64,000 nucleotides of DNA from a virus, in IMG/VR virus record IMGVR_UViG_3300047459_000157, positions 1 to 64,000 of that record. One strand, 5' to 3'. Within the stretch, counting starts at the first letter, position 1; each line of letters starts with the position of its first letter. This document shows, in pieces, positions 1 to 64,000 of this stretch. The notes beneath the pieces are model-generated. The model had not been told where the DNA came from and made no database searches. It worked only from the letters and a program-made list of their open reading frames with translations. Both the position numbers and the translations under genes were made by a program.

Positions 1-13
1 CAAGACTAGCAGT

Positions 14-304
14 ATGCCTAGTCAATCCAAAGTTAATGATGAAACCATTGCAGCGTGGAAGCACCTTGCAGAGAAGAAAAACTGGAGGATTGTTCAACTA
101 CCTAACGGGTTCTATCAAACGGAATACAAAGACATTGATTGTCCTTGTGATCCTGAGAAAGATGAGTGCTGTGAAAAATGGTATGACGTCACTAGACGTG
201 AAACAATAGAAGGTGCTGAACAAGCAGTTGATGGTAGTGTAGATCACTACAGTAAAAAACTAGAGTTTGTAAAAGGACCTAAAGTTGTTAAAACATTTAA
301 ATAA
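14..304 (+). CDS. Hypothetical protein, Cys-rich centre (96 aa)
   Basis: A short acidic/basic protein of unknown function. I do not recognise the family. The centre holds a compact cysteine cluster (CPCDPEKDECC, about residues 43-53) that could bind a metal or form disulfides; the rest is polar with no membrane segment or signal peptide. It lies 18 bp upstream of groEL on the same strand, so it is probably co-transcribed with the chaperonin genes. The gene may not be the first in its operon because the window begins only 13 bp before its ATG. Confidence 0.6.
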   Translation: MPSQSKVNDETIAAWKHLAEKKNWRIVQLPNGFYQTEYKDIDCPCDPEKDECCEKWYDVTRRETIEGAEQAVDGSVDHYSKKLEFVKGPKVVKTFK

Positions 305-322
305 TAACAAAAATATAATCAA

Positions 323-1891
323 ATGGAATTTAATCAACCTAGTCAGATTGTCAAGGACTTAAACTTTGGCAATGATGCTAAGAGTAAAGTTATTGATGGT
401 GTAGAAAAGCTTGCAAAAGCAGTAAAATCTACCCTCGGCGCTTCAGGTAAGTGTGTTATATATGAAGATGAAATGGGAAGACCAGTAATTACAAAAGATG
501 GTGTTACCGTAGCTGATTCAGTTATATTAAGAGATCCTGTAGAAAATATAGGAGCTACATTAATCAAAGAAGCATCGAAAAATACAGTGAAAGAAGCAGG
601 TGACGGTACTACTACAGCTATCGTCCTTGCTGAATCGCTAATAAAAACAGTGAATGATCCGCAATATGAGGGTGAATCAATAAGAGATATTAAAAATGGA
701 ATCAAATCTTGTAGTGAAAAGGTTAATAAGTACCTTTCTAAACACTCCAAAGCAGTATCTGGTGCTACTCTTAGCCATGTTTCAGCGATAAGCTGTAATA
801 ATGACAAAGAATTAGGTGCTATTATTGCTGATGCCTACACAAAAGTAGGTAAAGATGGTGTAGTTTTGATGGAAGAGAGCGAAACAGCTGATACTTACGC
901 TGAAATAGTCGAAGGTGTACAGTTAAAATGCAAGCTTACATCACCACATTGGGTAACAGATAAGGATAGACAGACAGCAGTGCTTGAAAGTCCATACATT
1001 TTATGTGTAGCTTCTGAAATACCTAACATTAGAAAGATACAGTCGGTACTAGAACATGTAATTAAGCAGAATAGATCACTATTAATAGTGGCAGAAGTGT
1101 CACAGCAGGTAAAATCTGCGTTATTAATGAATAAAGTCAAGGGTAATATCAAGGTTAACATCATTGATCCACCTGGTTTTGGCCCTACAAAACGTGATTC
1201 TATTGAAGATTTAGCACTTTTAACCGGATCTAAGGTAATTGACGAAGAATTAGGAGATGACTTAGAGTTAATCCGGCCAGATTGTTTAGGTGAAGTAGTA
1301 AAATCTGTGACAGATAGCAGAACTACAGTCCTAACGACTGGCTTATTAAACGAAGATGTCAAAGAAAGAATAAAAGACATCAACGACAAGATAGATAAAG
1401 AAAAACAATCTTATATAAAGAAGAGACTGAAGGATAGATTAGCTATTTTATCAGGATCTGTAGGTATTATAAGAGTTGGTGGTAACTCGAAGATAGAGTT
1501 AAAAGAAAGAAAAGATAGAGTTGAAGACGCTATATACGCTGTTAAAGCTGCTTTACAAGAAGGTATCGTGCCTGGCGGTGGAGTTGCATTAAAAAACGCA
1601 GCTGATAATATAAAACCTGAAAACAATGGCGAAAGAGTACTTATAGATGCTATTACGTCACCTTATTTTACAATACTAGAAAATGCAGGCATAGAAGACT
1701 GTGGCTGTCATGATGAAGGTATTGGTATTGATGTTATAACAGGTGAAAAAGTAAACATGATCAAGTCTGGTATCGTAGATCCGGTTTTGGTTACAAAAAC
1801 AGCGCTAAAAAATGCAGTTAGTGTTGTTTCTACAGTAATTTCTGCAGATTGTGTAATTTCTAATATAAGAGTTGAAAATGCAAGCAGTTAA
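323..1891 (+). CDS. groEL: Phage-encoded chaperonin GroEL (Hsp60)
   Basis: ATP-dependent protein-folding chaperonin; forms rings that enclose folding substrates. The 522-residue product aligns by eye with GroEL along its length: LNFGNDAKSK near the N-terminus, the nucleotide-binding AGDGTTTAIVLAE (residues 92-104, Asp94 matching the essential Asp87 of E. coli), the VEDAIYAVKAALQEG motif containing the Asp398 equivalent, and VPGGGVALKNAAD. It is slightly shorter than cellular GroEL (about 545) and lacks the Gly-Gly-Met tail. It overlaps the following groES-like gene, as in bacterial operons but in reversed order (groEL first). A likely role is folding of phage structural proteins. Confidence 0.95.
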   Translation: MEFNQPSQIVKDLNFGNDAKSKVIDGVEKLAKAVKSTLGASGKCVIYEDEMGRPVITKDGVTVADSVILRDPVENIGATLIKEASKNTVKEAGDGTTTAIVLAESLIKTVNDPQYEGESIRDIKNGIKSCSEKVNKYLSKHSKAVSGATLSHVSAISCNNDKELGAIIADAYTKVGKDGVVLMEESETADTYAEIVEGVQLKCKLTSPHWVTDKDRQTAVLESPYILCVASEIPNIRKIQSVLEHVIKQNRSLLIVAEVSQQVKSALLMNKVKGNIKVNIIDPPGFGPTKRDSIEDLALLTGSKVIDEELGDDLELIRPDCLGEVVKSVTDSRTTVLTTGLLNEDVKERIKDINDKIDKEKQSYIKKRLKDRLAILSGSVGIIRVGGNSKIELKERKDRVEDAIYAVKAALQEGIVPGGGVALKNAADNIKPENNGERVLIDAITSPYFTILENAGIEDCGCHDEGIGIDVITGEKVNMIKSGIVDPVLVTKTALKNAVSVVSTVISADCVISNIRVENASS

Positions 1892-2132
1892 TTATTATAT
1901 AGTAGTTGAGAAAATAAAAGAAGCACCAACAAAAATTGGTGGCTTAGAACTCACAGATGAAATAACAGATAATAGATACAATAAAGGTAAAGCTATATCT
2001 GTAGGTAATTTAGTACAGGGTGTTAAAAGTGATGACATTATCTATTACGACAGACATGCTGGTAATTCTATGCAAAAAGATGATAAAAGTTACCAAATAA
2101 TAACAGTAAAAGACGTGGTACTGATTGACTAA
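1878..2132 (+). CDS. groES: GroES-like co-chaperonin
   Basis: Small co-chaperonin that caps the GroEL ring. The 84-residue product has the GroES layout: an N-terminal strand (VNYYIVVEKI), a mobile-loop-like segment (KIGGLELTDE), a glycine-rich turn (KAISVGNLVQGVKSDDIIYYD) and a C-terminal hydrophobic strand (IITVKDVVLID). I start it at the ATG inside the groEL 3' end (14 bp overlap); an in-frame TTG two codons upstream is possible. The overlap and adjacency to groEL make the assignment firm even though sequence similarity is only moderate. Its stop overlaps the next gene's ATG by one base. Confidence 0.85.
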   Translation: MQAVNYYIVVEKIKEAPTKIGGLELTDEITDNRYNKGKAISVGNLVQGVKSDDIIYYDRHAGNSMQKDDKSYQIITVKDVVLID

Positions 2133-2572
2133 TGCGGTTAACAGCGTCAGATTTAAGAGAAATTCAATTATTTAAGTATTACAGGCTCGTTAGAAAATGG
2201 GCTTGTAAAACTTATGACTTAACTGATGCTGATTTAGAACTTTTAGTCTATTTAGATTGCAAATCGCGATTTACACGTAATAATTTTATAGATGGCTCTT
2301 ACACAATGTCATGGGATAAAAACCGATGGGAGCGATTACGCCGTGAAGGTTGGATCGAAGTGTGGAGACATCGAAACAGAACTACAATCAAATATAGTAT
2401 ATACAAAACCTCATTTAAATGCAGTCAACTTATATCCCGTATATACAGAATCTTACTAGGGGAGGAGGATCTTCCAACATCAGAACGAAACATTTTTTTT
2501 AACAACCGGTCATATACTGATAAAGTTTATAATAAAGCTATTGATGATATGATTAAGGACAAAGACAGATAA
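2132..2572 (+). CDS. Hypothetical protein, possible winged-helix (146 aa)
   Basis: A basic protein with a pattern reminiscent of MarR-like winged helices: an N-terminal helix (REIQLFKYYRLVRKWA), a segment TDADLELLVYLDCK, a helix-turn stretch (SWDKNRWERLRREGWIEVW) and a charged wing (RHRNRTTIKYSIY). The residue pattern suggests DNA binding, but I cannot identify the family. The start overlaps the groES-like stop, so translation is probably coupled. Function unknown; a virion or transcription role is equally possible. Confidence 0.6.
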   Translation: MRLTASDLREIQLFKYYRLVRKWACKTYDLTDADLELLVYLDCKSRFTRNNFIDGSYTMSWDKNRWERLRREGWIEVWRHRNRTTIKYSIYKTSFKCSQLISRIYRILLGEEDLPTSERNIFFNNRSYTDKVYNKAIDDMIKDKDR

Positions 2573-2574
2573 TC

Positions 2575-3114
2575 ATGGGAAAACCAGGACCAAAAGCAAT
2601 TAATATTTTTCAAAAACTAAAACTAGGTAACAACTCTGTGAAGTCAATGCCTAAGTACAGTACATCACCCGTTAAAAAAGCTTTAAAAGGCAATCAAGAC
2701 GAATTACCAATGGAATTACAAGCTGCTATTAAAGCTGCACCAGGTAAGAAGTACAAGTCACACGCTAAGCAACAAAAGCTAGTAACTGCAAAAGAAAAAG
2801 CAGGTGGTTCTTTTGACAAGCCAGTTGGTACTCCAGCAGGTGCTGAAAAAAGAAAAGCTATAATAGCTAAAGTAAAAAAAGAAGGTGAAGCTAAAATAAG
2901 TGCTTCTGCTAAGAAACTTAAAACACCATCTCCTAATAAAATTTTAGGTGCAGTGGCTGGAGCGTTAGGTAAAGCAGTTATAAGCAAAGTAGCAAAAAAA
3001 GCAGTAGGTAAAAAGTACAAGAGCCATGCTAAGAAGAAAAAATCAATGGCGTACAAGTTTAAAAGCGATGCTCAAAGAAAAGCGGCTTACGCTAGCGGTT
3101 ATAAAGGAAAATAG
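2575..3114 (+). CDS. Lys/Ala-rich basic protein with GKKYKSHAKK repeats
   Basis: A strongly basic 179-residue protein rich in Lys, Ala and Gly. The motif GKKYKSHAK appears twice (near residues 58 and 144) and the C-terminus is KSDAQRKAAYASGYKGK. Composition resembles nucleic-acid-condensing or virion-packaged basic proteins, and two other basic proteins occur at 46868-47781, but no family is recognised. A role in DNA condensation is inference only. The ATG lies two bases after the preceding stop. Confidence 0.6.
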   Translation: MGKPGPKAINIFQKLKLGNNSVKSMPKYSTSPVKKALKGNQDELPMELQAAIKAAPGKKYKSHAKQQKLVTAKEKAGGSFDKPVGTPAGAEKRKAIIAKVKKEGEAKISASAKKLKTPSPNKILGAVAGALGKAVISKVAKKAVGKKYKSHAKKKKSMAYKFKSDAQRKAAYASGYKGK

Positions 3115-3491
3115 TGGGCTTTAAAATGAAAGGTGCGAATTTTTATAATTCGGATCAAGAAGATACTAATGAAGTTATTAGCTCATTAGATATTATACAA
3201 AAAGATTTAGACGAAGGTGTTATGGCCGAAGCGAATCTAGATGGATCAACATACGTAAGTAAAGATGTAGATTTAAATTCGCGTGAAGGTAAAGAAGCCA
3301 TCGCTCATGAGCAAATACATCACGACCAGATGCAAGGTGGTGATATGTCTTATGACGATGAGTTTGTTTATTGGAAAGGTACTATATACCCAAGAAAAAC
3401 TATGAACGAAGGATCAAAAGACCTACCATGGGAAAAAGAAGCCTATGAAAAAGAAGGTGATATGTATGATCGAATGTTCACAAACAAATAA
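3114..3491 (+). CDS. Predicted small zincin-type metallopeptidase
   Basis: A 125-residue protein with an HEQIHH zinc-binding motif (HExxH, residues 65-69) and a downstream LPWEKEAYEKE segment (about 104-114) that can supply the third, glutamate ligand, the arrangement of gluzincin-like minimal peptidases. There is no signal peptide. A GTG overlapping the previous stop (TAGTG) gives an N-terminus MGFKMKG; an ATG four codons later is the alternative start. I infer a protease active on phage or host proteins; its substrate is unknown. Confidence 0.6.
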   Translation: MGFKMKGANFYNSDQEDTNEVISSLDIIQKDLDEGVMAEANLDGSTYVSKDVDLNSREGKEAIAHEQIHHDQMQGGDMSYDDEFVYWKGTIYPRKTMNEGSKDLPWEKEAYEKEGDMYDRMFTNK

Positions 3492-3493
3492 TT

Positions 3494-4942
3494 ATGCCAG
3501 GACTATACGACAAAATAAGAAAAAGTAAAAAGAAAAACTTAGAGCAAGAGTATTTAAACTCTGTTGCTAAGTTTAAAAATGTAAATTCACAATCGGCTTA
3601 TGGTGGTGGTGAAGCTTTAGCTGATCCCGCTGCTGCAGTAGAAGGTGGTCAAAAAATAAAAGAATCATCTGAGCCAGAAAAAAAGTGTATAGACGGTAAA
3701 AACCCTAATACTGGTGAAGATTGTACTGATCCAATAAAAGATGTTACAGAGTCAAGAGATGATATTAATCAAGATCTTGGAGATGAAGAAGGTGGCGGGT
3801 TGTTTGGTAAAGTAAAAGGTGGTAGCAAAGTTGGTAACTTTTTAAGAGGTATAGTTGGTAAAAAAAGCTATGAATTAATGGATGCTGCTCCTTTTAAACA
3901 AACAGATCCACCAAGTGGCACTGTATCTATAAATAACGAGCTGTATGATTTAGATTACGATGAATCAACAGATGGTACAGGTGATACTTGTCCTCCTGGT
4001 TATACAATGAATGCTGACTTGCAATGTGTTCAAGATTCACCAGAAGCTGACGAAGAAAAAGATAATGCTTTTAAAAGTAAGTGTTATAACGAAGATGGTT
4101 CAAGAAAACGTGGTGTTCCAGGTTGTTCTTGGGCAGATGAAAATATAGCTGATTCAATACCAGGTGATGATGGTGACGATAGTAATTTAGATTTAGATCC
4201 TAGAAAGAAAAAAGAAGAAAAACCAGGTGAAACGTCAAATAACATGGCTTTTGGTAGTCAACTACTAAACAACTGGGGTCAAAACTTATTAGAAGGTAGA
4301 CAAGAGAGACGTGATAAAAAAGATATTAAAAACGATAAAAGAAGTTTTACTAAAAACGAACAAAAGTTATTTAACGAAGCAAGAAAATCATTAAGAAAAG
4401 CTGGTAACTTACCTGGCAGAGGAGATGGTTCTGCTAGAACAGAAGCTATTTATAATGAAATGAATAGATTAAATACACTAGATAAAGATGGTCAAGGAAA
4501 TGTTGTTAAAGAGGGTGAGGATAATAGAAATATTAAAAGAGACTTTGGTGGTCAAGGTTTTGATGTTGGTGGTGGTAAAATGAATATTAGTGAAATAGCT
4601 AGAGATATTAGAACTGGTAGATTATCTTATGATAGTGATGATATACAGAACTTACCTTATGAAGTAAAAGAAAAACTTAGAGATTTATCTGATAATCAAG
4701 GTAGATCAGGGGAAAATCAATATAGTGATAAAAAGATTATAGAAACTCCTGAAACTGGTACTGGTAGTTTAGATGCTGATATACCTGAAGCAATTAGAAA
4801 TCAAGGTAAAGAAGCTATTAAAAAATATCTTGACGAGCAAAAGAAAGGAGCTAACAACTCAAAAATGTTTATGCCAAAAGATGGAGTGTTGAAAAAAGGA
4901 TTTAAATTAGGTAGAGGTAAACTAAATAGACCAGGGTATTAA
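3494..4942 (+). CDS. Hypothetical low-complexity, probably structural protein (482 aa)
   Basis: A polar, Gly/Asp/Lys-rich protein without a recognised domain. It contains scattered cysteine segments (CIDGKNPNTGEDC; CPPGYTMNADLQC; and C..C around residue 200) of the kind found in extracellular disulfide-bonded loops, long acidic linkers and a basic C-terminus (KKGFKLGRGKLNRPGY). Low-complexity linkers and position before the holin and fibre genes suggest a virion or secreted protein, but this is inference. Two bases separate it from the upstream stop. Confidence 0.55.
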   Translation: MPGLYDKIRKSKKKNLEQEYLNSVAKFKNVNSQSAYGGGEALADPAAAVEGGQKIKESSEPEKKCIDGKNPNTGEDCTDPIKDVTESRDDINQDLGDEEGGGLFGKVKGGSKVGNFLRGIVGKKSYELMDAAPFKQTDPPSGTVSINNELYDLDYDESTDGTGDTCPPGYTMNADLQCVQDSPEADEEKDNAFKSKCYNEDGSRKRGVPGCSWADENIADSIPGDDGDDSNLDLDPRKKKEEKPGETSNNMAFGSQLLNNWGQNLLEGRQERRDKKDIKNDKRSFTKNEQKLFNEARKSLRKAGNLPGRGDGSARTEAIYNEMNRLNTLDKDGQGNVVKEGEDNRNIKRDFGGQGFDVGGGKMNISEIARDIRTGRLSYDSDDIQNLPYEVKEKLRDLSDNQGRSGENQYSDKKIIETPETGTGSLDADIPEAIRNQGKEAIKKYLDEQKKGANNSKMFMPKDGVLKKGFKLGRGKLNRPGY

Positions 4943-4943
4943 A

Positions 4944-5345
4944 ATGAGTGGTGTACTAGCAAAGTTGTTTGGTAAAGCTGGAGGAAGTGTTGTAGATAAA
5001 CTTGCTGGAGTTGCTGATAGATTTATAAGAACTAAAGATGAAAAAGCAGCGTTTGAGAAAGAGATGACTCAAATAATGATAGATGCCGAAGCTGCAATGC
5101 AAAAAAATGTAACCGACAGGTGGAAAGCTGATTTAGAGCACGGAAACTGGTTAACGCGTTCAGTTCGTCCTCTCGTTCTTATATTCCTTATAGTGGCGAC
5201 CGTGCTCATGGTATTTATAGATAGTGGTTCTATAAACTTTAACGTTGAGGAAAAGTGGACAGATTTACTTCAGCTTGTCCTTATGACCACAATTGGGGCC
5301 TATTTCGGAGGTCGAAGTGTTGAAAAATATAAAAAGAATAAATAA
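4944..5345 (+). CDS. Holin (3TM/GTA-holin-like family)
   Basis: Membrane protein predicted to permeabilise the inner membrane for lysis. It has a soluble amphipathic N-terminal region with Ala/Glu helices (residues 1-65), then WLTRSVRPLVLIF and two strongly hydrophobic segments (about 74-91 and 108-124) ending in GAYFGGRSVEKYKKNK. The WxxRSxRPL motif followed by hydrophobic helices and a GGRSxEK tail is the signature of the gene-transfer-agent holin family. Start and stop touch neighbouring genes. Other candidate lysis genes are far away at 45-48 kb. Confidence 0.8.
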   Translation: MSGVLAKLFGKAGGSVVDKLAGVADRFIRTKDEKAAFEKEMTQIMIDAEAAMQKNVTDRWKADLEHGNWLTRSVRPLVLIFLIVATVLMVFIDSGSINFNVEEKWTDLLQLVLMTTIGAYFGGRSVEKYKKNK

Positions 5346-5698
5346 TGCCTAGAATACAGAATTTACCAAACGATGCGAGTATATCAGCTAACGACAAGTT
5401 GCTAGGAACTGATGTCGATGGAACAACAAAAAACTACTTGATAAGTGATGTTACTACTTTTGTAGCTAACAACATGACTACACAATATAAGCACCATCAA
5501 AATAATGCGGCGACCACTTGGACGATAACGCATAATTTAGATTTAGAAGATTATTTACCATGTGTGTCTATTAAGTTATCAGGTGGTGGATCTTTTGCAA
5601 ACATCCAAGCAATGGGTGTTGTGACTTATGTAAATAAAAATCAATTAACAATTTCATTAGCAAATGCTGCTAGTGGATATGCGTACATTAAAAAATAA
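5345..5698 (+). CDS. Short tail-fibre-like protein
   Basis: A 117-residue protein. The first half (LPNDASISANDKLLGTDVDG) resembles N-terminal virion-attachment segments of phage fibres. The second half has the pattern W-x-I-x-H-N-L ... V-x-Y-V-x-K-N-x-L-x-I ... A-x-S-G-x-A (TTWTITHNLDLEDYLP to NAASGYAYIKK) seen in C-terminal domains of tail spikes and fibres. It directly precedes the long fibre gene. A structural tail role is likely; exact position in the tail is not determined. Confidence 0.6.
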   Translation: MPRIQNLPNDASISANDKLLGTDVDGTTKNYLISDVTTFVANNMTTQYKHHQNNAATTWTITHNLDLEDYLPCVSIKLSGGGSFANIQAMGVVTYVNKNQLTISLANAASGYAYIKK

Positions 5699-5706
5699 CA
5701 AAAACC

Positions 5707-5720
5707 GCGAGTAGTCTCGC
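5707..5720 (+). terminator. Small hairpin between fibre genes
   Basis: GCGAG-TAGT-CTCGC forms a perfect 5-bp GC-rich stem with a 4-base loop in the 46-bp gap before the long fibre gene. There is no T-run after it, so it may be a weak terminator, an RNA-stability element or a processing site. Confidence 0.35.
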
Positions 5721-5744
5721 ACTTAAACATTAAACAACAAAATT

Positions 5745-7664
5745 ATGGCAATACCTATTTTAAATCACATGGATTTCCAAAAGTCAGCGGAAATCAGAAA
5801 CGTGAGGCTACACAACCAAGCGGCGAGTGGAGTCACATCACCTGGAGTCGGACAGATAATATACGACAGTGGAACGTTAAAGTTCTATAGTGGAGAAACT
5901 AGTGCTTGGGTTGCACTTGGAACCGGAACTGGTTCTGGTACTGTAACCTCAGTAGCAATATCTGGTACCGATGGTATACAGGTTGATTCTGGTTCACCAA
6001 TTACATCAAATGGTACTATAACATTAGGGTTAAACGCAATAGCTAATAGCAAACTAGCAAACTCTACTGTATCTTACGGTGGTATTAGTTTGTCACTAGG
6101 AGGTTCTGACGCTACACCAGCGTTTGATCTTGCAGATGCTACAAACTATCCTACTTCATCATTAACAGGAACAATTAGTAATTCACAACTTGCTGGTTCA
6201 ATAGCAAACGCTAAATTAGCTAATTCATCAGTTTCATATGGTGGTGTTAGTTTATCATTAGGCGGTAGTGATGCAACTCCTGCTTTTGATCTTGCAGACG
6301 CAACTAATTACCCAACATCATCATTAACTGGTACTATTTCAAACTCACAATTAGCAGGATCAATTGCTAATAGTAAACTTGCTAATAGCTCGATAACTAT
6401 TAATGGTTCAGCTGTTTCATTAGGTGGTTCGGTAAATACGTTACAACTTGGTACAACAGGTTCTACTGCTCTTGCAGGTAACACAGAGGTTGATAATATG
6501 TCAGCCGCGAAGTTTAAAACAAAACTAGAAGCTGCTTTTGCAGGTAACGCTGTTAATATTGGTACAAACGCTGATTCAGTAACAGTACCTGGTAATTTTA
6601 CAGTTGCTGGTACTACTACTTACAAAGATGAAACAATTCAAATTGTTGAAGATAACACTTTAGCATTTAGAGCTGGTGATGGTAATAATCATGAAATAAA
6701 ACTTACCGCTGCTGATGCATCATCTGATAAAACAATAACATTACCAAACTTATCTGGTCATGTGCCTCTTATGGCTTCAGCTGTAGGTGGAACAATATCT
6801 GCATCACCTACCGAAATAAATCAGTTAGATGGTGTAAGTGTTGGTGGTACTGGTTCAGGTGATATCGCAACTATTGACGGTACTCAAACACTTAGCAATA
6901 AAACACTAACTACAACTCAAATTACTGAAATATCTAACTTAACCGCTACTGAAGGTGCTCAGTTAGAAAATATTAACTCAGTAACAATTAGTAACGCACA
7001 ATGGGGTTATTTAGGTGCTGCTACCGCTTTTGGTGGTAGTTTACTGGATGACGCTGATGCTGCTGCTGGTAGATCAACATTAGGTGTTGATGCCGCTGGT
7101 ACTGATAACTCAACTAACGTAACATTAGTAACTACATCACACGATTACTTATCAATATCTGGTCAAGCAATAACTTTAGCCGCTATTGATCTTACAGCTG
7201 ATGTAACTGGTGACTTACCAATATCTGAAGGTGGTACTGGTCAATCTACTGCTTCCGCAGCGTTTGGCGCTTTAAAACAAGCTGCTACAACTTCAGCAAC
7301 TGGTGTTGTTGAACTTGCTACGGCTTCTGAAGTTAAAGCTGGTTCAGGTGCTGGTAAAGTTGTAGATGCAACACAAGTAGGTGCTAGATCAAAAGTTGCA
7401 ACAATAGATGTTTCTAATGCAACATTTGCTTCAAACCTATATGCTGAAATTCAGCATGATCTTGCAACTGAAGATGTAATTGTCCAACTGTTTGATTCAA
7501 GTACAAAAGAAACTGTTTATGCTGATATTGCTAGAACAGATAAATCTAACTCTGCATCAACAAGTAAAATTAAGGTTACTTTTGCTGCAGCGCCAAGCAA
7601 CGATATTGAAGTTATTATAACTTCTACAGCGGGTGCAGGTGCTGGAACAGTAGTTTACTCTTAA
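5745..7664 (+). CDS. Long tail-fibre protein with internal 54-residue tandem repeat
   Basis: A 639-residue fibre rich in Gly, Ser, Thr, Ala and Asn. The N-terminus (GVGQIIYDSGTLKFYSG) resembles a virion-attachment module; then come KLANS...SLSLGGSDATPAFDL repeats, a NTLAFRAGDGNNHEIKLTA/TITLPNLSGHVPL segment typical of phage fibre beta-structure, LSNKTLTT and a C-terminal beta-rich domain. Two copies of a 54-residue unit plus a partial third lie at 6051-6437. The likely role is receptor recognition. A hairpin terminator follows. The leader before ATG is AAACAACAAAATT with no Shine-Dalgarno. Confidence 0.8.
   Translation: MAIPILNHMDFQKSAEIRNVRLHNQAASGVTSPGVGQIIYDSGTLKFYSGETSAWVALGTGTGSGTVTSVAISGTDGIQVDSGSPITSNGTITLGLNAIANSKLANSTVSYGGISLSLGGSDATPAFDLADATNYPTSSLTGTISNSQLAGSIANAKLANSSVSYGGVSLSLGGSDATPAFDLADATNYPTSSLTGTISNSQLAGSIANSKLANSSITINGSAVSLGGSVNTLQLGTTGSTALAGNTEVDNMSAAKFKTKLEAAFAGNAVNIGTNADSVTVPGNFTVAGTTTYKDETIQIVEDNTLAFRAGDGNNHEIKLTAADASSDKTITLPNLSGHVPLMASAVGGTISASPTEINQLDGVSVGGTGSGDIATIDGTQTLSNKTLTTTQITEISNLTATEGAQLENINSVTISNAQWGYLGAATAFGGSLLDDADAAAGRSTLGVDAAGTDNSTNVTLVTTSHDYLSISGQAITLAAIDLTADVTGDLPISEGGTGQSTASAAFGALKQAATTSATGVVELATASEVKAGSGAGKVVDATQVGARSKVATIDVSNATFASNLYAEIQHDLATEDVIVQLFDSSTKETVYADIARTDKSNSASTSKIKVTFAAAPSNDIEVIITSTAGAGAGTVVYS
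6051..6374 (+). repeat. Two in-frame 162-bp tandem repeats in fibre gene
   Basis: Units at 6051-6212 and 6213-6374 encode 54 residues each and are 51/54 identical in protein, and a partial third unit begins at 6375. At DNA level they differ in most codons; by hand count about 34 of the 51 identical residues use different synonymous codons. Confidence 0.9.
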
Positions 7665-7681
7665 TAAATAATTAAAATATA

Positions 7682-7707
7682 GGCGGTGCGTAAGCACCGT
7701 CTTTATT
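7682..7707 (+). terminator. Intrinsic terminator after long fibre gene
   Basis: GGCGGTGC-GTAA-GCACCGTC forms an 8-bp stem (one G-T pair) closed by a GNRA-type GTAA tetraloop and followed by TTTATT. It sits 17 bp after the fibre stop codon. Confidence 0.75.
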
Positions 7708-7724
7708 AATTTAATCATAATAAT

Positions 7725-8099
7725 ATGGCTATATTTCATCATATAATACAACCTTCTGTTACGGTTACTCATTCAAGTAATACTCACACAGTAGATTTAG
7801 ACAAACCAGGTAATAATTATTTAGTGTCAATTAATAGTGGCGCTGCCAATGTTATTGCTTTTAGTAATCTAGATGCTTCAAGGGTTGGTAAATCTGGTAA
7901 TATTATTCTTCAAAACCCAGCAAACGTAAGTAATACAACTATAGCTATGGATCCAGGCGACGCCTATACTCCAGGTGGAAGTACTATAAACTTTAACTTA
8001 ACAGCATCCGCTACAGCTATAATATCATATTATGTTTACGCATCGAATAAGATACTTTTAAACTATGTAGGTAAGTTTCAATTATTACCTCAACCTTAA
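7725..8099 (+). CDS. Hypothetical beta-rich virion protein (124 aa)
   Basis: A small protein with alternating polar/hydrophobic stretches (VTVTHSSNTHTVDL, GNIILQNPANVSNTTIAM, ATAIISYYVYASNKILLNYVG), consistent with a compact beta-sandwich such as a fibre knob or accessory fibre subunit. No known family recognised. It is the first gene after the terminator and precedes the repeat-fibre cluster by 9 bp, so it may begin that transcript. Confidence 0.5.
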   Translation: MAIFHHIIQPSVTVTHSSNTHTVDLDKPGNNYLVSINSGAANVIAFSNLDASRVGKSGNIILQNPANVSNTTIAMDPGDAYTPGGSTINFNLTASATAIISYYVYASNKILLNYVGKFQLLPQP

Positions 8100-8108
8100 T
8101 ATAATAGC

Positions 8109-10658
8109 ATGAGGTGGTTGTGGAATAGAATAGATTTCTGGAATACTACTACTACGTTTAACACGAGTAGGAGTACTAATAGGTTGACTAGCACGTCTAG
8201 ATCGACCAATACTACATTTAGTACTAGTAGAACGACTACATTTTCTACATCTAAACCAACTAGCACTGTAGTACAAACAGCTAGAAATACTACAACTGTA
8301 TATAATACTACTAGAACAACTAACACCACAATATCAACCTCAAAGTCAACTACGACACAATACAATACTACTAGAAATACAACAGTATCAACTGATAGGC
8401 TGACTAGTACTGTAGTTAGCACGAGTAGATCAACTAATACCACATATGGTACTAGTAAATCTACAACTACAGCTTACAACACTACAAAATCAACAGTAAC
8501 AGCTTATAACACATCAACTGTAACTAGTTTTGGTACAACAGTACCTACAAGTATAAACACATCGACTGTTTATAACACAACTAGATCAACATTAACTACA
8601 TTTTCAACAAGTAGATCCACCCAAACAACATATGCAACGAGTAGAAACACTACATATTCAACAAGTAGAATAACTACTAGAACTATAGGTACGAGTAGAA
8701 CTACTCAAACTGTATATAACACTGTTGTATCAACAAGTAGAATAACTAACACAATAACTATAACTGCGTTTAATACATCGTTCGTTACAGCTTATAATAC
8801 TTCTACGTCAACATTAACGAGTAGAACTACTACAGTTAGCACTAGTAGACTAACTAGTACTGTCGTGAGCACGTCTAGGACAACTTCTAAGGCAACATCT
8901 ACTGTTTACAATACTAGTACAACAACATCTAAAAGTACTGCAAGAGACACTACTACAGTTTACAATACAACGTTTAGTACTTTTGTTAGAAACACTATTA
9001 ATACGTTAATAACGGCTTACAACACAACAACAGCCACTACAACTACATTTAATACGACAAGATCGACACTTACGTCGTTTAATACTACTTATGCTACTAG
9101 CAGAAACACAACAGAAAGTAGAAACACAACAACAACGTATACAACTTCTACAGTTTTTAATACCAGTACAGTTACTCAAACAAGTAGAGTAACAACTTAC
9201 GGTACGTCAAGATCTACAACAACAACATTTGCTACATCTAGAAATACAACTGAAAGTAGAAATACTGTTACAGTATATACAACTAATACAGTTTATAACA
9301 CAACAACTTCTACAACAACTACGTTTAACACAACAACGTTAACGTCGTTTAATACTATAACTACTTTTTCAACAAGTAAGAATACAGCTACATCTAGAGC
9401 AACTACTGTTTCAACTAGTAGATCAACTCAAACAACTTACGGTACGTCAAGAATTACTACCACAAGTAGGGCAACTACAACTATTTATATAACTAATACA
9501 GTTTATAATACAACTACGTTGACTACTTTTAATACTACAACTACTTTTGCTACGACTAGAGGCACTGCCACTACTTACGCTACTAGTAGAAGCACGGTAA
9601 CTATATACTCAACTAGTAGAAATACAACTGAAAGTAGATCAACAACAACATCTAGATCTACTCTCACGGTATATAATACTAGTACAACTACTACTTTTAA
9701 TACACATTATAACACTAGTACAACAACTGTATTTACGACAAGCACTGTGGTTAGTACAACTAGATCAACATTAACAGCTAGATCTACAAACACAATATAT
9801 ACAACAAGTACTACGTACCTTACAACTAGATATACTGAGTTTAATACTAGTTACAATACTGTTAAATCAACAAGTAGAGGAACTGCAACATCTAGAAGTA
9901 CTGCTACATCTAGGTCAACAACAACTGCTTACACAACTGTATTTAATACTAGTAGAAACACTGGTGAAAGTAGAAACACAACTACTACATACAATACGTC
10001 TAAAAACACTGGCGAAAGTAGAAGTACTACGACTATATACGGAACAGCTACAACTACTACATTTAATACAACATTTGGTACATCTAGAGGTACTAGTCAT
10101 GGAACAGCTACAGCTACAACTACTACGTTTAGTACTAAATATAATACATCTAGAACTACTACATTTAACACTAGTACAACAACAACAACAACGTACAGTA
10201 GTTCATTTAATACATCATTTAACACTAGTAGAAATACGTTAACAGCTAGATCTACAACAACAACTCATACTTACGGTACTTCAAGAAATACAACTACTCA
10301 TTACAATACCACTCAAGTATTACCAAGTAGAGGAAGAACGAACTCTACTGCGTTCCCATCATCAAACTGTAATAACAGTACGTTCGTAACAATATACATA
10401 TTGAAAAACAACTCAAGCTCTAGTGCAACCGTTGAAGTTAATGATAACTTATATACAAACTCAAGTGGTTCATCATCTCTAAGTGGAGGTAACTACGGTA
10501 TATCTCAGAACAATGGTGGTAACGCTGTGAAAGTAGCAACAGTATCAGCATACGGTGGTCTAGTAACTGCAGTTCATAATTGTAACAGTGGCGGTGGCGG
10601 TAGAGGCGGCGGCGGCGGCGGTAGTGATCCAGGTGGTGGTGGTGGTATAGATCCATAA
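8109..10658 (+). CDS. Giant Thr/Ser/Asn/Arg repeat fibre protein A
   Basis: An 849-residue protein, almost all of it made of 8- and 10-residue units of the type [F/Y/hydrophobic]-N-T-S-R-x-T-x-T-x (for example FSTSRSTQTT, YATSRNTT). Thr and Ser occupy every second position and Arg is nearly the only charged residue, which suggests stacked beta strands of a long fibrous solenoid or beta-spiral. An N-terminal MRWLWNRIDFW may anchor it; the last roughly 130 residues form a different globular domain (SNCNNSTFVTIYILKNN) ending in a Gly-rich tail. Codons for the repeats are scrambled (ACT/ACA/ACG, AGT/TCA/TCT). Its stop overlaps the following methyltransferase ATG (TAATG). A fibre or adhesin role is inferred. 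Confidence 0.7.
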   Translation: MRWLWNRIDFWNTTTTFNTSRSTNRLTSTSRSTNTTFSTSRTTTFSTSKPTSTVVQTARNTTTVYNTTRTTNTTISTSKSTTTQYNTTRNTTVSTDRLTSTVVSTSRSTNTTYGTSKSTTTAYNTTKSTVTAYNTSTVTSFGTTVPTSINTSTVYNTTRSTLTTFSTSRSTQTTYATSRNTTYSTSRITTRTIGTSRTTQTVYNTVVSTSRITNTITITAFNTSFVTAYNTSTSTLTSRTTTVSTSRLTSTVVSTSRTTSKATSTVYNTSTTTSKSTARDTTTVYNTTFSTFVRNTINTLITAYNTTTATTTTFNTTRSTLTSFNTTYATSRNTTESRNTTTTYTTSTVFNTSTVTQTSRVTTYGTSRSTTTTFATSRNTTESRNTVTVYTTNTVYNTTTSTTTTFNTTTLTSFNTITTFSTSKNTATSRATTVSTSRSTQTTYGTSRITTTSRATTTIYITNTVYNTTTLTTFNTTTTFATTRGTATTYATSRSTVTIYSTSRNTTESRSTTTSRSTLTVYNTSTTTTFNTHYNTSTTTVFTTSTVVSTTRSTLTARSTNTIYTTSTTYLTTRYTEFNTSYNTVKSTSRGTATSRSTATSRSTTTAYTTVFNTSRNTGESRNTTTTYNTSKNTGESRSTTTIYGTATTTTFNTTFGTSRGTSHGTATATTTTFSTKYNTSRTTTFNTSTTTTTTYSSSFNTSFNTSRNTLTARSTTTTHTYGTSRNTTTHYNTTQVLPSRGRTNSTAFPSSNCNNSTFVTIYILKNNSSSSATVEVNDNLYTNSSGSSSLSGGNYGISQNNGGNAVKVATVSAYGGLVTAVHNCNSGGGGRGGGGGGSDPGGGGGIDP

Positions 10659-11221
10659 TGGGTTTTCAAGAAGAATACCAGGACACAAGCTTAGAGTTTG
10701 ATCACGACAAGATAGTATTTTTTGAATCTAGTCGTGGTCGTGTTTGGCAAGTGATGATGCGTTGGGAAACACCTATAATGAACAAAATAGCCGAGCTATG
10801 TGTTAATGAAGGTGATCATGTTTTAGAATGTGGTTTTGGCATGGGAATACTGTCAGATGCTATACAAGCAAGAAAACCATCATCACACACGATATGTGAG
10901 AACCATAAAGATATAATACCAAGATTAAGGTCTTGGGCTAAAAATAAATCTAATGTTATATTACACGAAGATAAGTGGATAAATGTAAAAGATAGTGAGT
11001 ATAGTGTAATATTAATAGATACATACGCAGATGATGATTTGCCAAAATTTAAACAGTTTTGTGAAGCTAAAATGAACAAGGGTTTAGTCAGCTGGTGGAA
11101 TCACTCTGGTAAAGAAAATATGGGTTGGGACGATGTTAAGTTTTATGATGTTAACATTAAACCACCTAAAAACGCATATTATAATAATTCAATTTATAAA
11201 ATACCAATTAAAGAACTATGA
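10658..11221 (+). CDS. SAM-dependent guanidino N-methyltransferase (GAMT/RMT2-like)
   Basis: A class I methyltransferase of the guanidinoacetate/arginine-delta-N methyltransferase type. Recognisable landmarks: RWETPIM (residues 36-41; the Glu corresponds to the guanidino-binding Glu of GAMT), SAM-binding loop VLECGFGMGILSDAIQ (55-70), LRSWA (90-94) and VILIDTY (117-123; Asp121 matches the second guanidino-binding Asp). These fit methylation of a guanidino group, such as protein arginine or a small guanidino compound. It overlaps the upstream repeat fibre by one base and the next gene by four. Sitting between two Arg-containing repeat fibres, its substrate may be those arginines (inference). 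Confidence 0.8.
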   Translation: MGFQEEYQDTSLEFDHDKIVFFESSRGRVWQVMMRWETPIMNKIAELCVNEGDHVLECGFGMGILSDAIQARKPSSHTICENHKDIIPRLRSWAKNKSNVILHEDKWINVKDSEYSVILIDTYADDDLPKFKQFCEAKMNKGLVSWWNHSGKENMGWDDVKFYDVNIKPPKNAYYNNSIYKIPIKEL

Positions 11222-11775
11222 TAGATGAAAGTTTAATAACAGAGTATGATGGAAATAACTTTACGATAAGTAAGGAGGACTGGGTTGTCAATACTGACGG
11301 TAGTACTCAAGAAGTTTCTGTTATACAATATAAAAATAGAGTAACTGCCGGTGGTGCTGAAAACTGGGAGCCATGCTTGTCTGCATATTTCAACGATTGT
11401 GAAGGGTGTAATGCTAATACTTGTTTTGATAATATAACTTATGGTGATGTTTTAGTTATTAGTTTAGGTTTAGGTTCAATACCTGAATATATACAAAGAA
11501 ATAAAAACTACACAAGTATTGATGTTATTGAAGAAGATCAACAGTTGATTGATCACGTAGATTGGTTACATAATGATATAAATGTAATAAAAGTAGATGA
11601 TTTTGAAACATATCAAAATTCTAAAAAATACGATTTAATTATAATAGAGTGCTACGGTGACGTAAGTGAATTTAATTCATCTGGCACAATGAGAGTAAAC
11701 TATACGCCTCAATTAAAAGATGATGATAGTATAATTATTTGTCCATTCATTAATTTAACATATAGAAATGCCTAA
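11218..11775 (+). CDS. Methyltransferase-like Rossmann-fold protein
   Basis: A 185-residue protein whose second half has a class I methyltransferase/spermidine-synthase-like core: VLVISLGLGSIPEYIQ (motif I, GxG-type), YTSIDVIEEDQQLI (motif II with acidic ribose-binding residues), VIKVDDF and DLIIIECYGD (motif IV-like). The N-terminus contains a Cys cluster (CLSAYFNDCEGCNANTC). The substrate cannot be told from sequence. It overlaps both neighbours (ATGA at its start, 8 bp at its end with the next fibre), so the two methyltransferases and two fibres look translationally coupled. Confidence 0.6.
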   Translation: MIDESLITEYDGNNFTISKEDWVVNTDGSTQEVSVIQYKNRVTAGGAENWEPCLSAYFNDCEGCNANTCFDNITYGDVLVISLGLGSIPEYIQRNKNYTSIDVIEEDQQLIDHVDWLHNDINVIKVDDFETYQNSKKYDLIIIECYGDVSEFNSSGTMRVNYTPQLKDDDSIIICPFINLTYRNA

Positions 11776-14008
11776 TACTAGTACCGCCACGGTTACTAGT
11801 TTTAATACTAGTACCGCTTTTTCTACAATTACTCAATATTCTACTGCCACAACGTTCAGTACGAGTAGGAATACTAGTGTGACTACAAATAGAGGTACAA
11901 CTGAAACATCAGCTACTAGTAGAACCACTACTTTCAACACTGATAGAAATACAACTAGAAGTACTAACACAACAACAACAACTTCTTATACTACATACTT
12001 TAACACTAGTAGAGAATCTGGTAGAGCAACTGATGAAAATACTAGTAAATCAACTACAACTGCATATACTACTTCTACTGTTTATAATACAACAAAATCT
12101 ACACTTACATCATATACTACTTCTACTGTTTATAATACAACTAGAGGAACAGATAAGTCTACCATAACTATTTACGGTACCACAACAACGTTTAATACTA
12201 CTACTGTATTTAACACTACTTATAACACCTCTACTTTAACAGGTAGAAATACAACTTTTAATACTTCTAAAAATACATTAGAACAAAGAAGTACCACTAC
12301 AATATATTCTACTACAACTACTTTTAATACTAGTACGCTTACTTCTACTAGTAGAGTAACTTCATATGCTACTCAAAGATCTACGTCTAGAACTACAACT
12401 ATTTCTACGTCTAAAAATACAACCACAACTTTTACAACTACTACTATATATACTACTAGTACAGTATTTTTAACAGAAAAGTCAACTACAACAGCGTTTA
12501 ACACCAGTACAACTACTGTTACTACGTTTAATACCACTAGATCTACATCTACTAATAGAAATACAACTTATGCTACTAGCAGGAACACAACTGAGTCAAG
12601 AAGTACTATAACTATATTTTCTACGCAAACGTATTTTAATACTTCTACTAATACAACTACTGTATTTAATACTACTACTACAACAGTATTTAATACACTA
12701 ACAACTTTTAACACAACTAGAAGTACTGGAACGTCAAGAAATACTACAATATCTACAGAAAGACAAACTAACACTACTTACGCTACTAATAGAAACACTA
12801 CTGAGTCAAGAAATACAACGACTACTTACACTACTAGTACTACGTTTAATACATCAACATTAACTGTAACTGCTTTTAACACTAGTACAACAACTGTTTT
12901 CAGTACAACAACTACATTTAGCACAAGTAGAAATACAACAGAACAAAGAAGCACTACCACTGTATATACAACTACTACTACGTTTAATACAAGTACTCTT
13001 ACTTCAAAAAATACAACTACTACGTTTAATACAACTAGAAGTACTAATACTACGTATGGAACATTTAGAAACACGTTACAGACTGATCAAATATATAGAA
13101 ACACAAGTAGATCAACAAATACTATAACTATAACTGCTTATACAACGTCTTTTACAACAAGTTTTTCTACAAGTAAAAATACAACAACGTCTTTCACGAC
13201 AACTTACAACACAAGTACTAATACAACCACTACGTTTAACACTAGTACAACAACTGTATTTAGTACCACAACAGCTTACAACACTAGTACAACAACAACT
13301 AGAGGAACTGCTAAAGATACTACGACTATATATACGACTACGTTTAATACTAGTACACAAACGCAAACAACAACAATAACAGCGTTCAATACATCTACAA
13401 CGTATACAACTACGTTTAATACTAGTACTACTACAACTTTTAATACAGCTACAGCTACAATAACAGCTTTTAACACAAGTACTGAAACTATTACCACGTT
13501 TGCTACTAGCACAACAACGTTAACTGTTTATAACACCACAACAGCAACAAGTAGAACAACTTTGTATAATACTAGTACAAGTACTGTAACTACATTTAAT
13601 ACTAGTACAAATACTATAACTGCTTACAATACAACTACTGCTACAGTTACTACATTTAACACGAGCACGAACACGTCAACCGTATTTAATACTACTACAT
13701 TGACTACATTTGTAACCTCGACGTCTACAACAACTGTTTACAATACTGTAACTGCAACTGTAACCACTTTTGAAACTAGTACAGATACAGCAACTATTTT
13801 TAATACAAGTACTAATACAATAACAACGTTTAATACTAGCACTGTTACAGCTTTTAATACGACTACAGCTACTGTTACTACATTCACAACAACGACTACG
13901 TTTAACACTACGTTTAACACTACTAGATCAACTAACACAAACTGGTACGATGGTAGTGGTGATAACTTTGGTCAACTTGGTGACGCACCTTTCACTGGTG
14001 GTAGGTAG
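11768..14008 (+). CDS. Giant Thr/Ser/Asn/Arg repeat fibre protein B
   Basis: A 746-residue paralogue-like partner of the fibre at 8109-10658, with the same units (TFNTS, YATSRNTTESR, TTTVFNTS) and a strong Thr bias. The second half shifts to units without Arg (FNTSTxTxT), so Arg is concentrated in the first two-thirds. It has no Gly-rich tail; it ends in a distinct short domain (NWYDGSGDNFGQLGDAPFTGGR). Its start lies inside the upstream methyltransferase-like gene. A fibre or surface-adhesin role is inferred from composition and position; there is no signal peptide or membrane segment. Confidence 0.7.
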   Translation: MPNTSTATVTSFNTSTAFSTITQYSTATTFSTSRNTSVTTNRGTTETSATSRTTTFNTDRNTTRSTNTTTTTSYTTYFNTSRESGRATDENTSKSTTTAYTTSTVYNTTKSTLTSYTTSTVYNTTRGTDKSTITIYGTTTTFNTTTVFNTTYNTSTLTGRNTTFNTSKNTLEQRSTTTIYSTTTTFNTSTLTSTSRVTSYATQRSTSRTTTISTSKNTTTTFTTTTIYTTSTVFLTEKSTTTAFNTSTTTVTTFNTTRSTSTNRNTTYATSRNTTESRSTITIFSTQTYFNTSTNTTTVFNTTTTTVFNTLTTFNTTRSTGTSRNTTISTERQTNTTYATNRNTTESRNTTTTYTTSTTFNTSTLTVTAFNTSTTTVFSTTTTFSTSRNTTEQRSTTTVYTTTTTFNTSTLTSKNTTTTFNTTRSTNTTYGTFRNTLQTDQIYRNTSRSTNTITITAYTTSFTTSFSTSKNTTTSFTTTYNTSTNTTTTFNTSTTTVFSTTTAYNTSTTTTRGTAKDTTTIYTTTFNTSTQTQTTTITAFNTSTTYTTTFNTSTTTTFNTATATITAFNTSTETITTFATSTTTLTVYNTTTATSRTTLYNTSTSTVTTFNTSTNTITAYNTTTATVTTFNTSTNTSTVFNTTTLTTFVTSTSTTTVYNTVTATVTTFETSTDTATIFNTSTNTITTFNTSTVTAFNTTTATVTTFTTTTTFNTTFNTTRSTNTNWYDGSGDNFGQLGDAPFTGGR

Positions 14009-14012
14009 AAAA

Positions 14013-14061
14013 GCGTAAAAACGTGTAACTATTATAATACTAATAAATTAAATTTAATTAT
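14013..14061 (+). promoter_or_regulatory. Candidate promoter/leader, copy 1
   Basis: The gap holds GCGTAAAAACGTGTAACTAT followed by TATAATACTAATAAATTAAA up to the ATG. A similar block (GCGT ... GCGTAATAATATAA) lies the same distance (47-49 bp) upstream of the next gene's ATG at 15021, suggesting a shared promoter or leader element. The TATAAT could serve as a -10. This is pattern recognition only. Confidence 0.35.
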
Positions 14062-14970
14062 ATGGAAATGTTTAATAAAAAAGAGTTAGACTCAAGAATA
14101 GGTCCACTCAAAAAAAGCAAAAGTTTATACGACTTAGAGCAAGTAGAAGGTTACTTCAGAAGACGTTGTGCTGAGATCGGTATTGAATGTGCTTACGATG
14201 TTATGGCAGAAGAAATGCCATATTTTAAAACACTCGGTTATACTGAGTATGCTGGTAATTTTTACATACAACCTTTAAATTACAAGTTAAGAAACGAGCA
14301 AATGATAGAGTCATGGTATGATAAGGAAGAACTTGGTTACCCAACTGTTGATTATGCTTCTTATCTTATTGACAAGGTTGTTAAAAATGATAGTAATAAA
14401 TATACAGACAGGGATGATGTTACATCAAAATACGAAGCTAAAGATAATTTAGTTGTTTTACCTGGTTCTAATAAAGTTAGAGAAAATGTATGTTTAAATA
14501 AACTAAAGTGGATTAAAAAAGAACATGGAGATAATGTGTACTTTAAGCCACATCCAATAACAACACATCAAATTATTGGTGAGTTAAAAGATTTTTTTGG
14601 TGAAGAGTGTATACTACCAAGAAACGCAGATATGTATTACTTTTTACAAAAAGCTAAAAACGTATATACAACACACATAAGTGAAAGTGCTGTTTACGCG
14701 GCTGTTTTAGGTAAAGCGATACAACCAATTGATGTTTGGAATAATATACAAAGAGGATCTTTTTATTGTATAAATAATCATGTTTTTAGAAATCAAGTAC
14801 AAGCAAAAAAGTTTATTAATTTTTGTTTCTCAAGTTACAAGTCAGGTATTATAAATCCTGAAGTTGATAAAAACTGGAAGAAAAAAATAGATGATTATTT
14901 AGAGTGGATAATGTTTAAAAGAGAAACGTATAAAAACTGGTACTTAGCATCAGAAGTAAAAAAGAAGTAA
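14062..14970 (+). CDS. GT-B-like glycosyltransferase (capsule-synthesis/KpsC-like)
   Basis: A 302-residue protein resembling capsular polysaccharide synthesis glycosyltransferases (the KpsC/KpsS and CDP-glycerophosphotransferase-like group). Visible features: VVLPGSN, NVYFKPHPITTHQIIGEL (the KPHP motif, roughly 165-182), then LPRNADMYYFLQKAKNVYTTHI and SESAVYAAVLGKAIQPIDVW, matching the nucleotide-sugar-binding C-domain with Ser-Glu and a conserved Gly-Lys. It directly follows the two repeat fibres and methyltransferases. KpsC-type enzymes transfer beta-Kdo; with kdsA/kdsB in the same window, CMP-Kdo is a plausible donor (inference). Its acceptor is unknown. Confidence 0.6.
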   Translation: MEMFNKKELDSRIGPLKKSKSLYDLEQVEGYFRRRCAEIGIECAYDVMAEEMPYFKTLGYTEYAGNFYIQPLNYKLRNEQMIESWYDKEELGYPTVDYASYLIDKVVKNDSNKYTDRDDVTSKYEAKDNLVVLPGSNKVRENVCLNKLKWIKKEHGDNVYFKPHPITTHQIIGELKDFFGEECILPRNADMYYFLQKAKNVYTTHISESAVYAAVLGKAIQPIDVWNNIQRGSFYCINNHVFRNQVQAKKFINFCFSSYKSGIINPEVDKNWKKKIDDYLEWIMFKRETYKNWYLASEVKKK

Positions 14971-14973
14971 AAA

Positions 14974-15020
14974 GCGTGACAATTGCGTAATAATATAAAA
15001 GTAAACTAAAATTAAATAAA
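14974..15020 (+). promoter_or_regulatory. Candidate promoter/leader, copy 2
   Basis: GCGTGACAATTGCGTAATAA followed by TATAAAAGTAAACTAAAATT resembles the block upstream of the preceding gene (GCGT, GTAA, then an A/T-rich TATAA-like stretch, 47 bp from GCGT to the ATG). It marks a likely new transcript start before the morphogenesis genes. Confidence 0.35.
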
Positions 15021-15278
15021 ATGGCAAAAAAAGCAACAAAAATAACAAAAGACGAATTAAAAAGTATTCAAGATAAAGTAGGTCAAATAAATAACTTACA
15101 AATGCAAATAGGTGGGTTAACTGTTCAACAAAGCAAAGCTGTTGAAATGTTAGGAAGCTTGCAAACAGAATTAAATGTAATACAAACTTCATTAGAAAGC
15201 AAATACGGTAAAGTATCTGTTAATATTCAAGATGGTAGTTTGAAAGAAATACCTGAAGAAAATGGATCACTTAATTAG
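15021..15278 (+). CDS. Small coiled-coil protein (85 aa)
   Basis: A short helical protein with a Lys-rich N-terminus (MAKKATKITKDELKS) and heptad-like hydrophobic residues (QDKVGQINNLQMQIGGLTVQQ and LGSLQTELNVIQTSLES), suggesting a coiled coil. Function unknown. It overlaps the next gene by 17 bp and starts the run leading to the terminase genes. Confidence 0.6.
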   Translation: MAKKATKITKDELKSIQDKVGQINNLQMQIGGLTVQQSKAVEMLGSLQTELNVIQTSLESKYGKVSVNIQDGSLKEIPEENGSLN

Positions 15279-15483
15279 AAAAATAAGCATAGGTAAAGAC
15301 TATAAGAACGATGCCATGCATTATGCTGTTGGTCAAGAAGTGTATGGAGGTCATACTATTGAACATATAATCGAAGAAGAAACTAAGTTTAGTATATTGA
15401 TAAAGAAAGCGGATGAAGTACTTCCTTGGAAAGACTTTAACAAGAACATGGCAATATCTGTAGAATATAACCTTGAATATTAA
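15262..15483 (+). CDS. Hypothetical protein (73 aa)
   Basis: A small protein of unknown function with the conserved-looking stretch HYAVGQEVYGGHTIEHIIEE and FSILIKKADEVLPWKDF. There are no membrane segments. It overlaps the previous gene by 17 bp and the next by one base, consistent with membership in the operon that continues into packaging genes. Confidence 0.6.
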   Translation: MDHLIRKISIGKDYKNDAMHYAVGQEVYGGHTIEHIIEEETKFSILIKKADEVLPWKDFNKNMAISVEYNLEY

Positions 15484-16091
15484 TGAAGACAGTATTTAAT
15501 TATATTGTAAAACCATTAAACGAAAAAAGATACCAAAACACACTACCTGTCGGTGACAAAGAGTTAATAGTTAATACTGATAACTTTGACCACAGGTATG
15601 TGAATAGGTTTGCTAAAGTTGTTGGAATACCAGCTAATATTGAAACACCAATAAAAAAAGGAGACATTGTTGTAGTACATCACAATGTTTTTAGAAGGTG
15701 GAAAGATATGAAAGGTATAGAAAAAAACAGTAAGTCATATTATAAAGATGATATGTGGTTTGTTGAGAACGATCAGATATTTTTATATAAAAGATATTGT
15801 TGCTGGGTTGCAAACGATACTTTTTGTTTTGTAAAGCCAATAAAAGCAAAAGATCCATTAAGCGTAGAAAAAACAGAACCTTTAATAGGTTTTATGTCTT
15901 ATCCTGATAAAAAACTACAAGACGCTGGTATAAAAGCAGGTGATCTAGTAGGTTTTAAACCAAATACTGAATATGAGTTTGTTATAGATGGCGAACTATA
16001 TTATAGAATATTCAGTAACTCAATTACAATTAAATATGAACATAAAGGAGACGAAGAAGAATATAATCCAAGCTGGGCAAAAGGCAGTTGA
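15483..16091 (+). CDS. GroES-fold protein, probably duplicated domain
   Basis: A 202-residue protein with two GroES-like segments. The first half has FAKVVGIPANIETPIKKGDI (strand, loop, GD turn) followed by VVVHHNVFRRWKDMKG; the second has the GroES-type C-terminal pattern AGIKAGDLVGFKPNTEYEFV then IDGELYYRIFSNSITIKYE. Both resemble the GroES barrel (KxGDxVxF...DGExYxIxxxxDI). It may be a specialised co-chaperonin for the phage GroEL, for example for capsid folding as T4 gp31 is (inference). Domain assignment is by eye and moderately confident. Confidence 0.5.
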   Translation: MKTVFNYIVKPLNEKRYQNTLPVGDKELIVNTDNFDHRYVNRFAKVVGIPANIETPIKKGDIVVVHHNVFRRWKDMKGIEKNSKSYYKDDMWFVENDQIFLYKRYCCWVANDTFCFVKPIKAKDPLSVEKTEPLIGFMSYPDKKLQDAGIKAGDLVGFKPNTEYEFVIDGELYYRIFSNSITIKYEHKGDEEEYNPSWAKGS

Positions 16092-16308
16092 GGAATTAAT
16101 TAAGGTTGCTAAGGAACCTATTGTTGATAGTGATGATGATATATCTGCGGATAGATTAAAAAATGCTGCAGCCACAAAAAAGCTAGCTATATTCGATGCT
16201 TTTGAAATATTGACTAGAATACAAGAAGAAGAAGCTATATTAAATGATAAACCTGTAGAAAAGAAAGAAAGCACTTTTAAAGGTTTTGCTGAAAGAAGAT
16301 CTAGATAA
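16036..16308 (+). CDS. Probable small terminase subunit
   Basis: A helical 90-residue protein (start chosen at the ATG giving MNIKETKKNIIQAGQKAVEE; an upstream in-frame ATG exists). The core AVEELIKVAKEPIVDSDDD / ADRLKNAAATKKLAIFDAFE and its position immediately before the large terminase support a DNA-recognition small terminase role. It overlaps the upstream gene by 56 bp and the terminase start by one base. Family assignment rests on position and helical pattern. Confidence 0.6.
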   Translation: MNIKETKKNIIQAGQKAVEELIKVAKEPIVDSDDDISADRLKNAAATKKLAIFDAFEILTRIQEEEAILNDKPVEKKESTFKGFAERRSR

Positions 16309-18527
16309 TGGCTTACCAACAAGATTTAATAAAGGTTGTTGAACCTATTAAGATAAATACTATAAAAAGGCTTAATAAGAAAAAAGCTTGGCAATACGGT
16401 TATAATAAAGAACATGATATTGTTGTAATTAGTAAAACAGGTCAAATAGGTGAGATATATGAAATACAAAACTTTCAAATAGCTTTACCACCAGAACCTA
16501 AAAAAGTACATAGGTTTGATAGTGACAAATGGGAGATAACTAATCAACCAAAAGCATTACAAAGAATTAAAACTATATTTGACTGGAGAGAATATCCAGG
16601 TGATTTTAAAAATCAGTATGTAGATTATATAGACGAAGAGTTTAAGCGAAGAGAAGAAGGGTTTTGGTATTACAGCAAAGGTGTACCAATTTATATTACC
16701 GGTACTCATTATATGTATTTACAATGGAGTAAAATTGATGTAGGTAATCCTGATTTTAGAGAAGCTAATAGGTTGTTTTATATATTTTGGGAAGGTTGCA
16801 AAGCAGATAAACGATGCTACGGTATGTGCTATCTTAAAAATAGACGATCTGGTTTTTCGTTTATGGCTTCAGGTGAATTAGTAAACCAAGCTACAATATC
16901 AAGTGATGCTAGGTTTGGTATATTATCAAAAACTGGTCCTGACGCAAAGAAGATGTTTACTGACAAGGTTGTACCAATATCAGTTAACTATCCTTTCTTT
17001 TTTAAACCGATTCAAGATGGTATGGATCGACCTAAAACAGAATTAGCATATAGAGTGCCAGCTAGTAAGTTAACTAGAAGAAAAATTGAAGCTGGTAGTA
17101 ATGATAATGACTTACAAGGACTAGATACAACTATTGACTGGAAAAACACTGGTGATAATAGTTATGATGGTGAAAAGCTTAAACTACTAGCACACGATGA
17201 AAGTGGTAAATGGGAAAGACCAAACAATATATTAAATAACTGGAGGGTCACAAAAACAACACTACGATTAGGTAGTAGAGTTATTGGTAAGTGTATGATG
17301 GGTTCAACATCAAATGCTTTAGATAAAGGCGGTGACAACTTCAAAAAACTTTATAGAGATTCAGATGTCACAAAAAGAAACCGCAATGGACAGACTAGCT
17401 CGGGATTATATAGTTTGTTCATACCTATGGAATGGAACTACGAAGGCTTCATTGATTCTTATGGGTTACCTGTATTCGAAACGCCAGACAAAGAAGTATT
17501 AGATCCTTTTGGTGATTTTATTGATATAGGTATATTAGAACATTGGCAAAACGAAGTTGAAGGTTTAAAACACGATGGAGATGCTTTAAACGAGTTTTAT
17601 AGACAATTTCCAAGAACTGAAGAACATGCTTTCAGAGACGAGACACAAAACAGTATATTTAATTTAGCAAGAATATACGAGCAGATAGATTTTAATGAAG
17701 AAGCTGGTGCTCAAAACAATATAACTAGAGGTAACTTCCAATGGGTTAACGGTATAAAAGATAGCAAAGTTATGTTTTATCCAGATCCAAAAGGTAGGTT
17801 TAAAATAACCTGGACACCACCAGTTCATTTACAAAACAATGTAAAAGAAGATAGAGGTAGAAAATATCCTGGTAATGAACACATGGGTGCTTTTGGTTGT
17901 GATAGTTACGATATATCAGGTACTGTTGACGGTATGGGATCAAAAGGTGCTTTACATGGTTTAACTAAGTTTAGCATGGAAGATGCACCTGCAAATCATT
18001 TCTTTTTAGAATATATAGCAAGACCACAAACTGCTGAGATATTTTTTGAAGATGTATTAATGGCTTGTGTATTTTATGGTATGCCTATACTTGCTGAGAA
18101 CAACAAACCAAGATTATTATATTATTTTAAACGTAGAGGTTATAGAGCATACTCAATGAATAGACCTGATAAAGTTTGGAATAAATTATCAGTAGCAGAG
18201 AAAGAAGTAGGTGGAATACCTAATTCAAGTGAAGACATAAAGCAAGCACATGCAGCTGCTATTGAAATGTATATACAGAAAAATGTTGGTATACAGAGCG
18301 ATGGATCTCACGGTAGCTTATATTTTAATGAAACATTAAATGACTGGGCTAAGTTTGATATAAATAATAGAACAAAACACGATGCTTCTATAAGTACGGG
18401 TTTAGCTATTATGGCTTGTAACAGACATTTATATAGTCCGAGTGCTGGTAAACAAACAACAAAACTAAATATAAAGATAGCTAAATATAAGAATAAAGGA
18501 ACGCTATCAAAATTAATAACAGAATAA
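16308..18527 (+). CDS. Large terminase subunit (ATPase/nuclease)
   Basis: DNA-packaging motor. The 739-residue protein has the terminase layout: an N-terminal adaptor, an ATPase domain with LKNRRSGFSFMASGE in place of a standard Walker A (about residues 176-190), LKLLAHDESGKW as Walker B with the catalytic Asp-Glu, and the motif III-like CMMGSTSNALDKGG. The C-terminal nuclease half includes GAFGCDSYDISGTVDGMGSKGAL. The gene order small terminase, large terminase, portal, scaffold, capsid supports the call. The missing GKT/S makes the phosphate-binding loop unusual. Confidence 0.85.
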   Translation: MAYQQDLIKVVEPIKINTIKRLNKKKAWQYGYNKEHDIVVISKTGQIGEIYEIQNFQIALPPEPKKVHRFDSDKWEITNQPKALQRIKTIFDWREYPGDFKNQYVDYIDEEFKRREEGFWYYSKGVPIYITGTHYMYLQWSKIDVGNPDFREANRLFYIFWEGCKADKRCYGMCYLKNRRSGFSFMASGELVNQATISSDARFGILSKTGPDAKKMFTDKVVPISVNYPFFFKPIQDGMDRPKTELAYRVPASKLTRRKIEAGSNDNDLQGLDTTIDWKNTGDNSYDGEKLKLLAHDESGKWERPNNILNNWRVTKTTLRLGSRVIGKCMMGSTSNALDKGGDNFKKLYRDSDVTKRNRNGQTSSGLYSLFIPMEWNYEGFIDSYGLPVFETPDKEVLDPFGDFIDIGILEHWQNEVEGLKHDGDALNEFYRQFPRTEEHAFRDETQNSIFNLARIYEQIDFNEEAGAQNNITRGNFQWVNGIKDSKVMFYPDPKGRFKITWTPPVHLQNNVKEDRGRKYPGNEHMGAFGCDSYDISGTVDGMGSKGALHGLTKFSMEDAPANHFFLEYIARPQTAEIFFEDVLMACVFYGMPILAENNKPRLLYYFKRRGYRAYSMNRPDKVWNKLSVAEKEVGGIPNSSEDIKQAHAAAIEMYIQKNVGIQSDGSHGSLYFNETLNDWAKFDINNRTKHDASISTGLAIMACNRHLYSPSAGKQTTKLNIKIAKYKNKGTLSKLITE

Positions 18528-18528
18528 T

Positions 18529-20955
18529 ATGGCTGAATCAATAATAAAAGATCATTTTCCTAGTCAAGTAGCTAGCGATATGGAGAAAATGAGTCCAGAA
18601 TATGGACTTAAAGTCGCTAAGGCTATTGAAGACGAGTGGTTTAAAAGAGACGGCGTTACTTATAGGTTTGCTAGCAATCAAGATACTTTTAATAAGTTAA
18701 GGTTATATGCTCGTGGAGAGCAATCTGTACAAAAATATAAAGATGAGTTATCAATTAATGGTGACTTAAGCTATTTAAACTTAGACTGGAAACCAGTACC
18801 TATCATACCTAAATTTGTAGATATAGTAGTCAATGGTATAGCAGAAAGAGTTTATGATATAAAAGCATACTCACAAGATCCTTTTGGTGTTAGTAAAAGA
18901 ACAGCTTATATGGAGGATTTAATGATCGATATGAAGAATAAAGATCTTAACGAGTATACTCAAGCTGCTTTTGGTGTAAATATAATACAAACACCAGAAG
19001 AACAATTACCTGATAGTAAAGAAGAGTTAGAATTACATATGCAGCTTTCTTATAAACAAGCTGTTGAGATAGCAGAAGAACAAGCTATATCTACTATAAT
19101 GAATGGTAATAAATACGAGCTTACTAGAAAAAGATTTTACCGTGATCTAACTGTTTTAGGTATTGGTGCTGTTAAAAATTCATTTACTACATCTGAGGGT
19201 GTTAAAATTGATTATGTTAATCCAGCTAACTTAGTTTATTCATATACAGAAAATCCATACTTTGACGATGTATACTATATTGGTGAAGTAAAAACAATAC
19301 CTGTAAATGAATTAGTAAAACAATTTCCTGATTTAACACAAGGTGAACTAGAAGAAATAGCTGGTCAAAGTTTAAGGAAAACAGGACATTATACTTCATC
19401 AATGCAATTTGATGAGTTAGATAAGAATATGGTTCAGGTTTTATACTTTAACTGGAAAACATATGCTAAAGAAATTTATAAAGTAAAAGAAACAGCTTCA
19501 GGTGCTGCTAAAATTATTGTTAAAGATGAAAGCTTTGATCCTGTAATGGATATAGAGTTAGAACAAAGATTTGGTAAACTAGAAAAACAAATTGAAGTGC
19601 TTTACGAAGGCGCTATGATTTTAGGCACAGATAAGCTAATAAAATGGGAACTAGCTAAGAATATGCTAAGACCTAAGAGTGATTATACAAAAGTTAAAAT
19701 GAACTACAATATAGTTGCTCCAAGAATGTACAAGGGTAAAATTGAATCATTAGTTGGTAGAATTACAGGTTTTGCTGATATGATACAAATAACCCATTTA
19801 AAACTACAACAAGTGTTATCGCGAATGGTACCTGACGGCATATATATGGATGCTGATGGCCTAGCGGAAATAGATTTAGGTAATGGTACTAACTATAATC
19901 CACAGGAAGCTTTGAACATGTTTTTCCAAACAGGTTCGATTATAGGTAGATCTATGACATCGGAAGGTGATATGAACCCAGGAAAAATTCCTATTCAAGA
20001 AATTCAATCTGGGGCAGGTGGTGCAAAACTACAGTCATTAATTCAGACTTATAATTATTATCTTCAAATGATAAGAGATGTCACCGGTTTAAATGAAGCA
20101 AGGGATGCTAGCACGCCAGACGCGAAATCACTAGTTGGTGTACAAAAAATAGCTGCTGCAAATAGTAACACTGCTACGAGACATATATTACAAGCAGGAT
20201 TATTTTTAACAGCTGAAACAGCTGAAGGTGTATCGTTAAGAATATCTGATATTATTGAATACTCACCTACAAAAGAAGCATTTATACAACAAATAGGTTC
20301 TCATAATGTAGCAACGTTAGAAGAAATGGCTAACTTACATTTATATGACTTTGGTATATTTATTGAATTAGAACCAGATGAAGAAGAAAAACAGTTACTA
20401 GAAAACAATATTCAAATGGCTTTAACTCAACAAAGTATAGAGTTAGAAGATGCTGTTGATCTTAGAATGATTAAAAATGTTAAGCTAGCTAATCAATTGT
20501 TAAAGATTAGAAGAAAGAAGAAACAAAAGAAAGATCAAGAGATACAGCAACAAAACATTGAAGCACAAGCTAAAGCAAATGCAGAAGCTCAACAAGTAGC
20601 TGCACAGGCTGAAGTTCAAAAGAATCAAGCTATTGTTCAGTCTCAATTACAGTTAGAAGAAGGTAAGTTTCAACTTGAATCACAAAAAATGATGCAAGAG
20701 GCAAAACTTAAAAAATCACTAATGGCTTATGAGTTTCAACTTAACATGCAGTTAAAAGGTATCGAAGAAGAAAAGGTCGATAAAAAAGAAAAATACAAGG
20801 AAGATCGTAAAGATGAAAGAACTAGAATACAAGCTAGTCAACAATCTGAGCTAATCGACCAAAGAAATAGTGGTAAACCACCTAAAAAGTTTGAGTCTAC
20901 AGGTAATGATAACTTAGGCACAGGCTTTGATCTAGGACAGTTTATCCCTAGATAA
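18529..20955 (+). CDS. Portal protein
   Basis: An 808-residue head-vertex protein. Consistent features are an N-terminal region with acidic/basic helices, the PVPIIPKFVDIVVNGIAERVYD stretch typical of portal stems, a beta-rich central domain (VDYVNPANLVYSY, VYYIGEVKTIP) and a long C-terminal Gln/Glu/Lys coiled coil (residues about 650-770) forming the barrel. Its place between the large terminase and scaffold and its length fit a podovirus portal. Only one base separates it from the terminase stop. Confidence 0.85.
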   Translation: MAESIIKDHFPSQVASDMEKMSPEYGLKVAKAIEDEWFKRDGVTYRFASNQDTFNKLRLYARGEQSVQKYKDELSINGDLSYLNLDWKPVPIIPKFVDIVVNGIAERVYDIKAYSQDPFGVSKRTAYMEDLMIDMKNKDLNEYTQAAFGVNIIQTPEEQLPDSKEELELHMQLSYKQAVEIAEEQAISTIMNGNKYELTRKRFYRDLTVLGIGAVKNSFTTSEGVKIDYVNPANLVYSYTENPYFDDVYYIGEVKTIPVNELVKQFPDLTQGELEEIAGQSLRKTGHYTSSMQFDELDKNMVQVLYFNWKTYAKEIYKVKETASGAAKIIVKDESFDPVMDIELEQRFGKLEKQIEVLYEGAMILGTDKLIKWELAKNMLRPKSDYTKVKMNYNIVAPRMYKGKIESLVGRITGFADMIQITHLKLQQVLSRMVPDGIYMDADGLAEIDLGNGTNYNPQEALNMFFQTGSIIGRSMTSEGDMNPGKIPIQEIQSGAGGAKLQSLIQTYNYYLQMIRDVTGLNEARDASTPDAKSLVGVQKIAAANSNTATRHILQAGLFLTAETAEGVSLRISDIIEYSPTKEAFIQQIGSHNVATLEEMANLHLYDFGIFIELEPDEEEKQLLENNIQMALTQQSIELEDAVDLRMIKNVKLANQLLKIRRKKKQKKDQEIQQQNIEAQAKANAEAQQVAAQAEVQKNQAIVQSQLQLEEGKFQLESQKMMQEAKLKKSLMAYEFQLNMQLKGIEEEKVDKKEKYKEDRKDERTRIQASQQSELIDQRNSGKPPKKFESTGNDNLGTGFDLGQFIPR

Positions 20956-20981
20956 TTTGTTTAATTTTATAATATTATATT

Positions 20982-22208
20982 ATGGCTAATAAAAAAGAAG
21001 AAAAGGTAGTTGAAGAAGTTCAACCAACCAAAACAAAAGCAAAGGAAGTTAAGGAACAAGTAGAATCAGAGGGTGGCAATATGAAAGCACCTGCTAAAAA
21101 GAAAGCTACTAAACCTAAAAAACTTACCTCACAAGAACCTACAATATCAAAAGTAGATTTAAGTGAAAAGAAAGAAGAGCAACCAAAAGATGATGTTGCT
21201 AAAGTTGATTTAAGTAAAAAAGAAGAACCTGTAGAACAAGTTAAAGAAGAGGTTACTCCTGAAGAAACAACAGAGGTAGAAGATACACCCGTTGTTGAGG
21301 AGATAACTGATGAAGAAGTTGTTGAGCAGAAAGTAGAAGAAACAAAAGAAGAAGTTGTTGAAGCTATTGAAGAAGCTAAACAAACAGGAGATCCTTTACC
21401 GGAAAATATTCAAAAAGTTGTAGACTTTATGAGTGAAACTGGTGGAAGTCTTGAAGAATACGTTAGATTAAATCAAGACTATAATAATTACGATGAAAAT
21501 CAATTATTAAGAGAATACTACAAACAAACTAAACCACATCTTACTGATGATGAAATTAGTTTTGTTATGGAAGATCGTTTTTCTTACAACGAAGACGTTG
21601 ATGAAGAAAAAGATGTTCGTAGAAAGAAATTAGCATTGAAAGAGCAAGTTGCTGATGCTAAGAACCATTTGGAAGGTTTAAAATCCAAGTACTATGCGGA
21701 AATTAAAAGCGGAGTTAAGTTAACTTCAGATCAACAAAAAGCTGTAGATTTCTTCAATAGGTATAACAAAGAGCAAGAAGGTGTTCAACAAAGATCGGAT
21801 GTTTTTAATAAGAAAACTAACGAAGTTTTTACTGATCAATTCAAAGGTTTTGAATATAGTATTGGTGAAAAAAGATTTAGGTTCAATGTTAAAGACGTAG
21901 ATAAGGTTAAAAATAACCAAAGCAATATCAATAATTTTGTAAAACCGTTTTTGAATAAAAACAACGAAATGGATAATGCTAAGGCTTATCATAAATCATT
22001 ATTTACTGCTATGAACGCAGATGCGGTAGCAAATCATTTTTACCAACAAGGTAAAGCAGATGCTATGAAAGAAAGTGTTGCCAAGGCGAAAAATGTAAAT
22101 ATGGACCCAAGACAACAGTTTACTGGACAAGTTGAAGCTGGAGGTATGAAGGTAAGAGCGATCACTGGTGATAATGCTAACAAGCTTAGAGTTAAAATTA
22201 AAAAATAA
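20982..22208 (+). CDS. Probable scaffolding protein
   Basis: A 408-residue, highly charged Glu/Lys/Val protein (KVVEEVQPTKTKAKEVK, VEEITDEEVVEQKVEETKEE) with long helical, probably coiled-coil stretches and a C-terminal basic segment (MKVRAITGDNANKLRVKIKK) that could bind capsid. Position between portal and major capsid and the composition are characteristic of capsid assembly scaffolds; sequence similarity is not visible. A 26-bp A/T-rich gap precedes it. Confidence 0.65.
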   Translation: MANKKEEKVVEEVQPTKTKAKEVKEQVESEGGNMKAPAKKKATKPKKLTSQEPTISKVDLSEKKEEQPKDDVAKVDLSKKEEPVEQVKEEVTPEETTEVEDTPVVEEITDEEVVEQKVEETKEEVVEAIEEAKQTGDPLPENIQKVVDFMSETGGSLEEYVRLNQDYNNYDENQLLREYYKQTKPHLTDDEISFVMEDRFSYNEDVDEEKDVRRKKLALKEQVADAKNHLEGLKSKYYAEIKSGVKLTSDQQKAVDFFNRYNKEQEGVQQRSDVFNKKTNEVFTDQFKGFEYSIGEKRFRFNVKDVDKVKNNQSNINNFVKPFLNKNNEMDNAKAYHKSLFTAMNADAVANHFYQQGKADAMKESVAKAKNVNMDPRQQFTGQVEAGGMKVRAITGDNANKLRVKIKK

Positions 22209-22233
22209 GTTTAACAATTAAAAATTAAAAATT

Positions 22234-23730
22234 ATGCCTTTTTCGAGTTCAGGTGCTTACTTAGCACATTTAACTCCGCGTCCTACACAAGATGTATATA
22301 ATGATAACTATTTATCATTTGATAGTGCATCAGGTGGCGGAACATTCGCACAACAATTTTTACCAGAAATCTACGAAAAAGAAGTAGAAAGATACGGAAA
22401 GAGAACAATCTCTGGTTTCTTAAAAATGGTAGGAGCTGAAATGCCAATGGCTTCAGATCAAGTAATTTGGTCGGAGCAAGGAAGACTACACGTTGCATAT
22501 AGCGACGAAGTAACAGGAGAGTCTGCAAACATTAACAATGCTGACGGTAATTCAATTACTATTCCATTAGAAGCTGATGGAACTAGCTTAATCAAAAACC
22601 ACGATACTATCGTAGTTTCTAACTTAGCTGGTACTAAAGTTTTAAAATGTTTAGTAGTTAATAACGGTGGTACTGCTAATATTACAGTTGCTCCTTACAC
22701 ACAAAGAAGATTATCAGGAAATAACGATGCTGGTGCAAACACTGGTGGCGTTAACTTTAGTAATTCTGAAGACGTGAAAATCTTTGTTTACGGTACTGAA
22801 TACATGAAAGGATCTAGCGGTTTAGCTGGTTCTATGGATGCTAAGTTTACTCAGTTTAGCAACAGACCTACTATCATGAGAGACAGATACAGAATCTCTG
22901 GTTCTGACACTGCTCAAATTGGTTGGGTTGAAGTTACAACTGAAAACGGTGCTTCTGGTTATTTATGGTACTTAAAATCTGAGCATGAAGCTAGATTAAG
23001 ATTTGAGGATCAAATGGAAATGGTAATGATCGAAGGTGAGCAAGTAAATATGCCTACTGGACATACATACCAAGGAACTGGCAACTTCGCGGTTGGTGGT
23101 ACTCAAGGATTATTCTCTGCTTTAAATGCAAGAGGATTAGTATGGACTGGAACTGATTTTGATCAGGTAGCTGGTTCTGCTCCTTTCGCTCAAGGTGGTT
23201 TAACTGAGTTTGATACAATTCTACAAGAATTGGACAAGCAAGGTGCTATTGAAGAAAACATGATGTTCTTAAATAGAGCTACGTCTCTAGAAATTGACAA
23301 CATGCTAGCTTCAATTAACTCTGCTTCTGCTGGTGGATCATCTTACGGTGTATTCAACAACGATGAGGATATGGCGCTTAATTTAGGTTTCTCTGGTTTC
23401 AGAAGAGGTTCTTATGACTTCTACAAAACTGACTGGAAATACTTAAATGACTCTGTAACAAGAGGACTAGTAAGTGACGTAGAAGGAGTTATTGTACCTG
23501 CTGGTACTTCAACTGTTTATGATGAAAATCTTGGAAAAAATATATCTAGACCGTTCTTACACGTAAGATATAGAGCTTCTGAAGCTGATGACAGAAAATT
23601 CAAATCTTGGATTACTGGATCAGTTGGTGGTAGCTATACAAGTGACGCTGATGAAATGGTTGTAAACTTCCTTTCAGAAAGATGTTTATGTGTTCAAGCT
23701 GCGAATAACTTCGTATTATTGAAGCAATAA
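22234..23730 (+). CDS. Major capsid protein
   Basis: A 498-residue capsid subunit of probable HK97 fold. The N-terminal arm (AQQFLPEIYEKEVERYGKR), a beta-rich region (NTGGVNFSNSEDVKIFVYG) and domains such as FLNRATSLEIDNMLASINSA and FKSWITGSVGGSYTSDADEM, with C-terminal NFLSERCLCVQAANNFVLLKQ, fit capsid proteins of tailed marine phages. It is the most strongly codon-biased structural gene here and is followed by a strong terminator, consistent with high expression. The leader is A-rich (AAAATTAAAAATT) without Shine-Dalgarno. Confidence 0.85.
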   Translation: MPFSSSGAYLAHLTPRPTQDVYNDNYLSFDSASGGGTFAQQFLPEIYEKEVERYGKRTISGFLKMVGAEMPMASDQVIWSEQGRLHVAYSDEVTGESANINNADGNSITIPLEADGTSLIKNHDTIVVSNLAGTKVLKCLVVNNGGTANITVAPYTQRRLSGNNDAGANTGGVNFSNSEDVKIFVYGTEYMKGSSGLAGSMDAKFTQFSNRPTIMRDRYRISGSDTAQIGWVEVTTENGASGYLWYLKSEHEARLRFEDQMEMVMIEGEQVNMPTGHTYQGTGNFAVGGTQGLFSALNARGLVWTGTDFDQVAGSAPFAQGGLTEFDTILQELDKQGAIEENMMFLNRATSLEIDNMLASINSASAGGSSYGVFNNDEDMALNLGFSGFRRGSYDFYKTDWKYLNDSVTRGLVSDVEGVIVPAGTSTVYDENLGKNISRPFLHVRYRASEADDRKFKSWITGSVGGSYTSDADEMVVNFLSERCLCVQAANNFVLLKQ

Positions 23731-23750
23731 TATCACATTATTAAAAGCAA

Positions 23751-23780
23751 AGGGAGCTTCGGCTCCCTACGCTTTTATTT
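23751..23780 (+). terminator. Strong intrinsic terminator after capsid gene
   Basis: AGGGAGC-TTCG-GCTCCCT forms a perfect 7-bp stem with a UUCG tetraloop, with extra AAGC/GCTT pairing outside, followed by TTTTATTTTTAT. It lies about 20 bp after the capsid stop and would limit read-through into tail genes. Confidence 0.85.
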
Positions 23781-23807
23781 TTATAAACTATTAAATTATA
23801 TTATATC

Positions 23808-24527
23808 ATGGACAAAGTATATTTATTAAAAGGGGCTCAACAGCCACCTGTAGTTACACTACAATCAAAGCATACAAGAAGAAAACCTTTACTTCATTTT
23901 GATAAAGAAAAGGGACATCAACAAGAATTAAGGTATGCAACTAACCAAAAATCACCTTTCGTTGAAGAACAAAAAGGTGTTGCAACATTAGGTCATATTT
24001 CATTTAGATCAGGAAAATTAATTGTTCCTGAAACTAAACCTAACCTGATTAAATTCTTAGAATTACATCCATTAAACGGAACGTTATTCTTTGAGTATAA
24101 ACCTGTTGAAATAGCAACAAATCAAGTCGATGCAATTGAGTTAGAGTTTAACGCTTTAAGTTTAGCTAAGAAATTAGAAATAGACGACTTAGAAGCAATA
24201 ATGAGAGTTGAATTAGGTAGTAAGGTTAGAAAAATGTCAAGCAAGGAAATTAAAAGAGATGCTTTGATGTTTGCAAAAAGAAAACCTTCTGCATTTATTG
24301 AACTAGCTGGAGATGATAACGTTCAACTTAGAAACGTTGGTATTAAAGCAGTTGAAGCTGATATTATCAAATTATCTAATGACAACAGAAAATTCACATG
24401 GGCAAGTAACGGTAGAAAACTATTTACAGTACCATTTGAAGAACATCCATATTCAGCGTTAGCCGCTTGGCTAAAAACTGATGAAGGACTAGAGGTTCTT
24501 AAAACATTAGAAAAAAGATTAAAATAA
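23808..24527 (+). CDS. Hypothetical virion protein (239 aa)
   Basis: A soluble alpha/beta protein without a recognised domain; distinctive stretches are LLKGAQQPPVVTLQSKHTRR, FRSGKLIVPETKPNLIKFLE and LELHPLNGTLFFEYKPVE. It follows the capsid terminator and precedes connector genes, so a capsid-decoration or head-completion role is plausible. No catalytic motif is evident. Confidence 0.55.
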   Translation: MDKVYLLKGAQQPPVVTLQSKHTRRKPLLHFDKEKGHQQELRYATNQKSPFVEEQKGVATLGHISFRSGKLIVPETKPNLIKFLELHPLNGTLFFEYKPVEIATNQVDAIELEFNALSLAKKLEIDDLEAIMRVELGSKVRKMSSKEIKRDALMFAKRKPSAFIELAGDDNVQLRNVGIKAVEADIIKLSNDNRKFTWASNGRKLFTVPFEEHPYSALAAWLKTDEGLEVLKTLEKRLK

Positions 24528-24535
24528 TAATCATT

Positions 24536-24574
24536 TATAGAGGTGGTCATCTCTATAGGTGACCACTTACTATA
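24536..24574 (+). promoter_or_regulatory. Overlapping alternative hairpins before connector gene
   Basis: TATAGAG (24536-24542) pairs with CTCTATA (24551-24557); the loop GTGGTCA (24543-24549) can pair with TGACCAC (24560-24566). The longer alternative is a stem pairing 24536-24548 with 24561-24574, one bulged A. The two folds are mutually exclusive. The ATG follows 11 bp later. It may act as an RNA switch, terminator or processing site. Confidence 0.45.
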
Positions 24575-24585
24575 AAAAAGAAATT

Positions 24586-25299
24586 ATGGCAGTAAATATA
24601 AACACAGTTTATCAAAGAGTATTAGCAATTGCTAACAAAGAGCAAAGAGGATATATTACGCCTCAGGAGTTTAATCTATTTGCCAACCAAGCTCAGATGG
24701 ATATATTTGAGCAATATTTTTATGATCTAAATCAGTTTGGTAGAATATCAGGTAATGATACTACTTATGCTGATATGATAGATTTAATAAATGAAAAAGT
24801 AGATATATTTGAAAGATTCAGAGCAGCATTAACAGATCTTTCAGCTGCAGGTATTGGTACTTGGCCAGCATACTACAGAATGGGTGAGGTATATTATAAA
24901 TACAAAGGTGATTATATTGAAATAGAAAAAATAAATCAAAATCAAATTCACCATATACAAAACGCTCCATTAATAGCACCAACCGTAACACGACCGTGTT
25001 ATGTACAATTAACAGAACAAACTTTTCAAACCTTTCCAACTATAACTGTAGAAACAGATATATTTTTTAATTATATAGCTAGACCAAGAGCTGTCAACTG
25101 GGGTTATGTTATAAACACAGCTAATGGATCTGCATTGTACAACGCTAACACTTCTGCAAATTTTGAACTACATGCGTCAGAAGAAACTGAGTTAGTTATA
25201 AAGATATTAGAACTAGCTGGTATACAAATCAAGCAAACTGATCTATATCAAATAGCTGCTCAAGAAGAAGCACAAAACACACAACAAGAAAAACAATAA
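24586..25299 (+). CDS. Probable head-tail connector/neck protein (237 aa)
   Basis: Starts at the ATG giving MAVNINTVYQRVLAIANKEQRGYIT; an upstream GTG lies in the hairpin and is less likely. The helical N-terminus (PQEFNLFANQAQMDIFEQYFYD) and beta segments (TVETDIFFNYIARPRAVNW) resemble connector/adaptor subunits found between capsid and tail genes. There is no catalytic motif. The position after head genes and before the tail nozzle supports a connector assignment, though the family is not identified. Confidence 0.55.
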   Translation: MAVNINTVYQRVLAIANKEQRGYITPQEFNLFANQAQMDIFEQYFYDLNQFGRISGNDTTYADMIDLINEKVDIFERFRAALTDLSAAGIGTWPAYYRMGEVYYKYKGDYIEIEKINQNQIHHIQNAPLIAPTVTRPCYVQLTEQTFQTFPTITVETDIFFNYIARPRAVNWGYVINTANGSALYNANTSANFELHASEETELVIKILELAGIQIKQTDLYQIAAQEEAQNTQQEKQ

Positions 25300-25302
25300 G
25301 AT

Positions 25303-26415
25303 ATGCCACTATTAACAGGAACTAATGAACAATATTATGCTAACCAGCAGACATTTGAAAACGCTAATGGTAGTATAACTGGATCTAGTAATGAGTTTAG
25401 ATTAACCTTTGATCCTTTACCAGCTACTGAGGCTGACTTTCAAATATTTATAGATGGTGTAGAACAAAACACTAACACTTATGTTTATACTGCTACTGGT
25501 AGTAACTCAGGTCGTATAGTGTTTGATACAGCACCAGCTAATGGTGTTATAATAATAGTTAGACAAACAACGTTTAGCGAAGACTTAGGTAACTATCAAT
25601 ATATAACATTACAAGATGCTGTAAATAACTTTTTGTTTTCTTACGTTGGTGAAGATAAAATAATAGGTAAGGTAAAGAGAGCTGATGTATTATTTCATGC
25701 TCAAAGATGTTTACAGGAACTTAGCTATGATACATTAAAGTCAGAAAAATCACAAGAGATAGAAGTACCACCAAGTTTAAAAATGGCTCTGCCTCACGAC
25801 TATGTTAACTATGTTAAAGTATGTTATATAGATAATAATGGTATTGAAAGAGTTTTACAACCTGCAAGAAAAACTAGCAACCCTAGATCCATACTACAAG
25901 ACGGTAGTTTTAATTATTTATTTAATGAAGATGGTTCTATAATGGAAGCAGGTGATTCTGTTGAGTGGGCTAGGTATCAAGCCAACAGTGGTCAAGCTAA
26001 TAGTGATCTTGACATGAGATATGATATTAATGACTTTGATACAGCTGAAGGTAAAAGATATGGTTTAGAACCTGAAAACGCTCAGGTAAATGGTGTATAC
26101 TATATAGATGGTGTTAGAGGTTATATACACTTTAGTAATACAATGAATCAAAAAACAGTAGTACTAAAATATATAAGCGATGGTGTTGGTACTGAAGAAG
26201 AAAAAATAATACACAAGTTTGCTGAAGAAGCATTATATAAATGGGTAGCACACGCTATATTATCTGTAAAACAAGCTGTACCTGAATATGTTATTCAAAG
26301 ATTTAAGAAAGAAAGATTTGCAGCTATAAGACAGGCTAAATTAAGATTATCTAATTTTAAATCTGAAGAGTTAGCTCAAGTAATGAGAGGTAAATCGAAA
26401 TTTATAAAACACTAA
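25303..26415 (+). CDS. Probable adaptor/tail structural protein
   Basis: A 370-residue protein in two parts. Residues 1-100 look like a fibre-type beta domain (NEFRLTFDPLPATEADFQIF; IDGVEQNTNTYVYTATG; IVRQTTFSEDLGNYQY). The remainder is a helical/beta domain (DVLFHAQRCLQELSYDTLKS, VNYVKVCYIDNNGIERVLQP, GVYYIDGVRGYIHFS) resembling tail-tube or adaptor proteins of podoviruses. It is separated from the nozzle protein by three bases. The function is inferred from location and architecture. Confidence 0.55.
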   Translation: MPLLTGTNEQYYANQQTFENANGSITGSSNEFRLTFDPLPATEADFQIFIDGVEQNTNTYVYTATGSNSGRIVFDTAPANGVIIIVRQTTFSEDLGNYQYITLQDAVNNFLFSYVGEDKIIGKVKRADVLFHAQRCLQELSYDTLKSEKSQEIEVPPSLKMALPHDYVNYVKVCYIDNNGIERVLQPARKTSNPRSILQDGSFNYLFNEDGSIMEAGDSVEWARYQANSGQANSDLDMRYDINDFDTAEGKRYGLEPENAQVNGVYYIDGVRGYIHFSNTMNQKTVVLKYISDGVGTEEEKIIHKFAEEALYKWVAHAILSVKQAVPEYVIQRFKKERFAAIRQAKLRLSNFKSEELAQVMRGKSKFIKH

Positions 26416-26418
26416 ACA

Positions 26419-29400
26419 ATGCCGGAAATACAACACACTTTTACCGCGGGGAAAATGAATAAAGACCTCGATGAGAGGTTATTGCCTAATGGTCAGTATA
26501 GAGATGCTTTAAATATACAGGTGTCTGGTGCTGACGGTGATGACGTTGGCGCGGTTACAAACATATTAGGTAATAATTTAGCTTACAGTGTAGAGGTGAG
26601 TATAGCTGGTTCGAAATGTGTAGGTGGTATAGCAGATACAGAAAATGAAAAGATATATTGGTTTTTGTATGGTAACAGTGTAGATGCAATAGCAGAGTAT
26701 GACCAAATATCTGGTCAAGTAACACCCGTTGTTGTTGATAAGAATAATGTTTTTGGTTTCTCAAGACTTAACGAATTTAAAATAACAGCTGTTAATATAA
26801 TTGACGGCTTATTATTTTTTACAGATAACAAGTCTGAACCAAAAGTAATTAATATAGAAAAATTTAAAGCTGGTAGTACGGATTTTAACACGCATACAGT
26901 TTTACTTCCTCAAAGCAATTTAGCTTCTGATTCATACGCTTTTACAGAAGAAGATGTAACTGTTATTAAGAAAGGACCTAATGTAGAACCTACGTTAACA
27001 ATGGCTAACACAAAACGTGTTACATCTAATGGAGCTACTGGTATAACAACATCAACTGTTACTTTTGATTTTAGCGATGGATCTGGTAACTTAAAAAGTG
27101 TTGGTGATCTTGTTGATTTAGTGTTAAACAACTTTCCTACATATATACCTGGTGATGTACTTATATTAAGAGCTGGTGATGATGCAAATGGTTTTGATGA
27201 TGAATATGAGCTAAGACTTGTAGTACAAGCTGGTCAACCACAAGGTAGCACATACAAATGTAGAATATTATCAATAGGCTCAACTACACCAACAGTAGCA
27301 ACAACATGGGAAGTTGTGTTAAAACAAGATGATCCTTTGTTTGAAAAAGAGTTTGTTAGATTTTCTTATAGATATAAATATAAAGATGGTGAATACTCAA
27401 CGTTCTCGCCATTTAGTGAAGTAGCTTTTTTACCTAAAGAATTTAGTTACGATCCTGCTCAAGGTTATAACTTAGGTATGGTTAATGATCTACGTTCTTT
27501 AAAAATAACAAACTTTATACCTTCTGACATACCTAAACAAGTTGAAGAGGTTGATATATGTTTTAAAAAAGAAAATGGTAGTAATGTTTACGTTGTAAAA
27601 AGTATTAAGTATAACGACAAACAGTGGACAGGTACTGGTTCTTATGAGCTAGAAAGTGAAATGATATATAAAACAATTGAATCAAACCAATTGTTAAGAC
27701 CTTTTGATAGTGTTCCGTTAAAAGCTCAAGCTCAAGAACTTGTTGCTAACAGAATAGTGTATGGTAATTATACACAGAACTTTGATTTAATTAGTGATAG
27801 AGGAGTAGATATATCACCTGAATTTGATGTCGTTAACAATATAAGAACTACTTCTAACGTAGGTTTTCCAAACAAATCATTAAAGTCACAAAGAACATAT
27901 CAAGTAGGTATAGTATATAGAGATGCTTATGGTAGAGAAACACCTGTGCAAGCTGATGATACTGGAAGTATATTATTACCTAAAGATGATGCGCCTAACG
28001 CTAATCAAATTACCGTAGCTATGACAAGCCCAGCGCCAGCCTTTGCTACAACATATAAGTTTTTTATAAAAGAAACATCTAACGAATATTATAACTTAGC
28101 TATGGATCGTTGGTACGATGCTGAAGATGGTAATGTGTGGTTAAGTTTTGCTTCATCAGAAAGAAATAAAATTGACGAAGAAACTTTTTTAATATTAAAG
28201 AAAAGACACGATAGTGAAGAGTTTGTTACTGAGGCTGCTAAGTATAAAGTAATAGCTATAGAAAATAATGCACCTACAGAGTTAAAAGAAACAAAAGTGT
28301 CTTATGGTACGATACCAACCGAGTTTTCTTCAGATGGTTATCCAATACCAGATGGTACTACAGTAGATATTGATAAAGATGACTTTGAATCAAGGTTTGG
28401 TGAAAACTCTGAAATACTATCAGCATCTGATTTATGTATAAGAATAAAAGCTTCTAGTGGTATATCACAATACTATGATGTAGCTTCAATAAGTTTAAAT
28501 ATAAATTCTAGTGGTAGTGGTGATGATGAATATAGATTTCTTTTAAAAGAAAAGTTTAGACAAGATGTAAAACAATATTTTCCAACTGGTAACTTTAATA
28601 GTGGTGTTAGTGGTATGGAGCTTGAAATAGCTAGAACAGAAATAAAAAGAAAAGCTGAGTTTACAGGTAGATTTTTTGTTAAAGTATATAGAGATGCATT
28701 GTTACAAGAAAAAATACTAGAAACAGGTAACGAAGGTAATTACTCAGTAAAAGAATCAAAAGGTATATATAAAAGAACTGGAGCTTGTAGTAGCTCTAGA
28801 TTAGGTGATATATGGGAAAGAGGTTCTGAGTTTAGATTTTGGATTAACAACTGTACAGATTTTCATTCAATAAAAGGTAAAGTTAAAGGTAGTAAACTAC
28901 AGTTAATGGCTAAACACTCACAAGTAACGGTTGATAATCAAGGTAATGTTAGTGGTTCTAATAAATCAGATAACTTACCTGATCCATTTGCTGGTGGTAT
29001 AGTTACTGGTAGAGATTACATAGCTATAATGTTTCACACACAAAGAAGCTTAGAAAAAGTTGGTAACACAGACGAAGGTTTACATATTAACTTTGCAAAA
29101 GCATTGTGTACTCAAGGTACTAAGTTTAGATTTACAGAAGATCCTGATGGAACAGTATATAAAATAAAGCATCACGCTAGAGTTGGTGTAAGATTTTTTG
29201 ATAAAGCTTTTGAGTCTGATGATGACTGGGCTAGAAACAAAGGTTTGTTTATGGTTATGGAATTAGATAAACCAATTGCAGCTTTTGATTTCCAACAAGA
29301 TGTTTCTAATAGTACTTTTGGTAACATGGAAATACTACAAGAGTACAGCGATGATAATACTTTTAGTACAGAAAATCCAGCTATATGGGAAACAGAGCCT

Positions 29401-30705
29401 AAAGAAGCAATAGATTTAGATTTATATTATGAAGCAAGTCAAGCTTTTCCTATAGCAGATCATGGTTTAGCTAAAAATTTAGATTACTCTAATTGCTTTA
29501 GTTTTGGTAATGGTGTAGAATCAAATAGAATAAGAGATGATTTTAACACTATGACTATAGCTAAAGGTGTTAAAGCTTCAGCTCCACTAGCTGAGCAATA
29601 CAAAGAAGAGGTCAAGAAAAATGGTTTAATATTTTCTGGTATATACAATTCTACAAGTGGTATTAACAGAACAAACCAGTTTATAATAGCTGAAGCTATT
29701 ACAAAAGATATAAATCCAGAATATGGATCAATACAAAAATTACATCAAAGAGATACAGATCTAACAGTTTGCTGTGAAGATAAAATACTAAAGGTCTTAG
29801 CTAACAAAGATGCTTTATTTGAAGCTGGTGGTAATCCACAATTAACAGCTACTAATAGAGTTTTAGGACAATCAATGCCATATGTTGGTAAGTTTGGTAT
29901 AAGTAAAAACCCTGAAAGCTTTGCTAACTATGGTTTTAGATCATACTTTACTGATCGTGCTCGAGGAGTTGTTTTAAGGTTATCTAGAGACGGTTTAACA
30001 CCTATATCAACTCATGGTATGGTAGATTACTTTAGAGACAACCTAGCAACATATGATAACTTAATAGGCAGTTATGATGACAGCAAGGGTCTTTATAACT
30101 TAACAATGGTTAGTAGCAGTAGTAGAGGTGGTGAAGATACCGTAAGTTTTAAAGAACAAGTAACAGGTTGGCCTAGTAGAAAATCATTTATACCTGAATT
30201 TGCATTATCATTAAACAATATATATTATAGTTTTAAAGATGGTCAAATGTATAAACACAATAACCCTATAAGAAATACTTTTTACAGTGCACAATATAGA
30301 TATAATAGCGCTAGTACTTCTAACTTTGAAGGATCAAGGTTAAAATTAATACTTAATGATTCACCTAACACTATAAAATCTTTTAAAACTATAAGTTACG
30401 AAGGTACGCAAAGTAGAATTATATCAGATTCTAAAGACACAGATGGTTTATTATATAACATAGGACCAGGTAAAACACCAGGTTGGTATGTAGACAACGT
30501 TGTGTCAGATAAACAAAGTGGTTTTATACCTGAGTTTATAGAAAAAGAAGGTAAATGGTTCAACTATATAAAAGGTGACGCTACTACATTATTAAACTTA
30601 GATAGTAAAGAGTTTAATGTTCAAGGTATAGGTAACTTTGCAACTATAGCTGATACTCAAGGACCAATCACTGTTGAAATAAACATAATTGAAAATAACG
30701 ACTAA
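26419..30705 (+). CDS. Large tail nozzle/stabilisation-type protein
   Basis: A 1428-residue protein starting with the pattern characteristic of podovirus nozzle and stabilisation proteins (T7 gp12, P22 gp10): FTAGKMNKDLDERLLPNGQY followed by RDALNIQVSGADGDDVGAV. Repeated blades such as SKCVGGIADTENEKIYWFLY and VNIIDGLLFFTDNKSEPKVI suggest a beta-propeller platform. The middle contains fibronectin-like and platform segments (QVGIVYRDAYGRETPVQA). It is much longer than T7 gp12 (about 800), implying extra domains. Its stop overlaps the next gene's ATG. Confidence 0.75.
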   Translation: MPEIQHTFTAGKMNKDLDERLLPNGQYRDALNIQVSGADGDDVGAVTNILGNNLAYSVEVSIAGSKCVGGIADTENEKIYWFLYGNSVDAIAEYDQISGQVTPVVVDKNNVFGFSRLNEFKITAVNIIDGLLFFTDNKSEPKVINIEKFKAGSTDFNTHTVLLPQSNLASDSYAFTEEDVTVIKKGPNVEPTLTMANTKRVTSNGATGITTSTVTFDFSDGSGNLKSVGDLVDLVLNNFPTYIPGDVLILRAGDDANGFDDEYELRLVVQAGQPQGSTYKCRILSIGSTTPTVATTWEVVLKQDDPLFEKEFVRFSYRYKYKDGEYSTFSPFSEVAFLPKEFSYDPAQGYNLGMVNDLRSLKITNFIPSDIPKQVEEVDICFKKENGSNVYVVKSIKYNDKQWTGTGSYELESEMIYKTIESNQLLRPFDSVPLKAQAQELVANRIVYGNYTQNFDLISDRGVDISPEFDVVNNIRTTSNVGFPNKSLKSQRTYQVGIVYRDAYGRETPVQADDTGSILLPKDDAPNANQITVAMTSPAPAFATTYKFFIKETSNEYYNLAMDRWYDAEDGNVWLSFASSERNKIDEETFLILKKRHDSEEFVTEAAKYKVIAIENNAPTELKETKVSYGTIPTEFSSDGYPIPDGTTVDIDKDDFESRFGENSEILSASDLCIRIKASSGISQYYDVASISLNINSSGSGDDEYRFLLKEKFRQDVKQYFPTGNFNSGVSGMELEIARTEIKRKAEFTGRFFVKVYRDALLQEKILETGNEGNYSVKESKGIYKRTGACSSSRLGDIWERGSEFRFWINNCTDFHSIKGKVKGSKLQLMAKHSQVTVDNQGNVSGSNKSDNLPDPFAGGIVTGRDYIAIMFHTQRSLEKVGNTDEGLHINFAKALCTQGTKFRFTEDPDGTVYKIKHHARVGVRFFDKAFESDDDWARNKGLFMVMELDKPIAAFDFQQDVSNSTFGNMEILQEYSDDNTFSTENPAIWETEPKEAIDLDLYYEASQAFPIADHGLAKNLDYSNCFSFGNGVESNRIRDDFNTMTIAKGVKASAPLAEQYKEEVKKNGLIFSGIYNSTSGINRTNQFIIAEAITKDINPEYGSIQKLHQRDTDLTVCCEDKILKVLANKDALFEAGGNPQLTATNRVLGQSMPYVGKFGISKNPESFANYGFRSYFTDRARGVVLRLSRDGLTPISTHGMVDYFRDNLATYDNLIGSYDDSKGLYNLTMVSSSSRGGEDTVSFKEQVTGWPSRKSFIPEFALSLNNIYYSFKDGQMYKHNNPIRNTFYSAQYRYNSASTSNFEGSRLKLILNDSPNTIKSFKTISYEGTQSRIISDSKDTDGLLYNIGPGKTPGWYVDNVVSDKQSGFIPEFIEKEGKWFNYIKGDATTLLNLDSKEFNVQGIGNFATIADTQGPITVEINIIENND

Positions 30706-32774
30706 TGGCATTAACTAACTGTACAATAAATTCATCATCGATTAATGTTACTAAAGGTAATAACCTAACAGGTGTTGCTAACCAAGTATTAACTATATTA
30801 CCAGATCCTGGTTTTGTTGTTGCTGCTGCTGATTTTACAAAAGCATCACCTCCAACTGGAATATCTAGTATAACTCTTGGTAATAGCCACGCCAACCCAT
30901 ATCATGATGATAACAAGGTTACAGTAACATGTGATTACGATGATAGTTTTGTTGCTGATGCTAATTTAACTTTTACAATAAATGTTGATGGAGCTGCTGT
31001 AGATAAAAAAGCAAGACCTTGGACTTTTGCTGGGCATTGGGTTCAAAAGATTAATTCAAACATAACAGCTAGCCCTGTAACAGCAACTACTAACCAAGTG
31101 TATTCTGGCTCAAATACATTTAACAATAGAACAGAAATATTTACTCAGTTTTACGAAGCTAATAATGGTTTTTACTTTACAAGTATACCTACAGTAACAC
31201 CAACAGCATCTCCATACAACGATAACTACGAATCATCTATAACAGAGATTGCTTGGAGTGCTGGTAGAGTTACAAAATATAAAGTAGTAGTTACTTTTAA
31301 AACTCCAGAAGCATTTGTTACTGGACACGTAATAGATATAAACTCTGGTGCTGTCGCTGCTTTTGATGCTGCGGCAAACTTAGTATCAGGTGTTACAATA
31401 GATCAAAGTAATTTACCATTAAAAGGTCCTGCAGAAAGAACATTAAGAGTGTATGGTAATAGTGGTTGTTCAATTCAAATATGTATCAGATCTAGTACTG
31501 GTAAAAATTACAATGTAATAAATGACACATGGACTAGCTTTGGTAGTGAGGTTTATAGTGCTAACATAACAATGCCGAGTGATGGGTTTTTTGAAACAAT
31601 AGTATCATTTTTAGATAACGGTACTAATGCAAACCAAACATATGATATAAAAGTTAAAGGTGGTACATCACCAGCAACTAACACTGCATTAAACAATGTT
31701 AACAATAATGATCCTTTTGTTATACCAATGACTCAAAGGCCAAACGTTGCTTTAACAGTAACAGGTACTTCATCAGTAGGTGCTTTAACTATAACAGAAA
31801 CAAACAATGTTATATCTGTTGGTCATGGTGAAAATGTTGATAAATTTGGTAATGCTTTTGGTAAAAAAGATTTATCAATGACCGTAGTACATTCTAGCGG
31901 TAAAAATATGTTTTTAAGAAGACAACCTGTTTTTAGAGATGATATAAACTATTTAGCTAGTAACTCAGCAACAATAACTGGAACAACAAATGATTTTACA
32001 AACACTCAGTCTAGCGCAAACGGTGGTACTGAGTTTGAAATATTAGGTTTAAATGCTACTGGAAATGGTACTGCTACGTTAACAATAGCAAGTAGTTCAG
32101 GTGGTTTCTCTTCATTAAAAGGAGGAACAACATCACCTGTTCAAAGTGTTTTAAATATAGATAACTTTGTAAATCAAGCGCCTGTAGCTAATCCTGCTAC
32201 TAGACAAATTGATCATAACACAGCTACAACTATAAATTTAACAGGATCAGATCCTGAAGGTGATACAATAACTTACGCAATAGTTCAAAATCCTCTTAAT
32301 GGTACTATAAGTAATTTAAATAGTGCAACAGGTTCATTAACTTTTACACCAGCCAATGGTACTTCTGGTAATACAACATTTACTTTCAAAACAAACGATG
32401 GTTTTGAAGATAGTGGTAACGCTACAATTACATGTCAAGTTGCTTCTGCACCAGGTGGTGGTGGTGGTAGTGTTGCTAGATTTGAATTAGATACTTATAA
32501 CAACAACGGTGTATACAGTGGTACTCATTACATACACGCAACGCAAACGTGTACCGCTGGTAATTTAGCTGTAACTTGTATGAACTTTGGTAGTTTAACT
32601 AACAAATGGGTTAGATGGAGAACAGTTGCTGGTGGTTGTAATAGTACTGAATACTTTAGAGGTCAAATAAAAGGAGCTGCTTCAACTGGTGTACCTACAG
32701 CTTATGTAAGTGGTGACACATACTATAACAGCATGGCTGATTCGGTATCTGGTAGTAATGCGGTAACTTGTTAA
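30705..32774 (+). CDS. Tail-fibre/adhesin with Ig-like domain
   Basis: A 689-residue beta-rich, Thr/Asn/Gly-rich protein, probably a tail appendage or adhesin. About residues 485-585 form a cadherin/Ig-like repeat of the NQAPVANPATRQIDHNT / DPEGDTITYAIVQNPLNG / TFKTNDGFEDSGNATI type known from bacterial surface adhesins. A Gly linker (GGGGGS) precedes a C-terminal domain with six or more cysteines (QTCTAGNLAVTCMNF). No signal peptide is present. The location among tail genes supports binding to host surface sugars or proteins. Confidence 0.6.
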   Translation: MALTNCTINSSSINVTKGNNLTGVANQVLTILPDPGFVVAAADFTKASPPTGISSITLGNSHANPYHDDNKVTVTCDYDDSFVADANLTFTINVDGAAVDKKARPWTFAGHWVQKINSNITASPVTATTNQVYSGSNTFNNRTEIFTQFYEANNGFYFTSIPTVTPTASPYNDNYESSITEIAWSAGRVTKYKVVVTFKTPEAFVTGHVIDINSGAVAAFDAAANLVSGVTIDQSNLPLKGPAERTLRVYGNSGCSIQICIRSSTGKNYNVINDTWTSFGSEVYSANITMPSDGFFETIVSFLDNGTNANQTYDIKVKGGTSPATNTALNNVNNNDPFVIPMTQRPNVALTVTGTSSVGALTITETNNVISVGHGENVDKFGNAFGKKDLSMTVVHSSGKNMFLRRQPVFRDDINYLASNSATITGTTNDFTNTQSSANGGTEFEILGLNATGNGTATLTIASSSGGFSSLKGGTTSPVQSVLNIDNFVNQAPVANPATRQIDHNTATTINLTGSDPEGDTITYAIVQNPLNGTISNLNSATGSLTFTPANGTSGNTTFTFKTNDGFEDSGNATITCQVASAPGGGGGSVARFELDTYNNNGVYSGTHYIHATQTCTAGNLAVTCMNFGSLTNKWVRWRTVAGGCNSTEYFRGQIKGAASTGVPTAYVSGDTYYNSMADSVSGSNAVTC

Positions 32775-32784
32775 AAAATAAAAT

Positions 32785-33231
32785 ATGGCAACATTAACTT
32801 TAACTTTTAATAATCAACTAAACGATTCACTGCAAATAGGTGATGTAGCTTACTATATGACAACTCAAGATCATGTTATAACAGACAATGATTTTCAACT
32901 TGGTAATGCTAGTACAAATCCTGCTTTTAGTGAAAATCAAAGTGGTAACCCTACGCAAGCGTTTTCAAATGCTTTTGTAGAAATGGGTATGGTAACTGAT
33001 TTACCAACATCAATGGGTGGTACTTTAACAACAGCTAATCAAATGCAGGTGTTTATAGATGCTACAACAACTAGACCAACTAGTGCTAGTTTTATCATGT
33101 TTAGTAAGGATGCTAGAGCTAATATGTCAAGTTTACTTGGTTACTACGCTGAAGTTGAGTTTGTTAACACTTCTGATTCAGAGGCTGAGATTTTTGCAGT
33201 AAACAGTGAGATAGTTGAAAGTAGTAAATAA
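32785..33231 (+). CDS. Hypothetical virion protein (148 aa)
   Basis: A small beta-rich protein (MATLTLTFNNQLNDSLQIGD, VAYYMTTQDHVITDND, GYYAEVEFVNTSDSEAEIFA). Similar layouts occur among minor tail proteins but no family is recognised. It lies between the adhesin and the internal-protein block. Unknown function, probably structural. Confidence 0.5.
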   Translation: MATLTLTFNNQLNDSLQIGDVAYYMTTQDHVITDNDFQLGNASTNPAFSENQSGNPTQAFSNAFVEMGMVTDLPTSMGGTLTTANQMQVFIDATTTRPTSASFIMFSKDARANMSSLLGYYAEVEFVNTSDSEAEIFAVNSEIVESSK

Positions 33232-33270
33232 TATGTGATTATATATGTATAACTTAATTAAAAAAATATA

Positions 33271-33894
33271 ATGGGTTTAATAAAAGATGCAATAGGTGGA
33301 ACAGTAGGCGGTTTAACTAGTATTGCTAGTGGTATTATAGGTAGTGGTAAAAGAAAAAGAGAAGAAAGAGCTGCTAAAAGAGAATTTGATGCTGCAAAAC
33401 AGCGTATGGCTGGTTTTGACACGTCTAACTTATATGCTAATCAAGAAAACGCCTATGAAGATTTAACTGTAAATCAACAAGCCTCACAGTTTCAAGCACA
33501 ACAAAATCAAGCTTCACAAGCAAACATTATGTCTAGTATGGCAGGTGCTGCTGGTGGTGGTGGTATTGCTGCATTGGCTCAAACTATGGCTAATCAAAGT
33601 GCGCAACAAAATGCTGCTGCATCTGCTAGTATTGCTCAACAAGAAAGCGCTAACCAAATGGCAGCTGCTAAAGGTGATATGGCACTTCAATCATCTGAAT
33701 TAGCAGGAGCTACACAAGCTAGACAAATGGGCTTAGATAAACAAAGTTTCTTATTTGATCAATCATCTCAAAGATTAGGTGCTGCAAAAGCAGCAAGAGC
33801 AAAAGCAACAGAAGCTATATACGGAGGCATTGGCCAAATGGGTGAAGCTGCTGGAGCTGCTGGTGAAGCTGTGTTAACTGGTCAATTAGGATAA
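33271..33894 (+). CDS. Probable internal virion protein, Ala/Gln-rich
   Basis: A 207-residue protein with a Gly-rich membrane-like N-terminus (IGGTVGGLTSIASGIIGSG), basic KRKREERAAKREFDAAKQR and then Ala/Gln/Ser-rich helices, ending in AAGAAGEAVLTGQLG. This composition and position just before giant internal proteins resemble T7 gp14-type ejection proteins that form a channel in the cell envelope. Assigned by analogy; no sequence match is visible. Confidence 0.55.
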   Translation: MGLIKDAIGGTVGGLTSIASGIIGSGKRKREERAAKREFDAAKQRMAGFDTSNLYANQENAYEDLTVNQQASQFQAQQNQASQANIMSSMAGAAGGGGIAALAQTMANQSAQQNAAASASIAQQESANQMAAAKGDMALQSSELAGATQARQMGLDKQSFLFDQSSQRLGAAKAARAKATEAIYGGIGQMGEAAGAAGEAVLTGQLG

Positions 33895-33907
33895 TAAAAT
33901 AAATAAA

Positions 33908-35224
33908 ATGGCAACACAAAATACACAAAAAAGATCAGGTTTTTCAGGTCATAAAAATTATGGCGCTTATGCAGGTGACTATGTAGCTACTGTTAAAGAT
34001 TTATCAGCTGCAAGTAGACGCGCAAGTCCTAGTGGAACAAATTTTAATAAGTTACAAAAATTTCAAGCAGAACAAAAAATGAAAACCGCTATTGATAGTG
34101 GTAATGTTGATTTTAACATGGGGTTAGTTCCTGATGCTTACAAAGCTCAGATGAAAGACTATATACTTAATAAAGCTAGAGAAAAAGGTCAAATAGAATT
34201 ACAGATAGAAAGAATGAGGGAAGGTGGTAACATGAGTGATCCAATGTATCAAGAGTTAAGAATGCAAGCTTCTCAAATAGAACAAGAGCTAGGTCCAAGC
34301 GGTAGCTTAACAAAAGCATGGACAAACTTTAACCAAGGTGCTCAAGACTTTGCTGAAGATAGTTTAGAAGGTAGTATATCTATAATGAGTGATAGTGCTA
34401 ATGAACATGCTAATGCTGATTTATATTCTAATTCTTTACAGTTAGATATATCAAATGGTACTTTAAACTTTGGTAATCAAGACATGGGCTTTACTGCTTA
34501 TGATAAGTTTCCTGATTATTTTAATGCTGACTATACTAATGCTAGCAATATAATAAGTCAATCACAAGGTATATTTGACAAAGGTGTAAAGCTAACAGGT
34601 CCTGATAAATTAAAATATAGTAATAACTTTCAAGAAGTATTAAGAAAAGGTGGTACAGAAAGCGTGTTGTCATTAGCTTTTGATCCATTAATAACTCCTA
34701 ATGAAAGTTTATTAGATTTTAAAGATCCTAAATATAAAAAATTAGTTGAGATAATACAAGGTGATGATCCTATGATGGCTGCTGAGGCAATGGAAGAACT
34801 AAAAGCAGATTTAACAAGCAGCTATATAAATGTTTTAGACACTCAAGCAACTAATGGTTTTAACGCTAAAAACCCTGATGGTGGTGATGGTGGTGGTGAC
34901 GGTTTCTTCTCTTCGTTTGGTAGTTTTTATTCAGCTGGTCAGTTTGATATGAATAAGTATTTAGTATCACAAGGTCTTGAAGAAGGTACTGATTTTGCAA
35001 CAATGAGTGAAGAGGATAAAAGTAAAGCTTTTGGTTATTTAAAAGATGAAATAAACAATTTAATGTTAGATAACGAAATTAACCAATATACTGAGTTTAG
35101 GTTTAGAGGCGTTGATGCTAAAGGTAATCCTAAATTTAATTTTAAAGACAGAATATCTGGTACTGTATACAAAAATTACAGTATGGATAGACTTGAAAAG
35201 CTTTTGAATAAAAAAATAAAATAA
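33908..35224 (+). CDS. Probable internal/ejection protein (438 aa)
   Basis: A mostly helical polar protein with repeated acidic patches and a Gly/Asp linker (NPDGGDGGGDGFFSSFGSF). It lies between the gp14-like protein and the 2886-residue polyvalent protein, the position of ejection proteins in podoviruses. It contains no recognised enzyme motif. The ATG is preceded by an A-rich leader. Confidence 0.5.
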   Translation: MATQNTQKRSGFSGHKNYGAYAGDYVATVKDLSAASRRASPSGTNFNKLQKFQAEQKMKTAIDSGNVDFNMGLVPDAYKAQMKDYILNKAREKGQIELQIERMREGGNMSDPMYQELRMQASQIEQELGPSGSLTKAWTNFNQGAQDFAEDSLEGSISIMSDSANEHANADLYSNSLQLDISNGTLNFGNQDMGFTAYDKFPDYFNADYTNASNIISQSQGIFDKGVKLTGPDKLKYSNNFQEVLRKGGTESVLSLAFDPLITPNESLLDFKDPKYKKLVEIIQGDDPMMAAEAMEELKADLTSSYINVLDTQATNGFNAKNPDGGDGGGDGFFSSFGSFYSAGQFDMNKYLVSQGLEEGTDFATMSEEDKSKAFGYLKDEINNLMLDNEINQYTEFRFRGVDAKGNPKFNFKDRISGTVYKNYSMDRLEKLLNKKIK

Positions 35225-35230
35225 ATTAGT

Positions 35231-38200
35231 ATGTCAGATTTTTACGTGTCAAGCGTTACTGGCGAGCCTATTGCGAAGGAGCAAGCTCAAAGTAAAGCTA
35301 AAGAATTAGGTGTTACGTTAGATGAGTATTTAGACTCTTATAACTATGAATTAGCTCTTCCAAACGAGGCTGACACAGACAATAATGTCGTGGATAACAC
35401 AGTGCCTGAGTATGTAGAGCCAGAGCCTATTGCATTAGATCCAAACACTCCAGATCCTTCAGATCAAATGTTCGATGCCTTCGAACTAGAACCAGGTGAA
35501 CAAGAATTACAAGATGAAAACCTGATAAACAAAAGAACAGCTAAACGTAGAGAACTCTTTGATAACATTGAAGAGGAAGAAGCTGTATCACTCCTAAAAT
35601 CATATTTTCCAGACTTTAAATTTGAAGAAGCAACTGTATGGGCTAGCTCAACAGGTTTTCCATCTACAGATGCTGTTAGAGTAACTTCACCTGATGGTGA
35701 AAATAGTATCAAGCTAGAACTAGATATAGGTATGTTTGATATAGATCCATACATGAAAAATGAAGATGGTACTCCTTACTCACATATAGATGGAAATTAT
35801 GAAAAATTAAAAAAGTTTATAAAAGAACACAGTGTTGATGTTGAAGGTACTTTAGCTGCTCAAGCTAATATAGGTGATACAGAAATAGGTATACAAGATA
35901 CTAGACAGACAACAACACAACTACCTAGATCAGGTGTAACAGTTACATCAGAAGAAACATATATAAAAGAATACAAGACTGTATCTGAAATATATAACAC
36001 TAGTCATTTAGAAGGTGGTGCTAAGATTGATGATAGCGATATAACAGCTATAAATGAAAAATATAAATACGATCCTACTACAGGTACTTATGATTTAAGT
36101 ATATTTGATACAGAAAAAAGAAAAAGAACATCAGGTGGTTATGCTTCGCCTACCACAGGTATTGTAACCGGTAGTAGCGTTGTAGAGTACGATTATCAAC
36201 CATATGAAGCTGAACTAGAAGCAACAAGAAAACAGTTAACAGCGAGATCTGAAAGCTCAGACTATGAGTTTACAGAAGAAGATGTAAAGAAATTTACAGC
36301 AATGAATATGAGATCGCAAGATATAACTGAGAAAAAAGCATATGTATTAGAACAATTTATAGATAGTCAACCTGAAAGCACGCAGGGTATAATGCAAGCT
36401 TATAATCTTCAAGAATCTGATAAAGCTCAAAAAGAATCTATAAAGAAAAGTGTTTTAGCAGAAAATAAACTAAACGAAGCTGTTGAAAAACAAAAGTTTA
36501 TGGAAGGTTATATTGATTGGTATCAAAACCCAAATCAAACATGGGATTTTCCAGATGATTATCAAGGTGAAGTAATTCAATTAGCTAACGGCAAGATAAC
36601 ACCTAAAGATCAATACTTAAACTTTATAAACTTTTCACAACAACATGCTGATCTTATAGAAGAAGCAAATAGCTTACAAAGAGAAGCTCATGCTTCAGCT
36701 GATCAGGTTGCTGATAGAGAAGCTCAATGGGATTTATTAAGAAGAGACTATGATGTATGGAGTAAGTCTGGAGCTAATATTGCTTTAGGTACTACTGATA
36801 TATTAGTTGGTGGTGCATATATGGCTCACAAACTTGCTAGGTTTATTCCTGGTGTTGGGCTACCGTCTATATTACTAGATGATATTGTGGACGATGCAGC
36901 AGCTGATTATTATGGTTGGTCACAAGAAGCTAGAGAAGATTATCAAAGAGATATAAAGTTTGAAGATGCTTTTAGTGATGGTAACTTTGGTGAATTTTTT
37001 ATGGCAGAGATGTCAAAGCAAATACCTATACTAGCATCGATAATAGCTAGTGGTGGTACATACGCGCCTTATGTTGTTGGTACTTACTCTGGTGGTCAAG
37101 AGTGGATGAGACTAGAACATTCTAATAAATACTATGGTACAGACTATGGTGAAGGTGAAATGTTTATGAGATCTGTTGGTTATGGTACAGCTGAATCTGT
37201 ATTAGGTACTTTACCTACTGTATGGATATTAGGTAGAGGTTCTAAAATAATGACACAAAAGTTTGGTCAAGAGTGGATAAAAGGTGCTGGTAAACAATAC
37301 CGAAGAAAAATGGCTGGAGAAACTCTTTTAGCTTCACCAATGATAGAAGCTGGATCTGAAGCTTTAACATCGTTATCTCAAAACATGATAAGTTATGCCG
37401 CTGGTGATTTACACTATAGTCAATTAACTCAAGGTATGGATCATGCTGGTTTTGTGGGTGGTTTAATGGGTTTAACCTTAGGTGGTAGTCAGTTTGCGGT
37501 AGGTGCTGCAACAGCTTCAATAACTAGTAGTGCAAACCTAGAACAAATACTAGATCTTCAAGAAAGATATAGAAACTTAGAAGATAAAACTTCTCCTGAA
37601 GCTAAACAAGTCATTCGTGATATGGACAATTTATATAGAGCTGAAAAAGCAAAGCTTGATAATATAGATGAAGAAGGTAAAAGAGGTTATGATGCAGCTA
37701 CAAGACTGCAAGCTGAGATACTTGCTGAAGCTAGAGAAATTGAAGCTAGTGACAAAAGTAATAAACAAAAACAAAAAGAATTAAAAGATAAACTTGATAA
37801 GTTTAATTCATTACAATTTCAAAGAGATACATATAGAAACAAAGATTCTTTTGGTAACGCTTTTGCTGTATTAGAAACAAATGATAAAGATTTATTTGAC
37901 GAGCTAAGACAAAAAGCTATTAGATCATTTGATGGTAAAATACCTACAGAAGATCAAATAAAAGAAACAATGGAAAAGCTTTACTACGATGATAGAGTAG
38001 ATAAGCAAATAGAAAAAGATATAGATTTAAATAAAAGGCTAGGTAAAAGTCTTAATATAGTAGATGTTCAAGGTGCTGTTGATGTTGTTAGAGACATTAT
38101 TAATAGTATTAAAAACAACAAAGACAACTTAGATGAAAATGGTAAACTAACTAAAGAAAAACAAGATCAAATTAATCAGTTAGAACAAGAGATAAATAGC

Positions 38201-41200
38201 ATAAGACAAGGTACTAAAAACGGTTTTTATAAAAAAGACGGAGATAATAAAACTAAATATCTTATACCAGATAACATGAAGAAAAACCAGAAGGTTTACA
38301 CTGGTGTTCATGAGTTAGGACATGATGTGTTTGAAGATATAGCTAGAAAAGATGATTTCTTTTTTGATGACATGTCTGATGCTATATTAGATTATACGAG
38401 TAAAGCTAACCCAGGTCTGTATAATAGATTATTAGTTAGATCAAAAGCTAAAGGTTCTGAAGAACTAGTAATGGAATTTTTAGAAGATATTGCGGAGGGT
38501 AGAATAAACTTAGAAAAAGAAGGTTATTTATCTGGAATACTAGGTTATGTAGTAAATAAAAAATCTGATATACCAATACCTTTTCAAAGTAAACAAGATA
38601 CTGTAGAGTGGTTAACGTCTCTTGCTAAAAAACTAAAAGACGGTGATATAAACAAAACCGCTTTGAAAAATGATATAGCAGCTGCTAGAAGACAAAGAAA
38701 AGGTGATAGAGTTAAGAAAAAAATAACTGATAAAGATGTTGAAATAAAATCATCTGATTCACAAATTGTAACTGATATATATAATGAAAAAGGTGTTAAC
38801 GGCGCTTTTGAAATTATAGAAAAATATAGAGGTATGGCTAATAAGTTAGCTAACAAATACAGAGAAGTACCTGGTTACGAAACTTATAAAGACGATTTAA
38901 TACAAGAGATACTAACTGGTGAAAGAGGTGTATACGGTATGATAACTAAATACAACCCTAAATCAGGTGTGCCTTTAGCTGCTTATATAAATAAGTATAT
39001 TAAATCAAGAACTATAGAAGCTGCTAATAAGATATTAAAAACTAACTTTGAGTTAGATGTTAGCGAAGCAAGAGGTGTTGCTGCTGCTGAGTCTGAAGTA
39101 TCTATAGACAATCAGGTACAAAGAAACTCTAAGCTACGAAGACAATTAAATATACCTAACGCTGTTATAACTAAAATAAAAGCTGCGGTAGAAAAAACAT
39201 TTGGTACTAGGTTACCTGATATTAATTCTAAAGACTTTAAAAAATCTTTACAAGATAGTTATAGAACAGAGTTGTTTAAAACTATAAAAACCCTTATAGG
39301 TACTAGAACTAAGTTTAAAAATTATTTAGACAAAAACTTTGAAGCTATATACAAAGCTTTACCACAATCTGTTATAAACAAAAGATTCAAACCGTTTGCA
39401 GAAAACACTGGTAAAAGAGAAAAGACACCACAAGGTAACGCTATATTTAAAAAGAAAAACATAACCAAAGAAGAGTTTATAAATTATTTCTTAGGTGACA
39501 ATGTTGGTAATTCAACTAAGGGCACTAGAAAAGATGCGTTAGCAGAAGCATTAGCTCAAGAACTAGCTTTTGATGCTACTATGGAAATAGTACAAAGCCC
39601 TGAGGTAAGACAAAGAAGAGCTATGATAGCAGAGCTTGATGGTAATGCTATTATGGATAATGACATTGCTGTTATAGCTAAACAAATAGATAGAGATCCT
39701 TCAGTAAAATTCTCTGATATATCTGTTCCAAAAGGTATTGATCCAAAATCATATATTGAAAACACATTTATACCTCAATCAGAAACTCTTGCTCAATTAG
39801 TAAGAGATAAAGGATATGAAGAGGTTTATAGTAATTCTTTACTTGAACAAGGTTTCAATAAAGATGTTTGGAAATTTGTAGATAAATTAATTAAAGAAGG
39901 TAAGATAGATTCTGATGGTAATGTTAAATGGAAAGCGTGGGCTAAAAATAGTCCGATAAAAGAAGTTAACGGTATATATGATGTAATAAATGAAAGAGGA
40001 GCTTTAACGAACAAAAGTAGTAAAACGTTAAGAGATAATTATTTAAAAGACGTAAAGATACTTGCTAAAGATTTAGGTAGTGATATAATGAATCTTTTTG
40101 GTAAAGACATGGAACTACTAGGTTTTGTGTATAGATTATTAGATCCAGCAGAAAATAAAAAAGATGGAACAAAAGGTCGATACTTTAAAGATAAAGAATC
40201 ATTAAAGAAAGATTTAAAAAGTAAATTAAACTTACCTTTTGAAGTTGATGACGTTAGGTTGATGAACATTAAGTTTGATTTGTTTAAGAAAATACAAAAA
40301 ATACTTAATCAAGATACTACTAGAAAAAAGAAGTTAGATCAAATAAAAGAATTAAAAGATGAAATTGACAACGCTAACGTTGCTAATATTGAATTAGGTA
40401 TACATATAGCTAAATCAATGGCTAAAGGCAAAATGACTGATGTAGGTATATACGACATGCTACAAGCTCAAAGCAATATTGTCGGTGGTTTAAAAGGTAC
40501 ATCAAGATTAGACTTTATACAAATATTAGACGGATCTCAAGCTGTAGGTAAAAACTATACTAAACACCCTAAGTATAAAGAAGTAAAAAAGTTTATAAAA
40601 GATAAGTTTCCTGACAAAACACCTGCTGAAGTAGAAAGCGCTGTTAAATCAGTATTAAGACCTAAGGGTGAGCACGTTGGTGCTTGGTTAAAAACAGCAC
40701 AAAAAATTGCTGATGCAATATTTAACTTTAGATATAACAAAAAAGGATTAAGTGAAGCTGAGTTAGAAAATAGATTAGACAAAGAACTAAGAGAAGCTTA
40801 TAAAGACCATACACAATATTTAACAGATGTTTATGATACTAAAGCTATAGACAAACTACAAATCATTAAAGGTAAGGTTGTTATAGCTGGTTCAACAAGT
40901 GGTAAAGCTTTAGCTAGATTAGAAAACACAATTGCTGAAGGTATATTTGGTGAGTCTCGTGTTGAAAGATCTGCTAAGCTTAAAGCTGAATATGAACTAG
41001 GGCTTAAGTTTTCTTCAACAGGTAATACTAATAACTACGTTAATGTTAAAAGTAAACTAGATTTAATAAATGCTGTTAGAGCTTTACAAGCAAATCCTAA
41101 TCAACCTCAAAAAGGTATTAGTGTTCTAGACTTTGATGACACATTGGCAAATACAAATAGTCAAGTTATAGTTAATATGCCTGACGGTACTACAAAAGAA

Positions 41201-43891
41201 ATAAACGCTACAGAGTTTGCATTGCAGTCAGCAACTCTTGAAGCTATGGGTGCTGAGTTTGACTTTAGTCAGTTTAACCAAGTAATAGACGGTAAGAAAG
41301 GTCCTTTCTATAATAAAGCAAAATCTCTAAGAGATAAATTTGGTAACACAGATATATTTGTTTTAACTGCTAGACCACAAGCCGCAGCAAGTGCTATACA
41401 CGCATTCATGAAAGGTATAGGTTTAGAAATACCTATAGAAAACATAACAGGTTTAGAAAATGGTACTGCAGACGCAAAAGCAATGTGGATGCTAGATAAA
41501 GCAGCTAATGGTTATAATGACTTTTTATTTGCTGATGATGCTATAAAAAATGTTAAAGCTGTTAAACAGATATTAGATGCTGTTGATGTTAAATCAAAAG
41601 TATATCAAGCTGGTAGAGTAAATCAAAAAGGTCAACCTAATTTAAAGTTTAGCGAAACAAGTACGCAAACTAAGAGTGATATACTTAATAAAATGATACA
41701 GGATAAAAAAGGTATATCTGCTAAAGCTAGATATTCTGATGCTGTTGCTAAACTAAAAGGTTCTAAAGTTGGTGGATTTAAGTTTTACTTACCACCATCT
41801 GCTCAAGACTTTGCTTTAGCTTTATATAACTTCTTACCAAAAGGTAAACAAGGTAACGCAGCTTGGAAGTTTTTCCTTGACACATTAATAAAACCTTATA
41901 ACAGAGGTGTTGCTGCTTTAGATATTGCTAGAGAACAAGTAGGTATTGACTATGACGCTTTGTTAAAAGATTTTAAAAACGTTAAAAAGAATTTAAACAA
42001 AGAAGTACCTAACAGTGCTTTTACATATCAACAAGCGGTTAGAGTTTACTTATGGCAAAAAGCTGGTTTCAATATACCTGGTATAGCTAAAAGAGATTTG
42101 TTATCTATTAATAGAATTATGAAAGCAGATCCTGAATTAAAAGCGTTTGCTGATAAACTAAGTAAACTAACAGGTATAAAAGAAGGTTATGTTAAACCTG
42201 GCGAACATTGGGTTGCTGAGTCTATTTTATCTGATTTAGCTAGTATAACTGATAAAGTTGGTAGAGCTCAGTTTTTAAAAGAGTTTACAGAAAATGTAGA
42301 TGAAGTATTTGACAAAGATAATCTAAATAAAATAGAAGCTATATTTGGTAAAGCACTAAGAGATTCTTTAGAAGATAGTATATACCGTATGAAAACCGGT
42401 AGCAATAGACAGTTTGGTTCAAATAAACAGTTGAATGACTTTATGATGTGGATCAACAACTCTGTTGGTGCTACTATGTTTATAAACTTTAGATCTGCAA
42501 CATTACAGTCTTTATCTTTATTTAACTATATAAACTACGGTGATAATAATATATTTAAAGCTGCAGCGGCTTTTGCTAACCTACCTAATTATGTAAAACA
42601 TGTTGTAAAAATATTTAATTCACCTAAGCTAAAACAAAGAAGAACTGGTTTAAAGCTTAATGTACAAGAAGCTGAAATGGCAGAAGCAGCTAATAGCGGT
42701 GGTTTCAAAGGTATGTTAGCTTATTTATTAAAGATAGGTTTTACACCTACAAGAGCTGTTGATAGTTTAGCTATTGCAACTGGTGGTGCTACTTTTCTTA
42801 TAAACAGAACTAAAACATACATAAAGCAAGGCATGCCTAAAGCTGAAGCTGAAGCAAAAGCATTTGAAGATTTTTCTGAAGTAACAGAAAGAAACCAGCA
42901 GTCTGCGGATCCTTCTAAAATATCACCATTACAAGCTGGTCCATTAGGTAGAACGGTTTTTGCTTGGCAAAATACACCTTTCCAGTATAATAGAGTTATG
43001 AAAATGGCAGGTTTAGATTTAGTAAATAGAAGAATAACACCTCCTTACAAAACTCAATACCAAAGTGATATGTCTAATATTGGTAAAATAGTATACTATG
43101 GAGCTTTACAAAACTTTATATTCAATGCTATGCAGACAGGTTTATTCGCGTTGTTCTTTGATGAAGATGATTTAGCAGATAATGAAAAACAATTAGCTAA
43201 AGAGTATGGTCAAAAGTTTAGAGCGGTAAATCAAATGGGTGATACAATACTTAGAGGATCTGGTTTACCTGGAGCTATAGTATCTACTATTAAAAATATA
43301 CTACTACAGTATCACGCGCAAGAAAAGAAAGGTTGGAACGCTGATCACACATATACATTGATAGAAGCTATAAACATGTCACCTACATTAGGTAGTAAAG
43401 CAAGGTTAATGTACTCAGGTATACAAACTTACAAGTTTGAAAAAGATGTTATAAACGCTAGAGGATTAGCATTAGATAGTCCATTGTGGGATATTATAGG
43501 TGCTGAAACTCAAGCAGCAACAAACATACCTTTAAGTAAAGCTATACTGTTGTTAAGAAATATACAAGGTAGCTTACAAGAAAGACATGCTACTTGGCAA
43601 AGAGTTGCTGTTGCTATGGGTTGGCCATATTATCAAATGAATATGGAGTTATACCCTGAACACGAAGATATAAAAACTCAAGCAAAAGAAGTACGTAAAG
43701 AACAGGGTAAGATAAAAGCTAAAGAAACTAGAGAGAGAAACAAAAAGATTAAAGACGCTGCGGAAGCATTTATATTAGACAATATGTCTTGGGCTGAAGA
43801 AGATGAATACTATGATTTATCCGGTAAAGAAAGACGTGCTTGGATGAAAAAGAAAGTAGATGAATATCTAAATAATCAAGAAAACAAGTGA
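35231..43891 (+). CDS. Giant polyvalent internal protein (metallopeptidase, sigma-2-like, HAD)
   Basis: A 2886-residue multi-domain protein probably ejected with the genome. Recognisable pieces: hydrophobic, possibly membrane-inserting segments near 510-550 and 600-660; a zinc-peptidase motif VHELGH (His1027-His1031); a sigma-70 region 2-like stretch at about 1197-1265 (DDLIQEILTGERGVYGMITK, then YNPKSGVPLAAYINKYIKSR); a HAD hydrolase-type domain beginning VLDFDDTLAN (Asp1967) with VLTARPQA near 2045 and LFADDAIKNV near 2105; and a C-terminal helical region about 2400-2750. This architecture matches the polyvalent proteins of phages. The protease, sigma-like and HAD parts may act on host targets early in infection. 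Confidence 0.7.
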   Translation: MSDFYVSSVTGEPIAKEQAQSKAKELGVTLDEYLDSYNYELALPNEADTDNNVVDNTVPEYVEPEPIALDPNTPDPSDQMFDAFELEPGEQELQDENLINKRTAKRRELFDNIEEEEAVSLLKSYFPDFKFEEATVWASSTGFPSTDAVRVTSPDGENSIKLELDIGMFDIDPYMKNEDGTPYSHIDGNYEKLKKFIKEHSVDVEGTLAAQANIGDTEIGIQDTRQTTTQLPRSGVTVTSEETYIKEYKTVSEIYNTSHLEGGAKIDDSDITAINEKYKYDPTTGTYDLSIFDTEKRKRTSGGYASPTTGIVTGSSVVEYDYQPYEAELEATRKQLTARSESSDYEFTEEDVKKFTAMNMRSQDITEKKAYVLEQFIDSQPESTQGIMQAYNLQESDKAQKESIKKSVLAENKLNEAVEKQKFMEGYIDWYQNPNQTWDFPDDYQGEVIQLANGKITPKDQYLNFINFSQQHADLIEEANSLQREAHASADQVADREAQWDLLRRDYDVWSKSGANIALGTTDILVGGAYMAHKLARFIPGVGLPSILLDDIVDDAAADYYGWSQEAREDYQRDIKFEDAFSDGNFGEFFMAEMSKQIPILASIIASGGTYAPYVVGTYSGGQEWMRLEHSNKYYGTDYGEGEMFMRSVGYGTAESVLGTLPTVWILGRGSKIMTQKFGQEWIKGAGKQYRRKMAGETLLASPMIEAGSEALTSLSQNMISYAAGDLHYSQLTQGMDHAGFVGGLMGLTLGGSQFAVGAATASITSSANLEQILDLQERYRNLEDKTSPEAKQVIRDMDNLYRAEKAKLDNIDEEGKRGYDAATRLQAEILAEAREIEASDKSNKQKQKELKDKLDKFNSLQFQRDTYRNKDSFGNAFAVLETNDKDLFDELRQKAIRSFDGKIPTEDQIKETMEKLYYDDRVDKQIEKDIDLNKRLGKSLNIVDVQGAVDVVRDIINSIKNNKDNLDENGKLTKEKQDQINQLEQEINSIRQGTKNGFYKKDGDNKTKYLIPDNMKKNQKVYTGVHELGHDVFEDIARKDDFFFDDMSDAILDYTSKANPGLYNRLLVRSKAKGSEELVMEFLEDIAEGRINLEKEGYLSGILGYVVNKKSDIPIPFQSKQDTVEWLTSLAKKLKDGDINKTALKNDIAAARRQRKGDRVKKKITDKDVEIKSSDSQIVTDIYNEKGVNGAFEIIEKYRGMANKLANKYREVPGYETYKDDLIQEILTGERGVYGMITKYNPKSGVPLAAYINKYIKSRTIEAANKILKTNFELDVSEARGVAAAESEVSIDNQVQRNSKLRRQLNIPNAVITKIKAAVEKTFGTRLPDINSKDFKKSLQDSYRTELFKTIKTLIGTRTKFKNYLDKNFEAIYKALPQSVINKRFKPFAENTGKREKTPQGNAIFKKKNITKEEFINYFLGDNVGNSTKGTRKDALAEALAQELAFDATMEIVQSPEVRQRRAMIAELDGNAIMDNDIAVIAKQIDRDPSVKFSDISVPKGIDPKSYIENTFIPQSETLAQLVRDKGYEEVYSNSLLEQGFNKDVWKFVDKLIKEGKIDSDGNVKWKAWAKNSPIKEVNGIYDVINERGALTNKSSKTLRDNYLKDVKILAKDLGSDIMNLFGKDMELLGFVYRLLDPAENKKDGTKGRYFKDKESLKKDLKSKLNLPFEVDDVRLMNIKFDLFKKIQKILNQDTTRKKKLDQIKELKDEIDNANVANIELGIHIAKSMAKGKMTDVGIYDMLQAQSNIVGGLKGTSRLDFIQILDGSQAVGKNYTKHPKYKEVKKFIKDKFPDKTPAEVESAVKSVLRPKGEHVGAWLKTAQKIADAIFNFRYNKKGLSEAELENRLDKELREAYKDHTQYLTDVYDTKAIDKLQIIKGKVVIAGSTSGKALARLENTIAEGIFGESRVERSAKLKAEYELGLKFSSTGNTNNYVNVKSKLDLINAVRALQANPNQPQKGISVLDFDDTLANTNSQVIVNMPDGTTKEINATEFALQSATLEAMGAEFDFSQFNQVIDGKKGPFYNKAKSLRDKFGNTDIFVLTARPQAAASAIHAFMKGIGLEIPIENITGLENGTADAKAMWMLDKAANGYNDFLFADDAIKNVKAVKQILDAVDVKSKVYQAGRVNQKGQPNLKFSETSTQTKSDILNKMIQDKKGISAKARYSDAVAKLKGSKVGGFKFYLPPSAQDFALALYNFLPKGKQGNAAWKFFLDTLIKPYNRGVAALDIAREQVGIDYDALLKDFKNVKKNLNKEVPNSAFTYQQAVRVYLWQKAGFNIPGIAKRDLLSINRIMKADPELKAFADKLSKLTGIKEGYVKPGEHWVAESILSDLASITDKVGRAQFLKEFTENVDEVFDKDNLNKIEAIFGKALRDSLEDSIYRMKTGSNRQFGSNKQLNDFMMWINNSVGATMFINFRSATLQSLSLFNYINYGDNNIFKAAAAFANLPNYVKHVVKIFNSPKLKQRRTGLKLNVQEAEMAEAANSGGFKGMLAYLLKIGFTPTRAVDSLAIATGGATFLINRTKTYIKQGMPKAEAEAKAFEDFSEVTERNQQSADPSKISPLQAGPLGRTVFAWQNTPFQYNRVMKMAGLDLVNRRITPPYKTQYQSDMSNIGKIVYYGALQNFIFNAMQTGLFALFFDEDDLADNEKQLAKEYGQKFRAVNQMGDTILRGSGLPGAIVSTIKNILLQYHAQEKKGWNADHTYTLIEAINMSPTLGSKARLMYSGIQTYKFEKDVINARGLALDSPLWDIIGAETQAATNIPLSKAILLLRNIQGSLQERHATWQRVAVAMGWPYYQMNMELYPEHEDIKTQAKEVRKEQGKIKAKETRERNKKIKDAAEAFILDNMSWAEEDEYYDLSGKERRAWMKKKVDEYLNNQENK

Positions 43892-43915
43892 TAATAAAAG
43901 AATAACGACTTAACT

Positions 43916-45094
43916 ATGAAAAAACTACTATTAATTGTAGCACTGCTGATCTCTAGCAATGCTGAAGCACAATTTTTTAAAGAATTATACAAAGATTTCC
44001 TTAAGTACGGAACGTTCTATACCGCCGGTAATATAGAGAACGCTAGGTTGGTCCAACCTAATTACTTCATACGTACAGATCCTGAAGATTTTTATGGCAT
44101 ACCACAAGTAGAAGACAGAGCAGACTACCACCCTTTCAATTATAGATATGGTTTTGGTATTCGTAAGTTAGCTAGGTTTGATTATGAAATAAAACCTGGT
44201 AACTTTTGGACAGGTAACCAAAAGGTAGAAAAACAAATAGGTTTATCAGCACCTACATCAGCTGTACAAGGATTAGAATATTTATTACACTGGGAAAAAG
44301 AAAGATTTAACGGTGATAAATTTGAAAACAAAAGGTTATTTGTAAGACACACAGGAGACTATCACATAGCTAAGTTTGAAGCTAGAGAAACTGGTAAAAT
44401 AAATTTTCAATACATGTCTGGTGAATTAAGAGCCAGGTTACCTATTGGTAAGAAACTTAGTATATCTGCTGGTGCAATATATAGAACACATCAACGTCCT
44501 TACGGTTATAATCCAGTAGAAATATGGTTAAACGAACAAGATGAAAATGGTGATGCTGTAAACCCATGGTACACTCTAGGTTTTGAGTATGGTTATGATG
44601 ACATATACTATTCACAAAATGATGAGTTTGGTAACTCAACATATGACTGGTATTGGGTTAACGAACAAGGAGATATTGTGGCTTATACCGATGCTGATTT
44701 TAGAGACAGAATAATGCCTGGTTTATTGAATAGATACAATCAAGAAGCTTGGGCTGATCTTGATGCTTTTGGTGAAGTTGCTCCAGTCATCGGTGCAGAC
44801 TTTTACCATTACAAAAATAACTTTTGGCTACACGCTTATGGTAGCTGGATATTACCTTACCACAAATATATACAAGGTAATGAAGATTTCAGCTATTTAC
44901 ACAGAAACAGCTGGGGTAAAGGTGGACACAATAACTTATTAGACGGTGAACAATGGAGTGACTATCAAGCTGGTTTAGTACTTGGAGTTAAGATTAGCAA
45001 ATCAATCGGTTTGTTTGTTGAAGGAGAGTATACTAAATTTTGGGACACTGAAATGTTCAATTCAAACTTTGGAATTAATTATACATTTAGATAG
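43916..45094 (+). CDS. Secreted outer-membrane beta-barrel-like protein
   Basis: A 392-residue protein with a cleavable signal peptide (MKKLLLIVALLISSNAEAQ) and alternating strands (FELYKDFLKYGTF-type, then GLEYLLHWEKERF, KFEARETGKINFQYMSG, KLSISAGAIYRTHQRPYG). It ends GINYTFR, the Phe-Arg/aromatic C-terminus of outer-membrane barrels. It would be made in the cell late and placed in the host outer membrane, perhaps to block superinfection or modify the surface (inference). An outer-membrane protein in a phage structural region is uncommon. Confidence 0.65.
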   Translation: MKKLLLIVALLISSNAEAQFFKELYKDFLKYGTFYTAGNIENARLVQPNYFIRTDPEDFYGIPQVEDRADYHPFNYRYGFGIRKLARFDYEIKPGNFWTGNQKVEKQIGLSAPTSAVQGLEYLLHWEKERFNGDKFENKRLFVRHTGDYHIAKFEARETGKINFQYMSGELRARLPIGKKLSISAGAIYRTHQRPYGYNPVEIWLNEQDENGDAVNPWYTLGFEYGYDDIYYSQNDEFGNSTYDWYWVNEQGDIVAYTDADFRDRIMPGLLNRYNQEAWADLDAFGEVAPVIGADFYHYKNNFWLHAYGSWILPYHKYIQGNEDFSYLHRNSWGKGGHNNLLDGEQWSDYQAGLVLGVKISKSIGLFVEGEYTKFWDTEMFNSNFGINYTFR

Positions 45095-45096
45095 TC

Positions 45097-45381
45097 ATGG
45101 CAAAACAAATAGGCGAAGAAACAAAGGTAACATTAGATTTAAAAACATTAGGACTTATAGGAGCAGGCGTATTTAGCTTGGCTGCTATGTGGTTCGCTTT
45201 ACAAGCTGATATAGCTTTAGCAAAAGAGTTGCCTGAACCAGTAATAGATAGAATAGAGTATGATCTAAAAGACGAGTTGATTCGCCAGACAATACTTGAC
45301 ACACAAGAAGATGTTGAGGCGATGAGAGATCAATTAGATAAAATTGATGAAAGATTATACGAAATACAAAAAAACAAATAA
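45097..45381 (+). CDS. Membrane-anchored coiled-coil protein, spanin-like
   Basis: A 94-residue protein: short cytoplasmic tail, one membrane segment (LGLIGAGVFSLAAMWFALQ, residues about 19-37), then acidic coiled-coil (LDTQEDVEAMRDQLDKIDER) outside. This is the layout of inner-membrane spanin (Rz) subunits, and a peptidase and lipoprotein gene follow within 1.5 kb. Assigned by topology and context. Confidence 0.5.
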   Translation: MAKQIGEETKVTLDLKTLGLIGAGVFSLAAMWFALQADIALAKELPEPVIDRIEYDLKDELIRQTILDTQEDVEAMRDQLDKIDERLYEIQKNK

Positions 45382-45382
45382 C

Positions 45383-45793
45383 ATGAAATATTTAATTTTA
45401 ATTTTAATTCCATTTATATCATTAGGTCAGGTTGATGTACCAGAGGAGTATTGGTTAAATGATTCTAACTTTGAAGATAAAATAAAAGAACATAAAGCAT
45501 TTGGTGATGATCAATCACTACCAGTTGTTGTGGAGTTTTGGGCTAAATTTAATGAAGCTAATTGTTTTGCTGAGTGGCAACAAATAGAAGATGCAACTTA
45601 TTATAGAGTTAACATAGCTGAAGCACCAGAAGCAAAGAAAAAATATAGAGTACGTATGGCACCTACAATAATAATATTTAAAGGTGGTATAAAAGAAACA
45701 GTTTTTAAAGCAGGATTAGACCTTGAATTACCTGCTGGTTTAAAAGAAATTCAAGAGAGTATTAACGAAGTCAACACGGCTTCTAAATTTTAA
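45383..45793 (+). CDS. Secreted thioredoxin-fold protein, degenerate active site
   Basis: Start at the ATG giving MKYLILILIPFISLGQVD, a clear signal peptide (cleavage near Gly-Gln). The mature part has a thioredoxin-like core: VVVEFWAKFNEANCFAEWQQ, then YRVNIAEAPEAKKKYRVR and MAPTIIIFKGGIKETVFKAG (with the conserved cis-Pro-type M-A-P-T). The usual WCxxC is replaced by KFNEANCF, with one Cys, so it cannot be a standard disulfide oxidoreductase. A periplasmic role is inferred from the signal peptide. Confidence 0.6.
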   Translation: MKYLILILIPFISLGQVDVPEEYWLNDSNFEDKIKEHKAFGDDQSLPVVVEFWAKFNEANCFAEWQQIEDATYYRVNIAEAPEAKKKYRVRMAPTIIIFKGGIKETVFKAGLDLELPAGLKEIQESINEVNTASKF

Positions 45794-45797
45794 AATT

Positions 45798-45833
45798 ATG
45801 TGTCCATTTTGTGAAATATGTATTTGTAAATAA
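45798..45833 (+). CDS. Candidate 11-residue cysteine-rich micropeptide
   Basis: ATG TGT CCA TTT TGT GAA ATA TGT ATT TGT AAA TAA encodes MCPFCEICICK, with four Cys (C-x2-C-x2-C-x-C). It fits exactly between the thioredoxin-like stop (45793) and the next ATG (45840), has its own AAATT leader, and is too short for usual gene finders. It may bind a metal or redox partner. It is a proposal, not a proof. Confidence 0.35.
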   Translation: MCPFCEICICK

Positions 45834-45839
45834 TAAATT

Positions 45840-45980
45840 ATGTGGAAATTAACTAAAGAGTATTGGAAAGATATGTGGGTGTTGCTTTGGAACAAGACCA
45901 CTGTAGATGATATTATAATAGCTAAAGCTAAAAACATCAAAGCAAAAGCTAAAGCTATCAAAGAAGTAATAAAAAAATAA
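45840..45980 (+). CDS. Small basic helical protein (46 aa)
   Basis: Begins MWKLTKEYWKDMWVLLWNKT, a Trp-rich amphipathic N-terminal helix, and continues with a Lys/Ala repeat (IAKAKNIKAKAKAIKEVIKK). This is the layout of a membrane-interacting small protein. Its stop overlaps the next ATG by one base (TAATG), indicating a real coupled gene that short-ORF filters miss. Function unknown; a lysis-related peptide is possible. Confidence 0.5.
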   Translation: MWKLTKEYWKDMWVLLWNKTTVDDIIIAKAKNIKAKAKAIKEVIKK

Positions 45981-46441
45981 TGCAAAGAATAAGTAAACAC
46001 GTAAGTTACAAGGAAGGCGTGTATAGCATAACTGCGCTAAGATTAGGTTTAAAAAACGATCCCTCTGACGATCATCTATATAACATGATAAAGGTTTCAG
46101 AAAATGTGTTTGAACCTCTTAGAACTCACGTAGGAGGTCCTATAAAGATAAATTCGTTTTATCGTGGACCTGAACTTAATAAAGCTATTGGCGGATCAGC
46201 TAAATCACAGCATTGTCACGGACAAGCAATTGATATTGATGATACATTTGGCCACGCTTCTAACGCAGAGATGTTTAATTGGATAAAAGCTAATTGCGAT
46301 TACGATCAAATGATATGGGAATTTGGTACTGATGAAAACCCAAACTGGGTACATGTCAGTTACGTTAGCGAAGAAGCAAATAGAAAAAGATGTTTAAAAG
46401 CTTACCGTAAAGACGGTAAAACTAAATATATGGTAATATGA
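45980..46441 (+). CDS. Endolysin-like M15 peptidase
   Basis: A 153-residue zinc peptidase of the M15A/D-Ala-D-Ala carboxypeptidase-like family, which cuts peptidoglycan cross-links. The zinc site is SQHCHGQAIDID (His78, Asp85) with a third ligand in WVHVSY (His125). The N-terminus IKINSFYRGPELNKAIGGSA is the substrate-side loop typical of the family. No signal peptide is present, so it would need the holin for access to the cell wall. It is followed by a lipoprotein gene overlapping by four bases. Confidence 0.85.
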   Translation: MQRISKHVSYKEGVYSITALRLGLKNDPSDDHLYNMIKVSENVFEPLRTHVGGPIKINSFYRGPELNKAIGGSAKSQHCHGQAIDIDDTFGHASNAEMFNWIKANCDYDQMIWEFGTDENPNWVHVSYVSEEANRKRCLKAYRKDGKTKYMVI

Positions 46442-46866
46442 CAGATACACAAAGAGACAAAGGAAGAGTAATAGCTATACTTACTTTATTAAGTATAATG
46501 TTATTTGCTATGCTATCTGGTTGTTCACCTTATTACTATAAATCAAATCAACCTAAAGTAACACACGTACTCGCTTTAACAGAAGAAGGAGATACTTTAA
46601 AAATACCAATTAATTCTATTAAACCTAATGTAATATATAATGTAATAGGTTATGATTACTACAGGCCTTACAACCATAACTATTATTGGAGACCTTATAA
46701 TCATAATTATAATAATTATAAACCAAACAACAATGCACATGGTAATAGCAACTATAATAATAACAGTTCTAACAATACGCCAACTAATACGACACCTACG
46801 ATCAAACCAGCAGGATCGGTAACACCACCAAATCCAGTAATCGTTAATCCAAGAAAAAATAATTAA
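46438..46866 (+). CDS. Lipoprotein, probable outer spanin
   Basis: Signal sequence AILTLLSIMLFAMLSGC ends in a lipobox (LSGC, Cys at about 29). The mature part is Tyr/Asn/Pro-rich (NHNYYWRPYNHNYNNYKPNN, TPTNTTPTIKPAGSVTPPNP). Proline-rich lipoproteins next to an endolysin are typical Rz1-type outer spanins. A surface lipoprotein with another role is possible. The start overlaps the upstream stop (ATGA). Confidence 0.55.
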   Translation: MTDTQRDKGRVIAILTLLSIMLFAMLSGCSPYYYKSNQPKVTHVLALTEEGDTLKIPINSIKPNVIYNVIGYDYYRPYNHNYYWRPYNHNYNNYKPNNNAHGNSNYNNNSSNNTPTNTTPTIKPAGSVTPPNPVIVNPRKNN

Positions 46867-46867
46867 T

Positions 46868-47095
46868 ATGGGAAAGAAAGGTTTATGGGCAAATATCCAT
46901 GCAAAAAGAAAAAGAGGAGAATCACCAGCGAAACCTGGAGATAAGAATTATCCAACTGATAAAGCTTTAAAAGACTCACAAGCAAAAAAACATAATCACA
47001 ACGTATCTATGACACCATTCAAAAGATGTTGGAAAGGATATAAAGCTGTGAAAGGTAAAAAAGCATATTCGCCTGGTAGTTGTAAAAAAGCATAA
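46868..47095 (+). CDS. Small basic GLWANIHAKRKR-type protein
   Basis: A 75-residue basic protein. The N-terminal GKKGLWANIHAKRKRGESPA is a conserved motif I associate with many tailed marine phages; the C-terminus has two Cys and Lys-rich ends (FKRCWKGYKAVKGKKAYSPG). Function unknown, likely DNA- or virion-associated. It begins two bases after the lipoprotein stop. Confidence 0.65.
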   Translation: MGKKGLWANIHAKRKRGESPAKPGDKNYPTDKALKDSQAKKHNHNVSMTPFKRCWKGYKAVKGKKAYSPGSCKKA

Positions 47096-47097
47096 CA

Positions 47098-47781
47098 ATG
47101 GCATACTCTCAAAAAAATAATCCATTTCAAAAGACAAGCTGCGGTCGTAGAAGAAACTACATGACTGTTGGTAATAGTAGTCCTGTCAAAAAAAACAAAA
47201 GCAAGTTATCTAAAGAGGTTATTCAAAACTATGAAGATATAAATATAAGTGAAGATGTTTTAAATGCTTTAGGTACTACACCTTCTGATACTGTAACAGT
47301 AAGATCTAGTAGACATAGAGGTATGGATCCTCGTGTAAATGCAGCTATGTCGTTATCTGGTAAAAACTCAGGTAAAACCCAAACTGGGTATTTGATGGGT
47401 GAGGAGTTAAGCACTAGAGGTGAGCAAGGTGGTAAAAAAGAAAAGATAGTATATGCAGGAGCTGACCGAACGTATACAAAAGATAACAAAGAAGAATTAG
47501 CTGGCTCTGTTGCACAGAAAAGAAAAAGAAAACCTGATGTAAGAAAAACTACTAAAGGTAAAGGTCGTAACTTCCGCACAACAAAAGAAGGCGCAGGTAT
47601 GACATCTAAAGGTGTAAAAGCTTATAGAGCTAAAAATCCTGGTAGTAAATTAAAAACAGCTGTAACAGGTAAAGTTAAAAAAGGTAGCAAGGCTGCTAAA
47701 AGAAGAAAATCATTCTGCGCTAGATCAAAAGGTTGGACTGGACCAAGAGGTAAAGCCGCTAGACGTAGATGGAAATGTTAA
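47098..47781 (+). CDS. Basic protein with DUF6321-like C-terminus
   Basis: A 227-residue protein with a variable N-terminal half and a highly basic C-terminal domain (GAGMTSKGVKAYRAKNPGSK, then LKTAVTGKVKKGSKAAKRRK and SFCARSKGWTGPRGKAARRR). This matches the motif I associate with DUF6321 proteins of marine phages. The function of the family is not known to me; nucleic-acid binding is likely from charge. Terminal Cys residues are present. Confidence 0.7.
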   Translation: MAYSQKNNPFQKTSCGRRRNYMTVGNSSPVKKNKSKLSKEVIQNYEDINISEDVLNALGTTPSDTVTVRSSRHRGMDPRVNAAMSLSGKNSGKTQTGYLMGEELSTRGEQGGKKEKIVYAGADRTYTKDNKEELAGSVAQKRKRKPDVRKTTKGKGRNFRTTKEGAGMTSKGVKAYRAKNPGSKLKTAVTGKVKKGSKAAKRRKSFCARSKGWTGPRGKAARRRWKC

Positions 47782-47784
47782 GAT

Positions 47785-48000
47785 ATGTGGAAATTATTTC
47801 AAGATAAAAACGAAATTAACGAGAAGAATATAATAGGATTTGCATCCTTTATAGTAATGGTATTATTTGCTGTAGCTGACTTGATGACAAGCTTGATAGC
47901 AGATAAAGATCTTATTATAAATGAAGTAGTTTATAACTCATTTGTATGGGTTACATTAGGCTGCTTCGGTATATCTGCTGTTGAAAAAATTAAGAAGTGA
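47785..48000 (+). CDS. Small membrane protein, holin-like
   Basis: A 71-residue protein with two hydrophobic segments (IIGFASFIVMVLFAVADLMT and YNSFVWVTLGCFGISAVEK), short charged ends and no signal peptide. Two-TM topology near the lysis genes suggests a second holin or antiholin. The start codon follows three bases after the upstream stop; its stop (GTGA) overlaps the next GTG start. Confidence 0.5.
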   Translation: MWKLFQDKNEINEKNIIGFASFIVMVLFAVADLMTSLIADKDLIINEVVYNSFVWVTLGCFGISAVEKIKK

Positions 48001-48119
48001 AATTCTTTGATTTAAATAATAATGGTAAATATGATTGGTGGGAATATATACTACCTATTATATTATTATTATGTGTTGAAGTTGTAGCTGAGGTTATAGC
48101 TAAATTTTTGATATCTTAG
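47997..48119 (+). CDS. 40-residue membrane microprotein with EF-hand-like loop
   Basis: A GTG start overlaps the upstream stop (GTGA). The product MKFFDLNNNGKYDWWEYILP has a canonical 12-residue EF-hand calcium loop (D5-L-N-N-N-G-K-Y-D-W-W-E16) directly before a hydrophobic helix (about residues 18-39). It is last in the rightward unit; its 3' end overlaps the GT29-like gene on the other strand by 20 bp. Calcium binding is inferred from the motif only. Confidence 0.55.
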   Translation: MKFFDLNNNGKYDWWEYILPIILLLCVEVVAEVIAKFLIS

Positions 48120-48888
48120 TCTTTTTAGGTATAGACGATATAATCTTTTCACCTTTCATCCAACCGTTGTATTTCACAACACCTTCCTCAAGATCACTTA
48201 ATATATACCAATGTAACAGCTTATTCTTTTCTAGCTGCTTAACATATTTCTGTTCCATTTTAGAATCGTGAGCTGGTCTTTTTAAAACATATACTGGTAA
48301 ATGCCAGCTATGAGGTTTGCAACCACTTTCAATTCCTTTTTTGTCTCTTGGTTTTATGTTAGTTTGTTTAGCAAAAAAATCAAAACCTATTAAGTGTATA
48401 TCTTTATACACTTTTATTTTTTCTATAAACCATATAAGACTTATAAAACCTGCACTAGGTCTATACTCACTAGTATCGATCATATCTTTATTAAACCTAT
48501 TCTTCATAAGATCTATAATCTCTTGATCTGAATACATAAACTCATAAGGCATGTTCTTAGGTAAATGTTCTTCTAACTTCCACTCTTTTAATATAAAATT
48601 ACCTCTACATCTATTAACTAAGATCTTAGTATTTTTATACTTACCTGTTTCAAAGTTTTTTCTATTCTTGTGCCATTCAGGAGCTCTAAACTGACCTGTT
48701 ATCCATATGTCACATTTACTACCTAACTGTTTTTGTTGTGTTTCGTTGGCTGATATAGCTCTACCAAACCTAACAACAATATCAAAGCCGTCAATAAACT
48801 CAGCAAGATTATGTTCCATCATCTCAACTGAGTTACCAACGAATAACACTGATTTATCTTTTACAAACTCTTGTATACTGTCCACCAT
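48100..48888 (-). CDS. GT29 (sialyltransferase-like) glycosyltransferase
   Basis: A 262-residue protein with the sialyl-type motifs of GT29: VLFVGNSVEMMEHNLAEFID and DIVVRFG (L-motif), RPSAGFISLIWFIEKIKVYK / DIHLIGFDFF (S-motif, about 144-174) and HDSKME (H-x4-E, VS-motif). GT29 enzymes use CMP-activated nonulosonic or ulosonic acids, which fits the CMP-Kdo genes upstream in the same operon. It overlaps the GT8-like gene by 28 bp. The acceptor, virion fibre or host surface sugar, is not known. Confidence 0.75.
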   Translation of the reverse strand: MVDSIQEFVKDKSVLFVGNSVEMMEHNLAEFIDGFDIVVRFGRAISANETQQKQLGSKCDIWITGQFRAPEWHKNRKNFETGKYKNTKILVNRCRGNFILKEWKLEEHLPKNMPYEFMYSDQEIIDLMKNRFNKDMIDTSEYRPSAGFISLIWFIEKIKVYKDIHLIGFDFFAKQTNIKPRDKKGIESGCKPHSWHLPVYVLKRPAHDSKMEQKYVKQLEKNKLLHWYILSDLEEGVVKYNGWMKGEKIISSIPKKTKISKI

Positions 48889-49502
48889 GCTAATGATTTT
48901 TCTGCTCCTTTAAATTTATCAAACCAAGGTCCACCGTTAGTATAATGTAATGCTTTAGCATTGTTACACTCGTAATGACCTACTAAACAATTATATTCTT
49001 TAGGTATATCACCTATGCTCTCTGCCCACCTTAATTCATGTAGCTCTGATGGTTTTGCTTTGTCTAAATATTCTTTTGTTAAATGTTTTAATTTAGAACA
49101 ATTAAAAATAACTAAGCTCGACCAGTTTTTTCTTGGATAAGACTTGTTTTCTATACCGTCCATTTTAGTTCCAGTGACACTATAGTACTCATGCTTTACT
49201 ACAGCTATATCGTTATCACCTAAGTAACTTACTAACTCCATAGGATCACATTGCCACAAAAAGTCGTTATCACAAAACATTGCTATACCGTCATATCCAC
49301 ATAGCAAAGGCACATAAAACCTGGTAAACGAAAACTCTGTTGATTCACCAGCTACATCTTCTCTACCGTATACATCTGTATGTTTTAATTTAGCTTTGTC
49401 TAAGTAGTATATCTTTAACTGTTTATTAAAGTCTAACATAGATTTTCTACAAACTTGAGTTGCTTGTGGAAACTTACTATCGTGCCCTATAAATATTCTC
49501 AT
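48861..49502 (-). CDS. GT8-like glycosyltransferase
   Basis: A 213-residue GT-A-type enzyme: N-terminal RIFIGHDSKFPQATQVCRKS (nucleotide-sugar loop), CDNDFLWQCDP containing the DxD metal motif, and a C-terminal LHYTNGGPWFDKFKG (HxxxGxxW of the GT8 class). It would transfer a sugar from UDP- or similar donors. Stop and start overlap both neighbours, so it belongs to the same coupled operon as kdsA and the GT29-like gene. Confidence 0.7.
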   Translation of the reverse strand: MRIFIGHDSKFPQATQVCRKSMLDFNKQLKIYYLDKAKLKHTDVYGREDVAGESTEFSFTRFYVPLLCGYDGIAMFCDNDFLWQCDPMELVSYLGDNDIAVVKHEYYSVTGTKMDGIENKSYPRKNWSSLVIFNCSKLKHLTKEYLDKAKPSELHELRWAESIGDIPKEYNCLVGHYECNNAKALHYTNGGPWFDKFKGAEKSLAWWTVYKSL

Positions 49503-50278
49503 AATTGTTTTAGTATTTCTTCAAATTTATCTAAACGTACCATATTAGATCCGTCACTCCAAGCAGCACTAGGATTTTCGTGTACTTCAAAAAAGTAGCC
49601 ATCAACGTTTAATGCTTTAGCAACTTTAGCTATAGGTAAAGTATATTTAGGTTGACCAGCTGTTGTATTACCTGAGTTAGGTCTTTGTGTAGAGTGAGTG
49701 CAATCCATTATAACTGGTACACCTAGATCTTTCATATCAACTATTTGTCTAGGATCTACAACAAGATCACCCATACCAAACATACTACCTCTTTCAGTTA
49801 ACATAACTTTATTGTTACCTGTACTCTTAACTTTATCAATAGCGTGTATCATACTACGACCATCTACAAATTGTCCTTTCTTAATATTAATAGTTTTAAA
49901 AGTATTACCTGCGGCAACTAATAAATCAGTTTGCCTACATAGATAAGCTGGTATTTGTATAATGTCTACAACATTGGCTAACTCTTCTGCTTGCCAAGGT
50001 TCATGTATGTCAGTTGTAATTTTACAACCTTGTAACTCTTTTAATTCAGCAAATATATCTATAGCTTTATCTATACCAATACCTCGTTTAGAGTTTACAG
50101 ATGTTCTGTTTGCTTTATCAAAAGATCCTTTAAAATAATAATCAAATCCATACTTTTCTGCTAGTTGACTACACTTGTCAGCTATCTCATGTGCTTGTAT
50201 TCTACCTTCGATACTACAGCTTCCAGCTATTAATATCGGCTTCTGTGTTGATTTCAATTCCATTATATTTAGTTTCAA
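49499..50278 (-). CDS. kdsA: 3-deoxy-D-manno-octulosonate 8-phosphate synthase
   Basis: Makes Kdo-8-P from phosphoenolpyruvate and arabinose-5-P. Strong match to KdsA: IAGSCSIEG (Cys21), FKGSFDKANRTSVNSKRGIG, TTDIHEPWQAEEL, DIIQIPAYLCRQTDLL, LTERGSMFGMGDLVVD, DCTHSTQRPN and FFEVHENPSAAWSDGS. The Cys, His, Glu and Asp needed for metal binding are all present, so this is the metal-dependent class. An alternative start five codons in is also possible. The 5' part overlaps kdsB by 65 bp. Confidence 0.92.
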   Translation of the reverse strand: MKLNIMELKSTQKPILIAGSCSIEGRIQAHEIADKCSQLAEKYGFDYYFKGSFDKANRTSVNSKRGIGIDKAIDIFAELKELQGCKITTDIHEPWQAEELANVVDIIQIPAYLCRQTDLLVAAGNTFKTINIKKGQFVDGRSMIHAIDKVKSTGNNKVMLTERGSMFGMGDLVVDPRQIVDMKDLGVPVIMDCTHSTQRPNSGNTTAGQPKYTLPIAKVAKALNVDGYFFEVHENPSAAWSDGSNMVRLDKFEEILKQL

Positions 50279-50870
50279 TTACTTCTATATCGTAGTTTGC
50301 TAGTATTCTATTTTGCTCTAAGCTCTCTTGTTTATATTTATCTTCCATAGTTCTATATGTTTTCAATAAATAAGGGTGATAACCATATATACCTAAATGC
50401 CTATCACCATAACCTATATCGGATCTCGTAAACCACATTGCTTTACCTGATTGATGTATAACTTTAACATCGTCAGCTTTAGCACCTTTAGTATAAGCTG
50501 TTAAACACAGTGGAGGTTCTGATGTACCTAATATTCTTTTCTTAATAGGTTTCATAGTCTCGTGGTTTATATCTATCATGTCTCCTTGTATGTTTAGTAT
50601 ATAATCATAACTACCTACTAAATCTAACACAGCACGTTTAGATAACCTATGTGTACCATTTTCAGCTGGGCCTGTTTGTATACACCATTTAATTGGTATA
50701 TGCTTTGCAATACGTTTACTATCTGTTGCAACAAACGTATCAAAACCCATCATACGTACTTTGTCAAACACAATACGTATCAGAGGTTCATCTTCAAACT
50801 TCATCAACATCTTGTGTTTGATTCTAGTACTATTAAGTCTTGCTGGTATTACTACAGCTATGTTTCTCAT
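50214..50870 (-). CDS. kdsB: CMP-Kdo synthetase
   Basis: Couples Kdo to CMP using CTP. The 218-residue sequence follows KdsB: NIAVVIPARLNSTRIKHKML (CTP-binding loop), FVATDSKRIAKHI, NILNIQGDMIDINHE, LGIYGYHPYLLKTYRTM, SLEQNRILANYDIEVIET and C-terminal GIEINTEADINSWKL. It is somewhat shorter than E. coli KdsB (248). The last 18 or so codons also encode the start of KdsA in a different frame. In the same operon as the two glycosyltransferases. Confidence 0.9.
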   Translation of the reverse strand: MRNIAVVIPARLNSTRIKHKMLMKFEDEPLIRIVFDKVRMMGFDTFVATDSKRIAKHIPIKWCIQTGPAENGTHRLSKRAVLDLVGSYDYILNIQGDMIDINHETMKPIKKRILGTSEPPLCLTAYTKGAKADDVKVIHQSGKAMWFTRSDIGYGDRHLGIYGYHPYLLKTYRTMEDKYKQESLEQNRILANYDIEVIETKYNGIEINTEADINSWKL

Positions 50871-51211
50871 ATCTTCTTACCTGCAGTTCTTCTGATTATA
50901 TCATCGTGATTAAACTCAGCCCAATATAATTCAAAAGCTACACCATCTTCAATACCTTCAAACTGATGTATCTTACCAGGTTTAACCATAGTAAAATCAC
51001 CTGCTTCAAGTATTGTTTCATCTAACAAGCCTTGATCTTCTTGCCAAACTCTGACAAGCATTTTGCCGGACTCAACAAAAAATCCGTTCCATTTAAATCT
51101 ATGCTCGTGTTCAGAGCATTTAAATCCTTTATTAAATTCTATTCGGTGAAACTCTAATACTCCATTTTTATGGACCATTTCTGTTTTACCCCATATTTTT
51201 CCTGCTTTCAT
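50867..51211 (-). CDS. Cupin-domain protein
   Basis: A 114-residue single-cupin protein with HEHRFKWNGFFVESGKMLV (His-x-His ... Glu metal motif) and GDFTMVKPGKIHQFEGIEDG (second motif His). Small cupins are often sugar epimerases/isomerases or dioxygenases; a sugar-nucleotide role is suggested by kdsB next door. Overlaps kdsB and the hydroxylase gene by four bases each. Confidence 0.75.
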   Translation of the reverse strand: MKAGKIWGKTEMVHKNGVLEFHRIEFNKGFKCSEHEHRFKWNGFFVESGKMLVRVWQEDQGLLDETILEAGDFTMVKPGKIHQFEGIEDGVAFELYWAEFNHDDIIRRTAGKKI

Positions 51212-51987
51212 ATTTTTTTATTAAAGTAAGGTTTAGACCATCTAGCTTTGTTCATAAGTCTTACAGGTCTTTTCTTTTTTTGTTTAGGCATATCTGGTAA
51301 CCAGTTATACCATTTATTTCTATTGTTTTCACTTAACGAACTTATATTAAACTTATCTAACGCTTGATCTTTTTTATTAGCAAAATGAATACTAATAAGC
51401 ATCCTAGCACCAGGTGCATCTACCTTATGCCACATACCTATTGGTATGTAAAGTAAATCACCTGCTTCCAGAGTTATCTCTTCTAGTATTTCTTTGTTAT
51501 CAAAGTCTTTATATAAAGTCCATTTAACTCTACCCTCAGTGTGAAACAAAAAGTTTTCTGTACCATCTTTATGAGGTGGAAAACTCTTTGATCCTGCTTT
51601 CGGTGAAGCATATATGTTACATTGGCCATGAGAAAAATATCTTTCTAACTCAAAGCATATATCAACTAAAGGTTTATTCTCGTAGTCTGCAAAAGGTATA
51701 ACAAAAGATTTACCTTTTTTCCACAAGTTATGTACCTCTTGTTTACTTAACATAGGTTGTTTTAGTTTCTTGTGTTTATCTAAACACCATCTAGTATCTT
51801 CATCATCATAGTCTAGTATCTGTAAACTTCTAATGTGAGGGTACTTGTTTAAGTAAGTATCTAGTAATTTAAAATTAAATAAATTTTTAAATTTATTTCT
51901 TCTAATAACAAGATGTTTCTTTTTCCAATACTCTTTAAAAAAAGTACCTACATCTATTGGATCTAGTATTTCATTTATTGTTACCAT
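51208..51987 (-). CDS. JmjC/Cupin_4-type 2-oxoglutarate hydroxylase
   Basis: A 259-residue oxygenase like YcfD/ROXA. The N-terminal FFKEYWKKKHLVIRRN matches the family; the Fe(II) site is PPHKDGTENFLFHTEGRVKW (His139, Asp141) and LLYIPIGMWHKVDAPGARML (His187). Family members hydroxylate protein arginine or histidine residues. The phage substrate is unknown; Arg-rich fibres are a speculative target. The C-terminus is basic. It overlaps the cupin and the small CGCE-type gene. Confidence 0.8.
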   Translation of the reverse strand: MVTINEILDPIDVGTFFKEYWKKKHLVIRRNKFKNLFNFKLLDTYLNKYPHIRSLQILDYDDEDTRWCLDKHKKLKQPMLSKQEVHNLWKKGKSFVIPFADYENKPLVDICFELERYFSHGQCNIYASPKAGSKSFPPHKDGTENFLFHTEGRVKWTLYKDFDNKEILEEITLEAGDLLYIPIGMWHKVDAPGARMLISIHFANKKDQALDKFNISSLSENNRNKWYNWLPDMPKQKKKRPVRLMNKARWSKPYFNKKI

Positions 51988-52129
51988 AGGGAAACCATTT
52001 ATTTAATAATTCTTTTCTTCTTTCACAACCACAAGGTATATTATACTTTCTTGATAAAGTCATTATCAACCAGTGTATACCTGTAGCTTTAGTAAACCTT
52101 TCAAATGTATCGCCAAAACCTTTATCCAT
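51971..52129 (-). CDS. Small conserved-type protein with CGCERRKE motif (52 aa)
   Basis: Not detected by long-ORF criteria. ATG overlaps the ribonucleotide reductase stop (ATGGATAA) and the 3' end overlaps the hydroxylase start by 17 bp. The product MDKGFGDTFERFTKATGIHW ... IPCGCERRKELLNKWFP resembles small phage proteins carrying a GxGCxxRKxxLN motif. The Cys pair may bind a metal. Function unknown. Coupling on both sides supports it being a real gene. Confidence 0.6.
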   Translation of the reverse strand: MDKGFGDTFERFTKATGIHWLIMTLSRKYNIPCGCERRKELLNKWFPYGNNK

Positions 52130-53843
52130 CACAACTTAAACAGTTAGGGTCCATAGCTTGAGAAGCAATATCACCTCTCAATACAGATTCAGTTCTCATA
52201 TAGTATAAAGTTTTTATACCTTTTTTCCATGCTTCTAAATGTACTTTATTAATCCATTTAGGATCAGCTTGAGATGGAAAAGCTAGATTTAAACTAACAG
52301 CTTGATCTATATATTGCTGTCTGATACCAGCTTGATTAACCAACTCTAGTTGGTTTATCTCTTTAAAAGTTTTGTAAACTTCTTTTATAGGTACGTTGTG
52401 TTCTCCTAAAGTAACGTTCTCTAATTGTTTGATACCTTGAATAGAACCTCCGTCTCGTAGTATTTGATCCCATATTTTTTCAGTGTTTAATTTATGCTTT
52501 TCTAATTCTTTAACTAAAGTTGGATTTTTGCGGATGAAAGTTCCTTTTGCACTTTGGTCTGTAAAGACGTTCGCCGCCCAAGGTTCGATACCCGGTGAAA
52601 TATTACCAGCAAGCTTGCTGTTGCTAACAGTAGGAGCAATAGCACGTAAATGAGTATTGCGGAAACCAGTTCCAACACACCATAAAGGCTCTCCAAACTC
52701 CTCTGCAAGAGCATAACTAGCTCTTTCACTTTCAATTTTAATTTGTGAAAATATTCTTCTTGTTTCATATTGTGCTAATAATCCTTCAAAAGGAAATCCT
52801 TTTTGCTGTAGATATGTATGCCAACCTAAAACACCTAATCCAAGTGCTCTACCTTTTTCTGCAGATCTAACAGCGTTTTCAAATCCTCTTCTGTTTTTTG
52901 CTTTTTGTATAAATTCCTCTAATACACCGTCTAAAAACCATATGCTATCATATATTAAATTAGAGTCTTTCCATTCATGGTATTTAGCTAGGTTCAAACT
53001 AGATAAACAACAAACAAAGCTATGGTTTTCATCCGTGTGTAATACTATCTCTGAACAAATATTTGTCATAAATACTTTCAGAGCATTATCCTTGTATGCA
53101 GAAGGGTTGTTCTTATTTACATTACCCTTGTACATTATATAAGGCTCACCAGTTGCTTTACGTTTCTGTAGTAATTTACTCCATTTACGTCTTGCAACTT
53201 TATCACCGTCTCTAAGTTTACGCATAAACTTATCTCCGATTATAGTACATTGATGTAGGTTTAATGATTGTCTATTAACATCACCCTTAGGTTCTCTTAT
53301 CTCTAACCAGTCTTCCCAATCTTTGTGATCTATATTTAAATTTACTGATGCAGCTCCTCTACGTACAGCTCCTTGATTTGTAGCTAGTATTGTAGAATCA
53401 TAAACTTTACAAAAAGGTACAACACCATCGGATGTACCGTTCATTGTAATGTTTGCACCAGAAGGTCTGATCATGTTTAAGCCAACACCAACTCCACCAC
53501 CGTGTTTAGCTAATAGCATCATCTCTAGGTTTTTTTGTCCTATGTCTAATATACTATCTGCAACATCAATACCGAAGCATGATATTGGTAAACCTCTTTC
53601 AGTACCAGTATTTGATAACACTGGAGAGGCTAGACATAACCAACCTTTCCATATGTAATCAAAAAATATTTTAGCCATTTCTGGCTTGTTTAAACGTCTT
53701 GCTACAGTTGTAGCTACACGTTCATAAGCTTCTCTCGGTGTTTCTCCATTATACAGATAACCACCAGCTATAGTTTTTTTATAAACTTCAGCGTCTGCCC
53801 ACTCTGGGTAATCAACGCCTTTTTTCCATCTATTACTCCACAT
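52122..53843 (-). CDS. nrdA: Ribonucleotide reductase class I, alpha subunit
   Basis: Reduces ribonucleotides to deoxyribonucleotides. The 573-residue protein lacks the N-terminal ATP cone. Visible elements: ASPVLSNTGTERGLPISCFG (substrate-binding and Cys225-type cysteine), HGGGVGVGLNMIRPSGA, NICSEIVLHTDENHSFVCCLSSLNL (active-site Asn-Cys-Glu and second disulfide Cys) and C-terminal CLSCDG, the CxxC used in re-reduction. The short size and absence of the cone mean no dATP inhibition is expected at this site. Operon with the beta subunit and a small membrane protein. Confidence 0.95.
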   Translation of the reverse strand: MWSNRWKKGVDYPEWADAEVYKKTIAGGYLYNGETPREAYERVATTVARRLNKPEMAKIFFDYIWKGWLCLASPVLSNTGTERGLPISCFGIDVADSILDIGQKNLEMMLLAKHGGGVGVGLNMIRPSGANITMNGTSDGVVPFCKVYDSTILATNQGAVRRGAASVNLNIDHKDWEDWLEIREPKGDVNRQSLNLHQCTIIGDKFMRKLRDGDKVARRKWSKLLQKRKATGEPYIMYKGNVNKNNPSAYKDNALKVFMTNICSEIVLHTDENHSFVCCLSSLNLAKYHEWKDSNLIYDSIWFLDGVLEEFIQKAKNRRGFENAVRSAEKGRALGLGVLGWHTYLQQKGFPFEGLLAQYETRRIFSQIKIESERASYALAEEFGEPLWCVGTGFRNTHLRAIAPTVSNSKLAGNISPGIEPWAANVFTDQSAKGTFIRKNPTLVKELEKHKLNTEKIWDQILRDGGSIQGIKQLENVTLGEHNVPIKEVYKTFKEINQLELVNQAGIRQQYIDQAVSLNLAFPSQADPKWINKVHLEAWKKGIKTLYYMRTESVLRGDIASQAMDPNCLSCDG

Positions 53844-54100
53844 TATATATTTCTAATTAAATGATTTATCCATGCAACTAGCCCGTTAATATTTAACGCG
53901 ACTAAGTTCCATTGTTTTCTCGCTGTAACTTGACATAACACACAGCAAAAGCCAGCTATGTATAAAGCAGGTTCCACAGTCCATTGTGCTGCCACTAAAA
54001 ACCCAGCACCCATGTAACCTATTCTACTAGCTAACTTTTCCCAAGCTGTCTGTCTTTTGTTTTTTACTAAGTATTTTAATACTTTATATTTCCAACCCAT
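53843..54100 (-). CDS. Small membrane protein between nrdA and nrdB
   Basis: An 85-residue protein with a basic N-terminus (KYKVLKYLVKNKRQTAWEK), hydrophobic segments (GYMGAGFLVAAQW and PALYIAGFCCVLCQV) and a polar C-terminus (QWNLVALNINGLVAWINHLI). It overlaps nrdB's stop (TAATG) and the nrdA start by one base. Function unknown; the conserved position in the reductase operon hints at a related role. Confidence 0.6.
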   Translation of the reverse strand: MGWKYKVLKYLVKNKRQTAWEKLASRIGYMGAGFLVAAQWTVEPALYIAGFCCVLCQVTARKQWNLVALNINGLVAWINHLIRNI

Positions 54101-55068
54101 TACCAGATGTCTTCGAAGTCTTCGCCTTCATTTGCTTTGCTGTAATCGGTCGGCCTAATAGCAAAAAAGTCAGTATGGGTATGACCACCAGTAAGATGAT
54201 AAAACCAATCCAAGTTTTTCGCTGCTTCTTTATCGTACTTAAATTCTTTTGAGAGCTTTTTGTAACCAAGCTCAACAAGTTTTTCATTTAGTCTCTTTTT
54301 TATAAACTGTTTAAGATCGTAAGATTTCAACCCTTCAATATCCCCTGCCTCAAACATCTTATCTATGTATTTCATTTCAGCATCATGCATTACATGTGCT
54401 GCTTCTACTATGTGTGGTTGGCAAGTCTTTGCAAGAAAGTCTTTTTCTTCACACATATGTCTAAATAATTGACAACCCATTTTACTATGTAATGATTCGT
54501 CTCTTACAGACCATTTCATTTGTTGTCCAACTCCTTTAAGTAAATTACGTAGCTGAAAGCTATAAAGTACTGCAAAAGCAGAGTATAAAGAAACTCCTTC
54601 TGCGAAAGCACTAAAAATAGCCAATGATCTACCAATTTCAACAGGGTCGGTGCCACTATATGAAACGAGATTATCAAAACGCTCAGCCGTAGCTGGCTCA
54701 TGTAAAAACGCTTCAAAGTCTTCAAGTCCAAGTGTTTCATTTAAATAACTATATGCTACAGCATGTATTGTCTCTTGACTTCCGAACATCATGGCCATCT
54801 GCTGTATTTCGTGTTTAGGAAACCATGATACTACTTTCTGTGTCCAGTAATCACTTACTGCACATTCAGTCTGAGCAAAGCCTAGTAAGATATTTCCTAC
54901 TAGGTTTTTCTCTGCGTCTGTTAACTTCTCGTTCCAGTCTTTTACATCACCCGACATAGGGATCTCTGTATGTAACCAAAATGCTTGAGCTTGTTTCAAC
55001 CAACCCTCAGTATAATACTCAGGGTACTCAAAAGGTTTATATGCTACTCTATTATCAAATAATCCCAT
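54100..55068 (-). CDS. nrdB: Ribonucleotide reductase class I, beta subunit
   Basis: Holds the dimetal cofactor that starts the radical reaction in NrdA. The 322-residue sequence has ligands E68 (QTECAVSDYW), E99 and H102 (QETIHAVAY), EGVSLYS and DESLHSKM, with Tyr106 at the usual radical-Tyr position. Glu rather than Asp at the first ligand together with a Tyr resembles the dimanganese class Id enzyme of Flavobacterium johnsoniae (E67/Y104). Ends EDFEDIW, the expected subunit-binding tail. The subclass is inference. Confidence 0.9.
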   Translation of the reverse strand: MGLFDNRVAYKPFEYPEYYTEGWLKQAQAFWLHTEIPMSGDVKDWNEKLTDAEKNLVGNILLGFAQTECAVSDYWTQKVVSWFPKHEIQQMAMMFGSQETIHAVAYSYLNETLGLEDFEAFLHEPATAERFDNLVSYSGTDPVEIGRSLAIFSAFAEGVSLYSAFAVLYSFQLRNLLKGVGQQMKWSVRDESLHSKMGCQLFRHMCEEKDFLAKTCQPHIVEAAHVMHDAEMKYIDKMFEAGDIEGLKSYDLKQFIKKRLNEKLVELGYKKLSKEFKYDKEAAKNLDWFYHLTGGHTHTDFFAIRPTDYSKANEGEDFEDIW

Positions 55069-55071
55069 ATC

Positions 55072-55212
55072 TTAATATTGTAAAGTTAAACAGACATCGA
55101 ATATAAATACGTAAAACACGTGATCTATCTTGTTGTTTTCTGCGTCTGGATAATTTCTATACCCAAACAATAGGCCTTCAAAAAGACCAAAACTTAATTC
55201 CCATTTTTTCAT
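55072..55212 (-). CDS. Small hypothetical protein (46 aa)
   Basis: Begins MKKWELSFGLFEGLLFGYRN and continues with a hydrophobic C-terminal helix (VFYVFIFDVCLTLQY). An upstream GTG would extend it by 28 residues, but the ATG start shares TAATATG with the upstream gene's stop and is preferred. It resembles small phage proteins of unknown function and is in the nrd operon. Confidence 0.5.
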   Translation of the reverse strand: MKKWELSFGLFEGLLFGYRNYPDAENNKIDHVFYVFIFDVCLTLQY

Positions 55213-55213
55213 A

Positions 55214-55351
55214 TTATCTTCCTTGTCCGCGGTAAGGAGTACCTGAGTAATACTTACCTGATTTTTGTTTAGTGTTTCTATTTTTACTGTGTACACCTGG
55301 TCTTTTCTTCTTAGGTTTCCACGAGTAGTTTTGTAACGTTAATTTAGCCAT
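55214..55351 (-). CDS. Small basic protein (45 aa)
   Basis: MAKLTLQNYSWKPKKKRPGV followed by HSKNRNTKQKSGKYYSG and a TPYRGQGR end. The KKKRPGVH ... YRGQGR pattern recurs, to my recollection, in short basic proteins of marine tailed phages. Its ATG overlaps the endonuclease stop by a few bases and its stop meets the next ATG. Function unknown, probably nucleic-acid binding. Confidence 0.6.
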   Translation of the reverse strand: MAKLTLQNYSWKPKKKRPGVHSKNRNTKQKSGKYYSGTPYRGQGR

Positions 55352-55787
55352 GTTTTAATATTAATCTAACTGTTTCATCACATTCTTTTTGGTTTTGAGG
55401 CTTATACAATACAGAGTTTAAATTATGTTCTGCGTAATGCTTAAATAATTTCCATCTCATAGGAAAAGCCTCATTAGCTCTACCTTTAGTTTCTATTATA
55501 AAACCTTTACCAATAAAATCTGGTGTATATTTAATAGGTAATATCTTTTTATTACCTCTATCCTTATACTCACCTTTTCCATTAGCACATCTTTCATAAC
55601 AAGTAACGTTTAAATCAAAACCCTGAAAGATCGTATATGTACTACCTTCATAAGCAGCATCAATACCTGCTTGTTTTAAAGCTTTATACATATACGCTTC
55701 TAGACCTGAGGCAAACTTAATCCCGTCGATACTAACTTTTTTACTAACGACAGGACCTCGTTTCCTTTTATAATTCTTTTTCCTCAT
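55344..55787 (-). CDS. T7 endonuclease I-like Holliday junction resolvase
   Basis: A 147-residue PD-(D/E)XK nuclease with SGLEAYMYKAL (Glu30), KYTPDFIGKGF (Asp90) and IIETKGRANE (Glu99, Lys101), the same catalytic arrangement as T7 gp3 (E20, D55, E65, K67). It would cut branched DNA during replication and packaging. The N-terminus is basic (KKNYKRKRG). It overlaps both neighbours. Confidence 0.7.
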   Translation of the reverse strand: MRKKNYKRKRGPVVSKKVSIDGIKFASGLEAYMYKALKQAGIDAAYEGSTYTIFQGFDLNVTCYERCANGKGEYKDRGNKKILPIKYTPDFIGKGFIIETKGRANEAFPMRWKLFKHYAEHNLNSVLYKPQNQKECDETVRLILKHG

Positions 55788-56034
55788 GTACTTTCATTTG
55801 TTTAAGCATTGATTCTTCTATCTCGTCTTGCAAACATCTTTTTGCAGCTTCGATATATAATAACGCATCCATTATTTCTTCTTGTACATCAGTTAAAAAC
55901 ATATGCAGATCTTTCTCGCCTGTTTGTATCTCGTTATACATTGTTGAGCCGTATTTCTTTTGGCCAACTAAGCTACGATCGTCCATCTTCCTTAGTACAG
56001 CTTGTACTATCTTGTCTTTGGTTTTAATCTGCAT
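55768..56034 (-). CDS. MazG-like all-alpha pyrophosphatase-type protein
   Basis: An 88-residue helical protein (start at the ATG giving MQIKTKDKIVQAVLRKMDDR; an upstream TTG is possible). SLVGQKKYGSTMYNE followed by VQEEIMDALLYIEAAKRCL is the KYG ... EExxDAxxYI pattern of the all-alpha NTP pyrophosphatase superfamily, which includes MazG and T4 dCTPase. It may hydrolyse a dNTP. A second MazG domain is in the next gene. Confidence 0.55.
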   Translation of the reverse strand: MQIKTKDKIVQAVLRKMDDRSLVGQKKYGSTMYNEIQTGEKDLHMFLTDVQEEIMDALLYIEAAKRCLQDEIEESMLKQMKVHEEKEL

Positions 56035-56815
56035 CTTTAACAAATGTTCCGTTAACCATTTTACCCGTACGTTTAGATATTACGTTGTATGCTTCTGCTA
56101 TACACGTTTCTATGTTTACGTTGTTTAAATGTGCTAGGTTAGTTAATACTACAACCATATCGCCAATAGCATCTATAACTTCTGGCTGATCATTTTCTAG
56201 TGTAGCTTTTGCTAGCTCACCCATTTCCTCTTGTAGTTTGATTAATTGCGTTTTAGGATCACCTTTATCATATAATCCTCTTTCGCTTGCCCATTGTCTA
56301 ATGTTCTCAAACATTTTTAATGGTTTCTTGGAGCATTTTACTGGAGTTGGTTGCGCGAATATGTCATTGTTATCGTAAAACCTTGCAAATGCTTTATTGT
56401 ATATATAACTTCTTTCTGTGTTAAACATAGAAGTTTTAACGTTTTTCATTATCCAGTCTATTGTTCTAGGTGTAATATTTAATTCACCGTGTTCAGTCTG
56501 CCATTTCATACCTAAGTTATCAAACAGCTGACCTTTCAACTTGTCTACTGGACATGGAAACGTTGTGGTCTGTTCGGTTATATTTATATTCATTTTAGTT
56601 TTTGGTTTAAGTTTTTTGTATGGTACCATATCTACTTTGTAGCCATACTCTTTTTGTAATTTTATCTCTTTAGACGATATATAATCTACATCTTCAGAGC
56701 TTTCTAGTACTTCATACTCGTTAGGTTCATAACCTTGTTGAACTGTGACCCGGTTATTAAGATCACAGGTAACACCGATCTTTTTACCTGGAATATGATA
56801 AATATAATAAGTCAT
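56024..56815 (-). CDS. GIY-YIG-like/MazG pyrophosphohydrolase fusion
   Basis: A 263-residue two-domain protein. Residues 1-65 look like a GIY-YIG nuclease core: TYYIYHIPGKKIGVTCDLNN, RVTVQQGYE and SSKEIKLQKEYGYK. The C-terminal third (about 185-255) is MazG: KLQEEMGELAKATLE and QPEVIDAIGDMVVVLTNLA (EExxE ... ExxD). The middle has KLKGQLFDNLGMKWQTEHGE. Combining a nuclease-like module with a dNTP hydrolase is unusual. Function may be nucleotide-pool control; the N-domain may be non-catalytic. Overlaps the dCMP hydroxymethylase-like gene by four bases. Confidence 0.75.
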   Translation of the reverse strand: MTYYIYHIPGKKIGVTCDLNNRVTVQQGYEPNEYEVLESSEDVDYISSKEIKLQKEYGYKVDMVPYKKLKPKTKMNINITEQTTTFPCPVDKLKGQLFDNLGMKWQTEHGELNITPRTIDWIMKNVKTSMFNTERSYIYNKAFARFYDNNDIFAQPTPVKCSKKPLKMFENIRQWASERGLYDKGDPKTQLIKLQEEMGELAKATLENDQPEVIDAIGDMVVVLTNLAHLNNVNIETCIAEAYNVISKRTGKMVNGTFVKDAD

Positions 56816-57453
56816 AATTTATCGTTGTATATATGCATGTTATGTGCGTGATGGTAATACCACCCGAGGTCCATAGACAATCTCTCTGCGACATATTTTT
56901 GTAATGATGAGAATTGATACTGATCATTGCAAAAGCCGTACCAGAGATCATTAGATCGCATGTAAACAGACATATTAAGTTTATCATTAAGTATTGTAAA
57001 TTGAACAGCATACGTACAAGGAGTATCAAACTCATATGTACCGTGTTCTTTACAATCATATATACTAATTGCAGCGTGTCTGGTTTCTTTATTATTTTTA
57101 AGCTTATTGATTACATAATCTAATTGATGATTACGTTGCCATTGCCAACCATAATTACTTCTAACCATATTGTTTTCATCTGCCATCTTTTCCCATATAG
57201 GAGGAACCTTACCATATATTTCACCTAGCTTGTTTATACTAGGATCACCAGATAAGTACCATTGCCATTCAGCTTCAGCGTAATCAGGTTTCCAATTACG
57301 TTCTTTGTTTGTTATATAATTCTCTGTTGGATTTTCCATATAAAAACCACAGTTGAATATAGCTTTTGTATTATCAAAATCTACACCTGTTTCTCGTATG
57401 TGATCCCACAAATAATTATAAGCATGATTAGCGTTATAAAATTTATTTTCCAT
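56812..57453 (-). CDS. dCMP hydroxymethylase-like enzyme (thymidylate synthase family)
   Basis: A 213-residue TS-family protein (start chosen at MENKFYNANHAYNYLWDHIR, 11 bp overlap with the upstream gene; a longer start at 57513 overlaps 71 bp). Catalytic elements: Glu60/62 (YAEAEWQWYLSGD), Cys146 (FDTPCTYAVQF) and MRSNDLWYGFCNDQY, where Asp177 replaces the Asn of thymidylate synthase. T4 gp42 has Glu60, Cys148 and Asp179 in the same context (MRSNDVVFGFRNDY). The Asp is diagnostic for dCMP rather than dUMP. It should make 5-hydroxymethyl-dCMP. The C-terminus is shortened relative to T4. Confidence 0.75.
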   Translation of the reverse strand: MENKFYNANHAYNYLWDHIRETGVDFDNTKAIFNCGFYMENPTENYITNKERNWKPDYAEAEWQWYLSGDPSINKLGEIYGKVPPIWEKMADENNMVRSNYGWQWQRNHQLDYVINKLKNNKETRHAAISIYDCKEHGTYEFDTPCTYAVQFTILNDKLNMSVYMRSNDLWYGFCNDQYQFSSLQKYVAERLSMDLGWYYHHAHNMHIYNDKL

Positions 57454-57718
57454 ATTTCTTATAATAATATAATTGATACTCTGATACTTTTTCCCATATT
57501 GTATTTGGTCCATAAGAATCAGACGTACCTAATAGTTTACGATTAGGGTATTTACCTTTTTCAATATCTACAACCCATATTCTTTCGCCATACTTTACAG
57601 CTCTTGGAGTTATACATATATCGTTGTTTATACACCATATCGCTGCGGCATCTTCTTCGGTGGTTCGAGTGTAAACACCCATACCAAACTTTTTACTCCC
57701 ACGGAAGGCCGCTGTCAT
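57443..57718 (-). CDS. Hypothetical protein (79-91 aa)
   Basis: The protein MGVYTRTTEEDAAAIWCINN followed by ICITPRAVKYGERIWVVDIE and a Tyr-rich end (YQLYYYKKYGK). An ATG 12 codons after the first is a good alternative start (57682), 11 bp downstream of the primase stop. I recognise no domain; it lies between replication genes, so it may assist DNA metabolism. Confidence 0.55.
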   Translation of the reverse strand: MTAAFRGSKKFGMGVYTRTTEEDAAAIWCINNDICITPRAVKYGERIWVVDIEKGKYPNRKLLGTSDSYGPNTIWEKVSEYQLYYYKKYGK

Positions 57719-59420
57719 CTTTTTCGTCTAATACATTAACTTGAGGCACAAAAGAACCTGACTTAGGTTCCCATGTAAAAAACGATTCACCACCGTTTTC
57801 ACCTAGGTTTTGAAACTTAACTTTTAATACTTTTACCTTTGTATTTTTAGCTTCATAATCTCTATGTACTAATAAGCCGTGATAACTAGCATCATACCAT
57901 TCACCACCACCTTTTATATTATACATTGTAGGTTCTTGTATTTTACCGTTTTGGTCTCTCATCATCTTTGTCGGATGTGCTACTATAAACGTTAGAACGT
58001 CATACTTTTTACAGAACTGCTCGATTTTACTTAAGTAATCCATAGTATATCTATTAACATCATCTGACACAGCGTTTGTGTCTCTTATTTTATTATAAGG
58101 ATCTATCACAAGGCATTTAATACCTTTACGTTTAACTAATTCAGCACCTTTACGCAATACAGAGTCTAGACTATATTTGTCCATGTCTATAAAATAAAAG
58201 TTATCGTTAACGTGTTCTGATACTTCCTTCCACCTACCGCCACCAATATCACTTGGCGATGGCATATCACCCCAACACTTACGCATAAGCTTGTGAGCAT
58301 GTAAATAAATAGGTTGGTTTTCAGGACTAGCAAATGCTGTCTTCCAACCATACTGTTTATTATAGCCTACAACCATTTGGTCAACAAAATCAGACTTGCC
58401 GCTACTAGGTATGCCAGTAACAGTAATAAACTGACCAGTGTATGTACTGAATATCTCGTCAAAGTTATTGAGGCCAATTTGAAAGCCTGGTTTAAAACCG
58501 TTTTTAACAAAATCTTTAAGTTCACCTTCTACGTTTTTAAGTGTTGTTACGTTTTCTAATGGTACTTGTTGCGCTGTATGTATAGCACTTTTTAGATCTT
58601 CTGCGCCGTACTTAATTAAGTACTCGTTAGCATCTTTACAGTCTAAGAAATCTACTATATAACAGTTTTCTGCACCTAGCCTACGCACAAACTCTTGTTT
58701 GAGCATTTGTCCAGGTTCATCAGCATCTACCGCTAGAATTATTTTTACTTTGTCTTCAAAGTAATCAATACAATTATCAAGATAATCTAAGTTGTTGTGA
58801 TTTAACGTTGCACCGTTAGGTACTGATATTACGTTAGGCACACCTGCCTCGTGTAACGATAAAACATCGATTTCACCTTCAACAATTACACATGTATCAT
58901 TATTAACTATACTGTTAATATTATAAAATACTTTTTCTGCGCCCTTGTATAATTTAAAATTCTTTGCACCGTCACGATACTTAATATTGATAAGTTGATT
59001 ACCCATAAAGTAATTAAACTTTATTGTGTTCTCTTGCTTACCAGTCTGAGGCATAAACTCAGGGCCTTCAGAAACATTTAATGCTTCTAATGTACCCTGA
59101 GATATTCCTCTTGACTTAAACCATTCTACAACTTTACTACTGGGTGCCTTATGAGTTTTTGTAGAAAAACTCGGGCGTACGTATTCACGGTCGCTTGCAC
59201 CCTTACGTTCGTAAGTATGTAGTTGAAAAGTTGAGTTACAGTTGTGGCAAGTACCGAGACCACGTTCCCAATCATAAGAAGCACATTTAAGCTTCTGATT
59301 CTTAGGTTTCCTGTCGTGAGAACACAGAGGACAAATCCCCTGTGTCTTACCCACTTCAAGACCATGTTGATTGAACTCATCAATCAAAAATCCATTAATC
59401 TCTTTATTCTCTACTTGCAT
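57693..59420 (-). CDS. T7 gp4-like DNA primase-helicase
   Basis: A 575-residue fused primase and hexameric helicase. N-terminal zinc ribbon CPLC (30-33) and CHNC (58-61), TOPRIM primase core with VIVEGEIDVLSLHEAG (Glu181) and ILAVDADEPGQ (Asp232/Asp234), and a RecA-like helicase with Walker A GIPSSGKS (336-343) and Walker B CLVIDPYNK (about 425-433), followed by FIVAHPTKMM. Size is like T7 gp4 (566). It unwinds and primes lagging-strand DNA. It overlaps the upstream protein start by 26 bp. Confidence 0.9.
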   Translation of the reverse strand: MQVENKEINGFLIDEFNQHGLEVGKTQGICPLCSHDRKPKNQKLKCASYDWERGLGTCHNCNSTFQLHTYERKGASDREYVRPSFSTKTHKAPSSKVVEWFKSRGISQGTLEALNVSEGPEFMPQTGKQENTIKFNYFMGNQLINIKYRDGAKNFKLYKGAEKVFYNINSIVNNDTCVIVEGEIDVLSLHEAGVPNVISVPNGATLNHNNLDYLDNCIDYFEDKVKIILAVDADEPGQMLKQEFVRRLGAENCYIVDFLDCKDANEYLIKYGAEDLKSAIHTAQQVPLENVTTLKNVEGELKDFVKNGFKPGFQIGLNNFDEIFSTYTGQFITVTGIPSSGKSDFVDQMVVGYNKQYGWKTAFASPENQPIYLHAHKLMRKCWGDMPSPSDIGGGRWKEVSEHVNDNFYFIDMDKYSLDSVLRKGAELVKRKGIKCLVIDPYNKIRDTNAVSDDVNRYTMDYLSKIEQFCKKYDVLTFIVAHPTKMMRDQNGKIQEPTMYNIKGGGEWYDASYHGLLVHRDYEAKNTKVKVLKVKFQNLGENGGESFFTWEPKSGSFVPQVNVLDEKDDSGLPWE

Positions 59421-59429
59421 CTGTGTTTT

Positions 59430-59750
59430 TTAAAATGGTAAATCGTCTGCTGGTGCAGCTGCTGCTGCTGGTTGGGCCATTGCTTGCGCAGGTTGGCCAT
59501 CTCTTGGAGCTGGTTCAACATTTGTACCATTGCTCCATACTACCTTTACATTACCTAGATAAATCTTCTCAGTCTTAGCATCTCTTTCCTCTTTCGTTTG
59601 TTGAACGACTACAGGACCTTGATTACCAAACTGATCTGTTTCATCATTAACGGTTATTGTAATAGGTAAGTATTTACCTTTTTTACCTTCGATAATTTTA
59701 TCTTTAGGTATTTTAGTAAGGTCAATACTTGTAGCTATTATACTTGCCAT
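59430..59750 (-). CDS. Single-stranded DNA-binding protein
   Basis: A 106-residue OB-fold-sized protein (ITVNDETDQFGNQGPVVVQQ, IYLGNVKVVWSNG) with an acidic/hydrophobic tip DDLPF after an Ala/Pro/Gln linker, the classic partner-binding tail of SSB. It lies immediately downstream of a small basic gene and next to the primase-helicase, so it probably coats single strands during replication. The core is shorter than bacterial SSB. Confidence 0.75.
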   Translation of the reverse strand: MASIIATSIDLTKIPKDKIIEGKKGKYLPITITVNDETDQFGNQGPVVVQQTKEERDAKTEKIYLGNVKVVWSNGTNVEPAPRDGQPAQAMAQPAAAAAPADDLPF

Positions 59751-59751
59751 A

Positions 59752-59919
59752 TTAATAAGTATTTAATTGGTTAAACATTCTAGACATCTGTTGCTTTGTA
59801 GCACCTGTGCCTCTTCTTAAATTATCAACAGCTTTAACATGTGATTGATTATTGTAAAAGTTGTTGGTACTCGTTGTAACGCCTGATACGTCACAAGTTC
59901 TTTTTCTTGTTCTTGCCAT
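59752..59919 (-). CDS. Small basic hypothetical protein (55 aa)
   Basis: MARTRKRTCDVSGVTTSTNN then FYNNQSHVKAVDNLRRGTG and QQMSRMFNQLNTY. It is basic with one cysteine. The stop is one base before the SSB ATG and it lies in the gap between the exonuclease and SSB, so it is a genuine small coding gene. Function unknown. Confidence 0.55.
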   Translation of the reverse strand: MARTRKRTCDVSGVTTSTNNFYNNQSHVKAVDNLRRGTGATKQQMSRMFNQLNTY

Positions 59920-59930
59920 ATAATTAAAAA

Positions 59931-60662
59931 TTAAAGTGTTTTACTTATGAAATATTGTTTCGGATTAAAATCCTTGGTTTTATAGAACAGCTCATAAGCG
60001 TCTTCTGCTCTATCGACCTTGTCTTTACCTGACGAATAAAACTCAGGCGAACAGTCAAACACACCTAACTGATGAGTTGTCTTATCAATTACTACAAACA
60101 CCATATCATAGCCAAATAACTTTCTATATATGTATGCTTGTGAATCGTAATTATAACGATAAGCACTGTTCTTGAATTTTTGAATATCAGCTGTAGTTTT
60201 AATATCTACTACTAATCCATCTTCATGGTTAATAATATCAGCTTTTCCTTTCCATACGTATTTACCGACTTTATCTACACCCGGTACCTCGTAGTCAACA
60301 TCTTTAGCTTGTATTAAACCTTTACACACATCGTTGCTCATCATCTTTTGAGTCATCAGTTCGATACGATCAACCTCGTGTTGTAATAAACATAGTTCTC
60401 CACCTGACATTTCTTTGTACATCTTTGTATTTCTAGTAGATGATTGTATTACTTTATACTTCTTAAGCTTATCTGGCTCAAGTATTGCAGTATGAAAGTA
60501 ACCACCTACTAAAAATGCAGATGATGGTTTACTTGGTTCTCCAAACGCTAGTGGGTTAGTTAGTAACGTACCAATGTCTGAGTTACTCAAGTATTTCTTA
60601 CCAAAACTGCCATAGTAATCTTCGTCATTACGTAGCCTTTTTAGTACGTCTTCTTTTTTCAT
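59931..60662 (-). CDS. RecE/Exo VIII-like PD-(D/E)XK exonuclease
   Basis: A 243-residue nuclease with GGYFHTAIL (His57), KGKADIINHEDG (Asp142) and VVDIKTTADIQ (Asp153, Lys155) and YDSQAYIYRKL, the arrangement of the RecE/lambda-exonuclease-like PD-(D/E)XK family. It would resect double-stranded ends. The adjacent ERF protein suggests a two-component recombination system. Confidence 0.8.
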   Translation of the reverse strand: MKKEDVLKRLRNDEDYYGSFGKKYLSNSDIGTLLTNPLAFGEPSKPSSAFLVGGYFHTAILEPDKLKKYKVIQSSTRNTKMYKEMSGGELCLLQHEVDRIELMTQKMMSNDVCKGLIQAKDVDYEVPGVDKVGKYVWKGKADIINHEDGLVVDIKTTADIQKFKNSAYRYNYDSQAYIYRKLFGYDMVFVVIDKTTHQLGVFDCSPEFYSSGKDKVDRAEDAYELFYKTKDFNPKQYFISKTL

Positions 60663-61181
60663 TTATAATGTTGTTAGTTCTTTCTCTTGTTCAGGAGTAA
60701 GTTGATACTTTTTCTTGATTGCATCTATTTTACCACCAGACTGTATATAGCTTTTAGCCTTTTTAATATCGGCTAGCTTGTCTTTATGTGTGTTAGTTGC
60801 GTCACTGTCTTGAGTATCATCTATTAAAAATAAATTTCCTAAAGCATATTTCTTACCATAAGAAGATGCAGAGCCAAATTGCTGAGGTGTTTGCATACCT
60901 TTTTGATTAAGATCTACACCAACTATAGCTTTTGCTTTTAACGACATACCTTTGCCGTCGTGTATAGCAGCTGTAGTTTGAAGCACAGGAATAGGACCAT
61001 CAGCAATTAACTTTTCGTTAACTGTGACTGTTATATCGTACTTCAATAAAAATGGTTTGATTGCTTCTAAGATGTCTTCGGCTGATCGGAAATAATATTT
61101 GCCGAAGGAGTTAAATCTACTCTTTTTCGATTTAAACTCAGTCTGGACTTTAGCCAGCTTCTGTTGTAAAGTTAATTGCAT
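60663..61181 (-). CDS. ERF-family single-strand annealing protein
   Basis: A 172-residue recombination protein of the ERF superfamily. Diagnostic: FNSFGKYYFRSAEDILEAIK and QQFGSASSYGKKYALGNLFL followed by IDDTQDSDATN. It anneals single strands produced by the neighbouring exonuclease. The start codon is one base after that gene's end. Confidence 0.85.
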   Translation of the reverse strand: MQLTLQQKLAKVQTEFKSKKSRFNSFGKYYFRSAEDILEAIKPFLLKYDITVTVNEKLIADGPIPVLQTTAAIHDGKGMSLKAKAIVGVDLNQKGMQTPQQFGSASSYGKKYALGNLFLIDDTQDSDATNTHKDKLADIKKAKSYIQSGGKIDAIKKKYQLTPEQEKELTTL

Positions 61182-61252
61182 TTAATTTGATTTAGTCTAT
61201 ATATATAATTACACATTAGTGAAACGTATTTAAATTTATTGTTCACCATAAC
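61182..61252 (-). promoter_or_regulatory. Only sizeable gap in the leftward unit
   Basis: This 71-bp stretch between the sigma gene and the ERF gene holds GTGAACAATAAATTTAAATA then CGTTTCAC (imperfect dyad GTGAA-C / G-TTTCAC) and ATTATATATATAG. It may carry a promoter for the replication genes. No other claim is supported. Confidence 0.3.
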
Positions 61253-62020
61253 CTAAAGATAATCAAGCACTTGCGAGTGATCTACATTATCAATAAGCTT
61301 TTTAACAGCTTGTTTCTTGAGTTGTGAAACTCTTACATAAGAGCTACTGCCTTGCATATTTAATTTAGCTGCAATTTCTTTAGCACTATGCTTATCGCTG
61401 TTCAAACCGTAACTTAATGTTAATACATTATATTCTTTCTCATCTAAATACTTTCTTAATAAACTATCTAAATAAGCATTTAACATTTCTAAGTTGTACG
61501 GTTCAGATTTATCAGGTATTTGATAGATCATATCTTCATCTTGTTTTGGCTTTTCGTCTATACTTAAGAATATAGAATTAAAAAACATTTCAACCATCTT
61601 TTTATCTTTACCAAAGTTCCTACGTATCTCATTTAGTTTATGCTCAGGTATTCTCATGTCTCCACGATTAATATCTACAGCTCTACGTATGTGACCTCGT
61701 ATTCTTTTTGATAAGAAAGATTTTAATGTTTTTTCTTGATCTTCTGATTCTTTTAAAACCATATAGTCTAATCTATCAACTGCTTTAACTAAGCCAGAAT
61801 TACCTTCCTGTATAAGGTCTTGTATATCCATTACACCACTTGCTTGTTGTGATGTTGAGAATTTTCTAGCTAAATTTTCTACCAAAGGAGTAAATCCTAT
61901 TATCATCTGTTCTCTATTCCAGATAGTAAAGTCTCCATCTTTTACCTTAGGTAGTTTATAAATTTTATATTCAATGTCTTTTTTCCACCGAATATAATTT
62001 TGTACATTATAACTTTTCAT
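61253..62020 (-). CDS. Sigma-70-family transcription factor
   Basis: A 255-residue sigma factor. Region 2 includes GFTPLVENLARKFSTSQQ, DIQDLIQEGNSGLVKAVDRL and KSFLSKRIRGHIRRAVDIN; region 3 RIPEHKLNEIRRNFG; region 4 helix-turn-helix VLTLSYGLNSDKHSAKEIAA then KLNMQGSSSYVRVSQLKKQA. It would redirect host RNA polymerase to phage promoters. Its start overlaps the HTH gene by 14 bp. Confidence 0.85.
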   Translation of the reverse strand: MKSYNVQNYIRWKKDIEYKIYKLPKVKDGDFTIWNREQMIIGFTPLVENLARKFSTSQQASGVMDIQDLIQEGNSGLVKAVDRLDYMVLKESEDQEKTLKSFLSKRIRGHIRRAVDINRGDMRIPEHKLNEIRRNFGKDKKMVEMFFNSIFLSIDEKPKQDEDMIYQIPDKSEPYNLEMLNAYLDSLLRKYLDEKEYNVLTLSYGLNSDKHSAKEIAAKLNMQGSSSYVRVSQLKKQAVKKLIDNVDHSQVLDYL

Positions 62021-62633
62021 TTAATATTTGTTTTTCTCGTTTTAAATCATCACTCATGTGGCGATGCACTGTTCTTGTAGAGCAACTTAAAAGCTTGGCT
62101 ATTTTACTAATAGTAATTTTTCCGTCTACCTCAACCATAGCATCGTATATATCATACTTGTCTATGCTTGGTCTACCTATTAGTTGACCTACGATTTTTA
62201 ATTTCCCACTCAGGTCTAAACCAGAGTAAGGTTTGAATACTACTTTACGTAGCTTGTTTGCAGGTGGATCACCACCTTGGTTAAATACATCTTCTATCAT
62301 ATCATTTAATATTTTCTGTTTTATGAAGAAGGTTACAAAACCATTATCTTTATTTGCTATAAATTTAAATACAGAACGCATATCATCTTCTAATGATATT
62401 TCATCACCTTCAACTCCATCTATATTTAAATAATATAATACAAGCATGTGCCACTTTAATGATTTATATGTAGTTATCTTAGCCTTGCTGTTAAACAAGT
62501 GATAACATTCATATGTACCATCGGCGTAGTATTTATACTGCTCGGTTTCAATAGTAGGTACATCGGTAATAGGATCTCTCCTATATACGATGCGTCTATT
62601 ATTTAACCATTTTAAATTTCTGTCTTGTGACAT
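62007..62633 (-). CDS. HTH-containing protein
   Basis: A 208-residue protein with a C-terminal helix-turn-helix (KITISKIAKLLSCSTRTVHR then HMSDDLKRE, about residues 172-198). The rest is an unrecognised alpha/beta domain. The similar placement next to the sigma gene suggests a transcription or replication-origin role. The gene overlaps the sigma ATG. Confidence 0.6.
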   Translation of the reverse strand: MSQDRNLKWLNNRRIVYRRDPITDVPTIETEQYKYYADGTYECYHLFNSKAKITTYKSLKWHMLVLYYLNIDGVEGDEISLEDDMRSVFKFIANKDNGFVTFFIKQKILNDMIEDVFNQGGDPPANKLRKVVFKPYSGLDLSGKLKIVGQLIGRPSIDKYDIYDAMVEVDGKITISKIAKLLSCSTRTVHRHMSDDLKREKQILNEKL

Positions 62634-62654
62634 TTGCCTGTTACTTATTTATTC

Positions 62655-63008
62655 TTAATACCTTTTGTCATACCCTATTAATTCCAGTTTCACTGGATCC
62701 CATTTTCCATGCTTTATTGATTTATCAACTAATAAATCAATTCTATTATTCCACCTATGATGCATTCTGTCCATTACTGTCCATATGCCATCAAAACCGT
62801 CTGTACCTGTAATTCTGACTTTTGCGCCAAATATAAAACCTTGTTCTTCAAGATCTCTACTTACAGCTATCCATCTATGTTCACCAGGACAACATTCCAT
62901 TATATGTGAACCTGATGCGGTTATAAAAGGGGTACTATCTGTCTGTTCCGGCACCGCGTGGTATATCGTCGCAGTAACCAAAATGCTTTTTAATAAATTT
63001 AGTATCAT
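62655..63008 (-). CDS. Secreted 3D-domain (double-psi barrel) protein
   Basis: A 117-residue protein with a hydrophobic N-terminus (ILNLLKSILVTATIYH) that could be a signal peptide, then ITASGSHIM, RWIAVSRDLEEQGFIFGAK, VRITGTDGFDGIWTVMDR and NNRIDLLVD, the pattern of the 3D domain of MltA/RlpA-like proteins that bind or cut glycan strands. It overlaps the upstream gene by 74 bp. A role in cell-wall modification is inferred. Confidence 0.65.
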   Translation of the reverse strand: MILNLLKSILVTATIYHAVPEQTDSTPFITASGSHIMECCPGEHRWIAVSRDLEEQGFIFGAKVRITGTDGFDGIWTVMDRMHHRWNNRIDLLVDKSIKHGKWDPVKLELIGYDKRY

Positions 63009-63462
63009 ATAGTTTTTCTTTATTATGCGCTATATTTTTCTTCTCGTGTACGTAGTATAACCAGTACGCGTGTATAGCACAATCACGCTTATATTCATCT
63101 GGCATAGCCTGTGGTGGTTGACTAAAGCCAACGTTAAACATACCACCTGGAATTTTAGCCAGTTTATCTTTACATTTAGTTATTGTTAAATGTGTTTTAC
63201 CATATCGTTTTGTATACTCATCACCAAGAGCTAACATATGTTGATATAACCAAGCATAGTTAGAAGCTGAGTAAGTAACCCACTTAGTTGATGGGTGATG
63301 TGGATGTGCCTTCTTATATGGAACATCAGCATCGTCACCCATAATTAAATGATGAGCTGTACAAAGCATTTGAGCTGATTCAAGTATCATCTTAACAACA
63401 TGCTTGTTGTATTGATACTGTGCAGCTTTAACTGGATCTTCATCTAAATAAAATATATTCAT
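62935..63462 (-). CDS. Conserved-type phage protein (175 aa)
   Basis: A 175-residue protein beginning MNIFYLDEDPVKAAQYQYNK then HVVKMILESAQMLCTAHH, a motif I associate with proteins in T4-like and other marine phages. Contains HPHHPSTKWVTYSASNYAWL and DCAIHAYWLYYVHEKK. I cannot assign a biochemical function. It overlaps its neighbours. Confidence 0.6.
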   Translation of the reverse strand: MNIFYLDEDPVKAAQYQYNKHVVKMILESAQMLCTAHHLIMGDDADVPYKKAHPHHPSTKWVTYSASNYAWLYQHMLALGDEYTKRYGKTHLTITKCKDKLAKIPGGMFNVGFSQPPQAMPDEYKRDCAIHAYWLYYVHEKKNIAHNKEKLYDTKFIKKHFGYCDDIPRGAGTDR

Positions 63463-63599
63463 AGTGTTTCTCGTATCATAATATCAGTTAGCTTATCACA
63501 TAGCTGATCGTAATTCTTTTCCATAAAGTTATATTCTTGTTTACCGTTAATATCTACTGAGACCTTAAACAGTACTTCGTTTTTAAATTTTCTACTCAT
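63459..63599 (-). CDS. Small hypothetical protein (46 aa)
   Basis: Start selected at MSRKFKNEVLFKVSVDINGK, which overlaps the DNA ligase stop by 8 bp (an upstream in-frame ATG would extend it into the ligase gene). The sequence ends YDQLCDKLTDIMIRETL. No domain is recognised. Confidence 0.5.
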   Translation of the reverse strand: MSRKFKNEVLFKVSVDINGKQEYNFMEKNYDQLCDKLTDIMIRETL

Positions 63600-64000
63600 A
63601 GTTACGTATACATTTGAATAGCGGGTGTCTGTATGAACCTGCTTTAGTTCGTTGAAAATAAGTAAAGGTAGCACGCTGACCTATATAGTCATTAACTTTC
63701 AGTAACATATTTGCGAGATCCTTGTAGGTATAACCTTTGCCCGGCGGACAACCGAACTGTATACCTTCGTCATCTTGCATCAGGAACTTTCCGAGCGTGC
63801 CTTGTCGCTTACCCTTACCTAATTCATAACCTATGATGGTTGCTTCAGTATCGCTGAAGTCTTTGAATTTCATTAAGTCGTAAGACCTACCGTGCTTGTA
63901 TAAGCCATCTAGCCTTATGATAGAGCCTTCGTAACCAGCTGCAAGATATTCTTTATGTAATGTTCTAGCATAATTGTAGGAATCTACGAGCTTTGCAGGA
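63592..64000 (-). CDS. ATP-dependent DNA ligase, C-terminal part (cut by window edge)
   Basis: An open frame continues to the window edge. The visible part reads ..AGYEGSIIRLDGLYKHGRSY then DLMKFKDFSDTEATIIGYEL and GKGKRQGTLGKF: ligase motif IV (EGSIIR), motif V (LMKFK) and the OB domain. An internal ATG at 63873 is not the true start; the adenylation domain lies beyond the window. It seals nicks during replication. Confidence 0.85.
   Translation of the reverse strand, partial: PAKLVDSYNYARTLHKEYLAAGYEGSIIRLDGLYKHGRSYDLMKFKDFSDTEATIIGYELGKGKRQGTLGKFLMQDDEGIQFGCPPGKGYTYKDLANMLLKVNDYIGQRATFTYFQRTKAGSYRHPLFKCIRNYE

Follow-up and report, generated by a model that had tools for sequence, protein, structure and literature searches.

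The window analysed herein, a 64,000-nucleotide stretch of a 70,850-base virus record (IMG/VR record IMGVR_UViG_3300047459_000157), carries a block of five plus-strand genes, all of which were found at the coordinates given in an earlier note on this DNA. The block opens with R1 (8109..10658, 849 aa), a Thr-rich alternating-repeat tail-fibre protein recognized from its ORF, its periodicity and its relatives, followed by MT1 (10658..11221, 187 aa), a GAMT-family methyltransferase, MT2 (11218..11775, 185 aa), a class-I methyltransferase or spermidine-synthase-like protein, R2 (11768..14008, 746 aa), a second Thr-rich alternating-repeat protein, and GT (14062..14970, 302 aa; phrog_26179), which carries a KPHP motif and resembles GT-B glycosyltransferases. 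The earlier note described overlapping start and stop codons, which holds for the R1/MT1, MT1/MT2 and MT2/R2 junctions but not for GT, which starts 53 bases past R2. Directly upstream of R1 lies a gene for a small protein (7725..8099, plus strand), with phmmer matches in the majority of related loci whose sequence covers this upstream region. The terminase of the window's phage resembles those of Flavobacterium phage elemo and Cellulophaga phages.

Threonine makes up 37% of R1 and 45% of R2 and recurs with a period of 2, the ratio of even-lag to odd-lag Thr pairs being 1.35 and 1.39, respectively, values that were reached by 0/500 shuffles; Arg within the repeats also returns at regular even spacings. 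The C-terminus of R1 consists of a beta-type tip domain detected by a domain HMM (BD, 10323..10592, plus strand), which ends in Cys and is the partner of MT2, and then a Gly-rich tip, GGGGRGGGGGGSDPGGGGGIDP (10590..10655, plus strand), whose DNA pattern occurs a single time in the 70.85 kb record. A putative S74-type C-terminal chaperone is present in four relatives of R1 (L017, L019, L021 and L022; the Pfam S74 match in L019 is 1.1e-3, below its cut-off), and by this feature the proteins are likened to trimeric fibres. The S74-like C-terminus occurs in R1 relatives that are followed by MT2 alone, and the window's own R1 does not have it.

The four-gene order singled out in the earlier note is found again, as R1, a methyltransferase slot, R2 and GT, in dozens of IMG/VR contigs of marine phages. 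MT1 stretches numbered roughly 500. The slot holds MT1 and MT2 together (the window and L006-L008), MT2 alone, or MT1 alone, and in the last case MT1 is often ~345–366 aa long owing to a C-terminal extension that is absent from the window. The extension has a weak likeness to Hint/intein domains (profile match to the intein-containing chain 9hth at 5e-5; Pfam Intein_splicing at best only 1.9e-3). In one contig filed under a Flavobacteriales genome (L332), a fibre gene and MT1 are followed by a protein with the stretch SGRGGTEYR.

Neither MT1 nor MT2 received a name from Pfam, NCBIfam or PHROGs. By sequence, profile and predicted structure, MT1 is nonetheless a genuine relative of GAMT: its best PDB sequence matches are GAMT (phmmer 3.5e-12 to the human enzyme), its profile matches GAMT at 4e-23 and the runner-up family at 6e-5, and its AF2 model (pLDDT 93.9) retrieves GAMT for all of the top five PDB folds in Foldseek (E 3.5e-11 to 2.9e-8). 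This bears out the earlier view of MT1 as an enzyme of guanidino-methyltransferase type. The SAM-site and guanidino-site residues are nearly invariant among 110 distinct relatives, with E37, which aligns with the guanidino-site Glu45 of rat GAMT, kept in 109/109 and D121 in 107/109 aligned residues. Of the 'RWETP' and 'IDTY' motifs that MT1 had been said to share with GAMT, D121 and, from the first motif, the W-E pair alone are conserved in relatives, where R35 is usually D, S or G. D121 aligns with GAMT Asp134 (rat D134), which acts as a proton acceptor (PMC12471008).

The MT2 profile gave weak matches to class-I methyltransferases and spermidine synthases and pointed to no clear family. MT2 travels with the BD domain, which the HMM detected in 37/41 contexts with MT2 vs 0/89 with MT1 only; in the four remaining MT2 contexts, the final part is a short stretch whose last or nearly last residue is Cys.

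MT1 tracks a different feature, namely a single Arg of an adjacent virion-type protein, located in a Gly-rich stretch of RG/RGG type, in three unrelated partner families (classes I–III) that we compared with and without MT1. In class I, the Thr-rich R1 proteins, R[G/N] occurs in the Gly-rich end of 30/30 proteins with MT1 vs 0/24 with MT2 alone, the S74 tails of the latter having been cut in silico. In phages without Thr-rich fibres, the MT1 relatives adjoin fibres or small virion-type proteins with Gly-flanked Arg. In class II, a BACON-type protein, RG is present in 20/20 proteins with MT1 vs 0/6 without, whose ends read GGGGMP, GLGDGGGEDP, GGGKDGGEGLDP, GGGGRP (twice) and GGGGGGGKGGGGEP. In class III, the Arg is present in 42/42 vs 3/10, and the seven rows without it have K in four (two near-identical pairs) and T, G and D in the others. 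For classes II and III, a search of the MT1-negative contigs, several of which are fragments, turned up no MT1 elsewhere on them. The exceptions are L205, L233 and L245, with Arg and without MT1, and L009 (megaphage LR745206) and L041, with MT1 and without an obvious RG partner. In the window, the Arg that tracks MT1 is R1 residue 832 (codon AGA, 10602-10604). The possibility that the CxRGC codons arose as a Shine-Dalgarno sequence was considered and rejected, because the next ATG lies mostly tens of bases downstream in the printed examples and the other tips are not positioned before MT1.

The Fisher values for these comparisons ignore kinship and are not readable as probabilities. The association was also followed on trees built without the tip columns (for class I, on the GT protein). 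MT1 and Arg change three times each in class I and five times each in class II, concordantly in both, while in class III MT1 changes five times and Arg twice, never discordantly; on none of the three trees do they change in opposite directions. Class III adds at most two joint changes, and there Arg stays though MT1 differs in about half of the pairs. Taking all branches at face value gives up to 10 concordant pairs and 0 discordant (sign test 0.002), and restricting the count to well-supported branches leaves ~5 concordant pairs, too few for 0.05. Moreover, the genes for tip and enzyme lie side by side, and the association could be inflated if they are exchanged together as a cassette.

The fibre shaft has a companion of its own. 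The AF2 model of GT is of middling quality (pLDDT 78.1) and its Foldseek matches are MnaA (2e-4), KpsC (2e-3) and TagF (4e-3), whereas a sequence profile search against the PDB gave no match; the predicted fold thus resembles a GT-B glycosyltransferase. In contigs that extend from the methyltransferase slot as far as GroES, GT is present in 56/56 with Thr-rich fibres vs 1/13 without a detected Thr-rich ORF; the single case is L065, and the other 12 have neither. A further 19 contigs without Thr-rich fibres yielded no GT match (0/19), and the proposed tie between GT and the Thr-rich fibres was in this way upheld. A similar arrangement occurs in cultured phages, with a Thr-rich ORF directly before the GT homologue in Caulobacter phages BL199 and Quill_5.2, a Thr/Tyr-rich ORF in the same position in Caulobacter phage Cr30, and in Vibrio phage KVP40 a Thr/Ser-repeat protein (KVP40.0254) two genes before the partial GT homologue KVP40.0256. 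Thr spacing beats shuffles in BL199 (0/500 and 2/1000), is borderline in Quill_5.2 (56/1000), and does not differ significantly from shuffles in Cr30 and KVP40.

Three minus-strand genes of the window may bear on the sugar. A GT29 (sialyltransferase)-like gene ~33 kb from the block (48100..48888; Pfam PF00777, 4.1e-7) co-occurs with the fibres, being found in 6/7 Thr-rich contigs of at least 55 kb besides the window vs 0/7 without Thr-rich fibres. Beyond it lie KdsA, a Kdo-8-phosphate synthase (49499..50278; NCBIfam 7.7e-97, above the cut-off; PDB KdsA 1.2e-68), and a KdsB-like, CMP-Kdo synthetase-like cytidylyltransferase (50214..50870; Pfam PF02348, 1.4e-23; NCBIfam KdsB models 2.4e-33, below the cut-off). 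The KdsA and KdsB genes only partly track the Thr-rich fibres: they were found in L008, L054, L092 and L079, and neither in the MT2-only contigs L144, L164 and L172 nor in contigs without Thr-rich fibres. The Thr/Ser repeats are perhaps glycosylated with a Kdo-type sugar, although the patchy distribution of these genes makes the sugar a guess.

Each enzyme of the block, then, travels with one part of the fibre across related viruses, a pattern which suggests that these phages modify their own receptor-binding proteins by methylating an Arg in the tip. We propose that the locus serves self-modification of the fibre, with each enzyme attending to one module. GT would glycosylate Thr/Ser of the R1 and R2 shafts, probably aided by the GT29-like enzyme encoded far from it and, in part of the genomes, by CMP-Kdo that the phage makes itself; MT1 would be a GAMT-family protein arginine N-methyltransferase that methylates the guanidino group of Arg832 in the Gly-rich RG tip of R1; and MT2 would act on, or help to mature, the beta-type tip domain that precedes this tip. 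The benefit may be that receptor binding is tuned or protected. Judged from sequence patterns, we consider this full scheme somewhat probable.

The earlier note had placed the target of MT1 elsewhere, with MT1 methylating many Arg of the repeats and GT glycosylating their Thr/Ser. The gene order, the kinship of MT1 to guanidino methyltransferases and the regular even spacing of Arg in the repeats all speak for this. The Arg and Lys content of the repeats does not track MT1, however, the mean Arg content in R1 being 3.2% where the slot holds only MT1, 6.7% where it holds both enzymes, and 4.8% where it holds only MT2 (Mann-Whitney p for all MT1-positive cases together vs MT2-only, 0.06 for R1 and 0.75 for R2), and thus the repeats are not favoured as the MT1 substrate. 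In addition, a Thr-rich fibre is lacking in 63/93 distinct contexts of MT1, an outcome that the earlier note itself had named as refuting its reading, and many Thr-rich fibres bear Arg and have no MT1. The repeat Arg were therefore probably the wrong target, and we hold that reading as a whole to be quite improbable. Poorer still are the prospects of MT1 and/or MT2 methylating the sugars that GT puts on the fibres: GT does stand in the same block, but both methyltransferases are present in contigs that lack GT or Thr-rich fibres, and the closest relative of MT1 is a guanidino N-methyltransferase. We rejected this candidate on the first of these grounds and regard it as very improbable.

Two further explanations dispense with methylation of the fibre. 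MT1 and MT2 occupy the usual position of a fibre chaperone, and S74 is never found on a Thr-rich R1 before MT1 and is usual on R1 before MT2 alone, as would be expected if both were tip assembly factors with a methyltransferase fold that replace the S74 chaperone. The near-invariance of the SAM-site and guanidino-site residues in MT1 fits poorly with such a role, as does the fact that in other families MT1 adjoins fibres that have S74-type tails, and we think it rather improbable. Alternatively, MT1 could act on a guanidino metabolite in free form or else on a protein of the host, with the RG tip a co-inherited neighbour in the cassette; adjacent genes can move together, and the substrate of GAMT itself is a small molecule. 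Yet three unrelated families, encoded on one side of MT1 or the other, share the Arg-Gly feature, and where MT1 is missing from an otherwise similar scaffold, Lys replaces the Arg or the Arg is lost, which leaves this explanation unlikely.

The proposed methylation of the tip Arg by MT1 has partial counterparts among known enzymes. MT1 shares with GAMT (human 3orh, rat 1khh/1xcj) the fold, the GFGM SAM motif, and the W-E and D-T-Y/F motifs with the guanidino-site Glu/Asp, but it is a viral protein of ~187 aa, fixed beside fibre-tip genes, with a presumed protein substrate, and its relatives, unlike GAMT, are often fused to a Hint-like domain. The RMT2 protein-Arg enzymes we take to belong to the same group as GAMT. 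Eukaryotic PRMTs act on RGG/GAR targets, in which Arg is flanked by Gly, and the candidate target of MT1 is of the same kind; MT1 differs from them in its enzyme family, in being matched to one Arg in a virion tip, and in an activity that is putative. A search of open-licence PMC papers found none that joins GAMT or an Arg methyltransferase with phage tails, and a broader search there, at the level of titles and the beginnings of abstracts, found no phage-encoded Arg methyltransferase. In the GenBank phage set, no MT1 homologue was found save in one uncultured megaphage, which sets those phages apart from the present locus even where, as in the Caulobacter and Vibrio phages above, a Thr-rich or Thr/Ser-repeat protein lies near a GT homologue, and homologues of two of the RG partner families gave no match there. 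Virion glycosylation by phage-encoded glycosyltransferases is known, for example from cluster F1 mycobacteriophages, and has been suggested for Maravista (PMC11256854). By description, the GT locus would be alike in that a glycosyltransferase encoded by the phage acts on structural proteins of that phage, and unlike in that the enzyme tracks a Thr-rich fibre shaft and that the sugar donor may differ.

From these comparative data, we judge it evenly balanced whether phages carry a dedicated GAMT-family protein arginine methyltransferase for a single Arg in the Gly-rich tip of their receptor-binding protein, within a modular scheme that gives the shaft, the domain before the tip and the tip Arg an escort enzyme apiece. 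The idea of a glycosylated Thr-rich shaft is testable in cultured phages, such as the Caulobacter phages, and for methylation a single residue would be named for testing. If the scheme is true, Arg methylation would join the ways in which a phage modifies its virion, the GAMT family would gain a viral protein-modifying branch, and fibre loci could be read by a rule in which the type of tip is foretold by the enzyme encoded next to it.

Relatives of MT1, the GAMT-family methyltransferase of the fibre block, can carry a C-terminal extension with a weak resemblance to Hint/intein domains, as seen at the compared locus L020 (8577-9029) and in those MT1 proteins that are long in alignment A9. The usual partners of these long proteins are, for the most part, tips of the Thr-rich fibre R1 that end in CxRGC; at L063 and L068 the Cys pair of this motif is absent. 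GAMT-type sequence also forms the C-terminal half of bacterial proteins of ~400 aa (L333, L334, L338 and L339), whose N-terminal stretch resembles TPR repeats. MT1 was not found in the contigs of L205, L233 and L245, yet their class III proteins (the third family compared with and without MT1) retain the Arg that otherwise accompanies MT1.

In the cultured phage KVP40, the Thr/Ser-repeat protein KVP40.0254 (L363:2830-3423) is followed two genes downstream by a homologue of the glycosyltransferase GT. The window also holds phage-encoded GroEL-like (323-1891) and GroES-like (15483-16091) genes, the latter shortly after the fibre block.

Grouped on the minus strand are genes for KdsA (49499-50278) and a KdsB-like enzyme (50214-50870) and a GT29-like gene (48100-48888), which tracks the Thr-rich fibres despite the large distance between the two. 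Adjoining the Kdo genes on the same strand is a JmjC/cupin-type gene (51208-51987; Pfam JmjC_2, 4.8e-16), which possibly encodes a hydroxylase.
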